From contig NZ_FCNV02000003.1 of the NCBI RefSeq assembly GCF_001544615.1, positions 544,428-608,427 on the forward strand: 64,000 bases of DNA, in the 5' to 3' direction. This DNA is from Caballeronia concitans. Lineage in GTDB: Bacteria > Pseudomonadota > Gammaproteobacteria > Burkholderiales > Burkholderiaceae. Shown piece after piece: positions 1-64,000 of the stretch. Positions within the stretch are counted from its first letter, which is position 1; each line of letters opens with the position of its first letter. Below the pieces are notes generated by a model. The model saw only the letters and a program-made list of their open reading frames with translations. It did not search any database and was not told the DNA's origin. Position numbers and translations under genes: made by a program.

Positions 1-1289
1 TTCAGCCGCGCCGCCCGTACGACGCGCCGAACTGGCTGCGCACCGACCGCCCCGTGCGCTTCGGCGAGCTGGCCGAAGCGCGCGATTTGACCGCGAACGG
101 CTACGACGCCGACGCCGTGCGCGTGAACCTGCGCGTGCCGCCCGATCTCTTCATGTGGCAGACGATGGGCGTGCCGATCGATCTCGCGTATCGCTACACG
201 GTGCGGCCCGCGCCGGATCGCTCGTCGCTCAACATCAGCGTGAACAACGGCTTCGTGCAATCGCTGCGCATTCCGGCGGCATCCGCGTCCACGTTCGATC
301 TCGCGCATTACTTCAGCCGCGTGCTGCCGGACGGAACCGCCGCCGCGCGCCACGATATCTATCTGCCGCCGCTTCTGATCACGCCGCGCGCGCAATTGCG
401 CCTGCACTTTTATTACGACATCCCGAAGACCGGCGAATGTCAGGGCCGTGTGCTCGATAACGTCGTCGGCGCGATCGATCCGAATTCGACCATCGACCTC
501 TCCGGTTTCCCGCATTACATGGCGCTGCCCGATCTGGCCGCGTTCGCCAACGGCGGCTTTCCGTTCACGCGCATGGCGGACCTGTCGCAGACGGCGGTCG
601 TGCTGCCGAACGATCCGAATTCCGCCGACTACAGCCTGTATTTGCTGGAGATGGGCCGCATGGGCGCATCGACGGGTTATCCGGTGATGGGCGTGACCGT
701 GACGAGCGCAAACGATGTCGACCGCTTCGCCGACAAGGATCTCTTGATTCTCGGCGCGCCGGGCCGTCAGCCGCTTTTGCAGCGCTTCGCCAAGCACATG
801 CCGTTTTCCGGCGACGGCGACGCGCGTACCTTCCAGCTAAGCGACGTGGCGTTCAGGGTCGTCGACTGGTGGCACGGCGAGCAAGGGCCGGAGCGCTCGC
901 CCGCGCGCGCGGATTTGTCGCTCGTGAGCGCGAACGGCGATGCGCTCCTGACCGGCTTCGAATCGCCGCTCAAGAGCGGGCGCAGCGCGGTGGCGCTCAT
1001 CAGCGCGGCGGGGCAATCGGACGCGGACTTGTCCGCCGCGCTGCTCGACAACGACCTGTTGCCGTCCATCCAGGGCGCAATGGCCGTGATCCACGGCCGC
1101 ACGGTCACGGTGACATCGAACGGCGAGGCGTACTACGTCGGCCATCTTTCGCCGATGCATTACATGCGCTGGGCGCTGTCGGCGCATCCGCTGTTGCTCG
1201 TGTTTTCCGCGGTGATCGCCGCGCTGATCATCGCCGCCCTGTTCTACCGTGCGCTGCGCTCGCTCGCGGCGCGGCGTCTGAAGGATTGA
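1..1289 (+). CDS. bcsB: Cellulose synthase regulatory subunit BcsB, 5' end outside the window
   Basis: C-terminal 428 residues of BcsB, the periplasmic, inner-membrane-anchored partner of the cellulose synthase BcsA. The frame is open from base 3, and the residues before the first in-frame GTG (54) still read as BcsB, so the gene is cut by the window edge rather than starting here. The visible part holds the beta-rich carbohydrate-binding and flavodoxin-like region. It ends with one hydrophobic segment (HPLLLVFSAVIAALIIAALF) and a short basic tail, as expected for the BcsB anchor that packs against BcsA. One base separates its stop from bcsZ, so the bcs genes are co-transcribed. Confidence 0.93.
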   Translation, partial: QPRRPYDAPNWLRTDRPVRFGELAEARDLTANGYDADAVRVNLRVPPDLFMWQTMGVPIDLAYRYTVRPAPDRSSLNISVNNGFVQSLRIPAASASTFDLAHYFSRVLPDGTAAARHDIYLPPLLITPRAQLRLHFYYDIPKTGECQGRVLDNVVGAIDPNSTIDLSGFPHYMALPDLAAFANGGFPFTRMADLSQTAVVLPNDPNSADYSLYLLEMGRMGASTGYPVMGVTVTSANDVDRFADKDLLILGAPGRQPLLQRFAKHMPFSGDGDARTFQLSDVAFRVVDWWHGEQGPERSPARADLSLVSANGDALLTGFESPLKSGRSAVALISAAGQSDADLSAALLDNDLLPSIQGAMAVIHGRTVTVTSNGEAYYVGHLSPMHYMRWALSAHPLLLVFSAVIAALIIAALFYRALRSLAARRLKD

Positions 1290-1290
1290 C

Positions 1291-2433
1291 ATGCGTGAGC
1301 TTATCGACAAACTCGTGGCCGTCGCGGTCCTCGGGCTTCCCGCGCTCGCCGCACAGGCCGCGCCGTCCTGCGACTGGCCGGCGTATCGCCAGTTCATCGA
1401 GCGCGCGGTTCAGGCCGATGGCCGCGTGATCGACCGTTCCACCGACGCGCAGCAGACCACATCGGAAGGCCAGTCCTACGGCATGTTCTTCGCGCTCGTC
1501 GCGAACGACCGCGCGAGTTTCGATCGCATGCTCGGCTGGACGCGCGCGAATCTCGCCGCCAATCAGTTCGATGCCAACGACGCGCGGCTGCCCGCCTGGC
1601 AATGGGGCCGCAAGCCGGACGGCTCGTTCGGCGTGATGGACGCGAACCCGGCATCCGACGCCGATTTGTGGTTCGCCTACGACCTGCTGCAAGCCGGGCG
1701 GCTATGGAACGATCCCGCCTACACGCGGCTCGGGCGCGCGCTGGCGGCGCAGATCGCGAAGCAGGAGATCGTCGATCTGCCGGGCTCGGGGCCGATGCTG
1801 CTGCCCGGTCCGCAAGGATTTCGCGCGAACGGCGTGACGCGGCTGAATCCGAGCTATCTGCCGTTGCCGGTGCTGCGCGCGCTTGCGCACGAGATGCCCG
1901 ATGGCCCGTGGACGAAGCTCGCGCAGAACGCCGCGCGGCTCGTCAAGGTCACGTCACCGCGCGGCTATGCGCCCGACTGGGCCGCTTACCGCGACGGCCA
2001 GTTCGTCGTCGATCCGAAATCCGGCGACACCGGCAGCTACGACGCGATCCGCGTCTATCTGTGGGCCGGCGTGGCATCGAGCGCCGATCCGCTCGCGCGG
2101 CCGTGGATCGACGCGCTCTCCGGCATGCAGAAGAGCGTCGCGCAAACGGGTTTCGCGCCGGAGAAAGTCGCCGCGACGACCGGCGCGGCAAGCGGCGAAG
2201 GCCCGCTGTCGTACTGGGGCGCGCTCGCGCCGTACTTCAAGGCGCTGAACGACGAGCGCGCGCTCGGCCTCGCACGCGCGCATCTCGACGCGCTCGGCGC
2301 GCCGCCCGGCGCGCGCCGCGAGCCGGTCTACTACGACCGCGTGCTCGGACTTTTCGGCGGCGGCTTCATCGACGGGCGATACCGCTTCGACGAATCCGGC
2401 CGCCTCGTGCCGAACTGGAGAAGCGCATGCTGA
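1291..2433 (+). CDS. bcsZ: Periplasmic endo-1,4-beta-glucanase BcsZ (GH8)
   Basis: 380 aa, the usual length for BcsZ/CMCax, the GH8 cellulase that trims cellulose during export. Residues 1-23 form a signal peptide ending in AQA. The GH8 general-acid motif TSEGQSYGM places the likely catalytic Glu at residue 59, and an Asp-rich segment MDANPASDADLWFAY lies at 116-130. The gene sits between bcsB and bcsC. Its stop overlaps the bcsC start region (ATG at 2427, stop at 2433), which suggests translational coupling. No defects are seen. Confidence 0.93.
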   Translation: MRELIDKLVAVAVLGLPALAAQAAPSCDWPAYRQFIERAVQADGRVIDRSTDAQQTTSEGQSYGMFFALVANDRASFDRMLGWTRANLAANQFDANDARLPAWQWGRKPDGSFGVMDANPASDADLWFAYDLLQAGRLWNDPAYTRLGRALAAQIAKQEIVDLPGSGPMLLPGPQGFRANGVTRLNPSYLPLPVLRALAHEMPDGPWTKLAQNAARLVKVTSPRGYAPDWAAYRDGQFVVDPKSGDTGSYDAIRVYLWAGVASSADPLARPWIDALSGMQKSVAQTGFAPEKVAATTGAASGEGPLSYWGALAPYFKALNDERALGLARAHLDALGAPPGARREPVYYDRVLGLFGGGFIDGRYRFDESGRLVPNWRSAC

Positions 2434-5400
2434 TGCGCACGCGACAACGCATCATCGCGACGATGCTCTGTGCCGCGCCCGCGATCGTTCTCGCGCAGGC
2501 GAGCGCTGATCCGCTCAACGTGCTCATCGACCAGGGCAAGTACTGGCAGGCGCACAAGCGCGGCGACCTCGCGGAGCAGGCGTGGCAGAAAGTGCTGCGC
2601 ATCGACCCGAAGCAGCCCGATGCGCTCTTCGGCATGGGCATGGTGCTCGCGGATCGCAAGGACGGCAGCGGCGCGCAGCAATACCTCGCGCAATTGCGGC
2701 AGGTCGCGCCGAACTATCCGGGCATCGACGAACTCGGGCGGCGGCTCGGCGAAGCGAGTCCGCGCGATCAGACCGTCAACGACGCGCGCCGTCTCGCGCA
2801 AAGCGGACAGAGCGCGTCGGCGGTGCAGGAATACCGGCGCGCGATCGACGGCAAGCCCGCGACACCAGAACTCCAGCTCGAGTATTACCAGGCGCTCGCC
2901 GCGACGCCGCAGGGCTGGGACGAAGCGCGCCGCGGCCCGACCAGCTCGCGCGCCAGAACGCCGACGATCCGCGCTACGCGCTCGCCTACGCGCAGCATTT
3001 AACGTATCGCGATACGACGCGGCGCGACGGCATCACGCGTCTCGCGAAGCTCGCGGGCGACGGCAGCGTCGGCGCGCAGGCGAAGAAAAGCTGGCGGCAG
3101 GCGCTGTTGTGGCTGGGCGCGCGGGCATCGGATGCGCCGCTGTTTCAGGCGTACTTGCAGACCGCGCCCGACGACGCCGCCGTCAAGGCCCGCTTCGACG
3201 CGATGGTCCAGCAGGACAAGACCGCCCGCGAGCGCGCGCAGGCGGACGCAGCCGTCGATGCGCGCGGCCGCGCCGTCGCCGATGGCTTCGCGGCGCTGGA
3301 TCGCGGCGATCTCGTCGCGGCGCAGGCGCGCTTTTCGGCGGTGCTCGCGGCGAATCCGAACGACGCGGACGCGCTCGGCGGCCTGGGCGTCGTCGCGCTG
3401 AAGCAGGAGCGGTTTGCGGAGGCGCGCACGTATCTGGAACGCGCATCGCGTGCGGGCAACGCCGCGCGCTGGAAGGACGCGCTCACGAGCGCAACGTACT
3501 GGACCTATACGAGCGATGCCATCGGCGCGCGCAGCAACGGCGAAATCGCGAAGGCGAAGGCGCTGTTCGAACGCGCGATCGCCGTGAATCCGGCCGATGT
3601 CACCGCGCAGACGCAGCTCGGCGACATGCTGCTCGGCAATGGCGATGCGCGCGGCGCGGAAGCGGCGTTTCGCATGGCGCTGCGCCGTCAGGCCGACAAT
3701 CCCGATGCGATTCGCGGGCTCGTCGGCGCGCTGGCCGCGCAAGGACGCGGCGACGAGGCGCTCGCGTTCGCGAACCGACTGAACGCGGAGCAGCAGGCGA
3801 AAGCGGGCGGCATCGACAAGTTGCGCGGCGAGGCGCAGGCCGCGCAGGCGCGCGCGGCCGAAGCGCGCGGCGATCTCGGCGCGGCGCGCAGTCTTTTCGA
3901 GGACGCGCTGCTCAACATCCCCGACGATCCGTGGCTGCGTCTCGATCTCGCGCGCATCTACGTGCGGCAAGGCGCGGTCGGCAACGCGCGCAGCATGATG
4001 GACGGCCTCGTCGCGACGCATCCCGACATGACCGATGCGCTCTACGCGAGCGCGCTGCTCGCCGCCGAAACGCAGGACTGGTCGGCGGGGCTCGCGCAAC
4101 TGGAACGCGTGGCGGCGGCGCAGCGCACGGCCGCGATGACGGCGTTGCAGCATCGCCTGTGGGTGCAGCAGCAGGCCGAACTCGCGACCCGTGCGGCGAG
4201 CGCGGGCCAGCGCGCGCAAGCAATAGCAATTCTGCAGCGCGCCGAGCCGGTCGCGGCGGGCAACGCGGAACTGATGGGCGCGGTGGCGTCGGCGTATGTG
4301 AAGGCGGGGGATGCGTCGCGCGGACTCGCGCTGGTGCGCGGCGCGATCGCCCGTGCGCCGAACGACACGGGCCTGCTGCTGCAATACGCCGGCATTCTCT
4401 CGTCGACGCAGCAAACCGCCGAACTCGGCGCGGTCATGCGCCGCCTTCAGTCGATGCCGCTCACCACGCAGCAGCGCGCCGACTTCAACGATCTGAACGT
4501 GGGCATCGTGATCGCGCAGGCGGATGCGGTGCGCACGCGCGGCGATCTCGCGGGCGCTTACGACGTGATCGCGCCGTGGCTCGCCGCGATGCCCGACAGC
4601 GCGGACCTTCAAGCGGCGCTGGGGCGCATGTACGCATCGGCGGGCGATGACCGCAACGCGCTCGCGTGCTATCGCGCGGCGCTTGCGCGTCGTCCGGACG
4701 ATGCCGCGTTGCAAAGCGCGGTGATATCGGCGGCGACGGGCGTGCGCGACTTCCGGCTCGCGGAATCGCTCGCGCAGCAGGCGATGGCCGCATCGCCGAA
4801 CGATCCCGGACTGCTCGCCGCAATCGGACGGATGTATCGCGCACAAGGCAAGCTCGATCTCGCCGCGCAGTTCCTTCAGCGGTCGCTCGTCGCGGCGAAT
4901 TCGCCTGTGGTCGCCGGAGCGGGACGCAACGGCAACGTGCCGCGCGACTGGCAGGCCGCGATGAATCGTATCGGCTCGACGCCGCTTCCCGGGACCAATC
5001 CGTTCGAAGGCAAGACGGCGGTCGGGGCGGCGGCGTCGGGGAATTCGCAGGTCAATTTCAATTCGTCTTATTCGACTCCCGTGCCGACTTATCTGCCGCC
5101 TCCACAGCCTGCGCCTTCCGCGCCCTATTCCGCGCCTTATTCCGCGCCTGCCGTTTCGCCTCGTGCTGGCGGCAGTGGAGGGTACGGGCCGGATTCGTAT
5201 GGGTCCGCGCAATCGGGCGGGCCGCGTGCGGTGGCGATGCGCGGCGGTGCTACTGGACCGGATGCTTATCGCTCCGCGCAATCGGGTGCGATGCCGACAG
5301 CAGCAAGCGGCGGTTATGAATCCGACATCTACGGCTCCGCGCAATCCGGTGCGGCGCTACAGCCGTATCCAGGGCAGGAAGCGGACGCTTATCCGGCAAA

Positions 5401-6961
5401 CGGCAATCAGCCGTATGCGCAGCCGGACCCCTACGCCACTTCGCCCTGGCCGATGTCCCCCGCCGCGCGCGATGCGCAATCGGGAAGCAATGCAACGCCT
5501 TCGACGGGCAAGCGAGCGGCATCGCGCAAGGCGGCAGCAGCGCCGGCATACGGCGGCCAGCAGCCGGCGTATCAACAACCGTATCAGCCCTATCAACCGT
5601 ATCCGCAACAGTACGCCCAGCGACCTTACGCCCAGCAGCCCTACATCCCGCAGCCGCCCGCCGGATACGCGCAGCCGTACTACCCCGCGCAAGCCCAACG
5701 CGCCGCGTCCGCCGCCACGATGACCGCCGGCGGCATGCCCGCGCCCGCCGCGCCCGCCAGCGGCATCGCGAACTCGCAGACTGCGGGCGTCGCCGAAGAA
5801 CTCGCGGCGATCAACCGCGAGCAGGCCAGCACGATCTCGGGCGGCGTCACGTTCCGCAGTCGCGATGGCGAAGACGGCCTGTCGAACCTGACCGATATCG
5901 AAGCGCCCATCGAAGGCCGCATCAAGGCGGGCAACGGACACGTGATCGTGCGCGCGACGCCCGTCACGCTCGACGCCGGCACCGCGAGCAGCACGCCGCA
6001 AACTTTGTTGCGCTTCGGATCGGGCAACGGCGCGCTCTCGACGCCGCCCGTCAACAATTACGGGTCGCAGACCGCGACGGGCGTCGGTCTCTCGGTCGGC
6101 TATGAGAATCGCCACTTCAAGGGCGATATCGGCACGACGCCGCTCGGCTTTCGCGAGACGAACGTCGTCGGCGGCGTGCAATATCAGAACGCGATCAGCG
6201 ACAAGGTGTCGTATTCGATCGCCGTCGCGCGCCGCGCCGTCACCGACAGCCTGCTCTCCTACGCCGGCGCACGCGATGCCGGCGCGGGCCTCGAATGGGG
6301 CGGCGTGACATCGAGCGGCGGCCGCGCGGACCTCGGCTGGGACGACGGCACGAGCGGCGTCTACGTCAACGCGGCGTTCCAGTATCTCGACGGCCGGCAT
6401 GTCGCGTCGAACACCGCCGAGAAAGGCGGCGGCGGCGTCTACACGCGCATCCTCAAGGACGCGGACCAGACGCTGACGGTCGGCGCGAACACGACGCTCA
6501 TGCACTACAGCAAGAACCTGTCGTACTTCACGTACGGGCAAGGCGGCTACTTCAGCCCGCAGCAGTACGTGATCCTCAATTTCCCGGTCGAATACATGGG
6601 ACGCGCCGGGCTTTTCACCTACGATGTAAAGGGATCGGTGGGCGTGCAGCATTATCGCGAGGACGCGTCGGCGATGTTCCCGGCCGGCGTGCCCGACTCC
6701 GTCGCCGTGCCGGACGCGAGCGCGCTGGCTTATCCGGGCCAGAGCAAGACCGGCGTGTCGTATTCGCTCAGCGCGACCGGCGAATATCAGCTCGCGCCGC
6801 AGTTGACGTTCGGCGCGACGGCGTCGTTCGGAAACGCGTATCAGTATCGCGATTGGCTGGCGGCGGTGTACGTGCGATACAGCTTCAACCGGCAGGGCAA
6901 CGTGCAGCCGCTGTTCCCGCCGCAAGCGTTCAGCTCGCCGTATCTTTCGTTGTCGAATTAA
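2427..6961 (+). pseudogene. bcsC: Cellulose export porin BcsC, interrupted by a one-base deletion
   Basis: BcsC is the TPR scaffold plus outer-membrane beta-barrel that exports cellulose. The start is ATG 2427, with GGAG six bases upstream. The N-terminal frame gives a signal peptide and TPR repeats up to YYQALAATPQGWDEARRG, then runs out of frame and stops at 3002. The BcsC sequence resumes in the next frame at DQLARQNADDPRYALAYAQH. Two bases lie between the GGC (Gly) and GAC (Asp) codons near 2934-2939 where three are needed. Start to stop is 4535 bases, and adding one gives exactly 1512 codons, a normal BcsC size. After the frameshift come further TPRs, a Pro/Tyr/Gln-rich linker (about residues 885-1110) and the C-terminal barrel (about 1125-1511). 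The deletion may be a real mutation, a slippage site or an assembly error. The rest of the frame shows no decay. Confidence 0.85.
5192..5353 (+). repeat. Three imperfect YGSAQSG-type repeats inside the BcsC linker
   Basis: Codons for D-S-Y-G-S-A-Q-S-G-G (from 5192), D-A-Y-R-S-A-Q-S-G-A (from 5261) and D-I-Y-G-S-A-Q-S-G-A (from 5324) recur with 22-23 codon spacing. They lie in a low-complexity Gly/Ser/Pro/Tyr stretch between the TPR region and the outer-membrane barrel of BcsC. This looks like a flexible periplasmic tether that has grown by duplication. Confidence 0.7.
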
Positions 6962-6987
6962 TGGACGAAGTGATCGGCGAGGATTGC

Positions 6988-7009
6988 GCGATGCCCGCGC
7001 GGGCATCGC
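6988..7009. other. 22-base perfect palindrome between bcsC and the next gene
   Basis: GCGATGCCCGC is followed immediately by its reverse complement, giving a 9-bp stem with a GCGC loop if it folds in RNA. No T-run follows on either strand. It could be a weak terminator for the bcs operon or a protein site, and its function is unproven. Confidence 0.4.
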
Positions 7010-7027
7010 TCATACCGAGGACAACCC

Positions 7028-7675
7028 ATGACCTCGACCTTCATCGACCGGCGCGACGCGGGCCGCGAACTCGCCGCGCTGCTTTCGGCTTACGCCGAGC
7101 GTGACGACGTCATCGTGCTCGGCCTGCCGCGCGGCGGCGTGCCGGTCGCGTTCGAAGTCGCGAGCGCGCTCGATGCCGCGCTCGACGTCCTCGTGGTCCG
7201 CAAGCTCGGCGTTCCGTGGCAGCCGGAACTGGCGATGGGCGCCATCGCGTCCGGCAACGCGTTCTATCTCGACGAGCGCATCGTCGACTATGCGGGCGTG
7301 TCGAAGACCGCGCTCGATGAAGTCATCGCGAACGAGCGCGCCGAGCTGCAACGGCGCGAGACGCTGTATCGCGGATCACGTCCGCCGCTCGACGTTGCAC
7401 GCAAAGTGGCGATCATCGTCGATGACGGCATGGCGACCGGCGCCACGATGAAAGCGGCCGCCATCTCGCTGCGCAGAGCCCACGCGCCGCCCGCGTCGAT
7501 CGTCGCGGCCGTGCCGGTTGCGCCGCTGGATTCGGAAGCGCGCGTGGCGGGCGTCGTCGACGAATTCGTGTGCGTGCTGCGGCCGTATCAGTACCTGGGC
7601 GTCGGCCAGTTCTATCTCGACTTCGACCAGACGAGCGACGACGAAGTGCGCGCCCTGCTGAGCCAGCGGCATTAA
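7028..7675 (+). CDS. Phosphoribosyltransferase family protein
   Basis: 215 aa, type I phosphoribosyltransferase fold. The PRPP-binding motif IIVDDGMATGAT spans residues 129-140, preceded by an N-terminal GLPRGGVPVAFEVA segment typical of the stand-alone PRTases common in beta-proteobacteria. The base or other substrate cannot be read from the sequence. No purine or pyrimidine genes adjoin it. Its stop overlaps the stop of the convergent E1 gene (shared bases 7672-7675). Confidence 0.85.
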   Translation: MTSTFIDRRDAGRELAALLSAYAERDDVIVLGLPRGGVPVAFEVASALDAALDVLVVRKLGVPWQPELAMGAIASGNAFYLDERIVDYAGVSKTALDEVIANERAELQRRETLYRGSRPPLDVARKVAIIVDDGMATGATMKAAAISLRRAHAPPASIVAAVPVAPLDSEARVAGVVDEFVCVLRPYQYLGVGQFYLDFDQTSDDEVRALLSQRH

Positions 7676-10386
7676 CGCGTCCAGGGCGCGTCGCGTTCCG
7701 CGTGATCGCGAGCGTACTTGGCGCGCGCATCGGCGAGCAACGCGCGCGGGATCGCGCCGTCGTCCGCGAGCGCCTTCAGCGCCGCCAGCACGATCGCCAC
7801 GCGATCCACTTCGAAGAACGCGCGCAACGACTGCCGCGTGTCGCTGCGGCCGAAGCCATCGGTGCCGAGCGTCACGTAACGGCGCGGCACGTACGCGCGA
7901 ATCAGCTCGGGCACGGCGCGCACATAGTCGGTCGCGGCGATCACCGGTCCGCGCGATCCTTCCAGGGCCTGCGTCACGTACGGCGTGCCGGAATCGTCGG
8001 CTAAGCGCGAGAGCCGCTCGCACGCCGCGCCATCGCGATGCAGCTCCGTGTAGCTCGTCACGCTCCACACGGCGGCGTCGATGTTCCAGTCGGCTTTCAG
8101 CATCGCGCGCGCGGCGATCGCTTCGTTCATGATCGCGCCGGAGCCGAGCAATTGCACTTGCGCGGCGGGCGCGGCGGCATCGTCCTGAATGCGATAGATG
8201 CCGCGCAGAATGCCTTCGCGCGTGGACGCGTCGAGCGTCTTGCCGGGCGCGGACGGCTGCGCGTAATTCTCGTTGCCGACGGTGATGTAGTAGAAGACGT
8301 CTTCCTGCCGCTGCATCATCGCCTGCATGCCTTCATCGACGATAGCCGCCACTTCGTACGCGAACGCGGGGTCATACGCGCGGCAGTTCGGAATGGTCGA
8401 TGCCGTCAGGTGGCTCGTGCCGTCCTGATGCTGCAAACCTTCGCCGCCGAGCGTCGTGCGCCCCGCCGTCGCGCCGATCAGAAAGCCGCGCGAACGCTGG
8501 TCCGCCGCCGCGAAAATCAAATCGCCGATGCGCTGGAAGCCGAACATCGAGTAATAGATGTAGAAGGGCAGCATCGGCAGGTCGTGGACGCTGTACGACG
8601 TCGCCGCCGCGATCCACGATGAAATCGCGCCCGCCTCCGAAATGCCCTCCTCCAGAATCTGCCCGCGCGTGTCCTCGCGGTAGTAGAGCATCGAACCCAT
8701 GTCCTCCGGCTCGTACAGCTGGCCGAGCGGCGAATAGATGCCGACCTGCCGGAAGAGATTCGCCATGCCGAACGTGCGCGCCTCGTCCGCGACCACGGGC
8801 ACGATGCGCTGCCCGAGCGTCGCGTCCTTCATGAGGCTGCCGAGCATGCGCACGAACGCCATCGTCGTGGACATTTCCTTGCCGGCCGTGTCGATGGCGA
8901 ACTGCGCCCACGTTTCGAGCGCAGGCGGCACGAGCGATTGCGACGCACGCGCCCGCCGCCGCGGCAGATAACCGCCCAGCGCCGCGCGCCGTTCGCGCAG
9001 ATAGCGCATTTCGGGGGCGTCGTCGGCGGGCTTGTAGAACTTCAGTTGCTCGACGTCGGCGTCCGAAAGCGGCAAACGGAAGCGGTCGCGGAAGGCTTTC
9101 AGGTCGTCGAGATCGAGCTTCTTTTGCTGATGCGTCGTCATGCGGCCCTGGCCCACGGTGCCCATGCCGAAGCCCTTCATCGTCTTGGCGAGGATCACGG
9201 TCGGATGGCCCTTGTGCGCCAGCGCCTTCGCGTAGGCCGCGTGCAGCTTGCGCACGTCGTGGCCACCGCGCCGCAAGCGGTCGATGTCTTCGTCCGACAT
9301 ATGCGCGACGAGCGCCGCCAGTTCGGGATTCTGGCCGAAGAAGCGCTCGCGGTTGTAGCGGCCGTCGTTGGCGGAAAAGGTCTGGAACTGGCCGTCGACG
9401 GTATGGGCGAACGCGCGCAGGAGCGCGCCCGTGCGATCGCGGGCGAAAAGCGCATCCCAGTCCGATCCCCACAGCACCTTGATGACGTTCCATCCCGCGC
9501 CGGTGAACTGCGCTTCGAGTTCATCGACGATGCGGCCGTTGCTGCGCACCGGGCCGTCCAGCCGCTGCAGGTTGCAGTTGATGACGAACACGAGATTGTC
9601 GAGCCGCTCCCGCGACGCCAGCGAGAGCGCGCCGATCGATTCCGGCTCGTCCATTTCGCCATCGCCGAAGAAGCCCCAGACCTTGCGCCCTTCGGTCTGC
9701 TTCAGCCCGCGATTCTGCAAATAGCGCATGAAGCGCGCTTGATAGATCGAATTGATCGGACCGATGCCCATCGATCCGGTCGGAAACTGCCAGAAGTCCG
9801 GCATCAGCCACGGATGCGGATAGGAGCACAGCCCCGGCCCCGCGATTTCGCGCCGATAGTGGCGCAAGTGGTCTTCGTCGAGAAAGCTTTCGAGAAACGC
9901 GCGCGCATACACGCCCGGCGACGAGTGCGGCTGGAAGTAGACGAGATCGCCGCCGTGGTCGTCGCCGGCGGCGCGAAAGAAGTGATTGAAGCCGACTTCG
10001 AACAGGTCCGCCGCCGACGCGTAACTCGCGATATGGCCGCCCAGCTCGCCATAGGCGCGGTTGGCGCGCACGACCATCGCGAGCGCGTTCCAGCGCAGGA
10101 CGGCCGCGAGTTTCTCTTCGATATCGAGGTTGCCGGGATACGGCGGCTGATTCCCGACGGCGATGGTGTTCGCGTAAGGCGTCGCCCGCGCCCGCGCCGA
10201 TTCGACGCCCACCGACAGCGCATGCTCCGCGAGCCGGTCGAACAGATACTGCGCGCGCTCCTTGCCCACGTGCGCGACGACCGCGTCGAGCGCCTCCAGC
10301 CATTCGGCGGTTTCGCCGGGGTCCGTGTCCTCACGGCCTCGCGCGAGAGAAAGAAGCTGGCTGGTCCCGCTCGACAAATCCGTCAT
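7672..10386 (-). CDS. Homodimeric-type 2-oxoacid (pyruvate/2-oxobutyrate) dehydrogenase E1
   Basis: 904 aa from ATG 10386, chosen because CGGAG lies seven bases upstream; an open frame continues to 10425 but lacks such a site. It is an AceE-family thiamine-diphosphate E1. The ThDP motif starts at GDG 241-243 (GDGEMDEPE) and ends at Asn 270 (FVINCN). The conserved Lys/Gly loop [20 protein letters not shown] and the C-terminal transketolase-like domain are intact. No aceF (E2) or lpd (E3) gene is next to it, unlike the housekeeping pdh operon. Its neighbour is a divergent Lrp/AsnC regulator. This E1-plus-Lrp pairing recalls Pseudomonas putida mdeB/mdeR, where the E1 acts on 2-oxobutyrate from methionine. 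That function is an inference, and no methionine gamma-lyase is present here. Confidence 0.85.
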
Positions 10387-10525
10387 GGCACGACTCCGCA
10401 TATGGGCTGAAATGCTTTCAAGCATATCCAGTTCTCGACAAAATATGCGTCTGATTTGTCGGCCGCCGCACTTTGCGATAGTGTGTTTATTCTGCGAAAA
10501 CGTCCAAAACCGGAATCTTTACACT

Positions 10526-11056
10526 ATGAGCTCGCAAGCCAGGCAGCGCCTTGATCGCATCGATATCGGCATCCTCAACCAGTTGCAGCAGAACGCGCGC
10601 ATCACGAATGCGGAGCTGGCGCGCGCCGTGAATCTGTCGCCGACGCCGTGTTTCAATCGCGTGCGCGCGCTGGAAAAAGCTGGGCTTTTCCGGCAGCACG
10701 TGACGCTGCTGAGCCCGGAAGCGCTGGGCTTGAGCATCAACGTGTTCATTCAGGTGAGTCTGGAAAAGCAGATCGAGGACGCGCTGGCCCGCTTCGAGCA
10801 GGCAATCAGCGAGCGTCCGGAGGTCATGGAGTGCTATCTGATGACGGGCGATGCCGACTATCTGTTGCGCGTCGTGCTGCCCGACGTGGCCGCGCTGGAG
10901 CGTTTCATTCTGGAACGGCTCACGAAGATGCCGGGGGTATCGAATATCCGTTCGAGCTTTGCGCTCAAGCAGGTGCGATATAAGACCGCGTTGCCGCTGC
11001 CGGCTTCGGGATTGACGCTGCCCAATCTGAAGGACGATGAAACGGACTGGACGTGA
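10526..11056 (+). CDS. Lrp/AsnC family transcriptional regulator
   Basis: 176 aa. N-terminal winged HTH (about residues 10-65, containing [20 protein letters not shown]) is followed by the RAM/AsnC ligand-binding domain with the characteristic [15 protein letters not shown]. It is divergent from the E1 gene, with 139 bp between the two starts, so it most likely controls that gene in response to an amino acid, as MdeR and BkdR do. The effector cannot be read. The gene ends 15 bp before a strong bidirectional terminator. Confidence 0.9.
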
Positions 11057-11071
11057 GGCTTTCGGAAAGCC

Positions 11072-11098
11072 AAAGGCCTCCGAAAACCGGAGGCCTTT
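11072..11098. terminator. Bidirectional intrinsic terminator
   Basis: A perfect 11-bp stem, AAAGGCCTCCG with its reverse complement, around a 5-base AAAAC loop. The A-rich and T-rich ends let it work on both strands. It ends the lrp-like gene on the plus strand and the small-peptide cluster on the minus strand. Confidence 0.8.
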
Positions 11099-11137
11099 GA
11101 CTGGTCAGTCGCGCTCTCAATTCAGAGAGCGGCGGTC

Positions 11138-11257
11138 TTAACCGCCGGCGGAAATGTTGATTTCCACCGTAGTGTTCGACGAAGACGTACTCGACGCCTT
11201 GGCGGTGCCACCAGCGATGTTTGCCTGCACGAGAGCGGCGCGATCGATCTTTTGCAT
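11138..11257 (-). CDS. Small Ser/Thr-rich peptide A of a three-gene tandem family
   Basis: 39 aa, starting MQKIDRAALVQANIAGG and ending TTVEINISAGG. AGAGG lies seven bases before the ATG. It is the last of three tandem minus-strand paralogues (with 11323-11436 and 11489-11638) and ends 40 bp before the shared terminator. The N-terminal 17 residues are identical to peptide B, then comes a Thr/Ala/Ser linker and a short alternating polar/hydrophobic tail. There is no Cys, no classical signal peptide and no membrane segment. The layout of conserved leader, Gly-Gly and variable Ser/Thr tail resembles ribosomal peptide precursors, but no modification enzyme is adjacent. I do not recognise the family. 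Confidence 0.7.
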   Translation of the reverse strand: MQKIDRAALVQANIAGGTAKASSTSSSNTTVEINISAGG

Positions 11258-11322
11258 TTGAAAACCTCTTGGTTGAAGTAACGAACGGGAATGCGAACGC
11301 TCGAAGCGAGCGTCTGCGTGGC

Positions 11323-11436
11323 TTAAGCCGTGATGGTGACGCTCACGTTGGTGGTCGACGTGGACGTGCTCGACGCCTTGGCGGTGCCACCAGCGATGTT
11401 TGCCTGAACGAGTGCGGCGCGATCGATTTTTTGCAT
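11323..11436 (-). CDS. Small Ser/Thr-rich peptide B of a three-gene tandem family
   Basis: 37 aa. It shares MQKIDRAALVQANIAGG and the following TAKASST with peptide A, and its tail TTNVSVTITA alternates polar and beta-branched hydrophobic residues. GGAGG lies seven bases before the ATG, one of the strongest ribosome sites in the window. Copies A and B share long identical DNA stretches, for example across the AGGTAK codons, so the duplication is recent or the leader is under strong constraint. An upstream in-frame extension exists, but the Shine-Dalgarno position fixes the start at 11436. Confidence 0.72.
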   Translation of the reverse strand: MQKIDRAALVQANIAGGTAKASSTSTSTTNVSVTITA

Positions 11437-11488
11437 TTCAGTGCCTCCAAAGGAAAGGATCAAGAACGATGTACTGCCAGCCCGAATC

Positions 11489-11638
11489 TCAGGACGGGGG
11501 AGGAACGGCACCGCCACCGCCACCACTAGACGTGATCGAGATGCTGACATTCGTGGTCGACGACGAGGAACTCGACGCCTTTGCCGAACCGCCCGCGACG
11601 TTCGAAAGAGCCAGAGCGGCGCGATCGATCTTTTGCAT
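11489..11638 (-). CDS. Small Ser/Thr-rich peptide C of a three-gene tandem family
   Basis: 49 aa, the first gene of the tandem and the most diverged. The leader is MQKIDRAALALSNVAGG, followed by SAKASSSSSSTTNVSISIT and an extra SSGGGGGAVPPPS tail that A and B lack. AGAGG lies six bases before the ATG. About 260 bp of lower-GC DNA without a convincing gene separates it from the divergent gene at 11900 and must hold the promoter for the cluster; I could not fix its -35/-10. Function unknown. Confidence 0.7.
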   Translation of the reverse strand: MQKIDRAALALSNVAGGSAKASSSSSSTTNVSISITSSGGGGGAVPPPS

Positions 11639-11899
11639 GTGAAACCTCTTCATTGAACAAAGTAGCAATGGCGCGAATATGCCATCGACACGTTCAGCCG
11701 ATTCAACGTTACATAGCCATCCTAATCGATGACACTTGGCCGAATGACGGAACGGAAAGAAGTCTATCGAAGGGCAACTGGAAAGCACATGCCGAAAAAT
11801 CTGAACTATTAGTGACGAAACGCAACTATAGGCGGCGCGCTCCAATGTGCGCTTTCAACGCAAAGCCCGGCGCTGCGTCGTCCGCGTTTAGATAGCAAA

Positions 11900-12829
11900 A
11901 TGAGGCCTCTCGGCAACTTTCGCTCACCGCCCATGACCTCTCCTTCGCACCCGCGCGCTCCTTCGTGGCAGCGCATCGTCGAGCAGACGGAACACGCCCT
12001 CGCGTGCGGCGCGCTGCGCTCGTTCGATACCGTGCCGCATTTCATCGACGATCACGGCGTGCGTTTTCTCGTGCGCCAGGCGGCGAATCTCGCGCGCAAG
12101 GAAGAAGCCGCGAAGCTCGCGGCCAAATCCGCCGCCGATGCCGCCAGCGAATGGCGCGATCCGTTTTCGCCGTGCGAGGAAGCGCTGCGCGTCGGCGATA
12201 TCGGCGAGCGGCACTTTCTGCTGCTCAACAAGTTCAACGTGCTCGCGCATCACCTGCTCATCGTGACGACGGACTTCGAGCCGCAAGCCGCCCTGCTCGA
12301 TGCCGGCGATTTCGCCGCGCTCCTCGCCTGCCTGCGCGAGATCGACGGCCTCGGCTTCTACAACGGCGGAAGCGTCGCGGGATCGAGCCAGCCGCATAAA
12401 CATCTGCAGATGGTGCCGCTGCCGCTCGACGGCCATCCGTTGCCGATCGAGCCGCTCATCGAAGCCGCCCGCGACGCCGCGCCTTTCCGCGTGCCGCAGT
12501 TCACGTTCGCGCACGCGGCGGCGTGGCTCGGCGATACATCGTCGATCGGCGCGGCCGATGCGCTCGGCACGTATCGCCGGCTGCTGGACGCAATCGGTAT
12601 CGAACCGTTCGATGTCGCCGGGGCCGCGCATCAGTCCGCGCCGTACAACCTGCTCGTCACCCGCCGGTGGATGCTCGCCGTGCCGCGCACCGCGTCCGAC
12701 GTGGAAGGCGTCGCGATCAATGCGCTCGGTTTCGCGGGATCGCTCTTCGTGCGCGACGACGCGCAGCGCCGCATCGCCGAAACGCTCGGGCCGATGACGC
12801 TGCTCGCACGCGCATCGCGCCCGGCCTGA
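11900..12829 (+). CDS. ATP adenylyltransferase / Ap4A phosphorylase-like protein
   Basis: 309 aa from ATG 11900, or 298 aa from ATG 11933; neither start has a good ribosome site. It resembles the Ap4A phosphorylase (APA1/APA2-type) branch of the HIT superfamily. The central SSQPHKHLQMVPLP contains the H-x-H-x-Q nucleotidyl-transfer motif, preceded by LLNKFNVLAHHLLIVT, as in these enzymes. These proteins phosphorolyse diadenosine tetraphosphate to ADP and ATP. The gene stands alone, divergent from the small-peptide cluster and 83 bp before the protease gene. Confidence 0.85.
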   Translation: MRPLGNFRSPPMTSPSHPRAPSWQRIVEQTEHALACGALRSFDTVPHFIDDHGVRFLVRQAANLARKEEAAKLAAKSAADAASEWRDPFSPCEEALRVGDIGERHFLLLNKFNVLAHHLLIVTTDFEPQAALLDAGDFAALLACLREIDGLGFYNGGSVAGSSQPHKHLQMVPLPLDGHPLPIEPLIEAARDAAPFRVPQFTFAHAAAWLGDTSSIGAADALGTYRRLLDAIGIEPFDVAGAAHQSAPYNLLVTRRWMLAVPRTASDVEGVAINALGFAGSLFVRDDAQRRIAETLGPMTLLARASRPA

Positions 12830-12912
12830 GACGTCGTGCGGGCGGGCCGGCGGCCATCTTGAAAAGCCCTGCGGCGGCCCGCATGTCGGCTCTCACACAT
12901 TCGGAGTCCGAC

Positions 12913-13953
12913 ATGGGAAGCCGTCCTCGATTCATCGACGATCTTGCGCGCGGCTCGCAAGACGCCGCGTCATCCGAGCCGCAGCCGCAGCCGCTCGATG
13001 ACACCGCCCTGCTCGATGCCTATTCGCGCACCGTGATCGGCGCGCTGGAACGCGTGCAGCAAGCGGTCGTGTTCATCTCGGTGGAACGCGAACTCGCCGA
13101 TGCGCGCGGTGCGCGGTGCCCGTCCGGCGGCACCGGCTCGGGCTTCATCTTCACGCCCGACGGCTATCTGCTGACCAATAGCCACGTGGTTCACGGCGCG
13201 ACGCGCATCACCGTGACGCTCGCGGATGGCGCGCGCTTTCACGCCGATCTCGTCGGCGACGATCCCGGCAGCGATCTCGCGGTGCTGCGCATCGGATCGC
13301 CGGAGCCGCTGCCGCACGTCGAACTGGGCGATTCGGGCAGCCTGCGCGTCGGCCAGATCGCGATCGCGGTCGGCAATCCGCTCGGGCTCGCGCAGACGGT
13401 CACGACGGGCGTCGTGTCGGCGCTCGGCCGCTCGCTGCGATCCAACTCGGGCCGCATGATCTACGACGTCATTCAGACCGATGCCGCGCTCAATCCCGGC
13501 AACTCGGGCGGCCCGCTCATCAATTCGGCGGGACAGGTGATCGGCGTCAACACGGCGATCATCTCGGGCGCGCAGGCCATTTCCTTCGCCACCGCGATCG
13601 ATACGGCGAAGTGGGTCATCATGCAGATCTTCGCTTACGGCCGCGTGCGGCGCGCGTATATCGGCGTGGCGGGCACGACCGCGCCGGTCTCGCGGCGCGT
13701 GCAGCGTTTCTTCGGACTCGCGGTATCGAGCGCGGTGCACGTGATGGAAGTCGTCAAGGGAAGTCCCGCTGCGGCAGGTGGACTGCGCGCGGGCGACCGG
13801 ATCGTGGCGGTGGACGGCGTCGATGTCGATACCGTCGATGGCCTGCAGCGCGCGCTCGATGCGTCGCGGATCGATCGCGCGGTGAAGGTCGCGGTGCTGC
13901 GCGGATCGCAGATGCTGGATATTGAAGTGACGCCGGTCGAACAGACGGGATAA
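12913..13953 (+). CDS. HtrA/Deg-type serine protease without an evident signal peptide
   Basis: 346 aa from ATG 12913, which has GGAG six bases upstream; another ATG at 12883 lacks one. The trypsin-like domain carries the triad His 91 (TNSHVVHG), Asp 121 (DPGSDLAVLRIG) and Ser 198 (NPGNSGGPL). One PDZ domain follows (about residues 250-340, GSPAAAGGLRAGDRIVAVDG). The N-terminus is polar, with no hydrophobic export segment, so unlike DegP/DegQ it may be cytoplasmic or exported by another route. There is only one PDZ domain, as in DegS-type proteins, but no membrane anchor. Confidence 0.9.
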   Translation: MGSRPRFIDDLARGSQDAASSEPQPQPLDDTALLDAYSRTVIGALERVQQAVVFISVERELADARGARCPSGGTGSGFIFTPDGYLLTNSHVVHGATRITVTLADGARFHADLVGDDPGSDLAVLRIGSPEPLPHVELGDSGSLRVGQIAIAVGNPLGLAQTVTTGVVSALGRSLRSNSGRMIYDVIQTDAALNPGNSGGPLINSAGQVIGVNTAIISGAQAISFATAIDTAKWVIMQIFAYGRVRRAYIGVAGTTAPVSRRVQRFFGLAVSSAVHVMEVVKGSPAAAGGLRAGDRIVAVDGVDVDTVDGLQRALDASRIDRAVKVAVLRGSQMLDIEVTPVEQTG

Positions 13954-14195
13954 CGGTCGCCCTGCTAGCGCCCCGCGCCTTTCATCGCAACTATAAAACG
14001 GGCGCGCGGGCATCAGGCCCACGCTTTGCGCTGTGATCGATGTTCTGGTGACTATGTGCGCTAGCAGCCGGTCCAGATTTCACCGATCCGGCTTAATGGC
14101 AGGAGCAGCAGGCGCACGAGCGGGTCACCGTTCGGCCGTCCTGCCCTACGGGGAAGGTCCCACGGTCCATTGAGAACCAAGCACAAGGGATTGCC

Positions 14196-14363
14196 ATGAC
14201 CAAGCACAAGACCACTCTTTCGATGCCGCGCCGCCAGGGGTTCCGCTGCAGCGGCCAACAACTCGACGCCATCATGCGATTCGCCGAAGAGCGCAAGCTC
14301 GACGAACAGCCGCTGCAATGGGTCGTCGCTCAGTACTGCCGTGCACGCGCCAAAGCCGCCTGA
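14196..14363 (+). CDS. Small hypothetical protein, 55 aa
   Basis: 55 aa starting MTKHKTTLSMPRRQGF, with AAGGGA five bases before the ATG. It is basic and soluble, and the C-terminal half is predicted helical (QLDAIMRFAEERKLDEQPLQ). I do not recognise it. The ribosome site, codon use like the neighbours and placement in an otherwise empty gap support it as real. It is convergent with the DUF4431-like gene. Confidence 0.6.
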   Translation: MTKHKTTLSMPRRQGFRCSGQQLDAIMRFAEERKLDEQPLQWVVAQYCRARAKAA

Positions 14364-14384
14364 TTCGCGGCCCCGCGTTTCGTG

Positions 14385-14756
14385 TCAGCGACCTGACAGC
14401 ACGCGCTGTTTCAGTACCCAGATGGCCGTCGGCACGGCGTAATAAGCGCTCACGTTGCCGGTGACGAGTTTGCCGGTGAGCTGGACGCGCGCGTCGTCCG
14501 GAGGTTCGGCATCGACGATCTGCACCGCCGATACGTTCGACTGCGTTCCCGCCGTCGCCCCCGCGATGCAGATGGGACTCGACAGCGACAGCACCCAGGC
14601 AGGCTTCGCAGCCGCGTCGGCCTGGCGCGCAGCCTGACGCACGACCTTGCCTTCGAGCATGACGATATCGCCGTCGCTGTAGCACGGCGCAGCCCGTGCC
14701 GCATTCGCGCCTGCCAGTCCGAGCAGCAACATCCACGCGTACGCTTTCGCCGTCAT
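14385..14756 (-). CDS. Exported DUF4431-like protein
   Basis: 123 aa with an N-terminal signal peptide (AYAWMLLLGLAGANAARA, cleavage near residue 22). The mature part has two Cys (APCYSDGD and SSPICIAG) that could form a disulfide, and the pattern GDIVMLEGKVVR...VQLTGKLVTG of short DUF4431-type periplasmic proteins. Function is unknown in the family. It is monocistronic as far as can be seen. Confidence 0.7.
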   Translation of the reverse strand: MTAKAYAWMLLLGLAGANAARAAPCYSDGDIVMLEGKVVRQAARQADAAAKPAWVLSLSSPICIAGATAGTQSNVSAVQIVDAEPPDDARVQLTGKLVTGNVSAYYAVPTAIWVLKQRVLSGR

Positions 14757-15018
14757 TCGAGCCTCGCGAAGCGCGCGCCGGAGCGGAACGCGCCGTAGTC
14801 TGAAAATAGCCCACCCACTTTAGGCGATTGCTCCTAGGGTCGCAACCCGGACAAATTCCCGCGTTTCCTTTCAAACCGCGCGTGCGGGAATGGCCGTTGC
14901 TTTCTCTTCTTACTAATCCCACACCGCGCACGTGCTGCGAGTGCCGCGCCGTTCGATCTCAACGCGACGCGATGCCCGCATGCGACGATAGCGCATGAAA
15001 CGCGGATCGGAGGCGACC

Positions 15019-15465
15019 ATGAATCAGGCGACCAATCAGGTGATAGTGGGCGTATTCGCGTCCTATCGAGATGGACACGAAGCGTTGCGCGCATTGCAAC
15101 TCGCGGGACTTTCCCGCGACGATGCACACCTTTACCGGACCGCGCCCGGCAATATCGACTTCGACGCTTTCCCGCTGCCTTCGCACGAAGAAGACGAAGC
15201 CGAGTATGTGGCGCATGGCGAACATCAGGGCGTGATCGGCGCGCATAACCGTTTCGTCGCGCGCGATCCGCAGCCGCAGCGCCCGGTTACGCCGGTCCAA
15301 CACGACGACGCCGTCAGACAGCGGACGCTGCTCGTCATCAGGATCACCGACGATATCAAGCCCGGCGCGATCGGCGACATGCTGCACGAACACGGCGCGA
15401 TAGCCGTGAAAGATCCGGCGGGCCATTGGCGCTTCTCGCCGTTCAGGAACACCGCGCGAATATAG
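15019..15465 (+). CDS. Hypothetical protein, possibly stress-protein-17M-like
   Basis: 148 aa. ATG 15019 is preferred over ATG 14995 because GGAGG lies seven bases before it. The N-terminal section VIVGVFASYRDGHEALRALQLAGLSRDDAHLYR resembles the YflT/general stress protein 17M fold in layout (beta strand, then helix over a heritable-mixing motif). The likeness is weak and no catalytic motif is seen. The C-terminal half repeats a beta-alpha-beta pattern (LLVIRITDDIKPGAIGDMLHEH). It is soluble, with no signal peptide. Confidence 0.65.
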   Translation: MNQATNQVIVGVFASYRDGHEALRALQLAGLSRDDAHLYRTAPGNIDFDAFPLPSHEEDEAEYVAHGEHQGVIGAHNRFVARDPQPQRPVTPVQHDDAVRQRTLLVIRITDDIKPGAIGDMLHEHGAIAVKDPAGHWRFSPFRNTARI

Positions 15466-15489
15466 ATGGCGGTCGACGCATCGCCGCCT

Positions 15490-15702
15490 TCAATGCATCC
15501 GCCGATGCGCACGCTCGACGCACGAAGCATCGTTCGCGGCGGATTCGTCCGTATCGGCTTGTTCGCATTCCGGCGCTTCGTCGGCTTCTTCTTTCGCGCG
15601 CTGCATTGCTTCCTGCGTCGACGCCGCGCGCAAGGCACGGCATTGCGCGGCGTGCCGCCACGCCGCCAGTAGCCGAACGACTTCACGTGGTCTCGTTCGC
15701 AT
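15490..15702 (-). CDS. Small hypothetical protein, 70 aa
   Basis: 70 aa starting MRTRPREVVRLLAAWRH. Two ATGs lie next to each other (15705 and 15702). GGGAGG sits five bases from the second, which I take as the start. The N-terminal half is basic and helical, and the C-terminal half is acidic (KEEADEAPECEQADTDES). I recognise no family. The strong ribosome site is the main support, and codon use is acceptable but less biased than in neighbours. Confidence 0.5.
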   Translation of the reverse strand: MRTRPREVVRLLAAWRHAAQCRALRAASTQEAMQRAKEEADEAPECEQADTDESAANDASCVERAHRRMH

Positions 15703-16015
15703 CATCGCCTCCCGGCGGTAGCGGTTGAGAAACTACTTTAAGTCTAGGCGGCAAATGGCCGTTGGCAAAGCACGACATGCGCATAATCGACTCGCACGTT
15801 CACCTTATCACCAGCGCTTCACGATCGTTCGTCTTCACGCGTGCGAGCGGTTTTGAACGAACCGTCTAGTACATTTTCTGCATCGTGACCCACGCGCAAC
15901 AGCGTTGAAAAGAACTTACTGCCGCCTTGCCAGTCGCCGCCGATGTCCGCAGAATGCAAGCAACGGCTTAAAACAGCCGTTAATTCATTCATGGAAGCGA
16001 ACGGGCGGGCACTCG

Positions 16016-16939
16016 ATGGCAACCTTAGACGGCAAGGCGCGATTTCACGTTGGTACCGATAACACCGGCGCCGGAATCGCGATCATGATTGTGACCACCG
16101 CCGCCTTCGCCGCCAGCGATTCCACCGTGAAGCTCATCGGCGCGGCGGTGCCGATCGTCGCGTTGCTGTGGGTGCGCTACCTCTTCCAGATGATCGTGCT
16201 CGGCGTCTGGCAGGCACGGCGCGGCGCGCTCGGGCTCTTCAAGACCGGCAGCGTAAAGCTGCAAATCGTCCGCGCGCTGCTCCTGCTGACGAATTCCGCC
16301 TGCACGTTCGCCGCACTGCGCTATCTGCCGCTACCCGTCACCACATCGCTTGCCATGCTCGCGCCGCTCATTTCGACGCTGCTCGCCGCGCTCGTGCTCA
16401 AGGATCACGTGCCACGCAGTAAATGGGCGATGGTCGTGCTGGGTTTCATCGGCATGATTCTGGTGGTGCGGCCCGGCGGCAGCGGCTTCACATGGACCGT
16501 GATCTTTCCGATTGCCTCCGCGACCACGTTCGCGTGCTTTCAGGTGGTGTCGAGTCACCTGTCGCGCGTCGACGATGCGATCACGACGAACTTCCTCACC
16601 GCGCTCGTCGCGACGGCCGTGCTGTGCGTGCTCGTGTGGGCGGACCAGGCGCAACTGTTGCCCGAGCTTGCGCGCGTGAGCGCCGGAAGCTGGATGCTCG
16701 TCGCGTTCATGGCGACGATGGCCACAGGCGGCCAGTTGATGATGCTTCAGGCATTACGGCGCGCGCCGCTGTCCGTGCTGACGCCCTTCTCTTACGCGCA
16801 GCTCGCGTTCGCGTCGTGCTTCAGCTGGCTGCTGTTCGGACAGGCGCCGGACCAGTGGATGACCATCGGCATGTGCGTGATCGCGGCAAGCGGCATCGGC
16901 ACCGTGTTGATGCACGGCCGCAAGCCGGTCGGGGCGTGA
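16016..16939 (+). CDS. EamA/DMT-family membrane transporter
   Basis: 307 aa from ATG 16016. About ten hydrophobic segments form two EamA repeats (roughly residues 15-150 and 165-300). The first repeat carries the PIVALLWVRYLFQM and LPLPVTTSLAMLAPLISTLLAALVL signatures of drug/metabolite transporters. The substrate is unknown. It is an inner-membrane protein. The gene ends 17 bp before the convergent HTH gene, with no clear terminator between them. Confidence 0.88.
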   Translation: MATLDGKARFHVGTDNTGAGIAIMIVTTAAFAASDSTVKLIGAAVPIVALLWVRYLFQMIVLGVWQARRGALGLFKTGSVKLQIVRALLLLTNSACTFAALRYLPLPVTTSLAMLAPLISTLLAALVLKDHVPRSKWAMVVLGFIGMILVVRPGGSGFTWTVIFPIASATTFACFQVVSSHLSRVDDAITTNFLTALVATAVLCVLVWADQAQLLPELARVSAGSWMLVAFMATMATGGQLMMLQALRRAPLSVLTPFSYAQLAFASCFSWLLFGQAPDQWMTIGMCVIAASGIGTVLMHGRKPVGA

Positions 16940-16956
16940 TCCTGCCGAGAAAGGTT

Positions 16957-17247
16957 TTAGCGCGATGCCTGCGCCGCCTGAGCTTGCGCCTGACCCGTGC
17001 AGAGCCAGTGCACATCGACGTCGAGCGCCTTCGCGATACGGTTGAACGCATGAAGCGGCGGCACCGTGATGCCGCGCCGCCAGAACTGCACATCGTGCTC
17101 GCTGACGTCGACCCACTTGGCCGCTTTGGCGGAACTGACGTTCGCGCGCTGCATCGCCCGGTCTAGCCGTGCGGCCATGGCGCGCCGCAGGGAGTTGTCA
17201 TCGTGACTACGTTCAAGGTGTCCAATGGTTTGTGTATATCGGCCCAT
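16957..17247 (-). CDS. Small helix-turn-helix (XRE-like) protein
   Basis: 96 aa from ATG 17247; a longer frame to 17397 has no ribosome site and weak coding character. Residues 22-78 fit a lambda-repressor-type HTH (AMQRANVSSAKAAKWVDVSE, then DVQFWRRGITVPPLHAFNRI). A short Gln/Ala-rich tail follows. It is probably a DNA-binding regulator. The target is unknown, and the divergent phasin gene is 497 bp away. Confidence 0.7.
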   Translation of the reverse strand: MGRYTQTIGHLERSHDDNSLRRAMAARLDRAMQRANVSSAKAAKWVDVSEHDVQFWRRGITVPPLHAFNRIAKALDVDVHWLCTGQAQAQAAQASR

Positions 17248-17744
17248 CTGCTTCAACTCTCTCGATTTGTATATTTGCCGTTCAACGCCGGCTTGAATTG
17301 GCGCGATGGAATCGTACGGGTCGGTAATGACGAGGCAGTGACAACCTTCCGGCCCAGTCGATTCTCTTTCGCTTGTTGCAGTGCGAGATTTTTTCAAGAT
17401 ACGTGCCTGAGCGCAACTGGGGAAAGGCCGTATGGGACCCTATCCGGCCTAAGCGTTTACCCGCTGCAAACGTAAAATCCTTCTGCGACAACCACTTAAG
17501 CGAACGTTCGTTTGAGGCACGTGAGTTGTTGTATCGGCAAAATGAATGATCGTTCAGTTTGTTTCATTCGTCTTCAAGCTTCGACTTCCGGTTTTCCGTA
17601 AAGCCGCGTGATTCATCGCGGATTAACTTCGGAACAAAAGCAGCGACAAGAAAACGCGGATTGACACACGCCCGACTTTCTCTAAGAATCAATTCCTCGC
17701 TGCGCTGCAAAAATCCACCGCTTGTTAATTGAGAGGCACTACAA
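17248..17744. other. 497-bp intergenic region, no gene seen
   Basis: Lower GC than the flanks, between the divergent HTH gene and the phasin gene. It must contain the promoter and any PHA-responsive operator for the phasin. I found no ORF with a ribosome site, no perfect long inverted repeat and no recognisable RNA gene. Confidence 0.5.
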
Positions 17745-18332
17745 ATGGAATCGATCACGAGCAGTCTTGCGCCGGAAAATCTACTTGCATCGCAAAAGGC
17801 GGGGCTGGATGTCACCTTTGGTCTTGCGTCGCGCGTGGTCGAGGGCTTCGAAAAATTAGTCGATTTGAACGTGCGCACCGTCCGGACAGCGCTCGCCGAG
17901 CATCAGGATTACGTGACCAAGAGTTTCTCCGTGCGCGATCCGCAGCAATTCTTCGCGCTCCAGAACGCCCAGCTTCAGGCGAGCGCGCAGCGCACGCAGG
18001 CCTACTGGCAGCAAGTCATCGAATTGGCGACGGGCGTGCGCGGCGTGTACCTGGAGGCGGCGCAGGATCAGATCGAGAAGTCGCAACGCAACGTTCAGGC
18101 GTTCGTCGATAGCATCGCGAGCGGTGCGCCGGGCAGCGACGCGGTCGTATCGGCGTGGAAATCCGCCATCGATGCAGCCACGCAATCCGCGAACTCCGCG
18201 TATGAAGCCGCGCGCACGGCGGCGCGTCAGGTGGTCGAAGCCGCGCAGGGCGACGCCGCCAGCGCCGCGAGCGCGGCCACGCCGCCTGCGGTGCGCGTCG
18301 TATCGACGAAGGCTGCGGGCGCCAAGAAGTAA
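17745..18332 (+). CDS. phaP: Phasin, polyhydroxyalkanoate granule-associated protein
   Basis: 195 aa. An amphipathic, largely helical PhaP phasin: MESITSSLAPENLLASQKAG at the start, the central LASRVVEGFEKLVDLNVRTV, and a C-terminal Ala-rich helix ending TKAAGAKK. Phasins coat PHB granules and control their size and number. GAGAGG precedes the ATG by about ten bases. It is monocistronic, closed by a hairpin shared with the convergent gene. No phaC/A/B genes are in the window. Confidence 0.93.
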   Translation: MESITSSLAPENLLASQKAGLDVTFGLASRVVEGFEKLVDLNVRTVRTALAEHQDYVTKSFSVRDPQQFFALQNAQLQASAQRTQAYWQQVIELATGVRGVYLEAAQDQIEKSQRNVQAFVDSIASGAPGSDAVVSAWKSAIDAATQSANSAYEAARTAARQVVEAAQGDAASAASAATPPAVRVVSTKAAGAKK

Positions 18333-18338
18333 ATCGCC

Positions 18339-18358
18339 GGGCGGACGGCGGTCCGCCC
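18339..18358. terminator. Hairpin terminator between convergent phaP and the DOPA-dioxygenase-like gene
   Basis: GGGCGGAC, a GGCG loop and GTCCGCCC form a perfect 8-bp stem seven bases after the phaP stop, followed by TACTTTT. The 3' arm reaches the stop codon of the minus-strand gene, so it may serve both directions. Confidence 0.65.
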
Positions 18359-18726
18359 TACTTTTGAAAAACCGTCAGCACGAGCTCATGCGAACGGCCG
18401 ATCCACACGGCCGAATCGCGATGATCGCGCAAGTCGTCGCCCGTGTTGGGATGCATGAAAACGTCCAGCGCGCGGTGATGGACGGCCAGCCATTCGAGCA
18501 TCGGCGTGAGACGCTCGCTTTCGAACGCCAACTGAAACGACCACTGCGGATGCGGCCCGACCGGCCGCTCATGAAAACGCCCGAGCCGCAGCGCGCCGCT
18601 CTGGATGTCGCTCGCGAAGCGTTCCTCGATGACCTGCCTGAACTGCCAAGCCGCGTCGCGGCTCGCGGCGTCGAAATAAACATGCGCGTGCCAGCTCGAG
18701 ATCGGGGGCGTGTGGGACGTTTGCAT
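18358..18726 (-). CDS. DOPA 4,5-dioxygenase family protein
   Basis: 122 aa from ATG 18726 (GGATGG upstream); alternative ATGs are at 18738 and 18762. It matches the small DOPA 4,5-dioxygenase-like family: SSWHAHVYFDA near the N-terminus and WLAVHHRALDVFMHPNTGDDL near the C-terminus supply the conserved His residues expected to bind the metal. Bacterial members usually have an unknown ring-cleavage or other substrate. It is a single gene, convergent with phaP. Confidence 0.85.
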   Translation of the reverse strand: MQTSHTPPISSWHAHVYFDAASRDAAWQFRQVIEERFASDIQSGALRLGRFHERPVGPHPQWSFQLAFESERLTPMLEWLAVHHRALDVFMHPNTGDDLRDHRDSAVWIGRSHELVLTVFQK

Positions 18727-18777
18727 CGTTCCATCCATGAGCGGCGTTGAGACACCGCCCATTCTAGCGAAACGCGC

Positions 18778-18924
18778 CTAATACGACCCGCCGCCGCTTC
18801 CACTTCCACTCGACGACCGGCTCGACGACGCCCCGCCGCCATCGGTCTGACACCCGGCGAGCGACACAGTGGATAGTCCCGCGAGCAACGCGACCATCAC
18901 CGCGACGAATCTTGCGAGCTTCAT
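18778..18924 (-). CDS. Small lipoprotein
   Basis: 48 aa from ATG 18924, with GGAG eight bases upstream. N-terminal MKLARFVAVMVALLAGLSTV is a signal sequence ending in the lipobox LAGC, so the mature protein is a 22-residue, lipid-anchored peptide of Gln, Thr, Asp and then Ser/Gly repeats (SSSGSGSGGGSY). This resembles small entericidin-like or spacer lipoproteins. Function unknown. It is divergent from the LexA-controlled helicase gene. Confidence 0.75.
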   Translation of the reverse strand: MKLARFVAVMVALLAGLSTVSLAGCQTDGGGASSSRSSSGSGSGGGSY

Positions 18925-19013
18925 GGCATTTCTCCGGTTGATGACGACGGCCAAGCGCGGCGCCGTACTCACTAAACGCGCCGCCGGGCCGCGATATTCC
19001 GCATGCTAGACTA

Positions 19014-19029
19014 CTGTACATGCGTACAG
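19014..19029 (+). promoter_or_regulatory. LexA (SOS) box over the start of the nuclease-helicase gene
   Basis: CTGTACATGCGTACAG matches the CTGT-N8-ACAG LexA consensus exactly and lies inside an 18-base inverted repeat (ACTGTAC/GTACAGT arms, ATGC centre). It overlaps the ATG at 19020. Bound LexA would block transcription initiation or early elongation, so this gene is predicted to be DNA-damage inducible. Confidence 0.85.
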
Positions 19030-21329
19030 TCCCCGAGCCCGCCTACACTGTCGCCGTGCGCGCGCTGTGCGAGTTCACCGCGAAGCAAGGCGATCTCGAC
19101 CTCCGCTTCACCCCCACGCCGACCGCGCAGGAAGGCATGGCCGGCCACGTCACGGTGACCGGCCGGCGTCCTGCCGGGTATCTGAAGGAAATCGCGCTGT
19201 CGGAAGACTACGGTCCCTTGCGCGTGCGCGGACGCGCCGACGGCTACGATCCGGCATCGAACCGGCTCGAGGAAATCAAGACGCATCGGGGGAAGCTGGA
19301 ATCGATGCCGCAGAATCATCGGCATCTGCATTGGGCGCAGGCGCGCGTCTACGGTCATCTGATGTGCCGCAAGCTAGGGCTCGCGCAAATCGAGATCGCG
19401 CTCGTTTATTTCGATATCGCCGAGCAAACGGAAAGCGTGCTTGTCGAAACGCAGTCGGCCGAAGCGCTGAAAGAACATTTCGATGCGCAATGCCAGCGGT
19501 TCATCGCGTGGGCCGAGCAGGAGCTGCAGCACCGCGCGGCCCGCGATGCGTCCCTCACCGCGCTCGCCTTCCCGCACGCGACATTCCGCCCCGGCCAGCG
19601 CGCGCTCGCGGAGGGCGTGTACCGCGCGGCCATGTCCGGGCGATGCCTCGTCGCCGAAGCGCCCACGGGCATCGGCAAGACGGTCGGCACGCTCTTTCCG
19701 CTGCTGAAGGCGTGGCCCGCGCAGCAGCTCGACAAGATCTTCTTTCTGACCGCGAAAAGCGCGGGCCGGCAACTCGCGCTCGATGCGCTGACGACGCTCG
19801 GCGCGTCCGCGCAACGGCCGCTGCGCGTCGTCGAACTGGTGGCGCGCGACAAGGCGTGCGAATACCCGGACCGCTCGTGTCATGGCGACTCCTGCCCGCT
19901 CGCACGCGGCTTCTACGACCGCCTGCCCGCCGCGCGCGCCGCCGCGCTGGAACGGGCGCAGTTGCATCGGGCGTCGATCGCGGAGGTCGCGCGCGAGCAC
20001 GCCGTCTGTCCGTACTATCTGAGCCAGGAGCTTTCGCGCTGGGGCGACGTGATCGTCGGCGACTACAACTACTACTTCGATACGAGCGCCATGCTGTTCG
20101 CGCTCGCGGAGGCGAATCGCTGGCGCGTGGCCGTGCTCGTCGACGAGGCGCACAACCTCGTCGAACGCGCGCGCGGCATGTACTCCGCGACGCTCGATCA
20201 AACCGCGTTCAACATCATGCGCCGCAGCGCGCCCGCGGCGTTCAAGCGCACGCTCGCGCGCCTCGCGCGTGCGTTCGGCGAAACGAGCCGCGATCAGAAG
20301 GCGGCGGGCATCGAGTACGCCGCGCACGAAGAACTGCCCGCGAAACTGCTGAGCGCGCTGGGCCAGGCGGTGTCGGAGATGACGGAAACGCTCGCGGAAC
20401 AGCCGGATGTCTTCACGCCCGACGTCCTGCGCTTCTATTTCGATGCCGTGCATTTCACGCGCATCGCGGAGCGCTTCGGCCCGCACTCCATTTTCGACAT
20501 CACGCTCTCCGCGAAGGGCAACGCCGCGTTCTGCCTGCGCAACGTGATTCCCGCGCCGCATCTCGCGCCGCGCCTCGCCCGCGCGCATAGCGTCGCGCTC
20601 TTCTCCGCGACGCTCACGCCCGCGCACTTCTACGCCGACACGCTCGGCCTTCCGGCGACGACCGTGCGCATCGACGTCGAATCGCCGTTCAGCGCGGATC
20701 AGCTCGACGTGCGCGCCATCGCCGATGTATCGACGCGCTTTCGCGATCGCGAGCGTTCGGTGGATCGCATCGCCGACATGATCGCGGCGCAATATCGGCG
20801 CTCGGAGGGCAACTATCTGAGCTTCTTCAGCAGCTTCGACTATCTCGCGCAAGTGGCGCAGGCGCTGGCCGAACGGCATCCGTCGATTCCATGCTGGCAG
20901 CAATCCCGCGCGATGAGCGAGTCCGCGCAGCAGGCGTTCCTCGCGCGCTTCGAGCCGGACGGACGCGGCATCGGCTTCGCGGTGCTGGGCGGCGCGTTCG
21001 GCGAGGCAATCGACTTGCCGGGCACGCGGCTCATCGGCGCGTTCGTCGCCACGCTCGGGCTGCCGCAACTGAACCCCGTCAACGAGCAGATGAAAACGCG
21101 CATGCACGACGCGTTCGGCGAAGGCTATGCGTACACGTATCTGTTTCCCGGCTTGCAGAAGGTCGTGCAGGCGGCCGGGCGCGTGATTCGCGGGCCGCAA
21201 GATCGCGGCGTGCTGTATCTGATCGACGACCGCTTCGCACGCGGCGAAGTGCGGCGGCTATTGCCGGCGTGGTGGCAAGTCAAGGTCGTGCGCGAGAAGG
21301 AAGCGGCGGGCACTGTGCTTGCTCAGTGA
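19020..21329 (+). CDS. RecB/Cas4-type nuclease fused to an XPD/DinG-type DNA helicase
   Basis: 769 aa. Residues about 40-160 hold a PD-(D/E)xK nuclease: Asp 74 (RGRADGYD), Glu 85-Ile-Lys 87 (LEEIKTHRG) and the RecB/Cas4 Q-x3-Y motif at 107-111. The helicase follows: Walker A APTGIGKT (214-221), DEAH box VDEAHNL (Asp 375), and Cys 280, 287, 292 and 330 placed like the 4Fe-4S ligands of XPD/DinG. C-terminal motifs AFVATLGLPQLNP and QAAGRVIRG are present. It is expected to unwind and cut damaged or branched DNA. Its ATG sits in a LexA box and lacks a ribosome site, so the mRNA may be leaderless; GTG 19053-19055 is a poor alternative. No cas genes are nearby, so this is a repair protein. Confidence 0.88.
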   Translation: MRTVPEPAYTVAVRALCEFTAKQGDLDLRFTPTPTAQEGMAGHVTVTGRRPAGYLKEIALSEDYGPLRVRGRADGYDPASNRLEEIKTHRGKLESMPQNHRHLHWAQARVYGHLMCRKLGLAQIEIALVYFDIAEQTESVLVETQSAEALKEHFDAQCQRFIAWAEQELQHRAARDASLTALAFPHATFRPGQRALAEGVYRAAMSGRCLVAEAPTGIGKTVGTLFPLLKAWPAQQLDKIFFLTAKSAGRQLALDALTTLGASAQRPLRVVELVARDKACEYPDRSCHGDSCPLARGFYDRLPAARAAALERAQLHRASIAEVAREHAVCPYYLSQELSRWGDVIVGDYNYYFDTSAMLFALAEANRWRVAVLVDEAHNLVERARGMYSATLDQTAFNIMRRSAPAAFKRTLARLARAFGETSRDQKAAGIEYAAHEELPAKLLSALGQAVSEMTETLAEQPDVFTPDVLRFYFDAVHFTRIAERFGPHSIFDITLSAKGNAAFCLRNVIPAPHLAPRLARAHSVALFSATLTPAHFYADTLGLPATTVRIDVESPFSADQLDVRAIADVSTRFRDRERSVDRIADMIAAQYRRSEGNYLSFFSSFDYLAQVAQALAERHPSIPCWQQSRAMSESAQQAFLARFEPDGRGIGFAVLGGAFGEAIDLPGTRLIGAFVATLGLPQLNPVNEQMKTRMHDAFGEGYAYTYLFPGLQKVVQAAGRVIRGPQDRGVLYLIDDRFARGEVRRLLPAWWQVKVVREKEAAGTVLAQ

Positions 21330-21386
21330 GGGCACCCCCAAAAAGCTGCGGCGACTGAAGCCCGGCCACACATAAGGAGAAGCCAC

Positions 21387-21926
21387 ATGTCCACCACCGC
21401 GCAAGCTTCGCAACAGCCGCAAACCGGCGACGCGCTCGAAATCCTCATGGCCGATCATCGCGCGGTCGAGCAGCTTTTCGACGCCTTCGATCGCGCGCCG
21501 AAAGACGATCTCGAACGCAAGTCCACGCTCGTGCAACGTGCATGCGAACTGCTGACGATCCACGCGATCATCGAGGAAGAGCTGCTTTATCCGGCCGCGC
21601 GCGAGGCGTTCGGCAAGGACGACGAGAAAATCGATGTAGAAGAAGCCTATGTCGAACACTTTCTCGTGAAGACGCTGATCGAGAAATTCACGCAATTGCG
21701 CGCGGGCGACGAAGGCTTCGATGCGACCTTCCGCGTGCTGAAGGAAAACGTCACGCATCACGTCGAAGAAGAAGAATCGGAGCTGTTCAAGGAAATCCGC
21801 AAGACGGGCATCGATCTCGCCAAGCTCGGCGAAAAGATCGAAGCGCGCAAGACGGAACTCCAGAACCGCATCACCCAGACCGCGACCGGGCAGAAGTCGA
21901 CGACGAACAAGGCGGCGGTGCACTGA
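21387..21926 (+). CDS. Hemerythrin HHE-domain protein
   Basis: 179 aa. Four-helix HHE cation-binding domain, with His in MADHRAVEQLF, TIHAIIEEELLYP, AYVEHFLVKTLI and VTHHVEEEESELF, the usual di-iron ligands together with Glu. A long charged C-terminal helix and tail follow. Such proteins sense or buffer oxygen, NO or iron. AAGGAG precedes the ATG. It lies in an oxidative-stress-leaning neighbourhood (2OG oxygenase and ahpCF downstream), but operon membership is not shown. Confidence 0.88.
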   Translation: MSTTAQASQQPQTGDALEILMADHRAVEQLFDAFDRAPKDDLERKSTLVQRACELLTIHAIIEEELLYPAAREAFGKDDEKIDVEEAYVEHFLVKTLIEKFTQLRAGDEGFDATFRVLKENVTHHVEEEESELFKEIRKTGIDLAKLGEKIEARKTELQNRITQTATGQKSTTNKAAVH

Positions 21927-22007
21927 ATTGCAACGCAAGACCCGGAGTGCGTGAGCCGCGCTTCCCGCGCACAGTGAGGGCAAGGCTCACGCTCATCCGG
22001 AGAATTC

Positions 22008-22754
22008 ATGAAAGCGATTGAACACGCGCTCGCTCACGATGCGGGCGCGGATATCGTCGAACGCATCGACGCGCTCGACTGGGCGGATATCGAAACGCAA
22101 CTGGGCGCGCAGGGATCGGCGACGGCGCCGGGCCTGCTGTCGCGCGACGAATGCGCGGCGCTCGCCGCTTCGTACGACGACGACGCGCTGTTTCGCAGCC
22201 GCGTGGTGATGGAGCGGTATAGCTTCGGCCGCGGCGAGTACAAGTATTTCGCGTATCCGCTGCCCGCGCTGCTCGACGGCGTGCGCGGCGCGGCTTATCC
22301 GCATCTCGCGCCGATCGCCAATCGATGGAACGAGGCGATGGGCATCGACACGCGCTTTCCGCGCGATCACGCGGCGTTCATCGAGCGATGCCATCGCGCG
22401 GGGCAGACGCGCCCGACACCCTTGCTTCTGCGCTACGTCCCCGGCGATTTCAACTGCCTGCATCAGGATTTATACGGCGAACACGTCTTTCCCATCCAGA
22501 TGGCGATTCTGCTTTCCGCGCCGGGCCGCGACTTCACGGGCGGCGAATTCGCGATGACGGAACAGCGGCCGCGCATGCAGTCGCGCGTGGAAGTGGTGCC
22601 GCTTTCCCAGGGCGATGCGGTGTTTTTCGCCGTGCATCAGCGGCCGGTGAACGGCACGCGCGGGGTGTATCGGGTGAACATGCGGCATGGCGTGAGCCGG
22701 CTGCGTTCCGGAAAACGCCATATGCTCGGCGTGATCTTTCACGATGCACGCTGA
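22008..22754 (+). CDS. 2-oxoglutarate/Fe(II)-dependent oxygenase
   Basis: 248 aa. The double-stranded beta-helix carries the metal motif His-x-Asp (LHQDLYGEHVFPIQMA) and a distal His with the 2-oxoglutarate Arg in the C-terminal part (FFAVHQRPVNGTRGVYRVNM). The N-terminal half is a helical cap. Similar proteobacterial proteins are annotated as 2OG-Fe(II) oxygenases of unknown substrate. Some belong to the AlkB-like or prolyl-hydroxylase-like groups, but I cannot assign a target. It is convergent with ribA, 23 bp apart. Confidence 0.82.
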   Translation: MKAIEHALAHDAGADIVERIDALDWADIETQLGAQGSATAPGLLSRDECAALAASYDDDALFRSRVVMERYSFGRGEYKYFAYPLPALLDGVRGAAYPHLAPIANRWNEAMGIDTRFPRDHAAFIERCHRAGQTRPTPLLLRYVPGDFNCLHQDLYGEHVFPIQMAILLSAPGRDFTGGEFAMTEQRPRMQSRVEVVPLSQGDAVFFAVHQRPVNGTRGVYRVNMRHGVSRLRSGKRHMLGVIFHDAR

Positions 22755-22777
22755 GCGCCGCTCGTTCGCTCGTTCGC

Positions 22778-23446
22778 TTACTCGTTCTCTTCGAAGTAAT
22801 GTCCGAACCGCGCCTGCTTCGTCTTGATGTAACGCTCGTTCTCCTCGCGCATCGGAATGGCAAGCGCCACGCGCTCGCTCACCGGAATGTCGTGACGAAG
22901 CAGCGTGTCGAACTTCGACGGGTTATTGCTCATCAGCCGCACCGATTTCACGTTCATCGCACGCAGGATGGCGGCGGCTGAATCGTATTCGCGGGCGTCG
23001 TCGGGGAGGCCGAGGTGCAGGTTCGCATCGACAGTATCGAGTCCCTGCTCCTGCAGCGCGTAAGCGCGGATCTTGTTCGCGAGTCCGATGCCGCGCCCCT
23101 CGTGCCCGCGCAAATACAGCAGAATTCCGCGATTTTCAGCCGCGATATAGCGCAGCGCCAGGTCGAGCTGTTCGCCGCAATCGCAGCGATACGAGCCGAA
23201 TACGTCGCCGGTCACGCATTCGGAATGCAGACGCGTGAGCACGGATTCGCCGTTGCTCACGTCGCCCATCACGAACGCGATGTGCTCCACATCCGTTTCC
23301 TTCACGCGATACACATACGAGCCGAAGGTGCCGTAGCGCGTCGGAATGGTGGCGGTCGCGACCAGTTCGACATCCGCGAGTGCGGCGCATTCGCCGAAGC
23401 GGTGATCAGTGTGCTGCTCGTCAAGCGTGGGAGAAACGGTTTTCAT
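22778..23446 (-). CDS. ribA: GTP cyclohydrolase II
   Basis: 222 aa, the usual RibA length. It converts GTP to 2,5-diamino-6-ribosylamino-4-pyrimidinone phosphate, the first step of riboflavin synthesis. The zinc-binding segment [20 protein letters not shown] holds the three Cys, and [20 protein letters not shown] is the GTP-binding/catalytic loop. It is a stand-alone RibA with no DHBP-synthase (RibB) domain, and no other rib gene is close. No FMN riboswitch is recognisable in the 137 bp upstream. Confidence 0.95.
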
Positions 23447-23583
23447 AGATCAATCAGCGAGTCCATTGCGCCGGGTTAGGCCTGGCACTTCATGGTAAAG
23501 CCCATCGGGAAAGTTTGCAGATTGTCGCACGGCACGCGTCTGCTTTACCCGTTGACTCGCTGATGCTCGGCTAATACTCCGGA

Positions 23584-24279
23584 TCACGCCGGATTCTCGA
23601 ACGTGCCGGGGCTGCTGTCGGTTGCGCGCCATGCAGGCTTGCGCACCGGATCGGCCTTCTGGAGCGCCGCGCGCAGTCCGTCGGCGTCCAGATCGGCGGT
23701 ATAGACCGGCGTGGCCGGCTGCTGACGCCAGGAATCGTCGATCTCGCCGGCATCGACCGCATCGAAGCCGATTTCATCGATCAGCTTCATCACCACGCTC
23801 TTCGCGCGATGATCGTCGCCCGCGACCGGCAGCGCGATGCGCCCCGCCGTGCCCTTGGGCTTGCCGTTCTTGCGCAGATGCGCCGCGTAGATATTGTTGA
23901 ACGCCTTGACCACCGGACGGCCGATCTGCTGCTCCACCCAGCGGCTCTCCGGCATGCCCTTCTCGATTGCCTCGATGCGCCCGTCGCGCTGCTGCGGATA
24001 GTAGTTGCCGGTATCGACGACAACGACATTCGCCGGCACGCCCGCGAACAGATCCTTCGGCAAGCCGGGAACCTTGGCCTCGGGAATCGTCACGACGACG
24101 ACTTCCGCGCCCTTGACCGCCTCGCGCGCCTCGACCGCTTTCGCGCCCGTCGTGCGCTCGATGTCGCGCAGCGAATCAGGTCCGCGCGAGTTCGCGATGC
24201 TGACGTCGTGCCCGCACTGCGTGAAGCGTTCCGCGAGAACCTGTCCGATGTTGCCCGCTCCAACGATGCCGATCTTCAT
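23584..24279 (-). CDS. NADPH-dependent F420 reductase-like oxidoreductase
   Basis: 231 aa from ATG 24279, with GGAGG six bases before it; the longer frame to 24384 is rejected for that reason. The N-terminal Rossmann fold (MKIGIVGAGNIGQVLAERF, GxGxxG) is followed by the family pattern VVVVTIPEAKVPGLPKDL and KAFNNIYAAHL. Bacterial members of this F420-dependent NADP oxidoreductase family often act on other substrates, so the cofactor and partner are not certain. It is divergent from ahpC. Confidence 0.85.
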   Translation of the reverse strand: MKIGIVGAGNIGQVLAERFTQCGHDVSIANSRGPDSLRDIERTTGAKAVEAREAVKGAEVVVVTIPEAKVPGLPKDLFAGVPANVVVVDTGNYYPQQRDGRIEAIEKGMPESRWVEQQIGRPVVKAFNNIYAAHLRKNGKPKGTAGRIALPVAGDDHRAKSVVMKLIDEIGFDAVDAGEIDDSWRQQPATPVYTADLDADGLRAALQKADPVRKPAWRATDSSPGTFENPA

Positions 24280-24397
24280 GAAAGCCTCCAGGAAATGTGC
24301 TTCCGCGTGACGTCGCAAGGCGGGTGCCTCGTCGAAGGAATGCGAGGGACAACCCGACGAAATCGACGTCATAGTCCAGATCAATTACAATGATAAA

Positions 24398-24421
24398 ATC
24401 AATCCATTTTGATGGTTTGAT
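24398..24421. promoter_or_regulatory. Inverted repeat upstream of ahpC, possible regulator site
   Basis: ATCAATCCAT, four bases, ATGGTTTGAT: ten-base arms with one mismatched pair, 56 bp before the ahpC start, in the most AT-rich stretch of the region. It could be a LysR-type (for example OxyR) or other operator. It does not fit the ATAG-N7-CTAT OxyR pattern well, so the binder is left open. Confidence 0.45.
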
Positions 24422-24477
24422 AGTTTTAGTTCATACTTCATTCACTTCTTCAACACCACTCCAAGAGGAATCTGGTA

Positions 24478-25041
24478 ATGCCGATCATCAACAGCCAAGT
24501 CAAGCCGTTCAAAGCAACCGCCTATCACAACGGCGACTTCGTGACCGTCACCGACGAAACCCTGAAGGGCAAGTGGTCCGTGTTCGTGTTCTACCCGGCC
24601 GACTTCACGTTCGTTTGCCCGACCGAACTGGGCGATCTGGCTGACCGTTACGACGAATTCAAGAAGCTTGGCGTCGAGATCTACGGCGTGTCGACCGATA
24701 CGCACTTCACGCACAAGGCATGGCACGACACGTCGGACACCATCAGCAAGATCAAGTATCCGATGATCGGCGATCCGACGCTCGCGATCTCGCGCAACTT
24801 CGACGTGCTGATCGAGGAAGAAGGTCTGGCCCTGCGCGGCACGTTCGTGATCAACCCGGAAGGCGAGATCAAGCTGTGCGAAATCCACGACAACGGCATC
24901 GGCCGTGACGCGGGCGAACTTCTGCGCAAGGTGCAGGCTGCGCAATACGTCGCGTCGCACCCGGGCGAAGTCTGCCCCGCCAAGTGGACGCCGGGCGCTG
25001 AAACGCTGACCCCGTCGCTCGACCTCATCGGCAAGATCTAA
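24478..25041 (+). CDS. ahpC: Alkyl hydroperoxide reductase subunit C (2-Cys peroxiredoxin)
   Basis: 187 aa, typical for bacterial AhpC. The peroxidatic Cys 47 lies in DFTFVCPTE and the resolving Cys 166 in [10 protein letters not shown]; the GGLG/YF-type C-terminus is present in reduced form (LDLIGKI). It reduces H2O2 and organic peroxides and is recycled by AhpF, encoded 146 bp downstream. AGAGGAA precedes the ATG by about eight bases. Confidence 0.97.
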
Positions 25042-25187
25042 GCCTCGGTTTTCACAACGAGCGCATCAAACTCGCCGCAACTCTCGCGGCGGGTTCACTC
25101 CCTACGGCTTCGGTCCGGCGCTTTTTGCGCCGCGCCGGAGCACGTCGGGACACACGCAAAGAACAACGTCACGGAACGGACAACGCC

Positions 25188-26762
25188 ATGCTGGACGCCA
25201 ACCTCAAGAATCAGTTGAAAGCCTATCTGGAAAAGGTCACCCGGCCGATCGAGCTCGTCGCCTTCCTCGACGACAGCGACAAGTCGCGTGAGCTCAAGAG
25301 CCTGCTCGACGAAATCGCTTCGCTGTCCCCGCGGATCAGCGTCGTCGAGAAAGGAGATGCCGGCGCGCGCCGTCCGTCGTTCACCATCGGCGAGCCGGGC
25401 AAGGCGGCGAACATCCAGTTCGCGGGCATCCCGATGGGCCACGAATTCACGTCGCTCGTGCTGGCGCTGCTGCAAACCGGCGGTCATCCGATCAAGCTCG
25501 ACGACGCGACCATCGAGCAGATTCGCAATCTCGACGGCGACTATCAGTTCGAAACCTATTTCTCGCTCTCGTGCCAGAACTGCCCGGAAGTCGTGCAGGC
25601 GCTGAACGTGATGGCGATCATCAATCCGCGCATCAAGCACGTCGCGATCGACGGCGCGCTGTTCCAGGGCGAAGTCGAAGAACGCCAGGTCATGGCCGTG
25701 CCGACGATGTTCCTGAACGGTGAAAGCTTCGGCCAGGGCCGCAGCGGCGTGAAGGAAATTCTCGCGAAGCTGGACACCGGTTCGGCCGCTCGCGCCGCCA
25801 AGGAACTGGAGAAGAAGCCGGTGTTCGACGTGCTGATCGTCGGCGGCGGGCCTGCCGGCGCGGCGGCGGCGATCTACTCGGCGCGCAAGGGCATTGCCAC
25901 GGGCGTCGTCGCGGAACGCTTCGGCGGCCAGGTGCTCGACACGATGGCGATCGAAAACTTCATCTCCGTGCAGGAAACCGAAGGACCGAAGTTCGCGACC
26001 GCGCTCGAACAGCACGTGAAGAGCTACGAAGTCGACGTGATGGACGTGCAGCGCGCCGACAAGCTGATCCCGGGCCGCGTGAACGAAGTGCATCTGGCGA
26101 GCGGCGCGGTGCTGAAGGCGAAGACCATCATTCTCGCGACCGGCGCGCGCTGGCGTGAAATCAACGTGCCGGGCGAGCGCGAATATCGCGGGCGCGGCGT
26201 GGCGTATTGCCCGCACTGCGACGGCCCGCTCTTCAAGGGCAAGCGCGTCGCGGTCATCGGCGGCGGCAATTCGGGCGTCGAAGCGGCGATCGATCTCGCG
26301 GGCGTCGTTGCGGCGGTGACGCTGATCGAATTCGGCGCGGAACTGCGTGCCGATGCCGTCCTGCAGAAGAAGTTGCGCAGCCTGCCGAACGTGACCATCG
26401 TGACGAGCGCGCAGACGACGGAAATCACCGGCGACGGCAAGAAGGTCGACGGCCTGAGCTACACCGACCGCGTGAACGGTGAAAGCCATCGCGTGGAACT
26501 GGAAGGCGTGTTCGTGCAGATCGGCCTCGTGCCGAACACCGAATGGCTGAAGGGCACGGTGGAGTTGTCGAAGCACGGCGAGATCGTCGTCGATGCGAAG
26601 GGCGCGACGTCGGTGCCGGGCGTGTTCGCGGCCGGCGACGTGACCACCGTGCCGTTCAAGCAGATCGTGATCGCGGTGGGCGAAGGCGCGAAGGCATCGC
26701 TCGGTGCGTTCGATCACCTGATCCGCGCGTCGGTGGAAGAGGAAGAAGCCGTGGCCGCGTAA
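25188..26762 (+). CDS. ahpF: Alkyl hydroperoxide reductase subunit F
   Basis: 524 aa from ATG 25188. An N-terminal double thioredoxin-like domain with the active Cys 129 and Cys 132 (SCQNCPE) is followed by a thioredoxin-reductase-like FAD/NAD domain: [10 protein letters not shown] for [17 protein letters not shown] for NADH, and Cys 341/344 (YCPHCDGP). It transfers electrons from NADH to AhpC. A strong terminator follows, so ahpC-ahpF is a two-gene unit. Confidence 0.97.
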
Positions 26763-26787
26763 GCGTGGTCGTAGAGCGTCAAAAGGA

Positions 26788-26818
26788 AGGCGAACGGAGC
26801 GATCCGTTCGCCTTTTTC
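26788..26818 (+). terminator. Intrinsic terminator after ahpF
   Basis: A perfect 12-bp stem (AAGGCGAACGGA with its reverse complement) around a GCGA loop, ending in a run of five T on the plus strand. It closes ahpCF. The A-rich 5' side gives partial function for the convergent histidine kinase gene. Confidence 0.88.
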
Positions 26819-26834
26819 CATTTCCGATGCTGAA

Positions 26835-28064
26835 TCAGGCCGCGTTCGGCGCCTTCGGCTCCAGCACGAGCGGAAACGTGACTTCGAACACGCTGCCGTG
26901 CCCTTTCGTCGATTCGAAGCGCAATTCGCCGTCTAGCGTGCGCGTGAGTTCCTTGACGATCGCGAGGCCCAGGCCCGCGCCGGGGATGTCGTCGGCGGCG
27001 GCGCGCTCGAATTCCTCGAACACGCGCTCCTGATCCGCCTCGCCGATGCCCATGCCCGTATCCGCGACGCGCAGACGCCAGCGGTCATCCGGCGCGGCGG
27101 CGATGGCGAGCACGATCTCGCCCGACGCCGTGTACTTGATCGCGTTCGACAGCAGATTCAGCGCGACCTGCTTCACCTTCAGCCGGTTCGACACCACCGC
27201 GCCGAGGTCCGCGTCCAGATGCCCGACGAGCTTGAGGCCCTTCGCTTCCGCCGCGATGCGCGACGACTGCATCAGCTCGTCGAAGAGACCGACGAGATCG
27301 AAGGATTCGACGGTCAGAATCGAATCGTCACCGAGAATCTTCGAGTATTCGACCATTTCATCGACGAGCGTCGCCATGTCGCTGATCTGACGGTTCGCGA
27401 GCGCGAGCGCCGTGTCGCGCTTGGCGGGCGAACGCGTCGCGAGTTGCAGCGCCGTCGAGAAGACGTTCAGGAAGTTGCGCAGGTCGTGCGCCACGCGGCG
27501 CGTGATCTGCATGCGTGTTTCGTAAAGCTCGCTGATGAGCTTCTGACGCAGCGTCAGTTCGTAATTCGCGTGCTCCAGCATGCCGGTGTAGTCGTCGATC
27601 TTGCGATCGCGCTCTGTCACGGCTTCGCGGATGGACGTCAGCGTGACGAAGCTCACCACTTCGTCGATCGTGAGCCGCGCGTAGTCCTCGTCGGCGCGCG
27701 AGAGGTCCCCGTGCGTCGCGGCATAGTCGCTGATGGCCGAGGTCAGCACTTGCCGGAACACGTCCAGCTCGCGCACCAGTTCGTCGATGCGATAACCCTG
27801 CTGCCAGCGCCATTGTCCGTGGCGCCGCGCGTCGGATTCGAGCGCGCGTTCGCTTTCGCCCGGATTGCGCGTTTCCAGCACGGCGCAGATTTCCTCCAGG
27901 ACATTCGGCAGATGATCCGCAAGCTGCCGGTACGTGAGCTGGTCGGAATGCTGAACTTCGGCATCGCCGAACACGAGGTTCATCCATCGTTCGGTCAGTT
28001 CTGTCTGCTGGGCGCGCAGCGTGGCCACGAGACCGTACAGGCCGCCTGCAGGGGTGTCGCTCAT
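26835..28064 (-). CDS. Soluble sensor histidine kinase with an RsbR-type N-terminal domain
   Basis: 409 aa from ATG 28064 (MSDTPAGG). Residues about 10-150 form a helical domain similar to the N-terminal sensor of RsbRD/RsbT co-antagonists (LTERWMNLVF...YRIDELVRELDVFRQ). A coiled linker leads to a HisKA-like domain with the phospho-acceptor His 193 (RRVAHDLRNFLN) and a HATPase with NLLSNAIKYT, DTGMGIGE and GAGLGLAIV. There are no membrane segments, so it senses a cytoplasmic signal. No response regulator gene is adjacent, so it is an orphan kinase. Confidence 0.9.
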   Translation of the reverse strand: MSDTPAGGLYGLVATLRAQQTELTERWMNLVFGDAEVQHSDQLTYRQLADHLPNVLEEICAVLETRNPGESERALESDARRHGQWRWQQGYRIDELVRELDVFRQVLTSAISDYAATHGDLSRADEDYARLTIDEVVSFVTLTSIREAVTERDRKIDDYTGMLEHANYELTLRQKLISELYETRMQITRRVAHDLRNFLNVFSTALQLATRSPAKRDTALALANRQISDMATLVDEMVEYSKILGDDSILTVESFDLVGLFDELMQSSRIAAEAKGLKLVGHLDADLGAVVSNRLKVKQVALNLLSNAIKYTASGEIVLAIAAAPDDRWRLRVADTGMGIGEADQERVFEEFERAAADDIPGAGLGLAIVKELTRTLDGELRFESTKGHGSVFEVTFPLVLEPKAPNAA

Positions 28065-28357
28065 GTGCGATTTTCCGATTGCTGCGCGCTCTCGAAAGCA
28101 CGCAAGAAGCTGTTGGACGTGCGGCCTGTGTCGAGCATTGCCGGTCGATTCGACCGCTCGCCGCTCCGGACACCACGGCAGTATAGGCCGATGCGTTGTC
28201 ACAAAGCGCTAATCCGACCATCCCTTTCGGACATTGTTTTGCATTCCCGGCGATTCCGGTAAGTTTTGCTATCGCGCGTCTCGAGCGAAGTGCGTCGCGA
28301 CTCGCGCGTGCGGCACAATCATGCTTCTTTACGGCAATCGTCGGAGCAAGAGCAAAC

Positions 28358-29134
28358 ATGACCACATCTGCCAGCTGGAACGCGAAGCAATACAGTCTCT
28401 TCGAAGCGGAACGCACGCGCCCCGTGCGCGATCTGCTCAACGGCGCGCAAGGCGGCGAGATCCGCGCGGCGGTCGATCTCGGCTGCGGTCCCGGCAATTC
28501 CACCGAGTTGCTCGCGGCGTGTGCGCCGAGTGCGCGCATCGTGGGTATCGACAATTCGCAGGACATGATCGATGCCGCGCGAAGGCGGCTGCCGCAGGTC
28601 GATTTCGAACTCGCGGATATCGCCGCGTGGGACGCAGCCGGTCCTTACGATCTGATTCTCGCCAACGCGTCGCTGCAATGGGTGACGGGTCACGACACGC
28701 TGCTGCCGCGCCTCGCCGGCAAACTCGCGCCCGGCGGACGGCTCGCCATCCAGATGCCCGACAACCTGGACGAACCCGCCCACACGTTGCTGCGCGAAGT
28801 CGCGGCGCAGGACCCGTGGCGCGACCGGCTCGCAGGCACGGAACGCACGGGGCGGCATCCGGCCGCGTGGTACTACGCGCTGCTGAAGCCGCATTGCGCG
28901 CGCGTCGATGTGTGGCGGACCACGTATCACCATGCGCTCGAAGGCGGCATCGATGCCGTCGTCGAATGGTTCAAGGGCAGCGCGCTGCGGCCGTTCCTCG
29001 CGAAGCTCGACGATTCCGAACAGCGCGCGTTTCTCGACCGCTACCGTTCCGCGCTGGCCTCCGCATACACCGTTCTCGACGACGGCTCCGTGCTGCTGCC
29101 GTTCCCGCGCCTGTTCATCGTCGCGACGCGCTGA
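28358..29134 (+). CDS. tam: Trans-aconitate 2-methyltransferase-like SAM methyltransferase
   Basis: 258 aa from ATG 28358. Class I methyltransferase: AVDLGCGPGNSTELLAAC (residues about 38-55) is SAM motif I, followed by IVGIDNSQDMIDAARRRLP and LILANASLQWV, all hallmarks of Tam. The Tam C-terminal pattern (GRHPAAWYYALLK, LEGGIDAVVEWFKGSALRPF) is present and full length. Tam methylates trans-aconitate, which protects aconitase. It lies convergent to and eight bases from the LysR gene. Confidence 0.88.
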   Translation: MTTSASWNAKQYSLFEAERTRPVRDLLNGAQGGEIRAAVDLGCGPGNSTELLAACAPSARIVGIDNSQDMIDAARRRLPQVDFELADIAAWDAAGPYDLILANASLQWVTGHDTLLPRLAGKLAPGGRLAIQMPDNLDEPAHTLLREVAAQDPWRDRLAGTERTGRHPAAWYYALLKPHCARVDVWRTTYHHALEGGIDAVVEWFKGSALRPFLAKLDDSEQRAFLDRYRSALASAYTVLDDGSVLLPFPRLFIVATR

Positions 29135-29141
29135 CGTCCGT

Positions 29142-30080
29142 TCACTGCGGCCGGCCGGTTTCGCGCAGCATCTGCACGAACTGCCGCGCCGCCGGCGAGA
29201 GTGCGCCGCCCTTTCGCGTGACGATGCCGTACGTCTGCGATTTCGAGTTCATCCGCACCGGCAGCACGCGCAACATGCCGTGCCGCTCGAACACGCGCGC
29301 GACGCTCGCGGGAAGGATCGAGACCAGCTCGGGGCTTTCCTGCAGCAGCGTCACGGTGACGAACGGCGACGCCGTCGAAATGGGATTCGCGGGCATCGGC
29401 AGGCCGGCGAGATCGAGTTCGCGTTCGAGCAGCGCGCTCATCGGCAGATAGCTCGGATACGTCACCCAGCGATGATTCGCCAGTTCCGCGAAGCCGATCT
29501 CGCCCGCAGCCGGTTCCGCATGCCCTTGCCCGACCACGATGCACAACGGCTCGTCCGTCAGCGGCTGATACTGATATTTCGACGGCTGATCCGACACGCT
29601 CGCGCGCCCGATCACCAGATCGACGCGGCCGTCGTCCAGCATGCCGAGCATGTTGGCGCTCGTGTCCTCGATGATCTCGATGGCAAGGTCCGGATGCCGC
29701 GCGTGCATCTCGTTGACGATCGGCGCGACGACGCCCGGCACCGCGCCCATGATCGTGCCGACCGAGAGCCGCCCGCCCGTGCCCGCGCGAATCTGCGCGA
29801 ATTCCTGGCACAACGCGTTGAGATCGGCGGCGAGCACGCGCGCGTAGCGAATCACGCAGCGTCCGAACGGATTCGGAATCAGCCCGCTTTTCGCGCGCTC
29901 GAAAAGCGGCGCTTCCAGCATCGATTCAAGTTCGGCGAGCGCCTTGCTCGCGGCGGATTGCGTCATGGCCATCGCGCTCGACGCCTTGTGCAGCGACTTG
30001 TGCTCATCGAGCGCGATCAACAATTGAAGCTGCTTCATGCGCAGCCGCGACATCAGGACATCGAGTGAATTCTTGATCAT
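29142..30080 (-). CDS. LysR-family transcriptional regulator
   Basis: 312 aa. N-terminal winged HTH ([37 protein letters not shown]) and a full LysR effector domain. It resembles the GbpR/galactose-binding group of sugar-acid regulators. It is divergent from the 2-oxoglutarate semialdehyde dehydrogenase gene with 145 bp between starts, the usual arrangement for a LysR activator and its target. The effector is probably a sugar acid or hydroxyproline breakdown product (inference). Confidence 0.9.
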
Positions 30081-30225
30081 GCGAAGCCGCCAGGTGATTC
30101 CAAAAAGCGATCATGCGATGGAAACCTTTCACTATACAGCGGCGCGCGGCGAGCCGTATAGTCGGCGCAGCGCCACGCTCGTCACCCGGGCGTCGCGATC
30201 CATTTCACAAGAAGGACGAGACACC

Positions 30226-31809
30226 ATGCAACTCACAGGCAATCTGCTCATCGGCCAGCAATCCGTGCACGGCTCGAACGGCTCCATCAAGGCAGTCAAC
30301 GCCTCGACGGGCGCGGCCATCGAACCGGCTTTCGGCGGCGCGACGCTCGCCGACCTCGACCGCGCGTGCGCGCTCGCCTGGTCCGCATTCGACGTGTACC
30401 GCGAAACCGCGCCGGAAGCGCGCGCGAAGTTCCTGGAGGCGATCGCGCAGAACATTCTCGATATCGGCGACGACCTGATCGAGCGCTGCATGCAGGAAAG
30501 CGGTTTGCCGCGTCCGCGTCTCGAAGGCGAGCGCGGCCGCACGGTCGGCCAGCTTCGCATGTTCGCCGATGTGGTGCGCAACGGCGATTACCTCGGCGTG
30601 CGCATCGACCCGGCGCAGCCCGAGCGCAAGCCGATGCCGCGCGTGGATCTGCGTCTGCGTTATATCGGCCTCGGTCCGGTCGCGGTGTTCGGCGCGAGCA
30701 ATTTCCCGCTGGCGTTCTCCGTCGCGGGCGGCGATACGGCGTCGGCGCTGGCGGCGGGCTGCCCGGTCATCGTGAAAGCGCACTCGGCGCATCCCGGCAC
30801 GGCGGAACTCGTCGGCCGCGCGGTGCAGAAGGCCGTGAAGGATTGCGGCATGCCCGAAGGCACGTTCTCGCTGCTGTTCGATAGCGGCCGCGATATCGGC
30901 CAGGGTCTCGTCAAGGACAACCGCATCAAGGCGGCTGGTTTCACGGGTTCGCGCGGCGGCGGCACGGCGCTGATGAAGCTCGCGGCGGCGCGCACCGAAC
31001 CGATTCCGGTCTATGCGGAAATGAGCAGCATCAACCCGGTCCTGCTGTTCCCGAATGCGCTGAAGAATCGTGGCGAGGCCATCGGCAAGGCATTCGTGCA
31101 ATCGCTCGTGCTCGGCGCGGGCCAGTTCTGCACGAACCCCGGCCTCGTGCTGGCCGTCGACGGTCCCGATCTCGATGCGTTCATCGCGGCGGCATCGGCG
31201 GCGCTGAAGGAAACCGGCGCGCAGACCATGCTCACGCCGGGCATCCACAAGACGTACGAAGGCGCGGTCGAAAAAGCCGCTTCGCACGCCGACGTGACGA
31301 CCGCCGCGCGCGGCCTCGAAGCGAAGAGCGGCCATCAGGGCCAGTCTGCGCTCTTCGTGACGACCGCCGATGCGTTCCGCAAGAATCACGAGCTGCAAGA
31401 GGAGATTTTCGGCGCGTCGTCGCTGATCGTGCGCTGCCCGGATCTCGCGTCGATGCGTGAGCTGATCGAATCGCTCGAAGGCCAGTTGACGGCGGCGCTG
31501 CATATCGACGAAGCCGATTACGCCGAAGCGCGCAGCTTCCTGCCCGCGCTCGAGCGCCGCACCGGCCGCATTCTGGTGAACGGCTTCGGCACCGGCGTGG
31601 AAGTGGGTCATGCGATGGTTCACGGCGGCCCGTATCCGTCGACGGCGGATGGCCGTTCGACGTCCGTCGGCAGCCTCGCGATCGACCGCTTCCTGCGTCC
31701 GGTGAGCTATCAGGATCTGCCGGAAGCGCTGCTGCCCGACGCGATCAAGAACGACAATCCGCTTTCGCTGAACCGCCGTATCGACGGCAAGCTGCAACTG
31801 GCGAGCTGA
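30226..31809 (+). CDS. Alpha-ketoglutarate semialdehyde dehydrogenase (ALDH superfamily)
   Basis: 527 aa from ATG 30226 (AAGGACGAGACACC upstream). This is the long NADP+-type ALDH branch that oxidises 2-oxoglutarate semialdehyde to 2-oxoglutarate at the end of the arabinose, glucarate/galactarate or hydroxyproline pathways. The catalytic Cys 302 lies in [10 protein letters not shown]; the general-base Glu lies in [18 protein letters not shown] is the NAD-loop region. The other pathway genes are not in the window, so which of the three routes it serves is open. A strong terminator follows. Confidence 0.9.
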
Positions 31810-31834
31810 TCGCGTTATTGTCTCGTTGCACGAG

Positions 31835-31862
31835 GACGCCCCTTCGCGGGGCGTCTTTTTTT
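31835..31862 (+). terminator. Intrinsic terminator after the semialdehyde dehydrogenase gene
   Basis: Perfect 8-bp stem GACGCCCC/GGGGCGTC with a TTCGC loop, followed by a run of seven T. It is one of the clearest terminators in the window. Confidence 0.9.
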
Positions 31863-32408
31863 GCCGCTCGCCCGCCGATATTTGTTTCGGCACCCTAACT
31901 ATCTGCCATCAAGCGCACCGCGCCGCCGGACGGAAAAACCACACTCGTTTCGCGCCGTAAGCGCTTTTGCATCAGTGGGTTATCGAGCGGCCATCCGGCC
32001 TTGTCGTTTATCGGCTAAAGAATGGCGTCTCAAAACCGCCGCCCCGCGCAAAATGTCGCAAACAGTGAGAGTGAGGCTGGTGGCATGCGCATTGCCCGAA
32101 ATGGGCTGCGACCGCAATCATCCGGCGCTTTCGCACCATTTTGGCCGCTTGCCGCGCGCTTCCACGGCGCGATGCGAGCACCGCACAAAACGCGCCATCG
32201 TTAGCATCCAGGCGCCGGGCACTAGGTGCGAAACGCAATTGACGTCCGGAAATGGTTGAACCATATTCGGATTTCGCTTCCCGCGAGCGAGCTTTCGCGC
32301 GGGAAAACAATACGAAGGATTGCTGCCGCGGCCCGTCCTGCGTCCGACACGTTCGACGCGCGAGGCCCGCCGCCACGTTATCGCCTACGTCCTTCGAGGG
32401 CTTTTAGC
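31863..32408. other. 546-bp region with no supported gene
   Basis: It lies between the terminator and the zinc-ribbon protein. Open frames exist on both strands but lack ribosome sites, show Arg/His/Cys-rich composition typical of non-coding frames, and match nothing I know. It may hold the promoter of the downstream gene. GC is lower than average in the first half. Confidence 0.5.
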
Positions 32409-34433
32409 ATGACCACGCGTTTGACGTTTCCCGCTTCCATGTTTTCCGTCGTCTGCCAGCGGTGCGGCAGCACGATGCGCAAGAGCGCCGACAGTTGCCC
32501 CAACTGCGGCGCCGACCGCAGCGCGGCTTTCGGCCATCGACGCGGCGCGGTGGAACCCCGGCTGCGCGGGAGCATGTTCGAGCAACAGTCGTCGACGCCG
32601 CTCGCCTCGGCATCCGCGGCGGCTTCCGGTCCGATCGAAACCGGCGACGACGAAGACACCGGCGCGGCCTGGGCCGGACGCTGGGACCCGAAACGCGCGA
32701 GCGAGCGCATTGCGCAGCGGGCGGCCGAGCATCGCGCGAAACGGGTCGAGGAATCCGCGCGCAACGCCTACGCCGATCCGAGCAACGATTCCGACGCCCT
32801 GCCCGGTTCCGCCAATTGGGACCGTAAGAAGACGATCGCCGCAGGCGCATGCGCGGTGGCGATCGTGGCGGGCGCGGCCATCTATCTGCATCGCGGCTCG
32901 GACGACCAACCCACGCCTGCCGCCGATATCAGCGCGTCCGGCGCGATCGATCCGAAACTCGGCGCGATCGGCCGCGGCGCAACCGATGCGCCCGCCGAGT
33001 CCGTCGTGCTTTCACCTTCCATCACGCCCGCCGCGCCCAGCGCGCAAACCCAGAACGCGCAGCAGGACAGCACCCGTTCGCTTGCGCCCGGCGATCCGCT
33101 GCAAGACATCCGGGCGGCGCTGGATCGGCGCGATCTGACAACAGCGCGAGCGCGCATGAAGGCGCTGCCCGCGCAGCAGCAGACGCGCCCCGAATTCGAT
33201 GCGCTGAAGGACGAACTCTCCAACCGCGAGCTTCAACGCGACGCCGCGCTCCAGCTCGCGCGCGCGTGCGAACGGACGTCCGCCTGGGCGTGCGTGCAGC
33301 AAAACGCGGCCGAAGCGCTCGCGCTCGACGGCAGCAACGGCGAATCGCAGGCAATGCTCGAACGCGTCATCACGCACGCCGGCTGGCTCGCCGCGAATGC
33401 GCAAGGCGCGAAGAAGGGCGCGGCGCCCGCGGACAACTCGGCGAATCCGGCTGCCGCGACGGGCGCTGTCGCGGTAGCGCCGGCTCCGGTTCCCGTACCG
33501 TCCCCGGCTCCCGCGCAGGCAAACGTTGCATCGACGGCGCCTGCTGCTCCGGTGGCACAGGCTCAGGCGCAGGCAGCTCAAGCGGCCGCCGCCGCAGCGA
33601 AGCCCACTTTGGACAAGCACGCGACGCAACGCGCCCAGAACGCCACCGCCGCCGCAGCGGCCGCGCGCCAGGCCGCGCTCGACGACGCGCGTGCGGAAAC
33701 CGGCTATCTGTCGCGCGCGGAGAAGATCGCGCGTGCTCAGGCCGCGACGAACGCCGTCGTGGCCGCGACGATCCTCCAGCCGACGCCCTCGTTCGCTTCG
33801 ATGCCCGCCGTGACATCGAGCGTGCCGGCGAAGCCCGCAACGGCCGTCGAATCGCCCGCGCCTGCGCCCGCACCCGCACCCGCACCCGCACCGAAGCCCG
33901 CGCCCGCCGCCACCGCTGCAGCGCCGAGCAACGGCATGTACGTCGCGCCGAGCGCGCAAAGCGGTCAGAGCGACATGTACGTTGCGCCGAGCGCCCCGAC
34001 CGACATGTACGTCGCGCCCGCCGCGCCGACGAGCAACGGCATGTACGTCGCGCCGACGCCGCGCGCAGCGCCCGCGCCGTCGCCGGCCCCGGCGCCCGCT
34101 CAGCGCGCGGCGCCCGCCGGCGCACAATCGTCCGCGCCGCCCGTCGCCATGCAAACGGCGCAGCCCGCCGTCGTGCAACCGGTGGTCTCGCATGCGCCGG
34201 CGGTCCGCCCCGTGACCGCCGCGCCGTCCAGCGCCGTCGCCGCCACGCTCGCGCCGACCACGCCCGTCGCTGCCGCCGCCAGTCCGGCGACACGACCGGC
34301 GACACGTCCGGCGAGCGTGGGTGGATCGAACATGACGGCGCGCTTCGACGCGGACAAGTCCGACGACGTCGAACGCGCGATCAAGCAATACGGCTGGAGC
34401 AGTGGAGACACGACGCCAAAGCCATCGCGCTGA
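32409..34433 (+). CDS. Zinc-ribbon membrane protein with long Ala/Pro-rich region
   Basis: 674 aa from ATG 32409; in-frame upstream sequence has no ribosome site. Cys 16/19 (CQRC) and Cys 30/33 (CPNC) form a zinc ribbon. A charged segment leads to one membrane helix (residues about 142-160, TIAAGACAVAIVAGAAIYLH). A helical, TPR-like part follows (about 225-330, DIRAALDRRDLTTARARMKAL). The rest is low-complexity Ala/Pro sequence with four MYVAP repeats, and ends in a short conserved-looking block SDDVERAIKQYGWSSGD. The layout suggests a cytoplasmic sensor ribbon with an envelope-spanning periplasmic tail. Function unknown. The next gene is 105 bp downstream, possibly in the same unit. Confidence 0.75.
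   Translation: MTTRLTFPASMFSVVCQRCGSTMRKSADSCPNCGADRSAAFGHRRGAVEPRLRGSMFEQQSSTPLASASAAASGPIETGDDEDTGAAWAGRWDPKRASERIAQRAAEHRAKRVEESARNAYADPSNDSDALPGSANWDRKKTIAAGACAVAIVAGAAIYLHRGSDDQPTPAADISASGAIDPKLGAIGRGATDAPAESVVLSPSITPAAPSAQTQNAQQDSTRSLAPGDPLQDIRAALDRRDLTTARARMKALPAQQQTRPEFDALKDELSNRELQRDAALQLARACERTSAWACVQQNAAEALALDGSNGESQAMLERVITHAGWLAANAQGAKKGAAPADNSANPAAATGAVAVAPAPVPVPSPAPAQANVASTAPAAPVAQAQAQAAQAAAAAAKPTLDKHATQRAQNATAAAAAARQAALDDARAETGYLSRAEKIARAQAATNAVVAATILQPTPSFASMPAVTSSVPAKPATAVESPAPAPAPAPAPAPKPAPAATAAAPSNGMYVAPSAQSGQSDMYVAPSAPTDMYVAPAAPTSNGMYVAPTPRAAPAPSPAPAPAQRAAPAGAQSSAPPVAMQTAQPAVVQPVVSHAPAVRPVTAAPSSAVAATLAPTTPVAAAASPATRPATRPASVGGSNMTARFDADKSDDVERAIKQYGWSSGDTTPKPSR
33936..34058 (+). 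repeat. Four MYVAP repeats in the zinc-ribbon protein
   Basis: ATG-TAC-GTX-GCG-CC units start at 33936, 33975, 34005 and 34041 and encode MYVAPS, MYVAPS, MYVAPA and MYVAPT, separated by Ser/Gln/Thr/Pro spacers. They lie inside the Ala/Pro-rich tail. This looks like recent internal duplication. Confidence 0.75.
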
Positions 34434-34538
34434 CCGCCCCGCCCGATTCCCACGCATCACGCATGTCGCATTACGCGCGGTGCAGCCGCATCGCGCGCGT
34501 TTCGAAGAACCCGCCCAAACTCGACTAAAGGGTCAATC

Positions 34539-35675
34539 ATGGTCTCGACCAGTTTCATGCGCAATGCCGCGCGGGGCGCGCTCGCCCTGTGCGCCGTCAT
34601 CGGGCTCGCCGGCGCGGCGACTTCCAGTTATGCCGATCCCGTGCCGTACAAGATCACCACGGGCCAGGAACGCGGCACGTATATCCAGATCGGCCAGGAC
34701 TTGTCGAAGTACGTCGCGGAGCCGGCCGGGATCGATCTTGAAGTGCTGCCCTCGAAGGGATCGGCGGAAAACGTGCAGCGCATGCGCTACGAACCCGGCG
34801 TGAAGTTCGCGCTGGTGCAGTCGGACGTGTATCAGGCATATCTCGACATGGCGAGCTCCGGCAACGCCGAAGCGGGCCGGATCATCCAGCCGCTGCGCCT
34901 CATCATGCCGCTCTATGACGAGGAGATTTACTTCGTCGTGCGCTCGGATTCGCCGCTCAAGACCATCAACGAGATCAAGGGCAAGAACATCAGCGTCGGA
35001 CCGATTGGCAGCGGCACGGCGCAATCGGCTGAGACGCTGTATCGGCTGATGTTCGGCGAGCCGATTGCCGATGCCAACGAGCAGCACCTGAGCAACGAAG
35101 ACGCGCTCGCCAAGCTGATCGTGCGCAAGATCGATGTCGCGGTGATCGTCGCGGGCCAGCCGGCCAAGCTCTTTCAGGACATGAATCCGGAACTGCTGCA
35201 GCAGATCAAGCTGCTGCGCCTCGATCCGTCCGCGCCCGAAACCGCCAAGGCGAAGCAGACGTACTTCCCGGCGACCATCCGCACGACGAGCTATCCGAAC
35301 TGGATTCAGGAAGACACGCCGACGCTCACGGTGAAGGCGTTCCTCGTCACGTACGACTACGGCTTGCGCGGCACGGTCGGCGCGCTGTCGAAATTCGCGG
35401 ATTCGCTCTGCGCGAACTTCGACACGCTGCAGGCGAGCGGGCATCCGAAGTGGAAGCAGGTGCGTCTCGACCTGCCGCCGCTCACGCGCGGCTGGAAATA
35501 CTATCCGCCGATGGAAAAGCGCTTGCGCCAGTGCATCGCGCGGCGCACGGCGGAAGCGAAATCGCAAGGCTCGGCGCAGACCGTTTCCGCGCATGGCACG
35601 GACGCTGCCGCGCCGAAGAAGAAATCGACGTGCACGAGCCAGGAAAAGCTGCTGCTCCTGTGCGGCGACCAGTAA
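34539..35675 (+). CDS. TAXI-type TRAP transporter substrate-binding protein
   Basis: 378 aa. The signal peptide ends near residue 32 (SSYADPV). The TAXI (TRAP-associated extracytoplasmic immunogenic) domain has ITTGQERGTYIQIGQDLSKY and KGKNISVGPIGSGTAQSAET. The C-terminus carries a Lys/Ser extension with two Cys (TCTSQEKLLLLCGDQ) that could be disulfide-bonded. No TRAP permease (DctM/DctQ-fused) gene is next to it, so it is an orphan binding protein or works with a permease elsewhere. The ligand is unknown, with glutamate and similar dicarboxylates typical for the family. Confidence 0.87.
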   Translation: MVSTSFMRNAARGALALCAVIGLAGAATSSYADPVPYKITTGQERGTYIQIGQDLSKYVAEPAGIDLEVLPSKGSAENVQRMRYEPGVKFALVQSDVYQAYLDMASSGNAEAGRIIQPLRLIMPLYDEEIYFVVRSDSPLKTINEIKGKNISVGPIGSGTAQSAETLYRLMFGEPIADANEQHLSNEDALAKLIVRKIDVAVIVAGQPAKLFQDMNPELLQQIKLLRLDPSAPETAKAKQTYFPATIRTTSYPNWIQEDTPTLTVKAFLVTYDYGLRGTVGALSKFADSLCANFDTLQASGHPKWKQVRLDLPPLTRGWKYYPPMEKRLRQCIARRTAEAKSQGSAQTVSAHGTDAAAPKKKSTCTSQEKLLLLCGDQ

Positions 35676-35684
35676 CGCGCATCG

Positions 35685-37136
35685 TCACCGCGATAGCTGC
35701 GGCATGAGCGCAGCGAGGCGCGTCATGCCGCGCTCGATCGTCTGCGCGCTCGTGCCGCCGTATCCGAACAGCATGCCTTGCTCGACGGCATCGCCCGCAT
35801 AAAAGGGGCGGATGCCGTACAGCCCGACCGACGCCTCGCGCGCCGCCGCCACGACGCGCTCCTCGCGCCATCTTTTGCGCAGCCGCGCGACCAGATGGAT
35901 GCCGGCCATCGCGGGAAGCGGCTCGAACCAGGGCGCGAGATCGCCCGTCAGCCGGTCGAGCAAGGTCGCGCGCCGCTCGGCATACGTCTTGTGCATGCGG
36001 CGCAGATGCTTCGCGTATTCGCCGTCGAGCATGAACGCGCCGAGCGCGGTCTGCGTCAGCATGCAGCTATGGCAATCCGCGATGCGCTTCGCGTTCCAGA
36101 GCGGCTCGCGAAGCGTCGCGGGCGGCACGACATAGCCTATGCGCAGATCGGGAAACAGCGTCTTCGAGAACGTGCCGACATACGCGACCAGCCCCGCGCG
36201 ATCCAGACTTTTCAGCGATTCGACCGGCCGCCCTTCGAAGCGGAATTCGCCGTCGTAATCGTCCTCGACGATCACCGCGCCGCGCTTGCCCGCCCATTCG
36301 AGCAATTCGACGCGCCGGTCGAGACTCATCGGCATGCCGAGCGGAAACTGATGCGACGGCGTCACGTAGACGAGCCGCGCATTGCGCGGCAGCTTGCCGA
36401 CCACCATGCCCTCGCCATCCACCGGCACATGCGCGATGCGCGCGCCCAGTGCCGAGAACAGCGCCCGCGCGGGCGGATAACCCGGCTCTTCGACCGCGAC
36501 GATATCGCCCGGCTGGATGACCACGCGCGCGAGCAGATCGAGCGCCTGCTGCGCGCCTTGCGTCACGACGACGTCCTGCCAGTTGCACGCCACCGCGCGG
36601 CTGAAGCCGAGATAACGCGCGATGCCGAGCCGCAGTTCCTGCTCGCCCGCCGGATCGCGATACGACGCCACGCCGCCGCCCGCGCGCGCCTGCGTGCGCA
36701 GCGCCTGATTGACGCATCGGCGCCAGGCGTCGAAGGGAAAGAGCGTTTTATCGGTGACGCCGCCCTTGAAATCGCAGTCGAGCGTGATGCCCGCGGGCGG
36801 CATCGGCATGACCATGCGCTCGGGCATCTTGCGCCAGATGCCGGCGGCCCGTGCGCGCGCCGACGCCGGCTCGGGCCGCGCGCCGGGCAGCCGCGCGAGG
36901 CCATCGGCGACGAAGGTGCCGTCGCCCGCGCGCGTGCGCAGAAAGCCTTCCGCAATGAGACGGTCGAATACTTCGAGCGTCGTTTTGCGGGAGACGCCGA
37001 GCTGCGCGGCGAGTTCGCGCGTGGACGGCAGGCGCAGGTTCGCGGCGAGCCGTCCTTCGATGATGCCGGCGCGAAGCTGGCCGTAGATCTGGCCGGTCAG
37101 GTCGCGTCGGCCGTGCAGGGTGATGTGGATGTCCAA
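35685..37136 (-). CDS. MocR/PdxR-type regulator (GntR HTH plus aminotransferase domain)
   Basis: 483 aa if started at TTG 37136 (then MDIHITLHGRRDLTGQIYGQ, the usual N-terminus of the family). ATG 37220 would overlap the preceding small gene by 68 bp and adds an untypical extension. GntR winged HTH (PSTRELAAQLGVSRKTTLEV) is followed by a fold-type I aminotransferase domain. The PLP-binding Lys is in GTFSKTLFPDLRIGY. These proteins usually sense pyridoxal phosphate or an amino-acid derivative. It is the last gene of a four-gene minus-strand unit. Confidence 0.85.
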   Translation of the reverse strand: MDIHITLHGRRDLTGQIYGQLRAGIIEGRLAANLRLPSTRELAAQLGVSRKTTLEVFDRLIAEGFLRTRAGDGTFVADGLARLPGARPEPASARARAAGIWRKMPERMVMPMPPAGITLDCDFKGGVTDKTLFPFDAWRRCVNQALRTQARAGGGVASYRDPAGEQELRLGIARYLGFSRAVACNWQDVVVTQGAQQALDLLARVVIQPGDIVAVEEPGYPPARALFSALGARIAHVPVDGEGMVVGKLPRNARLVYVTPSHQFPLGMPMSLDRRVELLEWAGKRGAVIVEDDYDGEFRFEGRPVESLKSLDRAGLVAYVGTFSKTLFPDLRIGYVVPPATLREPLWNAKRIADCHSCMLTQTALGAFMLDGEYAKHLRRMHKTYAERRATLLDRLTGDLAPWFEPLPAMAGIHLVARLRKRWREERVVAAAREASVGLYGIRPFYAGDAVEQGMLFGYGGTSAQTIERGMTRLAALMPQLSR

Positions 37137-37152
37137 CGTGGTGGCGATGTGG

Positions 37153-37260
37153 TTAGGAAAACGGTGGCCATTCCTCGCGCAGCGTTTCGCGCCAGGGACC
37201 GAAGACGTCGCGCGGTTCATCGGGCTGTGCGTCGGGGGCGTTAGGTGAAGGCGACGTCAT
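37153..37260 (-). CDS. Small ORF, 35 aa, coupled to the upstream HTH gene
   Basis: 35 aa from ATG 37260: MTSPSPNAPDAQPDEPRDVF, then a Trp-rich end (GPWRETLREEWPPFS). Its ATG overlaps the stop of the upstream HTH gene (ATGA), which favours translational coupling. I recognise no domain. Similar Trp/Pro-ending short proteins often follow small regulators in Burkholderiaceae, but I cannot confirm this. It may be a leader for the MocR gene 16 bp downstream. Confidence 0.5.
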   Translation of the reverse strand: MTSPSPNAPDAQPDEPRDVFGPWRETLREEWPPFS

Positions 37261-37520
37261 TGTTCCCCTCCAAACACCGCCTCGCACAGCGTCACCCCGC
37301 CGGCCGTCAGCGCAGCCGATCCGGCGCCCTCTTCGCTCAATTGCACGTCCACGAGCCCCGCGTCCGCCAGCGCGGTCAGGTGCCGGCGCAGCCCGCTCAT
37401 CGGCAAACCGGACTGCTTCGCCAGCTTCGCAAGCGACCACGCGCGCCCCGGCGTCTCCTGCTTCGCGCGCCAAAGCTGCTCGAGAATGGCGACGAGCGCC
37501 GGATCGATGTCATCGTTCAT
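37257..37520 (-). CDS. Small winged-HTH (ArsR/MarR-like) protein
   Basis: 87 aa from ATG 37520 (MNDDIDPALVAILEQLWRAK). The winged helix reads RAWSLAKLAKQSGLPMSGLRRHLTALADAGLVDVQL. It lacks a ligand or metal motif, so it is probably a bare DNA-binding regulator. It starts two bases after the stop of the upstream MocR gene and is ATGA-coupled to the 35-aa ORF, so it belongs to the same transcript as both MocR genes. Confidence 0.75.
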   Translation of the reverse strand: MNDDIDPALVAILEQLWRAKQETPGRAWSLAKLAKQSGLPMSGLRRHLTALADAGLVDVQLSEEGAGSAALTAGGVTLCEAVFGGEQ

Positions 37521-37522
37521 AT

Positions 37523-38962
37523 TCAAGTCTCCCTTGCGCGGGCGTCGAGTTCGCCGACGAGCTGCCCGAGCCGTTGCAGCGCCGCCTCGCTCTGCGGCGT
37601 CCACGGATAGCTGTAATTGAGGCGGATGAAATGGCTGAATGCATTGCGCGTCGAGAACATATAGCCCGGCCCGACCGTGATGCCTTCCGCCAGCGCCGCA
37701 CGATACAGCAGCATGGAATCCACACGCTCCGGCAGTTCCACCCACAGCACATAGCCGCCCTGCGGCGCGGACGTGCGCGTGCCGGCGGGAAAGAACCGTT
37801 CGACCATCGCCATCATGATGCGCGACTGCTGCTTATACAGCTTGCGCACGCGCCGCAGATGCCGGTCGTAGCCGTCCTGACGCAGATAATCGGCGACGGC
37901 GACTTGCGGCACCGATGGCGTCGTCAGCGTGTTGAGGAACTTCAGCTTTTCGACTTGCGCGCGATAACGCCCCGGCATCGCCCAGCCGATGCGATACGAC
38001 GCCGTCAGGCTCTTCGAAAACGACGCGCAATGCAGCACGAGGCCTTTCGTATCGAAGTTCTTGAGCGTCGAGGGCCGCGCGTCGCCGAAATGAAGCTCGT
38101 GATAGACATCGTTTTCGATGACGGGAATGTCGTGCATCGAAAGCAGGTCCACGAGCCGGCGCTTGCGCTCATCCGGCATCTGAAAGCCGAGCGGGTTCTG
38201 AAAATTCGGCATCACCATGCACGCCGCAATCTTTCCCTCGCCGATGATCTGCGCGAGCGCGTCGATGTCGATGCCATCGGCGGGATGCGTCGGCACTTCG
38301 ATCGCGCGCATGCCGAGACGCTCGATGGCGTGAAGCATCGCGTAGAACGTCGGCGATTCGACGGCGACCGTATCGCCCGGCTTCGCGACGGCTTGCAGGC
38401 TCAGGTTGATCGCCTCCGTCGCGCCGACCGTGATGACGATCTCGCCGGGATCGACCGGCACGCCGTTTTCCGCATATCGCCGCGCGATCTGGCGAATGAG
38501 TTCGGGATTGCCGGGCGGCAGGTCGTCGATCAGATTCCAGCTCGCATGCCGCCGCGCGATGGCGTTCGCGTACTGGTTGATGCGCCGCCACGGGAACGGC
38601 TCGGTATCCGGATACGGCGATCCGAACGGCACGGCGCCGTGCGCGCGAATGCTGCGCAACGTGGAAAGCACGAGGCGGCTCACGTCCACTTCCGACGCCA
38701 CCGCCATCGCGCCCGCCACGCCGCCCCGCTCGCCGCGCGCCTCGCCGGAACGTGGTTTCGCGCGCACGAAATAGCCGGATTGCGGACGCGTCTCCAGAAT
38801 GCCGCGGCTCTCCAGCAGCGCGTACGCATGCAGCACCGTCTTGATGCTCACGCCGTGCTGCTGGCTCGCCTGCCGCACCGACGCGATCCGCTCGCCCGCC
38901 GTGAACACGCCGCGTCGCACGGCGGCTTCGATTTCATCGGCAAGTTGTTCGTAGAGCTTCAC
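37523..38962 (-). CDS. MocR-type regulator / aminotransferase-like protein
   Basis: 479 aa from GTG 38962 (MKLYEQLADEIEAAVRRG), the natural N-terminus for this group; the frame to 39106 shows no coding features. A GntR HTH (IASVRQASQQHGVSIKTVLH) leads to a complete aminotransferase domain with VGATEAINLSLQAV, the aspartate/tyrosine region and PLP Lys in ASFSKSLTASYRIGW. It resembles YdcR/PLP-dependent GntR regulators. It is the first gene of the four-gene unit, divergent from the YdeP-type oxidoreductase, 125 bp apart. Confidence 0.87.
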   Translation of the reverse strand: MKLYEQLADEIEAAVRRGVFTAGERIASVRQASQQHGVSIKTVLHAYALLESRGILETRPQSGYFVRAKPRSGEARGERGGVAGAMAVASEVDVSRLVLSTLRSIRAHGAVPFGSPYPDTEPFPWRRINQYANAIARRHASWNLIDDLPPGNPELIRQIARRYAENGVPVDPGEIVITVGATEAINLSLQAVAKPGDTVAVESPTFYAMLHAIERLGMRAIEVPTHPADGIDIDALAQIIGEGKIAACMVMPNFQNPLGFQMPDERKRRLVDLLSMHDIPVIENDVYHELHFGDARPSTLKNFDTKGLVLHCASFSKSLTASYRIGWAMPGRYRAQVEKLKFLNTLTTPSVPQVAVADYLRQDGYDRHLRRVRKLYKQQSRIMMAMVERFFPAGTRTSAPQGGYVLWVELPERVDSMLLYRAALAEGITVGPGYMFSTRNAFSHFIRLNYSYPWTPQSEAALQRLGQLVGELDARARET

Positions 38963-39087
38963 GGGCTTTGACGTTTGACGTTCGACAAACCGCAGTCTAG
39001 GGCAAATCGACGCAACTGTATCCCTCGCATTTCGCGTTTTCTGTGCGCCGCGCGCGATTCGGGACACAGTACGCTGTGAGCCATCGA

Positions 39088-41424
39088 ATGACCACGCTGG
39101 CCGCATCCATCATGAAGAAGCCCGAACCGCGCATCGAACCGTACCATCACCCCGCCGCCGGATGGGGGGCGCTGAAACAGGTCGCCATCAACCTCGTGAA
39201 GGAAAAGGTGTCGGGCGGTAACTACCGCACGCTTTTCAAGCAGAATCAGCCGGACGGCTTCGATTGCCCCGGCTGCGCGTGGCCGGACCGGCAACATGCG
39301 TCGACGTTCGAATTCTGCGAAAACGGCGTGAAAGCGGTCGCCGCCGAAGCCACGGCCAAGCGCGTGACGCCTGCGTTTTTCGAGAAGCACACGGTGTCGG
39401 CGCTGATGGCGCAGTCGGATTACGAACTGGAGCAGCACGGCCGTCTCACCGATCCGCTCGTCTACGACGCGAAGCGCGACCGCTACGTGCCGATCGAATG
39501 GGATGCCGCGTTCGAGCTGATCGCGTCGCATCTCAAGAAGCTCGACGATCCGGATCGCGCCGCGTTCTATACGTCGGGCCGCGCGAGCAACGAAGCCGCG
39601 TTTCTCTACCAGTTGTTCGTGCGCATGTACGGCACGAACAACTTCCCCGATTGCTCGAACATGTGCCATGAAGCGACGAGCCGCGGCTTGCCGCATACGG
39701 TCGGCATCGGCAAGGGCACGGTCACGCTCGACGACTTCGAGCATGCCGACACGCTTCTGCTCTTCGGCCAGAATCCGGCGACGAACCATCCTCGCATGCT
39801 CGGCGAATTGCGCGATTGCGCGAAGCGCGGCGCGACGATCGTCTCGATCAATCCGCTCAAGGAACGCGGTCTGGAGCGCTTCGCCAGCCCGCAGCACACG
39901 CTCGACATGTTGTCGCCGAAGGGCGTGAAGATCAGCTCCGTGTTCATCCGGCCGAAAGTCGGCGGCGACTTCGCGCTCATCAAGGGCGTCGCGAAGCGCG
40001 TGATCGAACTCGACGACGCCGCGCTTATCGCGGGCGGCGAGCGCGTGATCGATGTCGATTTCATCGCGCAACATACGGTCGGCTTCGACGCGTTCGCCGC
40101 CGATCTGCGCGCGGAAAGCTGGGACGCGATCGTCGCGGAATCAGGCTCGCCGATGGACGACATCCTCCAGCTCGCCGACATCTACGCGAAGGGCCGCGCC
40201 GTCATCGCGACGTGGGGCATGGGCCTCACGCAGCACAAGAACTCCGTGCCGACGGTGCAGCTGCTCTCCAACCTGATGATGATGCGCGGGAACATCGGGC
40301 GGCGCGGCGCGGGCCTCTGCCCGGTGCGCGGACATTCGAACGTGCAGGGCGACCGCACGGTCGGCATCGAAGAGAAGCCGACGCAGGCGTTTCTCGACCG
40401 CCTCGCCGCAGCCTACGACTTCGAGCCGCCGCGCGAGCACGGCTACGACGTCGTCGAGACCATTCACGCGATGCTCGAAGGCCGCGTGAAGGTGTTCATC
40501 GGCCTGGGGGGAAATTTCTCGATCGCCACGCCCGACACCCCACGCACCTGGGAAGCGATGCGTTCATGCGATCTCACGGTCCACATCACGACGAAGCTGA
40601 ACCGCAGCCACCTCGTGCATGGCCGCGACGCGCTGATCCTCCCGACGCTCGGCCGCACCGAAATCGACATGCAGAACGGCGTGGCGCAAGGCGTGAGCGT
40701 TGAAGATTCGATGAGCATGGTGCACATCTCGTACGGCATGAACAAGCCGGCGTCGCCGAATCTGCTGAGCGAAGTGGCGATCGTCGCGCGCATGGCGCAC
40801 GCGACGCTCGGCAGCGCGAAGGTCGACTGGCTCGCGCATGCGAACGACTACGCGCTGATCCGCGACGGCATCGAGAAAGTCATCGACGGCTTCGAGAACT
40901 ACAACGAGCGCCTGAAGACGCCGGGCGGCTTTCATCTCGGCGTGGCGTCGCGGGATCGCGTGTGGATGACGCCGAGCGGCAAGGCGCAGTTCATCGTGCA
41001 CGCCATCGCCGTGGACACGCCGATTCATCGCGCCCGCGCGCTGCACGGCGAGCGCCTGCTGACGCTGATGACCACGCGCTCGCACGATCAGTACAACACG
41101 ACGATCTACGGTCTCGACGACCGCTATCGCGGCGTGTATGGCCAGCGCCACGTGCTGTTCGCGAATGCCGAGGACATCGACATGCTCGGTTTCGAGCCGG
41201 GCGAACGCGTCGATATCACGAGCGTATGGGATGACGGCGTGGAGCGCCGCGTGGAAGGGTTCACGCTGGTGGAGTACGACATTCCGCGCGGTTGTCTCGG
41301 CGCGTACTATCCGGAGACGAATCCGCTCGTGCCGCTTTCGTCTATCGCGGATGGCGCCGGTACGCCGACATCGAAGTCCATTCCCGTGTTGTTGCGTTCT
41401 GCCAGCCGAGCCATTGCGGCCTGA
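39088..41424 (+). CDS. FdhF/YdeP-family molybdopterin oxidoreductase
   Basis: 778 aa, close to E. coli YdeP (759 aa). N-terminal Cys 60 and 63 (DCPGCAWP), DCSNMCHEATSRG, the Mo-bis-MGD binding signature LLFGQNPATNHPRMLGEL and the C-terminal MopB domain (TTRSHDQYNTTIYGLDDRYR) place it in the YdeP branch of formate-dehydrogenase-like enzymes. In enteric bacteria YdeP is linked to acid resistance. The true substrate is unknown. There are no electron-transfer subunits or FdhE/FdhD genes nearby. Confidence 0.87.
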   Translation: MTTLAASIMKKPEPRIEPYHHPAAGWGALKQVAINLVKEKVSGGNYRTLFKQNQPDGFDCPGCAWPDRQHASTFEFCENGVKAVAAEATAKRVTPAFFEKHTVSALMAQSDYELEQHGRLTDPLVYDAKRDRYVPIEWDAAFELIASHLKKLDDPDRAAFYTSGRASNEAAFLYQLFVRMYGTNNFPDCSNMCHEATSRGLPHTVGIGKGTVTLDDFEHADTLLLFGQNPATNHPRMLGELRDCAKRGATIVSINPLKERGLERFASPQHTLDMLSPKGVKISSVFIRPKVGGDFALIKGVAKRVIELDDAALIAGGERVIDVDFIAQHTVGFDAFAADLRAESWDAIVAESGSPMDDILQLADIYAKGRAVIATWGMGLTQHKNSVPTVQLLSNLMMMRGNIGRRGAGLCPVRGHSNVQGDRTVGIEEKPTQAFLDRLAAAYDFEPPREHGYDVVETIHAMLEGRVKVFIGLGGNFSIATPDTPRTWEAMRSCDLTVHITTKLNRSHLVHGRDALILPTLGRTEIDMQNGVAQGVSVEDSMSMVHISYGMNKPASPNLLSEVAIVARMAHATLGSAKVDWLAHANDYALIRDGIEKVIDGFENYNERLKTPGGFHLGVASRDRVWMTPSGKAQFIVHAIAVDTPIHRARALHGERLLTLMTTRSHDQYNTTIYGLDDRYRGVYGQRHVLFANAEDIDMLGFEPGERVDITSVWDDGVERRVEGFTLVEYDIPRGCLGAYYPETNPLVPLSSIADGAGTPTSKSIPVLLRSASRAIAA

Positions 41425-41749
41425 GGCCGTGCTTCAGCGCGGATTTGTGAAGCGCCTGATGACGCGCCCGTGAGCGCGCATTCAGGCGGCGTTCGAGCGC
41501 GGCGGCGCCGCAGAAGAAACGATCGATGGCCGCGCCGAGCGCCGCAAGAATGCCGACGCACGCCATCCATCCGAACGCCATGTTGTCGAAAGTGGAAGAT
41601 ACCCACACGCCGCCCGCCGTTGCCGCGAGAAACACCAGCATGACGAGCCCGAACGGCGGCGTGTCTTCGTGCTCCGTGCGGCGACCGGCGCGGCGCGCGC
41701 CCGCTGCGTTGCATCGTTCCGACCCGTAGATTCCTGCCATTGCGTCCAC
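41342..41749 (-). CDS. Small membrane protein overlapping the oxidoreductase 3' end
   Basis: 135 aa from GTG 41749, which has GGAGAG six bases upstream. Two hydrophobic segments (PFGLVMLVFLAATAGGVWVS and MAFGWMACVGILAALGAAID) suggest a two-span inner-membrane protein with basic loops. The last 83 bases overlap the convergent oxidoreductase gene. The C-terminal region is Arg/His-rich and could be non-homologous read-through. I do not recognise a family. Confidence 0.55.
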   Translation of the reverse strand: MDAMAGIYGSERCNAAGARRAGRRTEHEDTPPFGLVMLVFLAATAGGVWVSSTFDNMAFGWMACVGILAALGAAIDRFFCGAAALERRLNARSRARHQALHKSALKHGLRPQWLGWQNATTREWTSMSAYRRHPR

Positions 41750-41846
41750 TTTGTTCTCTCCAAGCCGCTAAAAGTGCGTGGTTCGCAAAGTTACGAAGAT
41801 GAAGAGCACAGTGGTATCAGATCTGTCCGAACGTTTCGTTCGACGC

Positions 41847-44582
41847 TTACTTCACGCCGGCGAACTCCTGAATCTCGGCATCGGCTTCCCCCGCGAGCGG
41901 CACGACGCCCGAGGGCCCCATCGCGCGGGGCTGCAACAACAGCGCGACCAGCCCGCTCCATCCGGTCTGATGCGACGCCCCCACGCCGCGTCCGTTGTCG
42001 CCGTGAAAATATTCGTGGAAGAGCACGAGATCGCGCGAACGCGGATCGGCCTGTAACAGCGGATACGCCGCCATCACAGGCCGCTCGCCGTTCTTGTCGA
42101 GCAAAAAAAGCGTGGTCACGCGGCGCGTGAGTTCATCGGCGATCTGCGCAAGCGAAAACTTCTGCCCCGATCCGGTCGGATACTCGACGCGAAACTCGTC
42201 GCCGTAATAGCGGTGGAATTCGAGGATCGATTCGATCAGCAGATAGTTCACCGGCATCCACACCGGCCCGCGCCAGTTGGAGTTGCCGCCGAACACGCGC
42301 GACGTGGATTCGCCCGGCTGATACCGCACGCAAAAGCTCTCGCTGTTGTGATAGAAGACGAACGGCTGGTCGAGATGAACGCGCGAGAGCGCACGCACGC
42401 CGTGGTCGGAGAGAAACTCGGTCTCGTCGAGCATGCGCTTGAGCAGCGCTTTCATGCGATGCCCGCGCAACAGCGAGAGCAGCACGCTATTGCCCTTCCC
42501 CGCGACGTTCCATCGCGACACGAGCCGCGACAAATCCGGCCGATGATCGAGAAACCAGTGCAGCCGGTCGCGCAGGCCGGGCAGCGAGCCATGCACGCCC
42601 GGCTCCAGCACGTGAACGGCGAAGAACGGAATGAGGCCGACGATGGAGCGTACGCGCATGGGCACGCTGGAGCCGTCGGGCAGGCGCAGCTTGTCGTAGA
42701 AGAACTCGTCCTCGCTGTCCCAGAGGCCCGTGTCGCAGCCGTCCTCGCAACTCACGGCTTCCGCGATATACAGGAAGTGCTCGAAGAACTTCACCGCGAT
42801 ATCGATGAACACCTTGTTCGCATACGCCAGTTCGAGCGCGATGCGCATGAGGTCGAGCGCATACGCGGCCATCCACGCGGTGCCGTCGGCCTGATCGATG
42901 TGACCGCCCGTCGGCAACGGCGACGAGCGATCGAAGATGCCGACGTTATCGAGCCCGAGAAAACCGCCCTGAAAGATGTTGCGCCCATCGGCGTCCTTGC
43001 GGTTGACCCACCACGAAAAGTTGAGCAGCAGCTTGTGGAACACGAGCTCCAGAAAGTCGCGGTCGCCGACGCCCGTGATCGCGCGATCAATCTCGTACAC
43101 GCGCCACGTCGCCCATGCATGAACGGGCGGGTTCGCATCGCCGAAAGCCCATTCGTACGCGGGCAACTGGCCGTTCGGATGCTGATAGCGGTCCTTCACG
43201 AGCAACAACAACTGGCGCTTGGCGAACTCGGGATCGATCAGCGCGAACGCCGCCGCATGGAACGCGAGATCCCACGACGCGTACCACGGATACTCCCACT
43301 TGTCCGGCATCGATACGATGTCCGCGTTGCACAGATGCCGCCAGTCGTAGTTGCGTCCGAAGCGGCGCTGTTTCGGCGGCTTGGGCTGGAGCGGATCGCC
43401 GTCGAGCCAGCGCGTCACGTCGAACTGGTAGTACTGCTTCGACCACAGCATGCCCGCGAGCGCCTGCCGCTGCACGAGCCGCTGATCCGCATCGGCGATG
43501 TCGTGCTGAAGCGCGCCGTAGAACTCGTCCGCTTCCGCGATGCGCCGCGCGAACAAGGCGTCGGCGTCTAACGGAGCAGCGTCGGGCTCGGATTCGGGAC
43601 GCCAGCGCAGATAGACCGTCGCCTTCGCATGCGCCGCGAGTTCGAGATGAAAGCGAGCTGCCGCGCGCGTGCCGGCATCGCGGCGAATCGCGCTTTCATC
43701 GCCGTGAACGATGTAGTCGTTGAAGCCGTCCTTGAACGTGCCCGCGCCTTCCATGTGGTAAAGGCGCTTCACGTTGGTCTCGTTCTCGCAGAATATCCAT
43801 TCGGCATCCTGAAGATTCGGCGACCATGCGGTGACGACCATCGGCTCGTGGCCCATGTGTTCGGCGGCGACATACGTCGCGCCCTGCACCGTTTCGCGCC
43901 TGAGCGACGGCTTGATCGGCGTCGGCTTCCACGACCACGTGTTGCGCGCCCAGATCTGCGGCAGCGCGTCGATGGCGGCGGCGCGGTCCGAACGATTCTC
44001 GATCGTCGCGCGCATCACGATATCGTCCTGCGTGTGCTTCGCGTATTCCACCTGCACGTCGAAGTAGCGCTCGTCGTCGAAAGCGCCGGTGTCGAGCACT
44101 TCGTACTCGGGCATGTCCGCGCCGCGCCGCGCGTTTTCATCGACGAGATCGGCGTAAGGAAACGCCACATGCGGGTACTTGTACAGCATGCGCATATAGG
44201 AATGCGTGGGCGTGCCGTCGACGTAAAAGTACAGCTCCTTCACGTCCTCGCCGTGATTGCCTTCCTGATTCGTGAGGCCGAAGAGCCGTTCCTTCAGGAT
44301 CGGATCGCGCCCGTTCCACAGCGCAAGCGAGATGCACCAGTTGAGCTTGTCGTCGCCGAAGCCGGCGATGCCGTCCTCGCCCCAGCGATACGCCCTGCTG
44401 CGCGCATGATCGTGCGGAAAGTACTCCCACGCGGTGCCGAACTCGCTGTAATCTTCGCGCACGGTGCCCCACTGGCGCTCGCTGAGATATGGCCCCCAGC
44501 GCTGCCAGCGCGGGCATTCGCCGGAATGCAGCCGCGAGCCTTCAACGGTATCGATCTGATTGACGGTGCGCGTCCTGTTCAT
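41847..44582 (-). CDS. GH63-like glucosidase (MGH1/mannosylglycerate-hydrolase type)
   Basis: 911 aa from ATG 44582, which has GAGGAG seven bases before it; the frame continuing to 44618 lacks that. The sequence has the N-terminal beta-rich domain and an (alpha/alpha)6 barrel typical of GH63. MSWDLAFHAAAF-type motif at WEYPWYASWDLAFHAAAFAL, GGFLGLDNVGIFDRSSPLPT and GGNSNWRGPVWMPVNYLLIE hold conserved acidic residues. Bacterial relatives hydrolyse alpha-glucosides or mannosylglycerate-like glycosides. There is no signal peptide, so the enzyme is cytoplasmic. It is the last gene of the NTF2-debranching-glucosidase unit, 73 bp after the debranching gene. Confidence 0.83.
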   Translation of the reverse strand: MNRTRTVNQIDTVEGSRLHSGECPRWQRWGPYLSERQWGTVREDYSEFGTAWEYFPHDHARSRAYRWGEDGIAGFGDDKLNWCISLALWNGRDPILKERLFGLTNQEGNHGEDVKELYFYVDGTPTHSYMRMLYKYPHVAFPYADLVDENARRGADMPEYEVLDTGAFDDERYFDVQVEYAKHTQDDIVMRATIENRSDRAAAIDALPQIWARNTWSWKPTPIKPSLRRETVQGATYVAAEHMGHEPMVVTAWSPNLQDAEWIFCENETNVKRLYHMEGAGTFKDGFNDYIVHGDESAIRRDAGTRAAARFHLELAAHAKATVYLRWRPESEPDAAPLDADALFARRIAEADEFYGALQHDIADADQRLVQRQALAGMLWSKQYYQFDVTRWLDGDPLQPKPPKQRRFGRNYDWRHLCNADIVSMPDKWEYPWYASWDLAFHAAAFALIDPEFAKRQLLLLVKDRYQHPNGQLPAYEWAFGDANPPVHAWATWRVYEIDRAITGVGDRDFLELVFHKLLLNFSWWVNRKDADGRNIFQGGFLGLDNVGIFDRSSPLPTGGHIDQADGTAWMAAYALDLMRIALELAYANKVFIDIAVKFFEHFLYIAEAVSCEDGCDTGLWDSEDEFFYDKLRLPDGSSVPMRVRSIVGLIPFFAVHVLEPGVHGSLPGLRDRLHWFLDHRPDLSRLVSRWNVAGKGNSVLLSLLRGHRMKALLKRMLDETEFLSDHGVRALSRVHLDQPFVFYHNSESFCVRYQPGESTSRVFGGNSNWRGPVWMPVNYLLIESILEFHRYYGDEFRVEYPTGSGQKFSLAQIADELTRRVTTLFLLDKNGERPVMAAYPLLQADPRSRDLVLFHEYFHGDNGRGVGASHQTGWSGLVALLLQPRAMGPSGVVPLAGEADAEIQEFAGVK

Positions 44583-44655
44583 GGGCGTCTCCTCGTCGCG
44601 ACTTTCGAAAATGCCCAATTTACCGCGATTCCGCCGCTATTTGCCCAAACGACGC

Positions 44656-46560
44656 TCATGTTTCGCCGATCAACTTCTCGACGCGCATCAGCTCCGCGAG
44701 CGACCACGCCTGAAACGGCGCGCCGCCGGGCGTATACGGCGCGTCGCCGTCCGCGACTTCGCTGATATGGCCGATGCCGTATCGGTTCAGATGCGCATGC
44801 AGCGGCGCGAGAAAGCGTTCACGCACGCCCGCCGCGCCATGCACGCGCAGCCACGCCTCGACGAAGGGACCCATGAGCCACGGCCACACCGTGCCCTGGT
44901 GATAGGCGCCATCGCGATCCAGCAAGCCGCCCGAATAACGGGAGCGATACGCCGGGTCCGAAGGCGCGAGCGTGCGCAGGCCGAGCGGCGTCAGCAAGTG
45001 CGCCTCGACCTGCGCGACGATCGCGCGCGCAGTCTCGTCATCGACGATCACATGCGGCAGCCCGCCGACCGCGAAGATCTGATTCGGGCGGATCGCGCGG
45101 TCGAGCTTGCCCGGCTCGTGATCGGCATCGACGACATCCACGAGCGCGTGCGTGTACGGATCGACGAAGCGCGCCTGGAATGCCTGCCGCGCGCGATCGT
45201 GCATCGGCTGCCAGCGCGCGTTCCACGCCGATGCGATCGCGAGCGCGTTGATCCACAACGCCTCGACTTCGACCGGCTTGCCGATGCGCGGCGTCACGAC
45301 CCAGTCGCCCGCCTTCGCGTCCATCCACGTGAGCTGCACGCCGGGCACGCCTGCGCGCAGAAGGCCGTCGCCGTCGGCCGCGATGCCGAAGCGCGTGCCG
45401 TGCGCATAGCCTTCGAGGATCGCATCGACGGCGCGTTGCAGGCGGGTCGTCGTCGCGGCGAGCGCGTGACCGGTCGCGAGATAGTCGTGCACGGCGATCA
45501 CGAACCACAGCGACGCATCGACGGAGTTGTACTCGGGCAAGCCGCCGCTGTCGGGAAAGCGGTTCGGCAGCATGCCTTCCGAGAGCACATCGGTCCATTC
45601 GAGCAGAATTGATTCGGCGTCCTGATGACGTCCCGGCGCGAGCAAGAGGCCGCGCATCGAGATGAACGTATCGCGGCCCCAGTCGGTGAACCACGGAAAG
45701 CCCGCGATGATCGTCAGCCCGTGCTTGCGCTTCACGACATACGCATCGGCCGATCGCGCGAGCCGCGAGCCGAATGCGGCGCGGCGTTCACGTTCCCGCG
45801 CGTCGAGTTCCGTTGCGAGCGCGGGGGCATCGCCATGAAGCGGCGGCCCGTCGCCTGTGTCGGCGTGCAGGATCAGCAGCGCTTCGCCGCGCGCGAGATC
45901 GAAGTGAAAGACGCCCGGCGTCGCGAGGTCTTCGATGTAATCCAGCCCGCGCTCACGTTCGCGCGCATAGCTGAAGTTGCGATACCAGTCGGGCGCGTGT
46001 TCGTATGCGCCGTTCGACATCGCGTTGATGACCGGCAAGCCGCCGTAAGGCTGCCAGTACACGCGCTCGCCATCGACGCTCGCATCGAAGCGGAAGTCCG
46101 CGTTCTCGCGATGCAGCGCGTGATAGTCGCGCCCCGACAAGAGCGGGCGCACGTGCAGCGTCGCTTGCGTGGCCGCGCCTTCGATACGCCAGCGCAGCAC
46201 CGTCTGCCCGCTCTCCTTCGCGACGAACACTTCCGCGACGACCGCCGCGTTTTCGCCGATTCGATAACGCCACGTCGGCCACGGCGACAAGTCGAACGCA
46301 ACCAGATGCGCCGATGCATCCGGATAGAGCACGTCGGGCGCATAGCGTTGCATCGTGAGAGGAACGCGCGTGCCGTCGATCTCGAGCCACGCCTCCACGC
46401 CGTTCACCAGCACGACGCGGCCCGCGGGCGGCTGCGTCGCCGCGAGCACGAGCGCGTGATAGCGGCGCGTGCGCATCGTGCCCACGGTGCCCGACGCGAA
46501 GCCGCCATGCGCATCGGCTTCGAGCCATTCGTCGTCGAAGCGCGCGGGATCGATCGTCAT
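44656..46560 (-). CDS. Glycogen-debranching-type amylo-alpha-1,6-glucosidase
   Basis: 634 aa. N-terminal beta domain (EWLEADAHGGFASGTVGTM) and a C-terminal (alpha/alpha)6 catalytic domain with AGFPWFTDWGRDTFISMRGL, WMDAKAGDWVVTPRIGK and GTVWPWLMGPFVEAWL. These are signatures of the bacterial and archaeal glycogen debranching family (GDE C-terminal, GH133-like). Its ATG overlaps the stop of the upstream NTF2-like gene (ATGA). No glycogen synthase, branching or trehalose genes are in the window, so the exact polymer is open. Confidence 0.87.
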   Translation of the reverse strand: MTIDPARFDDEWLEADAHGGFASGTVGTMRTRRYHALVLAATQPPAGRVVLVNGVEAWLEIDGTRVPLTMQRYAPDVLYPDASAHLVAFDLSPWPTWRYRIGENAAVVAEVFVAKESGQTVLRWRIEGAATQATLHVRPLLSGRDYHALHRENADFRFDASVDGERVYWQPYGGLPVINAMSNGAYEHAPDWYRNFSYARERERGLDYIEDLATPGVFHFDLARGEALLILHADTGDGPPLHGDAPALATELDARERERRAAFGSRLARSADAYVVKRKHGLTIIAGFPWFTDWGRDTFISMRGLLLAPGRHQDAESILLEWTDVLSEGMLPNRFPDSGGLPEYNSVDASLWFVIAVHDYLATGHALAATTTRLQRAVDAILEGYAHGTRFGIAADGDGLLRAGVPGVQLTWMDAKAGDWVVTPRIGKPVEVEALWINALAIASAWNARWQPMHDRARQAFQARFVDPYTHALVDVVDADHEPGKLDRAIRPNQIFAVGGLPHVIVDDETARAIVAQVEAHLLTPLGLRTLAPSDPAYRSRYSGGLLDRDGAYHQGTVWPWLMGPFVEAWLRVHGAAGVRERFLAPLHAHLNRYGIGHISEVADGDAPYTPGGAPFQAWSLAELMRVEKLIGET

Positions 46561-47039
46561 GCCGCCGCCTGCTTGCGGAAATCGGCGAGCGCGCGGCGCG
46601 CCTTCTTGCGGATGGCCTGCTGCATCCGGGGCGTCCAGCCGAAGCACCATCCGGCCGGCCCGAGCGCCTGGCGGCTCCAGCGCCAGAGATCGAAGGTATC
46701 GGTCTGTTCGAAGATGAGGCCGTCGCGGATAGCGAAGCGCGTGCGTATTTCGTTGACGACCGGCCGGCCCGTCGCCGAATACGTATAACGCGCGACGGCG
46801 TTCGCGCTCGCGGTCTGTCCGAGCGATTCGATGCCGTCGAAAGTCAGCGCGAAGTCGCTCGCGCGATGCAGCAGCATCCGCCACATGTCGCCCGCCTCGC
46901 GCCCGAACAGCACGCCGAACGCGGGGTCCTCGAAGCGGACGTCGGGCGCGTAGCACGCGGCCATCGCGTCCGCGTCGAGACTTTGAAAAGCGCGGTAGAA
47001 GCGCTCGATCAATGCGATGTTCGGATTCGAATCTGGCAT
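46557..47039 (-). CDS. NTF2-like / SnoaL-type protein
   Basis: 160 aa from ATG 47039 (MPDSNPNIALIERFYRAFQS). SnoaL-like alpha+beta barrel: DADAMAACYAPDVRFEDPAF and FEQTDTFDLWRWSRQALGP are typical of the stand-alone NTF2-like proteins. The active-site pocket could bind a small molecule, but no catalytic residues are certain. ATGA overlap with the debranching gene suggests a co-expressed partner. Its C-terminal extension is basic. Confidence 0.78.
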   Translation of the reverse strand: MPDSNPNIALIERFYRAFQSLDADAMAACYAPDVRFEDPAFGVLFGREAGDMWRMLLHRASDFALTFDGIESLGQTASANAVARYTYSATGRPVVNEIRTRFAIRDGLIFEQTDTFDLWRWSRQALGPAGWCFGWTPRMQQAIRKKARRALADFRKQAAA

Positions 47040-47430
47040 GGCGGGTCGCGCTGCCGCGTCGGATGAGGAAGTTCGCATTCTCGCGCGGGTGCGCACTCTC
47101 TGCATGCCCGCCGCGCACACGACCGCCGCCCGCGTTGTTTCAACCGTTCCGAATGAAAAACATTAATGCGATTAAATCTGAAACGCGCGCACTCAACAAT
47201 ATTCGCGTTTATCGCAGCGAATAAGAAATATCCTAATTAACTAAGATTGATCTTAATCATAAAAAAAGCGGCCGGCGTCCTTGATTTATTTTTGGTGAAA
47301 TATACTAAACCATATCCGGTTAAATATAATCGGGTGGCCGCGCCTGGCGAGTGGGTATCGAATTAGCCGGGAGCGGCATCACTCCCACACGGACTCGCAG
47401 CACAACCCGCTCAGGCAAGAAACACAGAGC
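47040..47430. other. 391-bp AT-rich control region
   Basis: Well below the average GC, with TAAAT/TTAAT tracts between about 47155 and 47335. It lies between the divergent NTF2-like gene and the five-repeat protein gene. TATACT at about 47300 is a good -10 candidate for the plus-strand gene, but no clear -35 at 16-18 bp spacing was found. It contains the palindrome at 47242-47255. No gene or RNA is seen in it. Confidence 0.5.
47242..47255. promoter_or_regulatory. 14-base palindrome in the AT-rich region, possible operator
   Basis: TAAGAT, TG, ATCTTA: a 6-bp perfect inverted repeat around two central bases, upstream of the five-repeat protein gene. It may be an operator for the gene or a chance AT-rich palindrome. 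The binder is unknown. Confidence 0.4.
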
Positions 47431-48822
47431 ATGACCAGAATCAAGCCCAGACTCAGCACGCCGTCAATGGCGTCCGCGGATTATTTTCTCACGGATGTCC
47501 GCACCGGGAACCTTATTCGCGCGATCCAGTCCGTATCGCCGGATAACGTTATTTATGTACTTAGAACGAAAGGTGGTTCACTCTATTGCGCGCAACTCGA
47601 TTATCGACAACACCCGGATCGCAATTCGATTTTGCTGATGGCGTTCGAATTGGGTCTCTCCGTGACGATGACGGGGAACGAAAGCCACAATATCACCGAT
47701 ATTTCCGTGGCATTGCCCGGCACGCCGCCGCTTCCGTCGCTCGGTGAAACCTGGCGTTTGCTGGAAGACGTCAGAACGGGCGCCATTGTTCAGATCGAAG
47801 ATGCGGATACGCTTGCGAGTATCGCGTATATCGTCCGCAGCCCGGATGGCTCGCATCACTGCGCGCAAATCCGCCCGCACGAGCACCGGTTGCGCAACGC
47901 CTTGCTGATGGCCGCTTTCCGAGGGAAGCTGCCGGCCACCGTCGCGGGCGACGCGGATTATTACCTCTCGGCGCTATCGGTGGGATCGCGGGCGTTCGGT
48001 CCGCATCTGAACGCCGCGCCGGCTTATATTTCGAGCACGCCGCGCTCCGGCGTCATCGAGGAAATCGTCGACAAGGAAGTCTCCGATACGCTCATCGTGA
48101 TCGTCCGGTCGCCCGACGGCACGCGCTATCACGCGCAAGTCGACCGGCAGGAGCAGGCCAACCGCAATCATCTCCTGATGATCGCGCTCAGAGCGGGGCT
48201 GCCGGTCACGCTCGGCGGCAACGAGGATCACTACGTCACCGCGATATCGGTGGGTGCGTTGTCCGCGCCGGCCCCGCCGTCGCTCGTGCTCTTCGGACTC
48301 AGGCTGACGGAGACGCGCAGCGGGATTCTCGTGCGCATCATCGACTCCGACCGGCTCGACACCATCTGCTACGTGCTGCGCACAGCCGACGGAACGCTCT
48401 ACTGCGCGCAGATGAACACGGCGCATCACATTGCCCGGCATCGCATACTGATGTCGGCGCTGGCGCGAAGCCTTCTCGTCACGCTTTCCGCGGACGGTAA
48501 TTCGGTCGTCACGGGCGTCGCGGTCGGCCTGCCGCACGCGGGGAGTCCGACCTTCCATTGCGGCACGACGCGCTTCGCGAGCACCGAGACCGGCCGCATC
48601 GTCAGGATGATCGACTCGGATCTGCTGGGCACGGGCATCGTCTATGTGCTTCAGACGGCCGACGGCAGCGAATGGTGCGTGCCGCCGCTCACGTATGCGG
48701 AACCGGCGCGCAGCGAGCTGCTCAACACCGCGCTGATTGCCGGACTCACTGTGACGGTGAACGGCAGCAGCGCGGAAGACAAGCCGCACGGCCCCGGCAG
48801 CGTGATGGCCGAGCGCAAATGA
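47431..48822 (+). CDS. Unrecognised protein of five ~90-residue tandem repeats
   Basis: 463 aa, almost wholly five repeats of 89-92 residues, with Thr/Ser-Gly at residues 25, 116, 206, 298 and 387. Each repeat reads roughly TGxIVRIIDSDxLDTIxYVL, then RTxDGTxYCAQ, a charged helix-like R-N-x-L-L-M-x-A-L part, and GLPVTLxGNxxxYVTAISVG. There is no signal peptide, no membrane segment and no catalytic motif, and the repeats are mostly beta. Cys in the YCAQ motif is present in repeats 1, 2, 4 and 5 (5 as WCVP) and is His in repeat 3. It is preceded by the low-GC region. Convergent with DUF445, zero bases apart. I do not know this family. Confidence 0.85.
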   Translation: MTRIKPRLSTPSMASADYFLTDVRTGNLIRAIQSVSPDNVIYVLRTKGGSLYCAQLDYRQHPDRNSILLMAFELGLSVTMTGNESHNITDISVALPGTPPLPSLGETWRLLEDVRTGAIVQIEDADTLASIAYIVRSPDGSHHCAQIRPHEHRLRNALLMAAFRGKLPATVAGDADYYLSALSVGSRAFGPHLNAAPAYISSTPRSGVIEEIVDKEVSDTLIVIVRSPDGTRYHAQVDRQEQANRNHLLMIALRAGLPVTLGGNEDHYVTAISVGALSAPAPPSLVLFGLRLTETRSGILVRIIDSDRLDTICYVLRTADGTLYCAQMNTAHHIARHRILMSALARSLLVTLSADGNSVVTGVAVGLPHAGSPTFHCGTTRFASTETGRIVRMIDSDLLGTGIVYVLQTADGSEWCVPPLTYAEPARSELLNTALIAGLTVTVNGSSAEDKPHGPGSVMAERK

Positions 48823-50103
48823 TCACGCCGTGAACAGCGTCACCGCGTGAATGAGCAGGCCGACCGCGCCGCCCACTAGCGTGCCGTTCACGCGGATGAA
48901 TTGCAGATCGCGTCCGATGTTCAACTCGACATCGCGCACGAGCGTCGCGTCGTCCCATTGCTTGACGGTCGCGGCAATGTGCTTCGCGATGCCTTCGCGC
49001 AGTTCGGGCGCGAGCGCCTTCAACGCGTCGCGCATGTGCTCGTTGATGGACTCGCGCAACGCCGGATCGCTGCCGAGCGATTGCGCGAAGCCCGACGCGA
49101 CCTGCACCACCTTCGCATGCAGCGCGGAATCCGGGCGCTGCAGGTCCGCGCCGAGCCACGTCGTGAATTCGTCCCATAGACCGTCGACATACCCGCGCAA
49201 CTCCGGGCGCTCGAGCCATTCGCGCTTGTGCAGATCGATGCGCGCCTTGAACGCCGGGTCCGACTTCAGGCGTTCGACGAAGCGCTCCACGGCGGCATCG
49301 AAGGCCTGGCGGCGTTCGTGTTCCGGGTTGCTCGTCACGTCGTGCAGCCATTGATTCGCGCCGCGCACGAGGCCCGCCGCGAACTTGTTGCCGAGGTCGG
49401 CGGCATCGAGCCCGACGAAGCCGAGCATGCCGACGAGCTTCGGATATTCTTCGCCCGCCACCGCGACGATGCGCGCCGCCAGCATGTCCTGCACTTCGGG
49501 CTTGTCGAGCCACGCGGCCATCTGCTTCAGGCCTTCATCGAGCAGCAATTGATGACGCCGGTCAGCGGTCAGTGTGGACAGCAGATTGCCGGCAGCGGCC
49601 GACAGATCGAAGGCATCGGCGCGACGGCGGATGGCTTCGTACAGCGTCGTTTTGACGCGGTCGTCGTCGACGAAAGAAAGCAGCTGGCCGACCGCCGTCA
49701 CCGCCTTCTTGCCGAGCAGTTCGGCGTTCTTCGGCTCCGCGAGCCACACGGAAAGGCGGCTGGCCGGATCGAACGCGTTCACGCGTGCGACGAGCGCATC
49801 CGTGCCGAGAAAGCGGTCGCGCACGAACACGGCGAGGTTGTCGGCGACGCGCGCCTTGTTCGCGGGCAGGATGGCCGTGTGGGGAATCGGCACGCCGAGC
49901 GGATGGCGAAACAGCGCGACGACGGCGAACCAGTCCGCGAGCGCGCCGACCATCGCCGCTTCCGCGAACGCCGATACCCACGCCCACAGGCCCACGTCGT
50001 GCTGACTTCTGGCGAGCGCGAACAGCGCGCCCGCCGCGACCAGCAAGCCGGCGGCGAACCACTTCATTCTCTTGAGGGCTAGGGCTTTATCCTGCGTGTC
50101 CAT
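48823..50103 (-). CDS. DUF445 (YjiN-type) membrane protein
   Basis: 426 aa from ATG 50103 (MDTQDKALALKRMKWFAAGL). A hydrophobic N-terminal section (residues about 15-60) carries the DUF445 signature MVGALADWFAVVALFRHPLG and IPHTAILPANKARVADNLAVFV. A long helical, coiled segment follows, and the C-terminus is a second membrane helix (GGAVGLLIHAVTLFTA). Family function is unknown. The gene follows the ACT-domain gene and is probably the last gene of the uvrA transcript, 38 bp after it. Confidence 0.88.
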   Translation of the reverse strand: MDTQDKALALKRMKWFAAGLLVAAGALFALARSQHDVGLWAWVSAFAEAAMVGALADWFAVVALFRHPLGVPIPHTAILPANKARVADNLAVFVRDRFLGTDALVARVNAFDPASRLSVWLAEPKNAELLGKKAVTAVGQLLSFVDDDRVKTTLYEAIRRRADAFDLSAAAGNLLSTLTADRRHQLLLDEGLKQMAAWLDKPEVQDMLAARIVAVAGEEYPKLVGMLGFVGLDAADLGNKFAAGLVRGANQWLHDVTSNPEHERRQAFDAAVERFVERLKSDPAFKARIDLHKREWLERPELRGYVDGLWDEFTTWLGADLQRPDSALHAKVVQVASGFAQSLGSDPALRESINEHMRDALKALAPELREGIAKHIAATVKQWDDATLVRDVELNIGRDLQFIRVNGTLVGGAVGLLIHAVTLFTA

Positions 50104-50141
50104 CGAGTCGTCATCGGGGTGGTGGAAAGTGCGCCAGCATA

Positions 50142-50531
50142 TCAATGCCGGTGTTGCAACGCCAAGAGCGCGTTCATTGCGCGAGTGGCGTCATCGGCGG
50201 GAACGAAGATGTGATCGTGATACGCCGCCGCCATCACGTTGCAACTGATGCCCGCTTCGCCCAGCGCGCGGGCGAACGCGGCGGTCAGCCCGACCGCGTC
50301 CAGGTCCGATTGCACCGTCAGCGTGATCCACGCCGCACGAAACAGCGGCGCGATGCCCGCCGCCTTCGCCGCTTCCTCTTCCATCACGACGGTCAAGCCC
50401 TCGCGCTCCCGGAACGTCGCGACGATGCCCGCGCCGGTCAGCGGCGCATCGTGCGGCAGCGACGCGAACACGTAGACGCCCGGCTGCAGTTCGGGCCGCA
50501 TCGACGCGATGAGCGCATCGAGATCTTTCAT
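50142..50531 (-). CDS. ACT-domain protein
   Basis: 129 aa. Beta-alpha-beta ACT-type domains: PGVYVFASLPHDAPLTGAGI in the N-terminal half and WITLTVQSDLDAVGLTAAFA in the C-terminal half, as in small CASTOR/ACT regulators (YP_-type DUF). The ATG (50531) overlaps the uvrA stop (ATGA), so it is translationally coupled to uvrA. It may bind an amino acid and modulate something. No partner is visible. Confidence 0.8.
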   Translation of the reverse strand: MKDLDALIASMRPELQPGVYVFASLPHDAPLTGAGIVATFREREGLTVVMEEEAAKAAGIAPLFRAAWITLTVQSDLDAVGLTAAFARALGEAGISCNVMAAAYHDHIFVPADDATRAMNALLALQHRH

Positions 50532-53500
50532 GCCGCGTCTTCCGCGCGCTGCGTGCGGCCGAGCACCGGCCGCAGCGCCGTTCCCGTGTGGCTGCGCGGA
50601 TGGCTCGCGAGCGTTTCAGGGTCCGCCGCCGCCACGATCGTCCCGCCGTTCACGCCGCCTTCCGGCCCGAGGTCGAGCACCCAGTCCGCTTCAGCGATCA
50701 CGTCCAGATCGTGCTCGATGACGATCACGCTATGCCCACCATCCACCAGCCGATGCAGCACGCGAATCAGCTTCGCCACGTCCGCCATGTGCAGGCCGAC
50801 CGTCGGCTCGTCGAGCACATACAGCGTATGCGGCGGCTTCTGGCCGCGCCGCGTGATGTCGTCGCGCACTTTCGACAGCTCCGTCACCAGCTTGATGCGC
50901 TGCGCCTCGCCGCCCGAGAGCGTCGGCGACGGCTGGCCGAGCGTCAGATAACCGAGCCCCACGTCCTTCATCAACTGCAACGGATGCGCGATGCTTGGCA
51001 TCGACGAGAAGAACTCGACGGCTTCGTCGATCTCCATCGTCAGCACTTCGCCGATGTTCTTGCCGCGCCACGTCACCGCGAGCGTTTCGGGATTGAAGCG
51101 CTGGCCGTGGCACACGTCGCACGGCACCTTCACGTCCGGCAGGAAGTTCATCGCGATGGTGCGCACGCCCTGGCCTTCGCACGCGGGACAGCGGCCATCG
51201 CCCGTATTGAACGAGAAACGCGACGGCGTGTAGCCGCGCGCGCGGGCTTCGAGCGTGTCCGCGAACAGCTTGCGGATGGTGTCCCACATGCCGATGTACG
51301 TCGCCGGGCACGAACGCGGCGTCTTGCCGATCGGCGTCTGATCGACTTCCAGCACGCGGTCGATGGCCTCGAAGCCGGTGACGCCCGAACAGCCTTGCCA
51401 CGCGTGGACGACATCGAACTTCGGGCGCGGCGCTTCGCGCGCGAGCACGCTCGCACGCGACTTCGCCGCGGGCTTGCCTTCCGCCGCCTGCGCCGTCTTG
51501 CGCGCGCGTCGGACCGCCGGCGACGAGAGCACCGAGCGGCCGACGGCATCGAGCAGATTCGTCATGAGCACGTCGCGGGCGAGCGTCGATTTGCCCGAGC
51601 CCGACACGCCCGTGATCGCGACGAGCCGGTTGAGCGGCATGCTCGCCGTCACGTTGCGCAGGTTGTGCAGCGTCGCGTTTTCGACCGTGAGCCATTGCTC
51701 GGGCACGGCGGGGCGCTTGCCCGTCGCGGCGCGCACTTCGCGGCGCGGTTGCAGCGGATGCACGATCGGATTCGCGAGCATCCGCCCAGTCAGCGACGCC
51801 TTGTGCGCCGCGAGATCCGTCACGCTGCCCTGCGCGACCACCGTGCCGCCGCGCTTGCCCGCGCCCGGCCCGATATCGATGATGTGATCCGCGCGGCGAA
51901 TCGTGTCCTCGTCATGCTCGACGACGACGAGCGTATTGCCCTTGTCGTTGAGCTTCTTGAGCGCGGACAGCAGGATCAGGTTGTCGCGCGGATGCAGGCC
52001 GATGGTCGGTTCATCGAGCACATAGCACACGCCTTGCAGGTTGCTGCCGAGTTGCGCCGCGAGACGAATGCGCTGCGCTTCGCCGCCCGAGAGCGTCGGC
52101 GCGGCGCGATCCAGGCTCAGATAACCGAGCCCGACTTCTTCGAGGAACTGCAAGCGCCCTTCGATTTCGCTGATGACGTCGCGCGCAATGTCCGCGTCGC
52201 GTCCCGTGAGTTTCAGCGACGCGATCCACTCGCGCGTATCGGTCACGGTCCAGCGGCCGACTTCGGTGATCGGATAGTTGCCGAACGTGACGGCGCGCGC
52301 GACATCGTTGAGACGCGTGCCTTCGCATTCGGGACACGGCTGATCGACGATATCGTCCGGTTCCTGATCCACCGAACCGATGCTCTGCTCGCGGCCGCGA
52401 TCGTCCTGCGCGAAGACGGTATCGTCGAAAGCGGCGCGCTGCTCGCGCGTGAGCTTCACGCCGGTGCCGACGCACGTGTTGCACCAGCCATGCTTGCTGT
52501 TGTACGAGAACATGCGCGGATCGAGTTCCGGATAGCTCGTGCCGCATGTCGGACACGCGCGCTTCGTCGAGAACACGATGGTCTCTTCGCGGCCGCGCCG
52601 CTTGCCGTTCGACAGCGCGCCGTGCAGTTCATCGAGCGGCGCGCACAGATGCATCACGCCTTTGCCGATTTCGAGCGTGTCGTCGAGCACGCGGCGCAGT
52701 TCCGCTTCGTTATCCGCCGATACGACGAGGTCCGCCACCGGCAGTTCGATCGTATGTTCGCGGAAGCGGTCGAGCTTCGGCCACGGATCGACGGAATGAA
52801 ACTCGCCGTCCACGCGCAGATGCGTGTTGCCGCGCGCCTTCGCCCACTTCGCGAGATCCGTATAAACGCCCTTGCGATTCACGACGAGCGGCGCCAGCAA
52901 GCCGACATGCTGCCCCTTGAAATCGCGCAGTATTTGCGCGGCGATGGACTCGGAGCTTTGCGCCTGCACCGGCGTGCCGTCGTGGATGCAATGCTGAATG
53001 CCGAGCTTCACGTAAAGCAGGCGCAGGAAGTGCCAGACTTCCGATGTCGTCGCGACCGTGCTCTTGCGTCCGCCGCGCGAAAGACGCTGCTCGATCGCGA
53101 CGGTCGGCGGAATGCCGTAGACGGCATCGACTTCGGGCCGGCCCGCCGGCTGCACGATGGATCGCGCATACGCGTTCAGCGATTCCAGATAGCGGCGCTG
53201 GCCTTCGTGGAAGAGGATATCGAACGCGAGCGTGGACTTGCCCGAGCCCGAGACGCCCGTCACGACGTTGAACTTGTTGTGCGGAATATCGACGTCGAGC
53301 GACTTCAGGTTGTGCTCCCGCGCATTCACGATCCGCACGACGTCCTCGCCCTGCAGCGCGCGCCGTGCGCTCGCCACTTCCGCCGCAAGCTGCAACGGCA
53401 CGCCCGCGCGCTTTTCCGCCGCGCCGGGCTGCATGGCTTCTTCGTAATCGACGAGCGCGCGGCCCGTATGCGAGTGATCGCACGCGGCCACATCGTCGGG

Positions 53501-56344
53501 CGTGCCGACGCACACCACTTGCCCGCCGCCATCGCCGCCTTCGGGACCGAGATCGATGATCCAGTCCGCCGCGCGAATCACATCGAGATTGTGCTCGATC
53601 ACGATCAGCGAATGGCCGCGCTCCAGCAGACGGCGCAACGCCTGCATCAACTTGGCGATGTCGTCGAAATGCAGACCCGTGGTCGGCTCGTCGAACATGA
53701 AAAGCCGGTCCTTCTGATTCGGCGATGCCGTCTCCGCCAGGAAGCCCGCGAGCTTCAAACGCTGCGCTTCGCCGCCCGAAAGCGTCGGCACGGGCTGGCC
53801 GAGCTTCACATATTCGAGGCCCACATCGACGATAGGCTGCAGCACGCGCAATACTTCGGCATCCGAATCAAATAGCGACACCGCTTCGCTGACCGTCAGT
53901 TCGAGCACGTCCGCGATGCTCAGTTCGCGGCCATCGCGCTCGATCTTCACTTCGAGAATTTCCGCGCGATAACGCCGTCCGTCGCAATCGGGACAGCGCA
54001 AGTACACGTCGCTCAGGAACTGCATTTCGACGTGCTCGAAGCCCGAGCCGCCGCATGTCGGGCACCGTCCGTCGCCCGAATTGAAGCTGAACATGCTCGC
54101 GCCATAACCGCGTTGCGCGGCGAGCGGCGCCTTCGCGAAGAGCTTGCGGATTTCATCGAACGCGCCGACATAGCTCGCCGGATTCGAGCGTGCCGTGCGG
54201 CCGATCGGCGATTGATCGACGAACACCACGTCGCCGAGTTGCTCCGCGCCCTTCAACGCACGAAACGCGCCGGGCGCTTCGGTCGCCTTGCCGAAGTGAC
54301 GCATCAGCGCGGGCGCGAGCACATCCTGAATGAGCGTCGATTTGCCTGAACCTGAAACGCCCGTCACGCAGACGAGACGCTGCAACGGAATATCGACCGT
54401 CACGTCCTGCAGGTTGTGATCGCTTGCGCCTTCGAGCACGAGACGCGGCGTGTTCGCATCGACGACGCGGCGCGTCCAGTTCGCCGAATGCGCGACGTGC
54501 CGCCTGCCGCCGAGGTACGCGCCGGTGAGCGTGTCGCTCGATTGGATGTCGCCAGGCGTGCCGTCATAGACGATCTGCCCGCCGCGTTCGCCCGGCCCCG
54601 GTCCCATGTCGATGAGACGATCCGCCGCCAGCATCACCGATGGATCGTGCTCCACGACGACGAGCGTATTGCCCGCATCGCGCAGACGATGCATCGCTTC
54701 GACAATGCGGTTCAGGTCGCGCGGATGCAGCCCGATGCTCGGTTCGTCGAGCACGAACAGCGTGTTCACGAGCGACGTGCCGAGCGCCGTCGTCAGGTTG
54801 ATGCGCTGCACTTCGCCGCCCGAGAGCGTGCGGCTCTGGCGATCGAGCGTCAGATAACCGAGGCCCACGTCGCAGAGATACTTGAGGCGCGTGCGCACTT
54901 CGGCGTGCAGCAGCTTGAGCGCTTCGTCGAGCAAGGTGGAAGGCAGCGTCAGCGAATCGAAGAAGCGGCGGATGCGGTCGATCGGCATCAGCATCAGATC
55001 GTGCACGGTCAGGCCCGGCAGCGCTTCGAGCTGATCGCGCGTCCAGTCGACGCCGTTCGGCATGAAGCGGTCGGCGGGCGCGAGCACGGCATCGGCCTGT
55101 TCCTTCGTGCCGAGACGCCACAGCAGCGATTCGGTCTTGAGGCGCGCGCCCGCGCACGCGGGACACGTCGTATAGCTGCGGTATTTCGAAAGCAGCACGC
55201 GGATATGCATCTTGTACGCCTTCGACTCGAGATAGTCGAAGAAGCGCTGCACGCCGTACCACTGGCTATTCCACTTGCCGCTCCAGTCGGGCGATCCCTT
55301 GATGACCCAGTCGCGTTCTTTCTGCGTGAGTTCGTTCCAGGGCACGCCGAGCCGGATGCCCGCCTTCGCGCCGTATCGCACGAGGTCGTCCTGATTCTCT
55401 TTCCACGCGGGCGTTTGCAGCGTCTTGACCGCGCCTTCGCGCAGCGTTTTCTTTTCGTCCGGAATGACGAGACCGTAGTCCACGCCGATCACGCGACCGA
55501 AGCCGCGGCACGTTTCGCACGCGCCATACGCCGAGTTGAACGAGAACAGCGCGGGTTGCGGATCGGCGTAGCGCAGGTCGCTTTCGGGGCTGTGCAGGCC
55601 GGTCGAGAAGCGCCAGATGTCCGGCTCGCCGTCTTCCTTCAGCACGTAGACGTTCACGCGCCCGGTGCCGCGCAGTAATGCGCCTTCGATGGCTTCCAGC
55701 GCACGCGACCGCTCCGTGTTCTGCAAGCGGAAACGGTCCGCGACGACATCGAGCACTTGCCGCGCGCCCGCATCCGTCTGAACGTGGCGCTTCGCCTGCA
55801 CGCGCGTGTAGCCGCTCGCGGACAGCCATTGCGCGACTTCGTCGTCGCTGGTGGCGTCGGGCAATTCGACGGGAAACGTGATCGCGAGACGCGGATCGTC
55901 GGCGCGCGTGCGTTCGAGCAGCTCGGCGTAAATGGTTTCGGGCGTGTCGTGCCGTACGCGATGCGCGGTCTTCCTGTCGAACAGTTCGGCAGCGCGCGCG
56001 TAGAACAGCTTCAGGTGATCGTTGAGTTCGGTCATCGTGCCGACGGTCGAGCGCGAGCTGCGCACCGGGTTCGTCTGGTCGATGGCGATGGCGGGCGGCA
56101 CGCCGTCCACGCGATCCACCTGCGGGCGGTCCATGCGGTCGAGAAACTGGCGCGCGTAGGCGCTGAACGTTTCGACGTAGCGGCGCTGGCCTTCGGCGTA
56201 GAGCGTATCGAAGACGAGGCTCGACTTGCCGGAGCCGGACGGGCCGGTCACGACCGTCATCTGGCCGGTGTGCAGGTCGAGATCGAGATTCTTGAGGTTA
56301 TGTTGCCGAGCGCCGCGAATGCGGATTGCGTTGTTCGATGCCAA
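50528..56344 (-). CDS. uvrA: Double-length excinuclease ABC subunit A (two fused UvrA units)
   Basis: 1938 aa if started at TTG 56344 (MASNNAIRIRGARQHNLKNL), the expected UvrA N-terminus. No ATG is in frame between this site and the LexA box, and the open frame further up runs through the box. The protein is a complete tandem duplication. Four Walker A motifs: GPSGSGKSS (near residue 35) and GVSGSGKST (near 668, 1033 and 1583). Four LSGGE signatures: one LSGGEVQR, then three LSGGEAQR. UvrA-type zinc Cys clusters recur, for example CPTCGGSGFEHVEMQF and CPACEGQGVRTIAMNF. Normal UvrA is about 950 aa and works as a dimer; this polypeptide contains both halves. The two units are diverged, so it is an old fusion. 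It is preceded by a LexA box, so SOS-induced. Confidence 0.93.
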   Translation of the reverse strand: MASNNAIRIRGARQHNLKNLDLDLHTGQMTVVTGPSGSGKSSLVFDTLYAEGQRRYVETFSAYARQFLDRMDRPQVDRVDGVPPAIAIDQTNPVRSSRSTVGTMTELNDHLKLFYARAAELFDRKTAHRVRHDTPETIYAELLERTRADDPRLAITFPVELPDATSDDEVAQWLSASGYTRVQAKRHVQTDAGARQVLDVVADRFRLQNTERSRALEAIEGALLRGTGRVNVYVLKEDGEPDIWRFSTGLHSPESDLRYADPQPALFSFNSAYGACETCRGFGRVIGVDYGLVIPDEKKTLREGAVKTLQTPAWKENQDDLVRYGAKAGIRLGVPWNELTQKERDWVIKGSPDWSGKWNSQWYGVQRFFDYLESKAYKMHIRVLLSKYRSYTTCPACAGARLKTESLLWRLGTKEQADAVLAPADRFMPNGVDWTRDQLEALPGLTVHDLMLMPIDRIRRFFDSLTLPSTLLDEALKLLHAEVRTRLKYLCDVGLGYLTLDRQSRTLSGGEVQRINLTTALGTSLVNTLFVLDEPSIGLHPRDLNRIVEAMHRLRDAGNTLVVVEHDPSVMLAADRLIDMGPGPGERGGQIVYDGTPGDIQSSDTLTGAYLGGRRHVAHSANWTRRVVDANTPRLVLEGASDHNLQDVTVDIPLQRLVCVTGVSGSGKSTLIQDVLAPALMRHFGKATEAPGAFRALKGAEQLGDVVFVDQSPIGRTARSNPASYVGAFDEIRKLFAKAPLAAQRGYGASMFSFNSGDGRCPTCGGSGFEHVEMQFLSDVYLRCPDCDGRRYRAEILEVKIERDGRELSIADVLELTVSEAVSLFDSDAEVLRVLQPIVDVGLEYVKLGQPVPTLSGGEAQRLKLAGFLAETASPNQKDRLFMFDEPTTGLHFDDIAKLMQALRRLLERGHSLIVIEHNLDVIRAADWIIDLGPEGGDGGGQVVCVGTPDDVAACDHSHTGRALVDYEEAMQPGAAEKRAGVPLQLAAEVASARRALQGEDVVRIVNAREHNLKSLDVDIPHNKFNVVTGVSGSGKSTLAFDILFHEGQRRYLESLNAYARSIVQPAGRPEVDAVYGIPPTVAIEQRLSRGGRKSTVATTSEVWHFLRLLYVKLGIQHCIHDGTPVQAQSSESIAAQILRDFKGQHVGLLAPLVVNRKGVYTDLAKWAKARGNTHLRVDGEFHSVDPWPKLDRFREHTIELPVADLVVSADNEAELRRVLDDTLEIGKGVMHLCAPLDELHGALSNGKRRGREETIVFSTKRACPTCGTSYPELDPRMFSYNSKHGWCNTCVGTGVKLTREQRAAFDDTVFAQDDRGREQSIGSVDQEPDDIVDQPCPECEGTRLNDVARAVTFGNYPITEVGRWTVTDTREWIASLKLTGRDADIARDVISEIEGRLQFLEEVGLGYLSLDRAAPTLSGGEAQRIRLAAQLGSNLQGVCYVLDEPTIGLHPRDNLILLSALKKLNDKGNTLVVVEHDEDTIRRADHIIDIGPGAGKRGGTVVAQGSVTDLAAHKASLTGRMLANPIVHPLQPRREVRAATGKRPAVPEQWLTVENATLHNLRNVTASMPLNRLVAITGVSGSGKSTLARDVLMTNLLDAVGRSVLSSPAVRRARKTAQAAEGKPAAKSRASVLAREAPRPKFDVVHAWQGCSGVTGFEAIDRVLEVDQTPIGKTPRSCPATYIGMWDTIRKLFADTLEARARGYTPSRFSFNTGDGRCPACEGQGVRTIAMNFLPDVKVPCDVCHGQRFNPETLAVTWRGKNIGEVLTMEIDEAVEFFSSMPSIAHPLQLMKDVGLGYLTLGQPSPTLSGGEAQRIKLVTELSKVRDDITRRGQKPPHTLYVLDEPTVGLHMADVAKLIRVLHRLVDGGHSVIVIEHDLDVIAEADWVLDLGPEGGVNGGTIVAAADPETLASHPRSHTGTALRPVLGRTQRAEDAA

Positions 56345-56449
56345 TTTTTCAACCGGTTCAATGTGATGGACGGCTCTCGCGCGTCTGTCGACAGCCGTGG
56401 GCGGCACGCACGAGTGTTCGGTGGCGCGCGCCTGCCGCAGCGAACAGTA

Positions 56450-56465
56450 CTGTACACCTATACAG
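56450..56465 (-). promoter_or_regulatory. LexA (SOS) box upstream of uvrA
   Basis: CTGTACACCTATACAG, an exact CTGT-N8-ACAG match, about 105 bp upstream of the proposed uvrA start and 76 bp downstream of the end of the hydrolase gene. It predicts DNA-damage induction of the uvrA-ACT-DUF445 unit. Confidence 0.87.
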
Positions 56466-56541
56466 TATGTGTCGCCAAACGCGCGGGAAGTGTGCGGCAG
56501 TGTCCTTGCAAGTAGCTCGCCCGGTCGTGCTTTCGCGGCCT

Positions 56542-57435
56542 TCAGCGCAGATGGGCGATGAGCGCCTCCGCGACCGCATCGGGCGCCTCGCGCGGCGGAA
56601 AATGCCCCGCGCCGTCGATCACCACGCGCCGGTAGCCCGCCGTGAAGCACGCGTCCTGTCCTTCGGACATCGCGGGGTCGTCGCAGCTATCCGCGCCGCC
56701 CTGGATCATCAGCGCGGGAACGCCGATTCGCTCGATGCCGCGAAGACGTTCGTGAAGCGGCGAAAGCGCCGGATCGGACGGTTGATCGCTGCGCCAGCGG
56801 CGCCGATACGCGTTCAGCGTGACCGGCACCCAGTCGGGGTTCTCGAAGGCGCGCGCGGTGGCGTCGAACTCGGCCTCGTCGAACCAGCCCGGCGGCGACC
56901 ACGTGTCCCACTGGATGCGCGCGAAGCCTTTAGGGTCGGCGGCGACGGCGGCCGGGCCGGCATCGAGCGACATGAACCACTGGTACCAGAAGCGCCGCGC
57001 CTGCGCGAAATCCGGCGGCAGCGCGAACTCGCCGCGCGGCTGGAACGCCAGCGCGATCGCGGCCATGCGGCGCACGCGCTCCGGGAACAGCGCGGCGATG
57101 GTGTATGCGGCGCGCGCGCCCCAGTCGTGGCCGACCACGTCGAATTGCGCGATCCCCAGCGCATCGGCGAGATCGACGGCATCGCGCGCGAGCGCCACGC
57201 CCGAACCGTCTCGCACGGTGTCATCGCGCAGAAAACGCGTGCCGCCTGCGCCGCGCAGCTCCGGCACGACGGTGCGAAAGCCGGCGTCGTTCAGCCGCGC
57301 CGCGACTGCCGTCCACGCGCGGGCGGCGTCGGGCCAGCCGTGCAGGAGAAGGACGGCGGGGCCATCGGCGGGACCGGTGTCGGCGTAAGCGATGTTCAGC
57401 GTCGGCGTTTCGGCGTGGCGATCGAAATCCAGCAT
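56542..57435 (-). CDS. Alpha/beta hydrolase (epoxide hydrolase/haloalkane dehalogenase group)
   Basis: 297 aa from ATG 57435, with GGAAGGAG six bases upstream. Alpha/beta fold: HGWPDAARAW oxyanion region, the nucleophile elbow VGHDWGARAA (Asp nucleophile, as in epoxide hydrolases and dehalogenases), cap domain, acid ...MIQGGADSCDDP... and His in DGAGHFPPRE. Substrate unknown. It precedes uvrA on the same strand, but the LexA box between them marks a new transcript. Confidence 0.9.
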   Translation of the reverse strand: MLDFDRHAETPTLNIAYADTGPADGPAVLLLHGWPDAARAWTAVAARLNDAGFRTVVPELRGAGGTRFLRDDTVRDGSGVALARDAVDLADALGIAQFDVVGHDWGARAAYTIAALFPERVRRMAAIALAFQPRGEFALPPDFAQARRFWYQWFMSLDAGPAAVAADPKGFARIQWDTWSPPGWFDEAEFDATARAFENPDWVPVTLNAYRRRWRSDQPSDPALSPLHERLRGIERIGVPALMIQGGADSCDDPAMSEGQDACFTAGYRRVVIDGAGHFPPREAPDAVAEALIAHLR

Positions 57436-57728
57436 GACGGCTCCTTCCTGAGGGCACGGAAGCTTCATTCTAGGGCGGCGGTGCGTTACACGTTTTCCTT
57501 CGCGAATGAGTAAAGACGGCTGACGTCGTACCAGAAAGCCTACGGGAAAGTACCGACCATTCGCCGACAAGCCAAGCCTTGACGCTTGATCTAGAGGCCC
57601 GGTATCGTTCATCGAGGTAAACGGTTTCCCGTTTCGTCGCCTAAACAAGGCGACCGACGCGAAAACAGTCGTACGACGTCGCTCAAGATTCCCACAACAT
57701 ATCCGGCCAGACCGGAATGGAGACACGC

Positions 57729-59723
57729 ATGAAGGATCGCAGTCAGACCGTCACCTCGCCGCGACGCCGCAGCATCCTCAAGTTCGCCGGCGTTTCCGCG
57801 GGCGCACCGCTCATCGGCGGGCTCGGCAGCCTCGGCATGCTCGCCGGTTGCGGCGGCCACGACGATTCGAACCCCGCGACACCGACCGCCGCCACCGATC
57901 CCATCTGGGGACCGACCGGCTCGGCGACGCAGATCGTCAATGCATTGCAGAGCGTTTCGTCCTCGATGGTGCCGAGCCGCCAGTTCCTTGTCACCGACTA
58001 CGGCGCGCAGCCCTGCGCGGTGGTCGCCGCGACGAATCCGTACACCGATCCGGCCAAGTCGCCGCTCAGCACCGGCGCGGACAAGACGCACGCGCCCGGC
58101 TCCTTCGATTCGCGCCCCGCGTTCCTCGCGGCCATCGCGGCGTGCAGCGCGGCGGGCGGCGGACGCGTCGTCGTGCCGACGGGCAACTGGTATTGCGCGG
58201 GACCGATCGTCCTACAGTCGAACGTCGACTTTCACCTGAGCGCGAACTGCGAGATCTTCTTCAGCCAAAACCCGGCCGACTTCGCGAAGGACGGTCCGGT
58301 GGATTGCGGCGCGAACGGCAAGCTCTATTACAGCCGCTGGCAGGCAAACGATTGTCTGAACTATGGCCCGCCGGTCTACGCGCGCAACCAGACGAACATC
58401 GCGATCACCGGCGAAGGCGATACTTCCGTGCTCAACGGCCAGGCGATGACGCCGTTCGCCGGCAGCGGCAACACCGCGACGTGCTGGTGGACGTACAAAG
58501 GCACGAGCGGCGCGTACGGATACGCGGGGTCGTCGACGCCGTCGCAGGCGTACGCGAATCCGAAGAATGTCGATCTGAAATCGGCCGCGCCCGGCATATC
58601 GGACGCGCTCTACGCGAAGCTCACCGACCCCGCGACGCCGTGGCAGCAGGACCAGAACTACCTTCCGGCGCTCTCGGAAGCGGGCGTGGCCATCGAGAAG
58701 CGCATCTTCGGCCTCGGCCATTATCTGCGGCCCTGCATGGTGGAATTCATCGGGTGTACTAATGTTCTGATGCAGGGGTATCGCACGATCAACACGCCGT
58801 TCTGGCAGCATCATCCGACGGATTGCAGGAACGTCGTGATCCGCAACGTGACGGTGGACAGCATCGGTCCAAACAACGACGGCTTCGATCCCGATGCCTG
58901 CGACATGGTCCTCTGCGAGAACGTGACGTTCAACACGGGCGACGATTGCATCGCGATCAAATCGGGCAAGGATCTCGATACGCAATACGGTCCCGCGCAG
59001 AACCACGTCATCCAGAATTGCACCATGAACAGCGGTCACGGCGGCATCACGCTCGGCAGCGAAATGGGCGGCGGCGTGCAGAAGATCTACGCGCGCAACC
59101 TTCAGATGCTGAATCAGTTCTGGGCGACGAACTCGCTGAATATCGCCATTCGCGTGAAGACCAACATGAATCGCGGCGGCTTCGTGAAGGACTTTTATGT
59201 CGATAACGTGACGCTGCCGAACGGTGTGAGCCTCACGCCTTCCGGCTATGGCAGCAGCCTGCTCGCGGGCAGTCCGATCAACGCGACGGTGCCGCTCGGC
59301 GTCGTCACGGCGGCGGCGGCGAATCCGTCGGCGGCGCAGGGCGGCATCATCACGTTCGACTGCGACTATCAGCCTTCGAAGGACGCCATCCGCACGCGGC
59401 CCGCGCTCGTGCAGAACGTGAACATATCGAACGTGAAGGCGAGCAACGTGAGCCTGAACGGCGCGACGGGATCGTGCTTTCAGGCGATCGTCGCGCAAGG
59501 TCCGGTCGCGTTCGACTACAACGGCCCCGCGCCGACGCCCGCGATTCCGGCGATCAGCGGCGTCACGATCACCAATTGCGACTTCGGCACGCCCGTTGCG
59601 GCGGGACCGGCGACGGCGACATCGCCGGGACCGATCTACGCGTACAACGTGCATGACATCAAGCTCGTCAATACGTTGGTCGCCGGGCAGACGATGAATC
59701 AGACGGTCACCGACGCGCGGTAA
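57729..59723 (+). CDS. GH28 family glycosidase, Tat-type lipoprotein
   Basis: 664 aa from ATG 57729, with GGAG six bases upstream (ATG 57717 is alternative). N-terminal RRRSILKFAG is a twin-Arg signal, and the hydrophobic stretch ends in a lipobox (GMLAGC), so it is probably a Tat-exported lipoprotein. The right-handed beta-helix has the GH28 set: NNDGFDPD (Asp 384), GDDCIAIKSG (Asp 405/406), GHGGITLGSE (His 437) and RVKTN. GH28 enzymes hydrolyse polygalacturonan or rhamnogalacturonan, which suggests plant pectin use. There is a short insert-rich N-terminal region. It stands alone. Confidence 0.88.
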   Translation: MKDRSQTVTSPRRRSILKFAGVSAGAPLIGGLGSLGMLAGCGGHDDSNPATPTAATDPIWGPTGSATQIVNALQSVSSSMVPSRQFLVTDYGAQPCAVVAATNPYTDPAKSPLSTGADKTHAPGSFDSRPAFLAAIAACSAAGGGRVVVPTGNWYCAGPIVLQSNVDFHLSANCEIFFSQNPADFAKDGPVDCGANGKLYYSRWQANDCLNYGPPVYARNQTNIAITGEGDTSVLNGQAMTPFAGSGNTATCWWTYKGTSGAYGYAGSSTPSQAYANPKNVDLKSAAPGISDALYAKLTDPATPWQQDQNYLPALSEAGVAIEKRIFGLGHYLRPCMVEFIGCTNVLMQGYRTINTPFWQHHPTDCRNVVIRNVTVDSIGPNNDGFDPDACDMVLCENVTFNTGDDCIAIKSGKDLDTQYGPAQNHVIQNCTMNSGHGGITLGSEMGGGVQKIYARNLQMLNQFWATNSLNIAIRVKTNMNRGGFVKDFYVDNVTLPNGVSLTPSGYGSSLLAGSPINATVPLGVVTAAAANPSAAQGGIITFDCDYQPSKDAIRTRPALVQNVNISNVKASNVSLNGATGSCFQAIVAQGPVAFDYNGPAPTPAIPAISGVTITNCDFGTPVAAGPATATSPGPIYAYNVHDIKLVNTLVAGQTMNQTVTDAR

Positions 59724-59730
59724 GTCAATG

Positions 59731-59766
59731 GCGGGGCTCGCTCTTCACGGTGCAGACGAGCCCCGC
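59731..59766. terminator. Terminator hairpin between convergent GH28 and deacylase genes
   Basis: GCGGGGCTCG and its reverse complement form a perfect 10-bp stem with a 16-base loop, followed by TTTCTC on the plus strand. The hairpin lies within the 47-bp gap between the two stop codons, so it can serve both genes. Confidence 0.65.
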
Positions 59767-59770
59767 TTTC

Positions 59771-60895
59771 TCATGCTCCGATCAGCACGCCGGTCCTGAA
59801 CGCCTTCGCGCCGGTCACGCGCCCCATCGGTGCGCCCGCATAAACGAAGCGCGTCGCGCGTCGCATGTAGAACACGCCGTCGTTCTTCGTGGCGATGGTC
59901 GTGACCGCGTCCGTCAGCGGATCGACGATATCGAACACGGCATCGCCCGCCTTCAGCACAGCGCCCACCTCCGCGCGATAAATCACGATACCGCTCACCG
60001 GCGCGATCAGCTGCTCGCTGCCCGCAAGCGGCGTCGCGGATCGATCGAGCGCCGGCATCTCGGGCGCCTCGCCTTCTATCACGCCACGTGCGATGAGAAA
60101 CGACACGATCGCCTCCGCGTCGCCATCGGCGTGTTCGTAATCCACATCTCGCTGCCCGCGATGCTCCAGCGTCGCCGCGATATTCGGCGCACCGAGCGGC
60201 ACGTCGTCGGGAAGCAGCGCGCGGACCTCGTTCCAGAGCAGCGCGTGAATTTCATCGAACGACTGACCGCCCGAATCGGTCGCGAGCAGCACGCCGTTCG
60301 CGCCGAGATAGCGCGCGAGCGGCTCGATGGCCGGCCAGCTCGCCGGGCTCGTGTAGAGATGCATCGTCGCTTCGAGCGAGCAGTGCAGATCGAGCACGAC
60401 ATCGGCATCGGATGCATGTTTCAGCAACGCGAGCCGCAGCGATTCGAACTCGTTGCGCGGCGTCGTTTCGCCGAGCATCTCGCACACCGCGGCGCGCAAA
60501 AGGCGCGTGTTATACGCGGCGTCATCGCGACACCAGCGCGAGCCCACGCGCTCCACGAGCGCCTTCGCCGCCGGCATCGGAAACTGACGGTTGAAGTTCT
60601 GGCCGCTGTTCGCCTCGAACCGGCCGATGAACTGCCCCAGTACATGCTGCGACAAGCCGATCGGATTCGCGACCGGCACCAGCACCACTTCGCCGCGCAT
60701 ACGCCCGGCTGCATCGAGTTCGATCAGGCGTTGTTTCAGGCGCCACGCGGTGAGCATCGCGGGCGTTTCGTCGGCATGTAAGGATGCCTGAATATATATT
60801 TTTTGCCCGGCACGTCCCGCGCCGAAATGAAAGCTGACGAGATCGCGCGTGGTGCCGAGCGTCGTGGATACGAGCGGCGTGCGTTGAACGTGCAT
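59771..60895 (-). CDS. Succinylglutamate desuccinylase/aspartoacylase-family deacylase
   Basis: 374 aa from ATG 60895. Zn-carboxypeptidase-like AstE/ASPA domain: the metal-binding ASLHADETPAML (His, Glu) and the later DLHCSLEA His, with NFNRQFPM and GANGVLLATDSGG. The C-terminal beta domain holds PVSGIVIYRAEVGAVLKAGD. It hydrolyses N-acyl amino acids (acetyl-aspartate or succinyl-glutamate type); the substrate is not identifiable. It starts one base after the stop of the binding-protein gene, so they form an operon. Confidence 0.87.
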   Translation of the reverse strand: MHVQRTPLVSTTLGTTRDLVSFHFGAGRAGQKIYIQASLHADETPAMLTAWRLKQRLIELDAAGRMRGEVVLVPVANPIGLSQHVLGQFIGRFEANSGQNFNRQFPMPAAKALVERVGSRWCRDDAAYNTRLLRAAVCEMLGETTPRNEFESLRLALLKHASDADVVLDLHCSLEATMHLYTSPASWPAIEPLARYLGANGVLLATDSGGQSFDEIHALLWNEVRALLPDDVPLGAPNIAATLEHRGQRDVDYEHADGDAEAIVSFLIARGVIEGEAPEMPALDRSATPLAGSEQLIAPVSGIVIYRAEVGAVLKAGDAVFDIVDPLTDAVTTIATKNDGVFYMRRATRFVYAGAPMGRVTGAKAFRTGVLIGA

Positions 60896-60896
60896 G

Positions 60897-61676
60897 TCAG
60901 TCCCCGTAGACGTCGAAATCGAAATACTTGCGCGCGATCTTTTGATACGTGCCATCGGCGCGCATGTCGGCGACGGCTTTATCGACCTTCGCTTTCAGCG
61001 CCGTATCGTCGAGCCGCATGCCCATGCCGACGCCGTGATCGCCCATCGAAAGCGGCGCGCCGACGAACGCGAAGCCCGCGCCGCGCGGCGTCTTCAGAAA
61101 GCCGTGTTCCGCTTCGACGGAGCCGAGCAGCGCGGCGTCGATGCGTCCCGCGATCAGATCGTTGAACACGCCCTCCTGGCTTTGATACGCGACGACTTCC
61201 ACGCCGCCAGGCTGCCAGTTCTTGAGCGCGTAGGTTTCGAACTGACTGCCGCTTTGCACGCCGACGCGCTTGCCGCGCAAGCCGTCCGCGCTCGCGGTCA
61301 GCGGCGCGCCGCTCTTCGCGATCAGGCGCGAGCGGAACTGGAAGAGCTTCGTCGAGAACGCGATCTGCTTCATGCGCTTGTCGGTGATCGCCATCGACGA
61401 CATGATCCCGTCGATCTTGCGCGCCTGCAGCGCGGGGATCATTCCGGAGAATTCGAGTTCGACCCATTCGCAATGCATCGCGATGCGGCGGCAGATTTCA
61501 TCGCCGAGATCGACGTCGAAGCCCGCGACGTGACCGTCCGGCGTCTTGACGTCCATCGGCGGATAACCGGGATCGATGCCGAGCCGCAACGCGTTCGCTT
61601 CCTTCGCGATGACGGTGGTGGACGCGAGCAGGCCGGCAAGCACGCAGGCGATGAGAGACGAGGTAGATGGGCGCAT
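60897..61676 (-). CDS. Polar amino-acid ABC transporter substrate-binding protein
   Basis: 259 aa. Signal peptide to about residue 24 (VLAGLLASTTVIA). SBP_bac_3 fold: LRLGIDPGYPPMDVKTPDGH, GFDVDLGDEICRRI, LRGKRVGVQSGSQFETYALK and the C-terminal YQKIARKYFDFDVYGD, as in LAO/His-type binding proteins. There are no permease or ATPase genes next to it, so it works with a transporter elsewhere or is the remains of a fuller system. It is paired with the deacylase gene. Confidence 0.88.
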   Translation of the reverse strand: MRPSTSSLIACVLAGLLASTTVIAKEANALRLGIDPGYPPMDVKTPDGHVAGFDVDLGDEICRRIAMHCEWVELEFSGMIPALQARKIDGIMSSMAITDKRMKQIAFSTKLFQFRSRLIAKSGAPLTASADGLRGKRVGVQSGSQFETYALKNWQPGGVEVVAYQSQEGVFNDLIAGRIDAALLGSVEAEHGFLKTPRGAGFAFVGAPLSMGDHGVGMGMRLDDTALKAKVDKAVADMRADGTYQKIARKYFDFDVYGD

Positions 61677-61784
61677 GACGGTATCGAGAGAATGTCGGCA
61701 CGCCGATACTAAAGCCTCGAAATGCGCCTAAAAAGTGCCGGTTTGCTTATCATGATCAGCTTTTGCGATCACTCGGAAGGCATC

Positions 61785-62717
61785 GTGGAACTGACTCTCA
61801 CGCAGCTACGCATGTTCATCGCGGTCGCAGAGGCGGGCAGTCTGCGCGCGGCGGCGCGGCGGCTTTCCATCGCGCAGAGCGGCGTGACGCAGCAGTTGCG
61901 CAAGCTGGAGACCAACGTCGGCGGGCCGCTTTTCGAACGCGATGTGCGCGGCGTGCGGCTCACGCCGATCGGCGAAAGGCTGCGCGTGCGGGCCGATCTG
62001 ATCATCGGCGAATGCGAGAAGACGGAAGCGGAAATGCGGCAATTGCGCGGCGAACTGGTCGGGAGCGTATCGCTTGGACTCGCCGCCGAAGCCACGATGC
62101 GCCTCTTTCCCGCGCTGCTCGCGAGCTTTCGGGAGCGCTGTCCGCGCATCGACGTGCATCTGACGAGCGCCACGTCGCGCGTGCTGACGTCGTGGGTGCG
62201 GGAAGGCAGTCTCGATTTCGCGCTTGCGAGCATCGCCACGGACGCGGACTTGCACGACATGGAGACCACGCGTCTTTTCGATGCCGACGTCGCCGTGATG
62301 GCGCGGCGCGGTCATCCGCTCGCCGGCGCGCGCACGCTCGCCGAGCTGCGTGACGCCGAATGGGTGAGCACGCGGCATAAAACTCAGCGAAGCAACCGGC
62401 TGGCCGCGATGTTCGAGCAGGCGGGCTTGCCGCCGCCGCGCATCGCCGCGACGACTGAAGCCGTCTTCGATACGCTGCATTGCATCGCCGCGAGCGACTA
62501 TCTCGCACTGGAACCGGCGAGCCTCGCGGATCACGCGTTCTTTCGCGATCACATCGTCGTGGCGCCCGTCGCCGAGCGCGCGGCGGGCGCGCCCGTGTGC
62601 CTGCTGCGGCGCGCGGGCGTGCCGCTCACGCCCGCAGCGCAGGAACTCGCGACGATGGCCGTATCGTTCGCGCGGATGCTGCCGGCAGCAAAACATGCGA
62701 CACCGAGAACGGTATAA
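61785..62717 (+). CDS. LysR-family transcriptional regulator
   Basis: 310 aa from GTG 61785, with GGAAGG five bases upstream; ATGs at 61722 and 61752 give long polar extensions unusual for the family. HTH: LTQLRMFIAVAEAGSLRAAA and IAQSGVTQQLRKLETNVG. The effector domain is full length. It is divergent from the binding-protein/deacylase pair (108 bp between starts), so it is probably their regulator. The ligand is likely the imported amino-acid derivative (inference). Confidence 0.88.
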   Translation: MELTLTQLRMFIAVAEAGSLRAAARRLSIAQSGVTQQLRKLETNVGGPLFERDVRGVRLTPIGERLRVRADLIIGECEKTEAEMRQLRGELVGSVSLGLAAEATMRLFPALLASFRERCPRIDVHLTSATSRVLTSWVREGSLDFALASIATDADLHDMETTRLFDADVAVMARRGHPLAGARTLAELRDAEWVSTRHKTQRSNRLAAMFEQAGLPPPRIAATTEAVFDTLHCIAASDYLALEPASLADHAFFRDHIVVAPVAERAAGAPVCLLRRAGVPLTPAAQELATMAVSFARMLPAAKHATPRTV

Positions 62718-63027
62718 CTCCCGCCATATTCGACGGATCGGCCGGCACGCACAGGCGAAGTTAACCTTCGGCGAAAGCGTAGTCAGTGGCAGCCACATGG
62801 GCAGGTGGGCGAAGCATCGCTAGGCGCTGACCGTTTTCGGTAGTAAGGCCCGCATTGCATGAAGTTGCCACCCAAGCAGGCGAGTCTTCGGCTCATATCA
62901 TCGAAACGGCAGGCCGCTCGCGGCTGCGCCGCCATGTTTCGGTTAGCGGACCACAAACGAAGAGCGCATTGATCGTTGCGTTCCTCACCGCTATATGAAA
63001 CTTTCGCAGGCATTTATGCCGAGAGCG
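62718..63027. other. 310-bp region with no supported gene
   Basis: GC falls from here to the end of the window. Only short frames without ribosome sites are present. No inverted repeats or integration-site features were recognised. Confidence 0.5.
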
Positions 63028-63585
63028 TTACTTAGCATCCTCTTTGATTTCTTTAAGCTTGGAAGATGTTCTTCTACCTTTTCTGCAGCGGTCGACGTAT
63101 TCGTACGACTCGCCTGTCGGGCTGCAATAGGTCCGTGCTCTTTCAACAAGATGAATTTTGTTTTTGGCGTCTACTGAGTAATGCTCCTCCCAATTTCCAC
63201 ATGCGCTTTGATGAAAACATGCGCCGATTACTTCTTTTGTTCGCCCGTCAGCCTCAACACAGGGAAGGTCGCTCATCTCCTTGTTGAATTCATAGTAATC
63301 ACCGCTTTTGGAATAAAGATATATGCTATAGAACTCCTGATTGGCGCCTCGCTCCCTGAGTATCTTTATATCAGTTCTCCCGTCGAAATTCATATCCTCA
63401 AACTTAATATCGCCCTGCTGGGCATCATTACTGAGCTTGATGGTTTGCAAACGCCCCGTCGGGGTAGTTATCTTAACTGCATCACGGACGATGGCTATCT
63501 TCGGCATCCGTGTTCTCGCCCAAACAGGCTCATAGAGCAAGCGCGCAACAATTAAAAAGATGACGAGTAGCACTAGCCTCCCCAT
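63028..63585 (-). CDS. Exported/anchored protein resembling XAC2610-type FG-GAP-like proteins
   Basis: 185 aa from ATG 63585 (MGRLVLLVIFLIVARLLYEP), a hydrophobic signal or anchor. ATG 63624 and 63753 are alternatives without ribosome sites. The mature part has GDIKFEDMNFDGRTDIKIL, a calcium-loop-like DMNFDGRTD as in VCBS/FG-GAP proteins, then two Cys pairs (PCVEADG, GACFHQSACGNW, YCSPTGESYEYVDRC). It resembles small XAC2610-related proteins that accompany type VI or inhibitor genes, but the match is by pattern only. Codon use is low-GC, unlike the rest, so likely acquired. Confidence 0.6.
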   Translation of the reverse strand: MGRLVLLVIFLIVARLLYEPVWARTRMPKIAIVRDAVKITTPTGRLQTIKLSNDAQQGDIKFEDMNFDGRTDIKILRERGANQEFYSIYLYSKSGDYYEFNKEMSDLPCVEADGRTKEVIGACFHQSACGNWEEHYSVDAKNKIHLVERARTYCSPTGESYEYVDRCRKGRRTSSKLKEIKEDAK

Positions 63586-64000
63586 AAATCGTTCACTGCG
63601 CAGGCTCTTTCTGTTCGCGTGCATCACGCGTAGCGTCACCAACAGACCCACGGAGCTCGAGTTCAAATTGTTGTGTTTCAAATGGAATAACATATGCCGC
63701 ATCACATGATCGAAGACTCTTTCCCCTAGGCCGTCATAAATCAAAACTCGCACCGCAATTAGGTCGCGAGATAACGTCGTCTTTTCGGGTATGCGCCTAA
63801 ACGCCGCCCGAGCAAAACCATAGCAAAAGAATGATACAAGAACTACGCGCTGCTATGAATAGAAACCAAATGACGAGAATAGCCTCTTCAGAACGTCAAA
63901 CCTTTTCTCGTGCCTTATATTCTGGTAATGTACCGAGAAGTGTGCAAAAAGCTGCTGGCGGGAAAATGCTTAGGAGGGGTGGCCGTGGTGTAAGTTGATG
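63586..64000. other. 415-bp low-GC end of window, no supported gene
   Basis: Contains only short frames on both strands. The plus strand ends with a 20-codon frame from ATG 63928 and the minus strand with a 37-codon stop-to-stop stretch; neither has a good ribosome site. The next gene probably begins beyond the window. Confidence 0.4.

What the first reader, a model, noticed from the sequence alone, without database searches (positions are those of the whole stretch)
11138..11638. Three tandem micro-genes with a shared leader and an alternating beta-strand tail
Seen: three minus-strand genes of 39, 37 and 49 aa, each with a strong ribosome site 6-7 bases before the ATG, all starting MQKIDRAAL and reaching AGG at residue 17. 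After that comes an Ala/Ser/Thr linker, then a tail in which polar and beta-branched residues alternate (VEINIS, VSVTIT, VSISIT). Copy C has an extra Gly/Pro-rich end. Copies A and B are nearly identical in DNA across the leader, while the tails differ. They end at a shared terminator. Established: ribosomally made peptides often have a conserved leader ending in Gly-Gly and a variable core, and come in tandem copies. Inference: they could be precursors processed by distant enzymes, secreted signalling or bacteriocin-like peptides, or self-assembling beta peptides. No modification, protease or export gene adjoins them. I know no described family of this kind.
Basis: partly seen in the sequence, partly recalled or inferred. 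Interest (0 to 1): 0.78.

Follow-up and report, generated by a model that had tools for sequence, protein, structure and literature searches.

The report
Secreted double-glycine peptides with dedicated acyltransferase
Three tiny tandem genes, probably from a Caballeronia bacterium, belong to a family of micro-peptides that look secreted; the likely export machine sits elsewhere in the genome beside an enzyme that may attach a fatty acid to them.

Summary
Three minus-strand genes (39, 37, 49 aa) share MQKIDRAAL...AGG; A and B are under purifying selection in relatives (dN/dS 0.13-0.16). The genome holds three more copies. Two of these, about 379 kb away, lie directly before a PatA-fold acyltransferase, HlyD, a C39-peptidase ABC exporter (PCAT) and TolC, so leader-cutting and export machinery is available at a distance.

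In 398 genomes of the family, 50 have the peptide, 47 the acyltransferase, 45 both. In class-level samples only the window genome matched. All four machinery genes are recognisable in 17 of 17 operon loci, truncated in one; no immunity gene is shared.

A lysine at position 2 or 3 after Gly-Gly is kept in 92 of 93 peptides found with a leader-only profile, while the rest of the core ranges from Ser/Thr beta tails to Cys/Pro-rich.

Best explanation: precursors of PCAT-processed, type-1-secreted peptides, probably acylated on that lysine before export. Export is well supported by genomics; acylation, surface role and bioactivity are inference. Eight literature searches listed no paper on the family.

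The parts
11138..11257 (-). precursor peptide A, 39 aa: leader 1-17 (MQKIDRAALVQANIAGG), core TAKASSTSSSNTTVEINISAGG
   Evidence: ortholog comparison; synteny
11323..11436 (-). precursor peptide B, 37 aa: same leader, core TAKASSTSTSTTNVSVTITA
11489..11638 (-). precursor peptide C, 49 aa: leader MQKIDRAALALSNVAGG, core SAKASSSSSSTTNVSISITSSGGGGGAVPPPS; only two peptides, not three, were found at this locus in the seven related genomes read
   Evidence: pattern search, so a degraded third copy could be missed
11760..11809 (-). conserved upstream element ATAGTT(N2)GA(N)TTTTC(N)GC...TAGACTT, possibly the cluster's promoter or operator, about 120 nt before gene C
   Evidence: alignment of 7 genomes; pattern made from these 7 then found exactly once in each of them and not in G037 (7 of 8), reversed-pattern control 0; window hit without mismatch
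11068..11102 (.). 15-bp-stem hairpin between the convergent Lrp gene and the cluster; possible transcription end
   Evidence: not flagged by the terminator scan
11204..11209 (-). codons of Gly17 and Thr18 of peptide A; the cut is predicted between them
   Evidence: codons checked; C39 exporter of the same genome

Best explanation
The three genes are precursors of small secreted peptides. A 17-residue leader ending in Ala-Gly-Gly directs each one to a dedicated C39-peptidase ABC exporter (PCAT), which works with HlyD and TolC encoded about 375-380 kb away. The exporter cuts after Gly-Gly and pushes the 20-32 residue core across both membranes (well supported by genomics, not shown biochemically; about 0.85). 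Before the cut, a PatA-fold acyltransferase encoded in the same operon probably attaches a fatty acyl chain to the near-invariant lysine at core position 2-3, so the product would be a ribosomal lipopeptide with a short Ser/Thr linker and a beta-strand tail (inferred; about 0.45). The orphan cluster in the window supplies extra cargo to that machine, perhaps from its own conserved upstream element. The likeliest end use is a surface-attached or released lipopeptide, such as a biofilm, fimbria-associated or signalling peptide, rather than a classical killer peptide (weak inference; about 0.35).
For: Six copies in the genome. Two sit directly upstream of acyltransferase, HlyD, C39-ABC and TolC (Pfam C39 1.6e-24, HlyD_3 4.7e-12, OEP 6.9e-37). 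Cys12, His85, Asp101 (the C39 catalytic residues, by position, recalled) and the Walker A lysine are invariant in the 16 of 17 transporters aligned (the 17th, L149, was left out and lacks the C39 domain). Nearest solved relatives are PCAT1 and ComA. In 398 family genomes: peptide 50, acyltransferase 47, both 45, Fisher p about 4e-51 (relatedness not corrected for). 13 of 13 named operon loci have peptide-acyl-HlyD-C39-TolC in order; three loci in other genera have the order peptide-HlyD-C39-TolC-acyl. Lys at +2/+3: 91 of 91 (search biased to it) and 92 of 93 with a leader-only profile. Acyltransferase model pLDDT 78.6, pTM 0.80; the 12 Foldseek PDB hits with E<=0.001 are all PatA, best 9.4e-7; 12 of 13 members hit the PIM-acyltransferase model weakly, best 7.4e-7. 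His133 and Asp210 invariant in 13 of 13, fitting the His plus block-3 acid of PatA/HtrB/MsbB (PMC4792965, passages). Purifying selection.
Against: No cleavage, export or acylation was observed. The leader has hydrophobic residues at -4, -9 and -14, not at the -4/-7/-12 that LahT recognises (PMC10885120, passages). The HX4D aspartate is Tyr in this acyltransferase family, and enzymes of this fold usually acylate lipids. Five of 50 peptide genomes lack the acyltransferase and the orthologous exporter (G002, G026, G044, G045, G056; G056 has another, 35% identical C39 ABC), though the peptides read from them still carry the lysine, so lysine and enzyme are not strictly coupled there. The operon is damaged in several genomes: split inside HlyD in G016, degraded in G014 and G018, acyltransferase in two pieces in G270, and in G342 most of HlyD and the C39 domain are missing.
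Confidence: 0.5

Rival explanations
1. Unmodified class II microcin/bacteriocin-type peptides exported by a PCAT; the acyltransferase remodels the producer's own envelope lipid (lipid A or similar) as self-protection.
For: Double-Gly leader plus C39-ABC, HlyD and TolC is the class II microcin export layout (layout recalled); tandem variable cargo; PatA and its relatives acylate lipids (PMC4792965, passages; fold).
Against: Does not explain the near-invariant lysine in otherwise unrelated cores. No conserved ORF besides the peptides and their antisense shadow frames in the gaps of 7 close genomes, none shared by 17 loci. Purifying selection on A and B. Up to seven peptide copies per genome, some at loci without immunity partner.
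Confidence: 0.2
2. Secreted self-assembling beta peptides (biofilm or fimbria-associated matrix), with or without acylation, made together with the chaperone-usher fimbriae encoded next to the export operon.
For: Alternation far above shuffles; a fimbrial usher lies upstream in 7 of 13 named operon loci and in the window genome; about 125 nt separate the last fimbrial gene from the first peptide in the window genome; one extra peptide copy lies near an usher (L144).
Against: 24 of 91 cores start Cys-Cys-Lys and mostly lack a beta tail, yet share leader, lysine and operon; 6 of 13 named operon loci show no usher in the stretch held.
Confidence: 0.2
3. The conserved lysine is only a recognition residue for the exporter's peptidase or channel, and the acyltransferase serves another substrate; the peptides are plain secreted signals.
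For: Peptides from genomes without the acyltransferase keep the lysine (G002, G026, G044, G056); signalling peptides are a known use of PCATs (ComA is a near solved relative).
Against: The acyltransferase tracks the peptides closely and stays with the operon through a gene-order change.
Confidence: 0.2
4. The orphan window cluster is a relic, no longer used.
For: It lies far from the exporter; five related genomes have peptides but no orthologous exporter.
Against: dN/dS 0.13-0.16 over 7 genomes, ribosome sites, locus and upstream element conserved; a third copy is present only here among those read.
Confidence: 0.05

Closest known systems
Double-glycine peptides of peptidase-containing ABC transporters (PCAT/AMS)
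   Same: Short leader ending in Gly-Gly, several variable cores per machine, C39 peptidase fused to ABC exporter; LahT likewise serves up to nine precursors (PMC10885120, passages)
   Different: Leader hydrophobics at -4/-9/-14 with Arg at -12 and a polar -7; a near-invariant lysine after the cut; a linked acyltransferase
Class II microcins of Gram-negatives (colicin V type; features recalled)
   Same: Double-Gly leader and C39-ABC/HlyD/TolC export; small peptides
   Different: No immunity gene found, copies also outside the export operon, cores only 18-57 aa, purifying selection; activity unknown
Selidamides and nostolysamides (lipidated RiPPs)
   Same: Fatty acylation of a Lys/Orn side chain near the start of a ribosomal core (nostolysamide precursor: Lys1; PMC13060382, passages), here only proposed
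   Different: Those use GNAT enzymes and NHLP or Nif11 leaders, often with a lanthipeptide synthetase; here a PatA-fold enzyme, a 17-aa leader and no other modifying enzyme seen
PatA / HtrB / MsbB acyltransferases
   Same: PatA fold and probably the catalytic His plus block-3 acid
   Different: HX4D Asp replaced by Tyr, no Pfam match above cutoff, gene tied to peptides
RTX toxins with HlyC acyltransferase (recalled, not searched)
   Same: Lysine acylation of a cargo in the cytosol, then type 1 secretion
   Different: Cargo is a giant protein with C-terminal signal; HlyC has a different fold (recalled)

Membership tests
PCAT (double-glycine) exported peptides | N-terminal leader ending GG/GA/GS | tested here: met
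   GG in 91 of 91 peptides (part of the set came from a pattern that demands GG)
PCAT (double-glycine) exported peptides | Cognate C39-peptidase ABC transporter in the genome | tested here: met
   Own genome; catalytic Cys/His/Asp invariant in 16 of 17 transporters, the 17th (L149) left out of the alignment and lacking the C39 domain; 5 of 50 peptide genomes lack the acyltransferase operon
PCAT (double-glycine) exported peptides | Hydrophobic residues at -4, -7 and -12 (LahT type recognition) | tested here: not met
   -4 V/I/L/M in 90 of 91, but -7 mostly Gln/Lys and -12 Arg in 90 of 91; Leu at -9 in 91 of 91, Ile at -14 in 87. This defines the LahT subtype, not all PCAT substrates
PCAT (double-glycine) exported peptides | Cleavage after GG and export | not testable with these tools
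   needs biochemistry
Class II microcins | Linked immunity gene | tested here: not met
   None in the peptide-to-acyltransferase gaps of 7 close genomes (ORFs of 30 aa or more) and none shared by 17 operon loci (ORFs of 90 aa or more); a very small or unlinked immunity gene is not excluded
Class II microcins | Antibacterial activity | not testable with these tools
   -
Lipidated RiPPs (selidamides, lipolanthines) | GNAT-family acyltransferase | tested here: not met
   Acyltransferase has PatA fold, no GNAT match
Lipidated RiPPs (selidamides, lipolanthines) | Acyl group on peptide | not testable with these tools
   conserved Lys is circumstantial
PatA/LpxL-type acyltransferases | Fold | tested here: met
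   12 of 12 PDB hits with E<=0.001 are PatA, best 9.4e-7, TM 0.50-0.53 by query and 0.58-0.64 by target length
PatA/LpxL-type acyltransferases | Catalytic His and block-3 acid | tested here: inconclusive
   His133 and Asp210 invariant in 13 of 13, but equivalence to PatA His126/Glu200 was not superposed residue by residue
Known Pfam/NCBIfam peptide families | Match above curated cutoff | tested here: not met
   Six own-genome peptides: no match except DUF4762 at E 0.089, below cutoff, for one

The most novel reading that the evidence does not exclude
A new class of ribosomal lipopeptide. Short double-glycine precursors with a new leader register (-4/-9/-14) are N-epsilon acylated on a near-invariant lysine by a PatA/LpxL-type lipid acyltransferase repurposed for peptides, then cut and secreted by a shared PCAT/TolC machine that also takes cargo from orphan clusters scattered over the genome, and the tails assemble as beta structures on or around the cell.
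Probability: 0.35. Interest if true: 0.82.

Novelty: new variant of a known kind. Interest (0 to 1): 0.62.

Why it matters
The family occurs in about one in eight genomes sampled from the window's family (50 of 398), nearly all in two genera that by the named loci are Caballeronia and probably Paraburkholderia. Neither the six peptides nor the acyltransferases scanned match a Pfam or NCBIfam model above cutoff. If the acyltransferase modifies the lysine, it would be a fatty-acylation route for ribosomal peptides independent of GNAT enzymes, in a compact cassette (one peptide plus four genes) easy to test in E. coli. Orphan clusters that feed one exporter would also show that judging a micro-gene by its neighbours alone can miss its machinery.

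Tried and rejected
Peptide family models: no hits. A chance ORF or relic: rejected by copies, synteny and dN/dS. Immunity gene: none found. My early note that in G016 the acyltransferase stays with the peptides while the transporter is far was withdrawn: the break lies inside HlyD and beside a truncated usher, so it is a rearrangement or assembly join. On re-checking, L149 (G342), one of the three loci with changed gene order, turned out to lack HlyD residues 117-409 and transporter residues 1-164; '17 of 17' therefore means recognisable, not intact. G018's weak peptide match (E 0.003) lies in a 472-codon open frame, also seen in G024, and is probably chance; it is not counted in the family table. 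The first lysine count came from a profile that included the lysine column plus eight peptides from a pattern that demanded it; I repeated it with a leader-only profile (its candidates still come from loci brought in mostly by whole-peptide profiles). From the list, three rows (two truncated copies and one start variant) were dropped before the count of 91. The genus-level Fisher test treated G018 as having a peptide and is not used. Searches scored only part of the first-look candidates per genome, so their counts may be low. A sequence profile of the acyltransferase against PDB sequences gave no useful hit. The plasmid collection's record of Caballeronia sp. M1242 carries no annotation here, so public names of these genes could not be read. 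A sigma-70 consensus scan found no promoter. Azoarcus BH72 paper: passages only, an unrelated protein with a C39 motif. Haft 2010 NHLP-Burk family (passages) is a different Burkholderia precursor near TOMM enzymes. Dirix 2004 was seen only in reference lists and not read; it could mention a relative. The literature searches were judged from listings of the best 2-20 papers each.

Full report
What is there. The three genes are as described: A 11138-11257, B 11323-11436, C 11489-11638, all on the minus strand, one repeat family, each with a ribosome site. A and B differ at 3 of the first 51 nt. The tails alternate polar and hydrophobic residues far more than shuffles do.

Not alone. A search of the window's own genome (6.17 Mb, 47 contigs) with copy B gave six matches: the three window genes, two on the same contig about 379 kb away (46 and 38 aa) and one on another contig (63 aa). 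The 46-aa and 38-aa genes sit after a chaperone-usher fimbrial operon and before four genes: a protein without Pfam match, HlyD, a C39-peptidase ABC transporter and a TolC-type channel. That is the machinery for cutting and exporting double-glycine peptides. The 63-aa gene lies between an Lrp/AsnC regulator and a fatty-acid hydroxylase distantly like OlsE.

How widespread. In 58 genomes of the genus, 21 had a match at E<=0.01, one of them (G018) probably chance; 20 of the genus matched at E<=1e-3. In 398 family genomes 50 hold the peptide and 47 the acyltransferase; 45 hold both, 5 only the peptide (G002, G026, G044, G045, G056), 2 only the acyltransferase (G018, degraded; G362, a distant match of E 4e-11) (Fisher p about 4e-51, without correction for relatedness). 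Matches fall in 4 of 25 genera. In class-level samples only the window genome matched (acyltransferase 1 of 369; peptide 1 of 274). Named loci are Caballeronia, Burkholderia sp. 8Y and Paraburkholderia species, including P. xenovorans LB400; matching contig lengths and positions show that G040, G048 and G049 are Caballeronia sp. GAFFF1, Burkholderia sp. 8Y and Caballeronia sp. M1242. Of these 15 loci 13 have the order peptide(s)-acyltransferase-HlyD-C39 ABC-TolC; the other two are orthologs of the window cluster. Over 81 fetched loci with the acyltransferase (several per genome) the nearest upstream peptide ends 72-310 nt before it in 77, 3.5-4.8 kb in 3, none in 1. The three distant ones, from two other genera, have the order peptide-HlyD-C39-TolC-acyltransferase (L149-L151); in L149 most of HlyD and the C39 domain are missing. 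Clustering ORFs of 90 aa or more in 17 operon loci leaves HlyD, C39-ABC, TolC and the acyltransferase as the shared genes (the other clusters shared by 16-17 loci are overlapping shadow frames); the usher is in 8 and a TetR-like regulator (name recalled) in 7.

The window cluster is a conserved orphan. In seven related genomes two peptides lie between the same Lrp gene and the same Ap4A-phosphorylase-like gene (in G037 about 2.5 kb further from Lrp); the window genome has a third. Over the window genome and six of these, dN/dS is 0.16 for B and 0.13 for A (Nei-Gojobori, pooled pairs, related sequences). Upstream, a 50-base element (window 11760-11809, minus) is conserved and the pattern made from it occurs once per genome, only here, in those 7 of 8 genomes searched; the eighth, G037, has none.

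Leader and lysine. In 91 distinct peptides the leader is M-Q-K-I-[DE]-R-x-x-L-x4-[VIL]-[AS]-G-G, 17 residues in 90. Hydrophobic positions are -4, -9 and -14; -7 is mostly polar and -12 is Arg. LahT recognises -4/-7/-12 (PMC10885120, passages), so this is a different register. After the cut, Lys is at +3 in 87 and +2 in 4. Because that search favoured lysine, I repeated it with the leader alone: 92 of 93, the exception being a frame with AGR in place of AGG in the degraded G014 locus. The rest of the core is free to change: 65 cores with fewer than two Cys, rich in Ser, Thr, Ala, Val and Ile, and 26 with two or more Cys, of which 24 start CCK and at least one still has a Val-rich tail.

The acyltransferase. 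No Pfam match above cutoff (Lip_A_acyltrans at 0.12 for one member); 12 of 13 relatives hit the NCBIfam phosphatidylinositol mannoside acyltransferase model weakly (best 7.4e-7; for the first member 18.5 bits against a cutoff of 209). A model from 13 sequences (pLDDT 78.6, pTM 0.80) matches PatA of Mycobacterium smegmatis in all 12 PDB hits with E<=0.001. His133 is invariant; the HX4D aspartate is Tyr. [quoted passage not shown] the match was not superposed.

Mechanism proposed. Shown: gene family, conserved operon, C39 catalytic residues in the 16 of 17 transporters aligned, likeness to PCAT1 and ComA, selection. Inferred: the leader is bound and cut by this C39 domain and the core leaves through HlyD/TolC; the orphan cluster uses the same machine in trans; the enzyme acylates the lysine while the precursor is still in the cytosol, when the core N-terminus is not free and the lysine side chain is the obvious nucleophile. 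Precedent for acyl-lysine in ribosomal peptides exists with GNAT enzymes (nostolysamides, selidamides; PMC13060382, passages), not with this fold as far as I found. Against it: peptides from genomes without the enzyme keep the lysine, and enzymes of this fold usually acylate lipids.

Function. No immunity gene found and purifying selection speak against an arms-race bacteriocin but do not exclude it. The beta tails and the neighbouring fimbriae suggest a surface role for the Ser/Thr class; the Cys class shows that the system is not tied to one fold.

Literature. Eight full-text searches in an open-licence library listed no paper on this family among the rows shown; subscription papers are not covered, and Dirix 2004 was not read.

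Noticed in passing
L006 / G000:C16:121154-121345: A longer subtype (57-63 aa) with another conserved C-terminus (...ASSxIxxNGxxVxxQxVTF); in the window genome it lies between an Lrp/AsnC gene and a fatty-acid hydroxylase, and G002 has one near a related AsnC gene; it is also seen in G002 and G026, which lack the acyltransferase.
   Followed up: partly
L077, L079, L081, L100-L110, L124-L130: Cys-Cys-Lys core class, often Pro-rich, mainly in the second genus, with the same leader, lysine and operon; possibly metal-binding or disulfide peptides.
   Followed up: partly
L142 and L143 (G016): HlyD and the fimbrial usher are split between two places about 710 kb apart, so the export operon is broken or misassembled there.
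   Followed up: partly
L149 (G342): HlyD residues 117-409 and exporter residues 1-164, including the C39 domain, are missing between two adjoining pieces: a deletion or an assembly fault.
   Followed up: partly
L146 (G044), L025 (G045): Small genomes (3.8-3.9 Mb, hundreds of contigs) with peptides but no acyltransferase or orthologous exporter; G045's tail looks frameshifted, as in decay.
   Followed up: no
L007:2130-8029: A chaperone-usher fimbrial operon ends about 125 nt before the first operon-linked peptide; the two may be co-transcribed.
   Followed up: no
window 2582-6961: Large TPR-like protein with a porin-like C-terminus that resembles cellulose synthase subunit BcsC (recalled from the sequence, not searched).
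   Followed up: no
window 11760-11809 (minus): The conserved upstream element holds two ATAG/TAGA-type blocks some 30-40 nt apart; regulator unknown.
   Followed up: no
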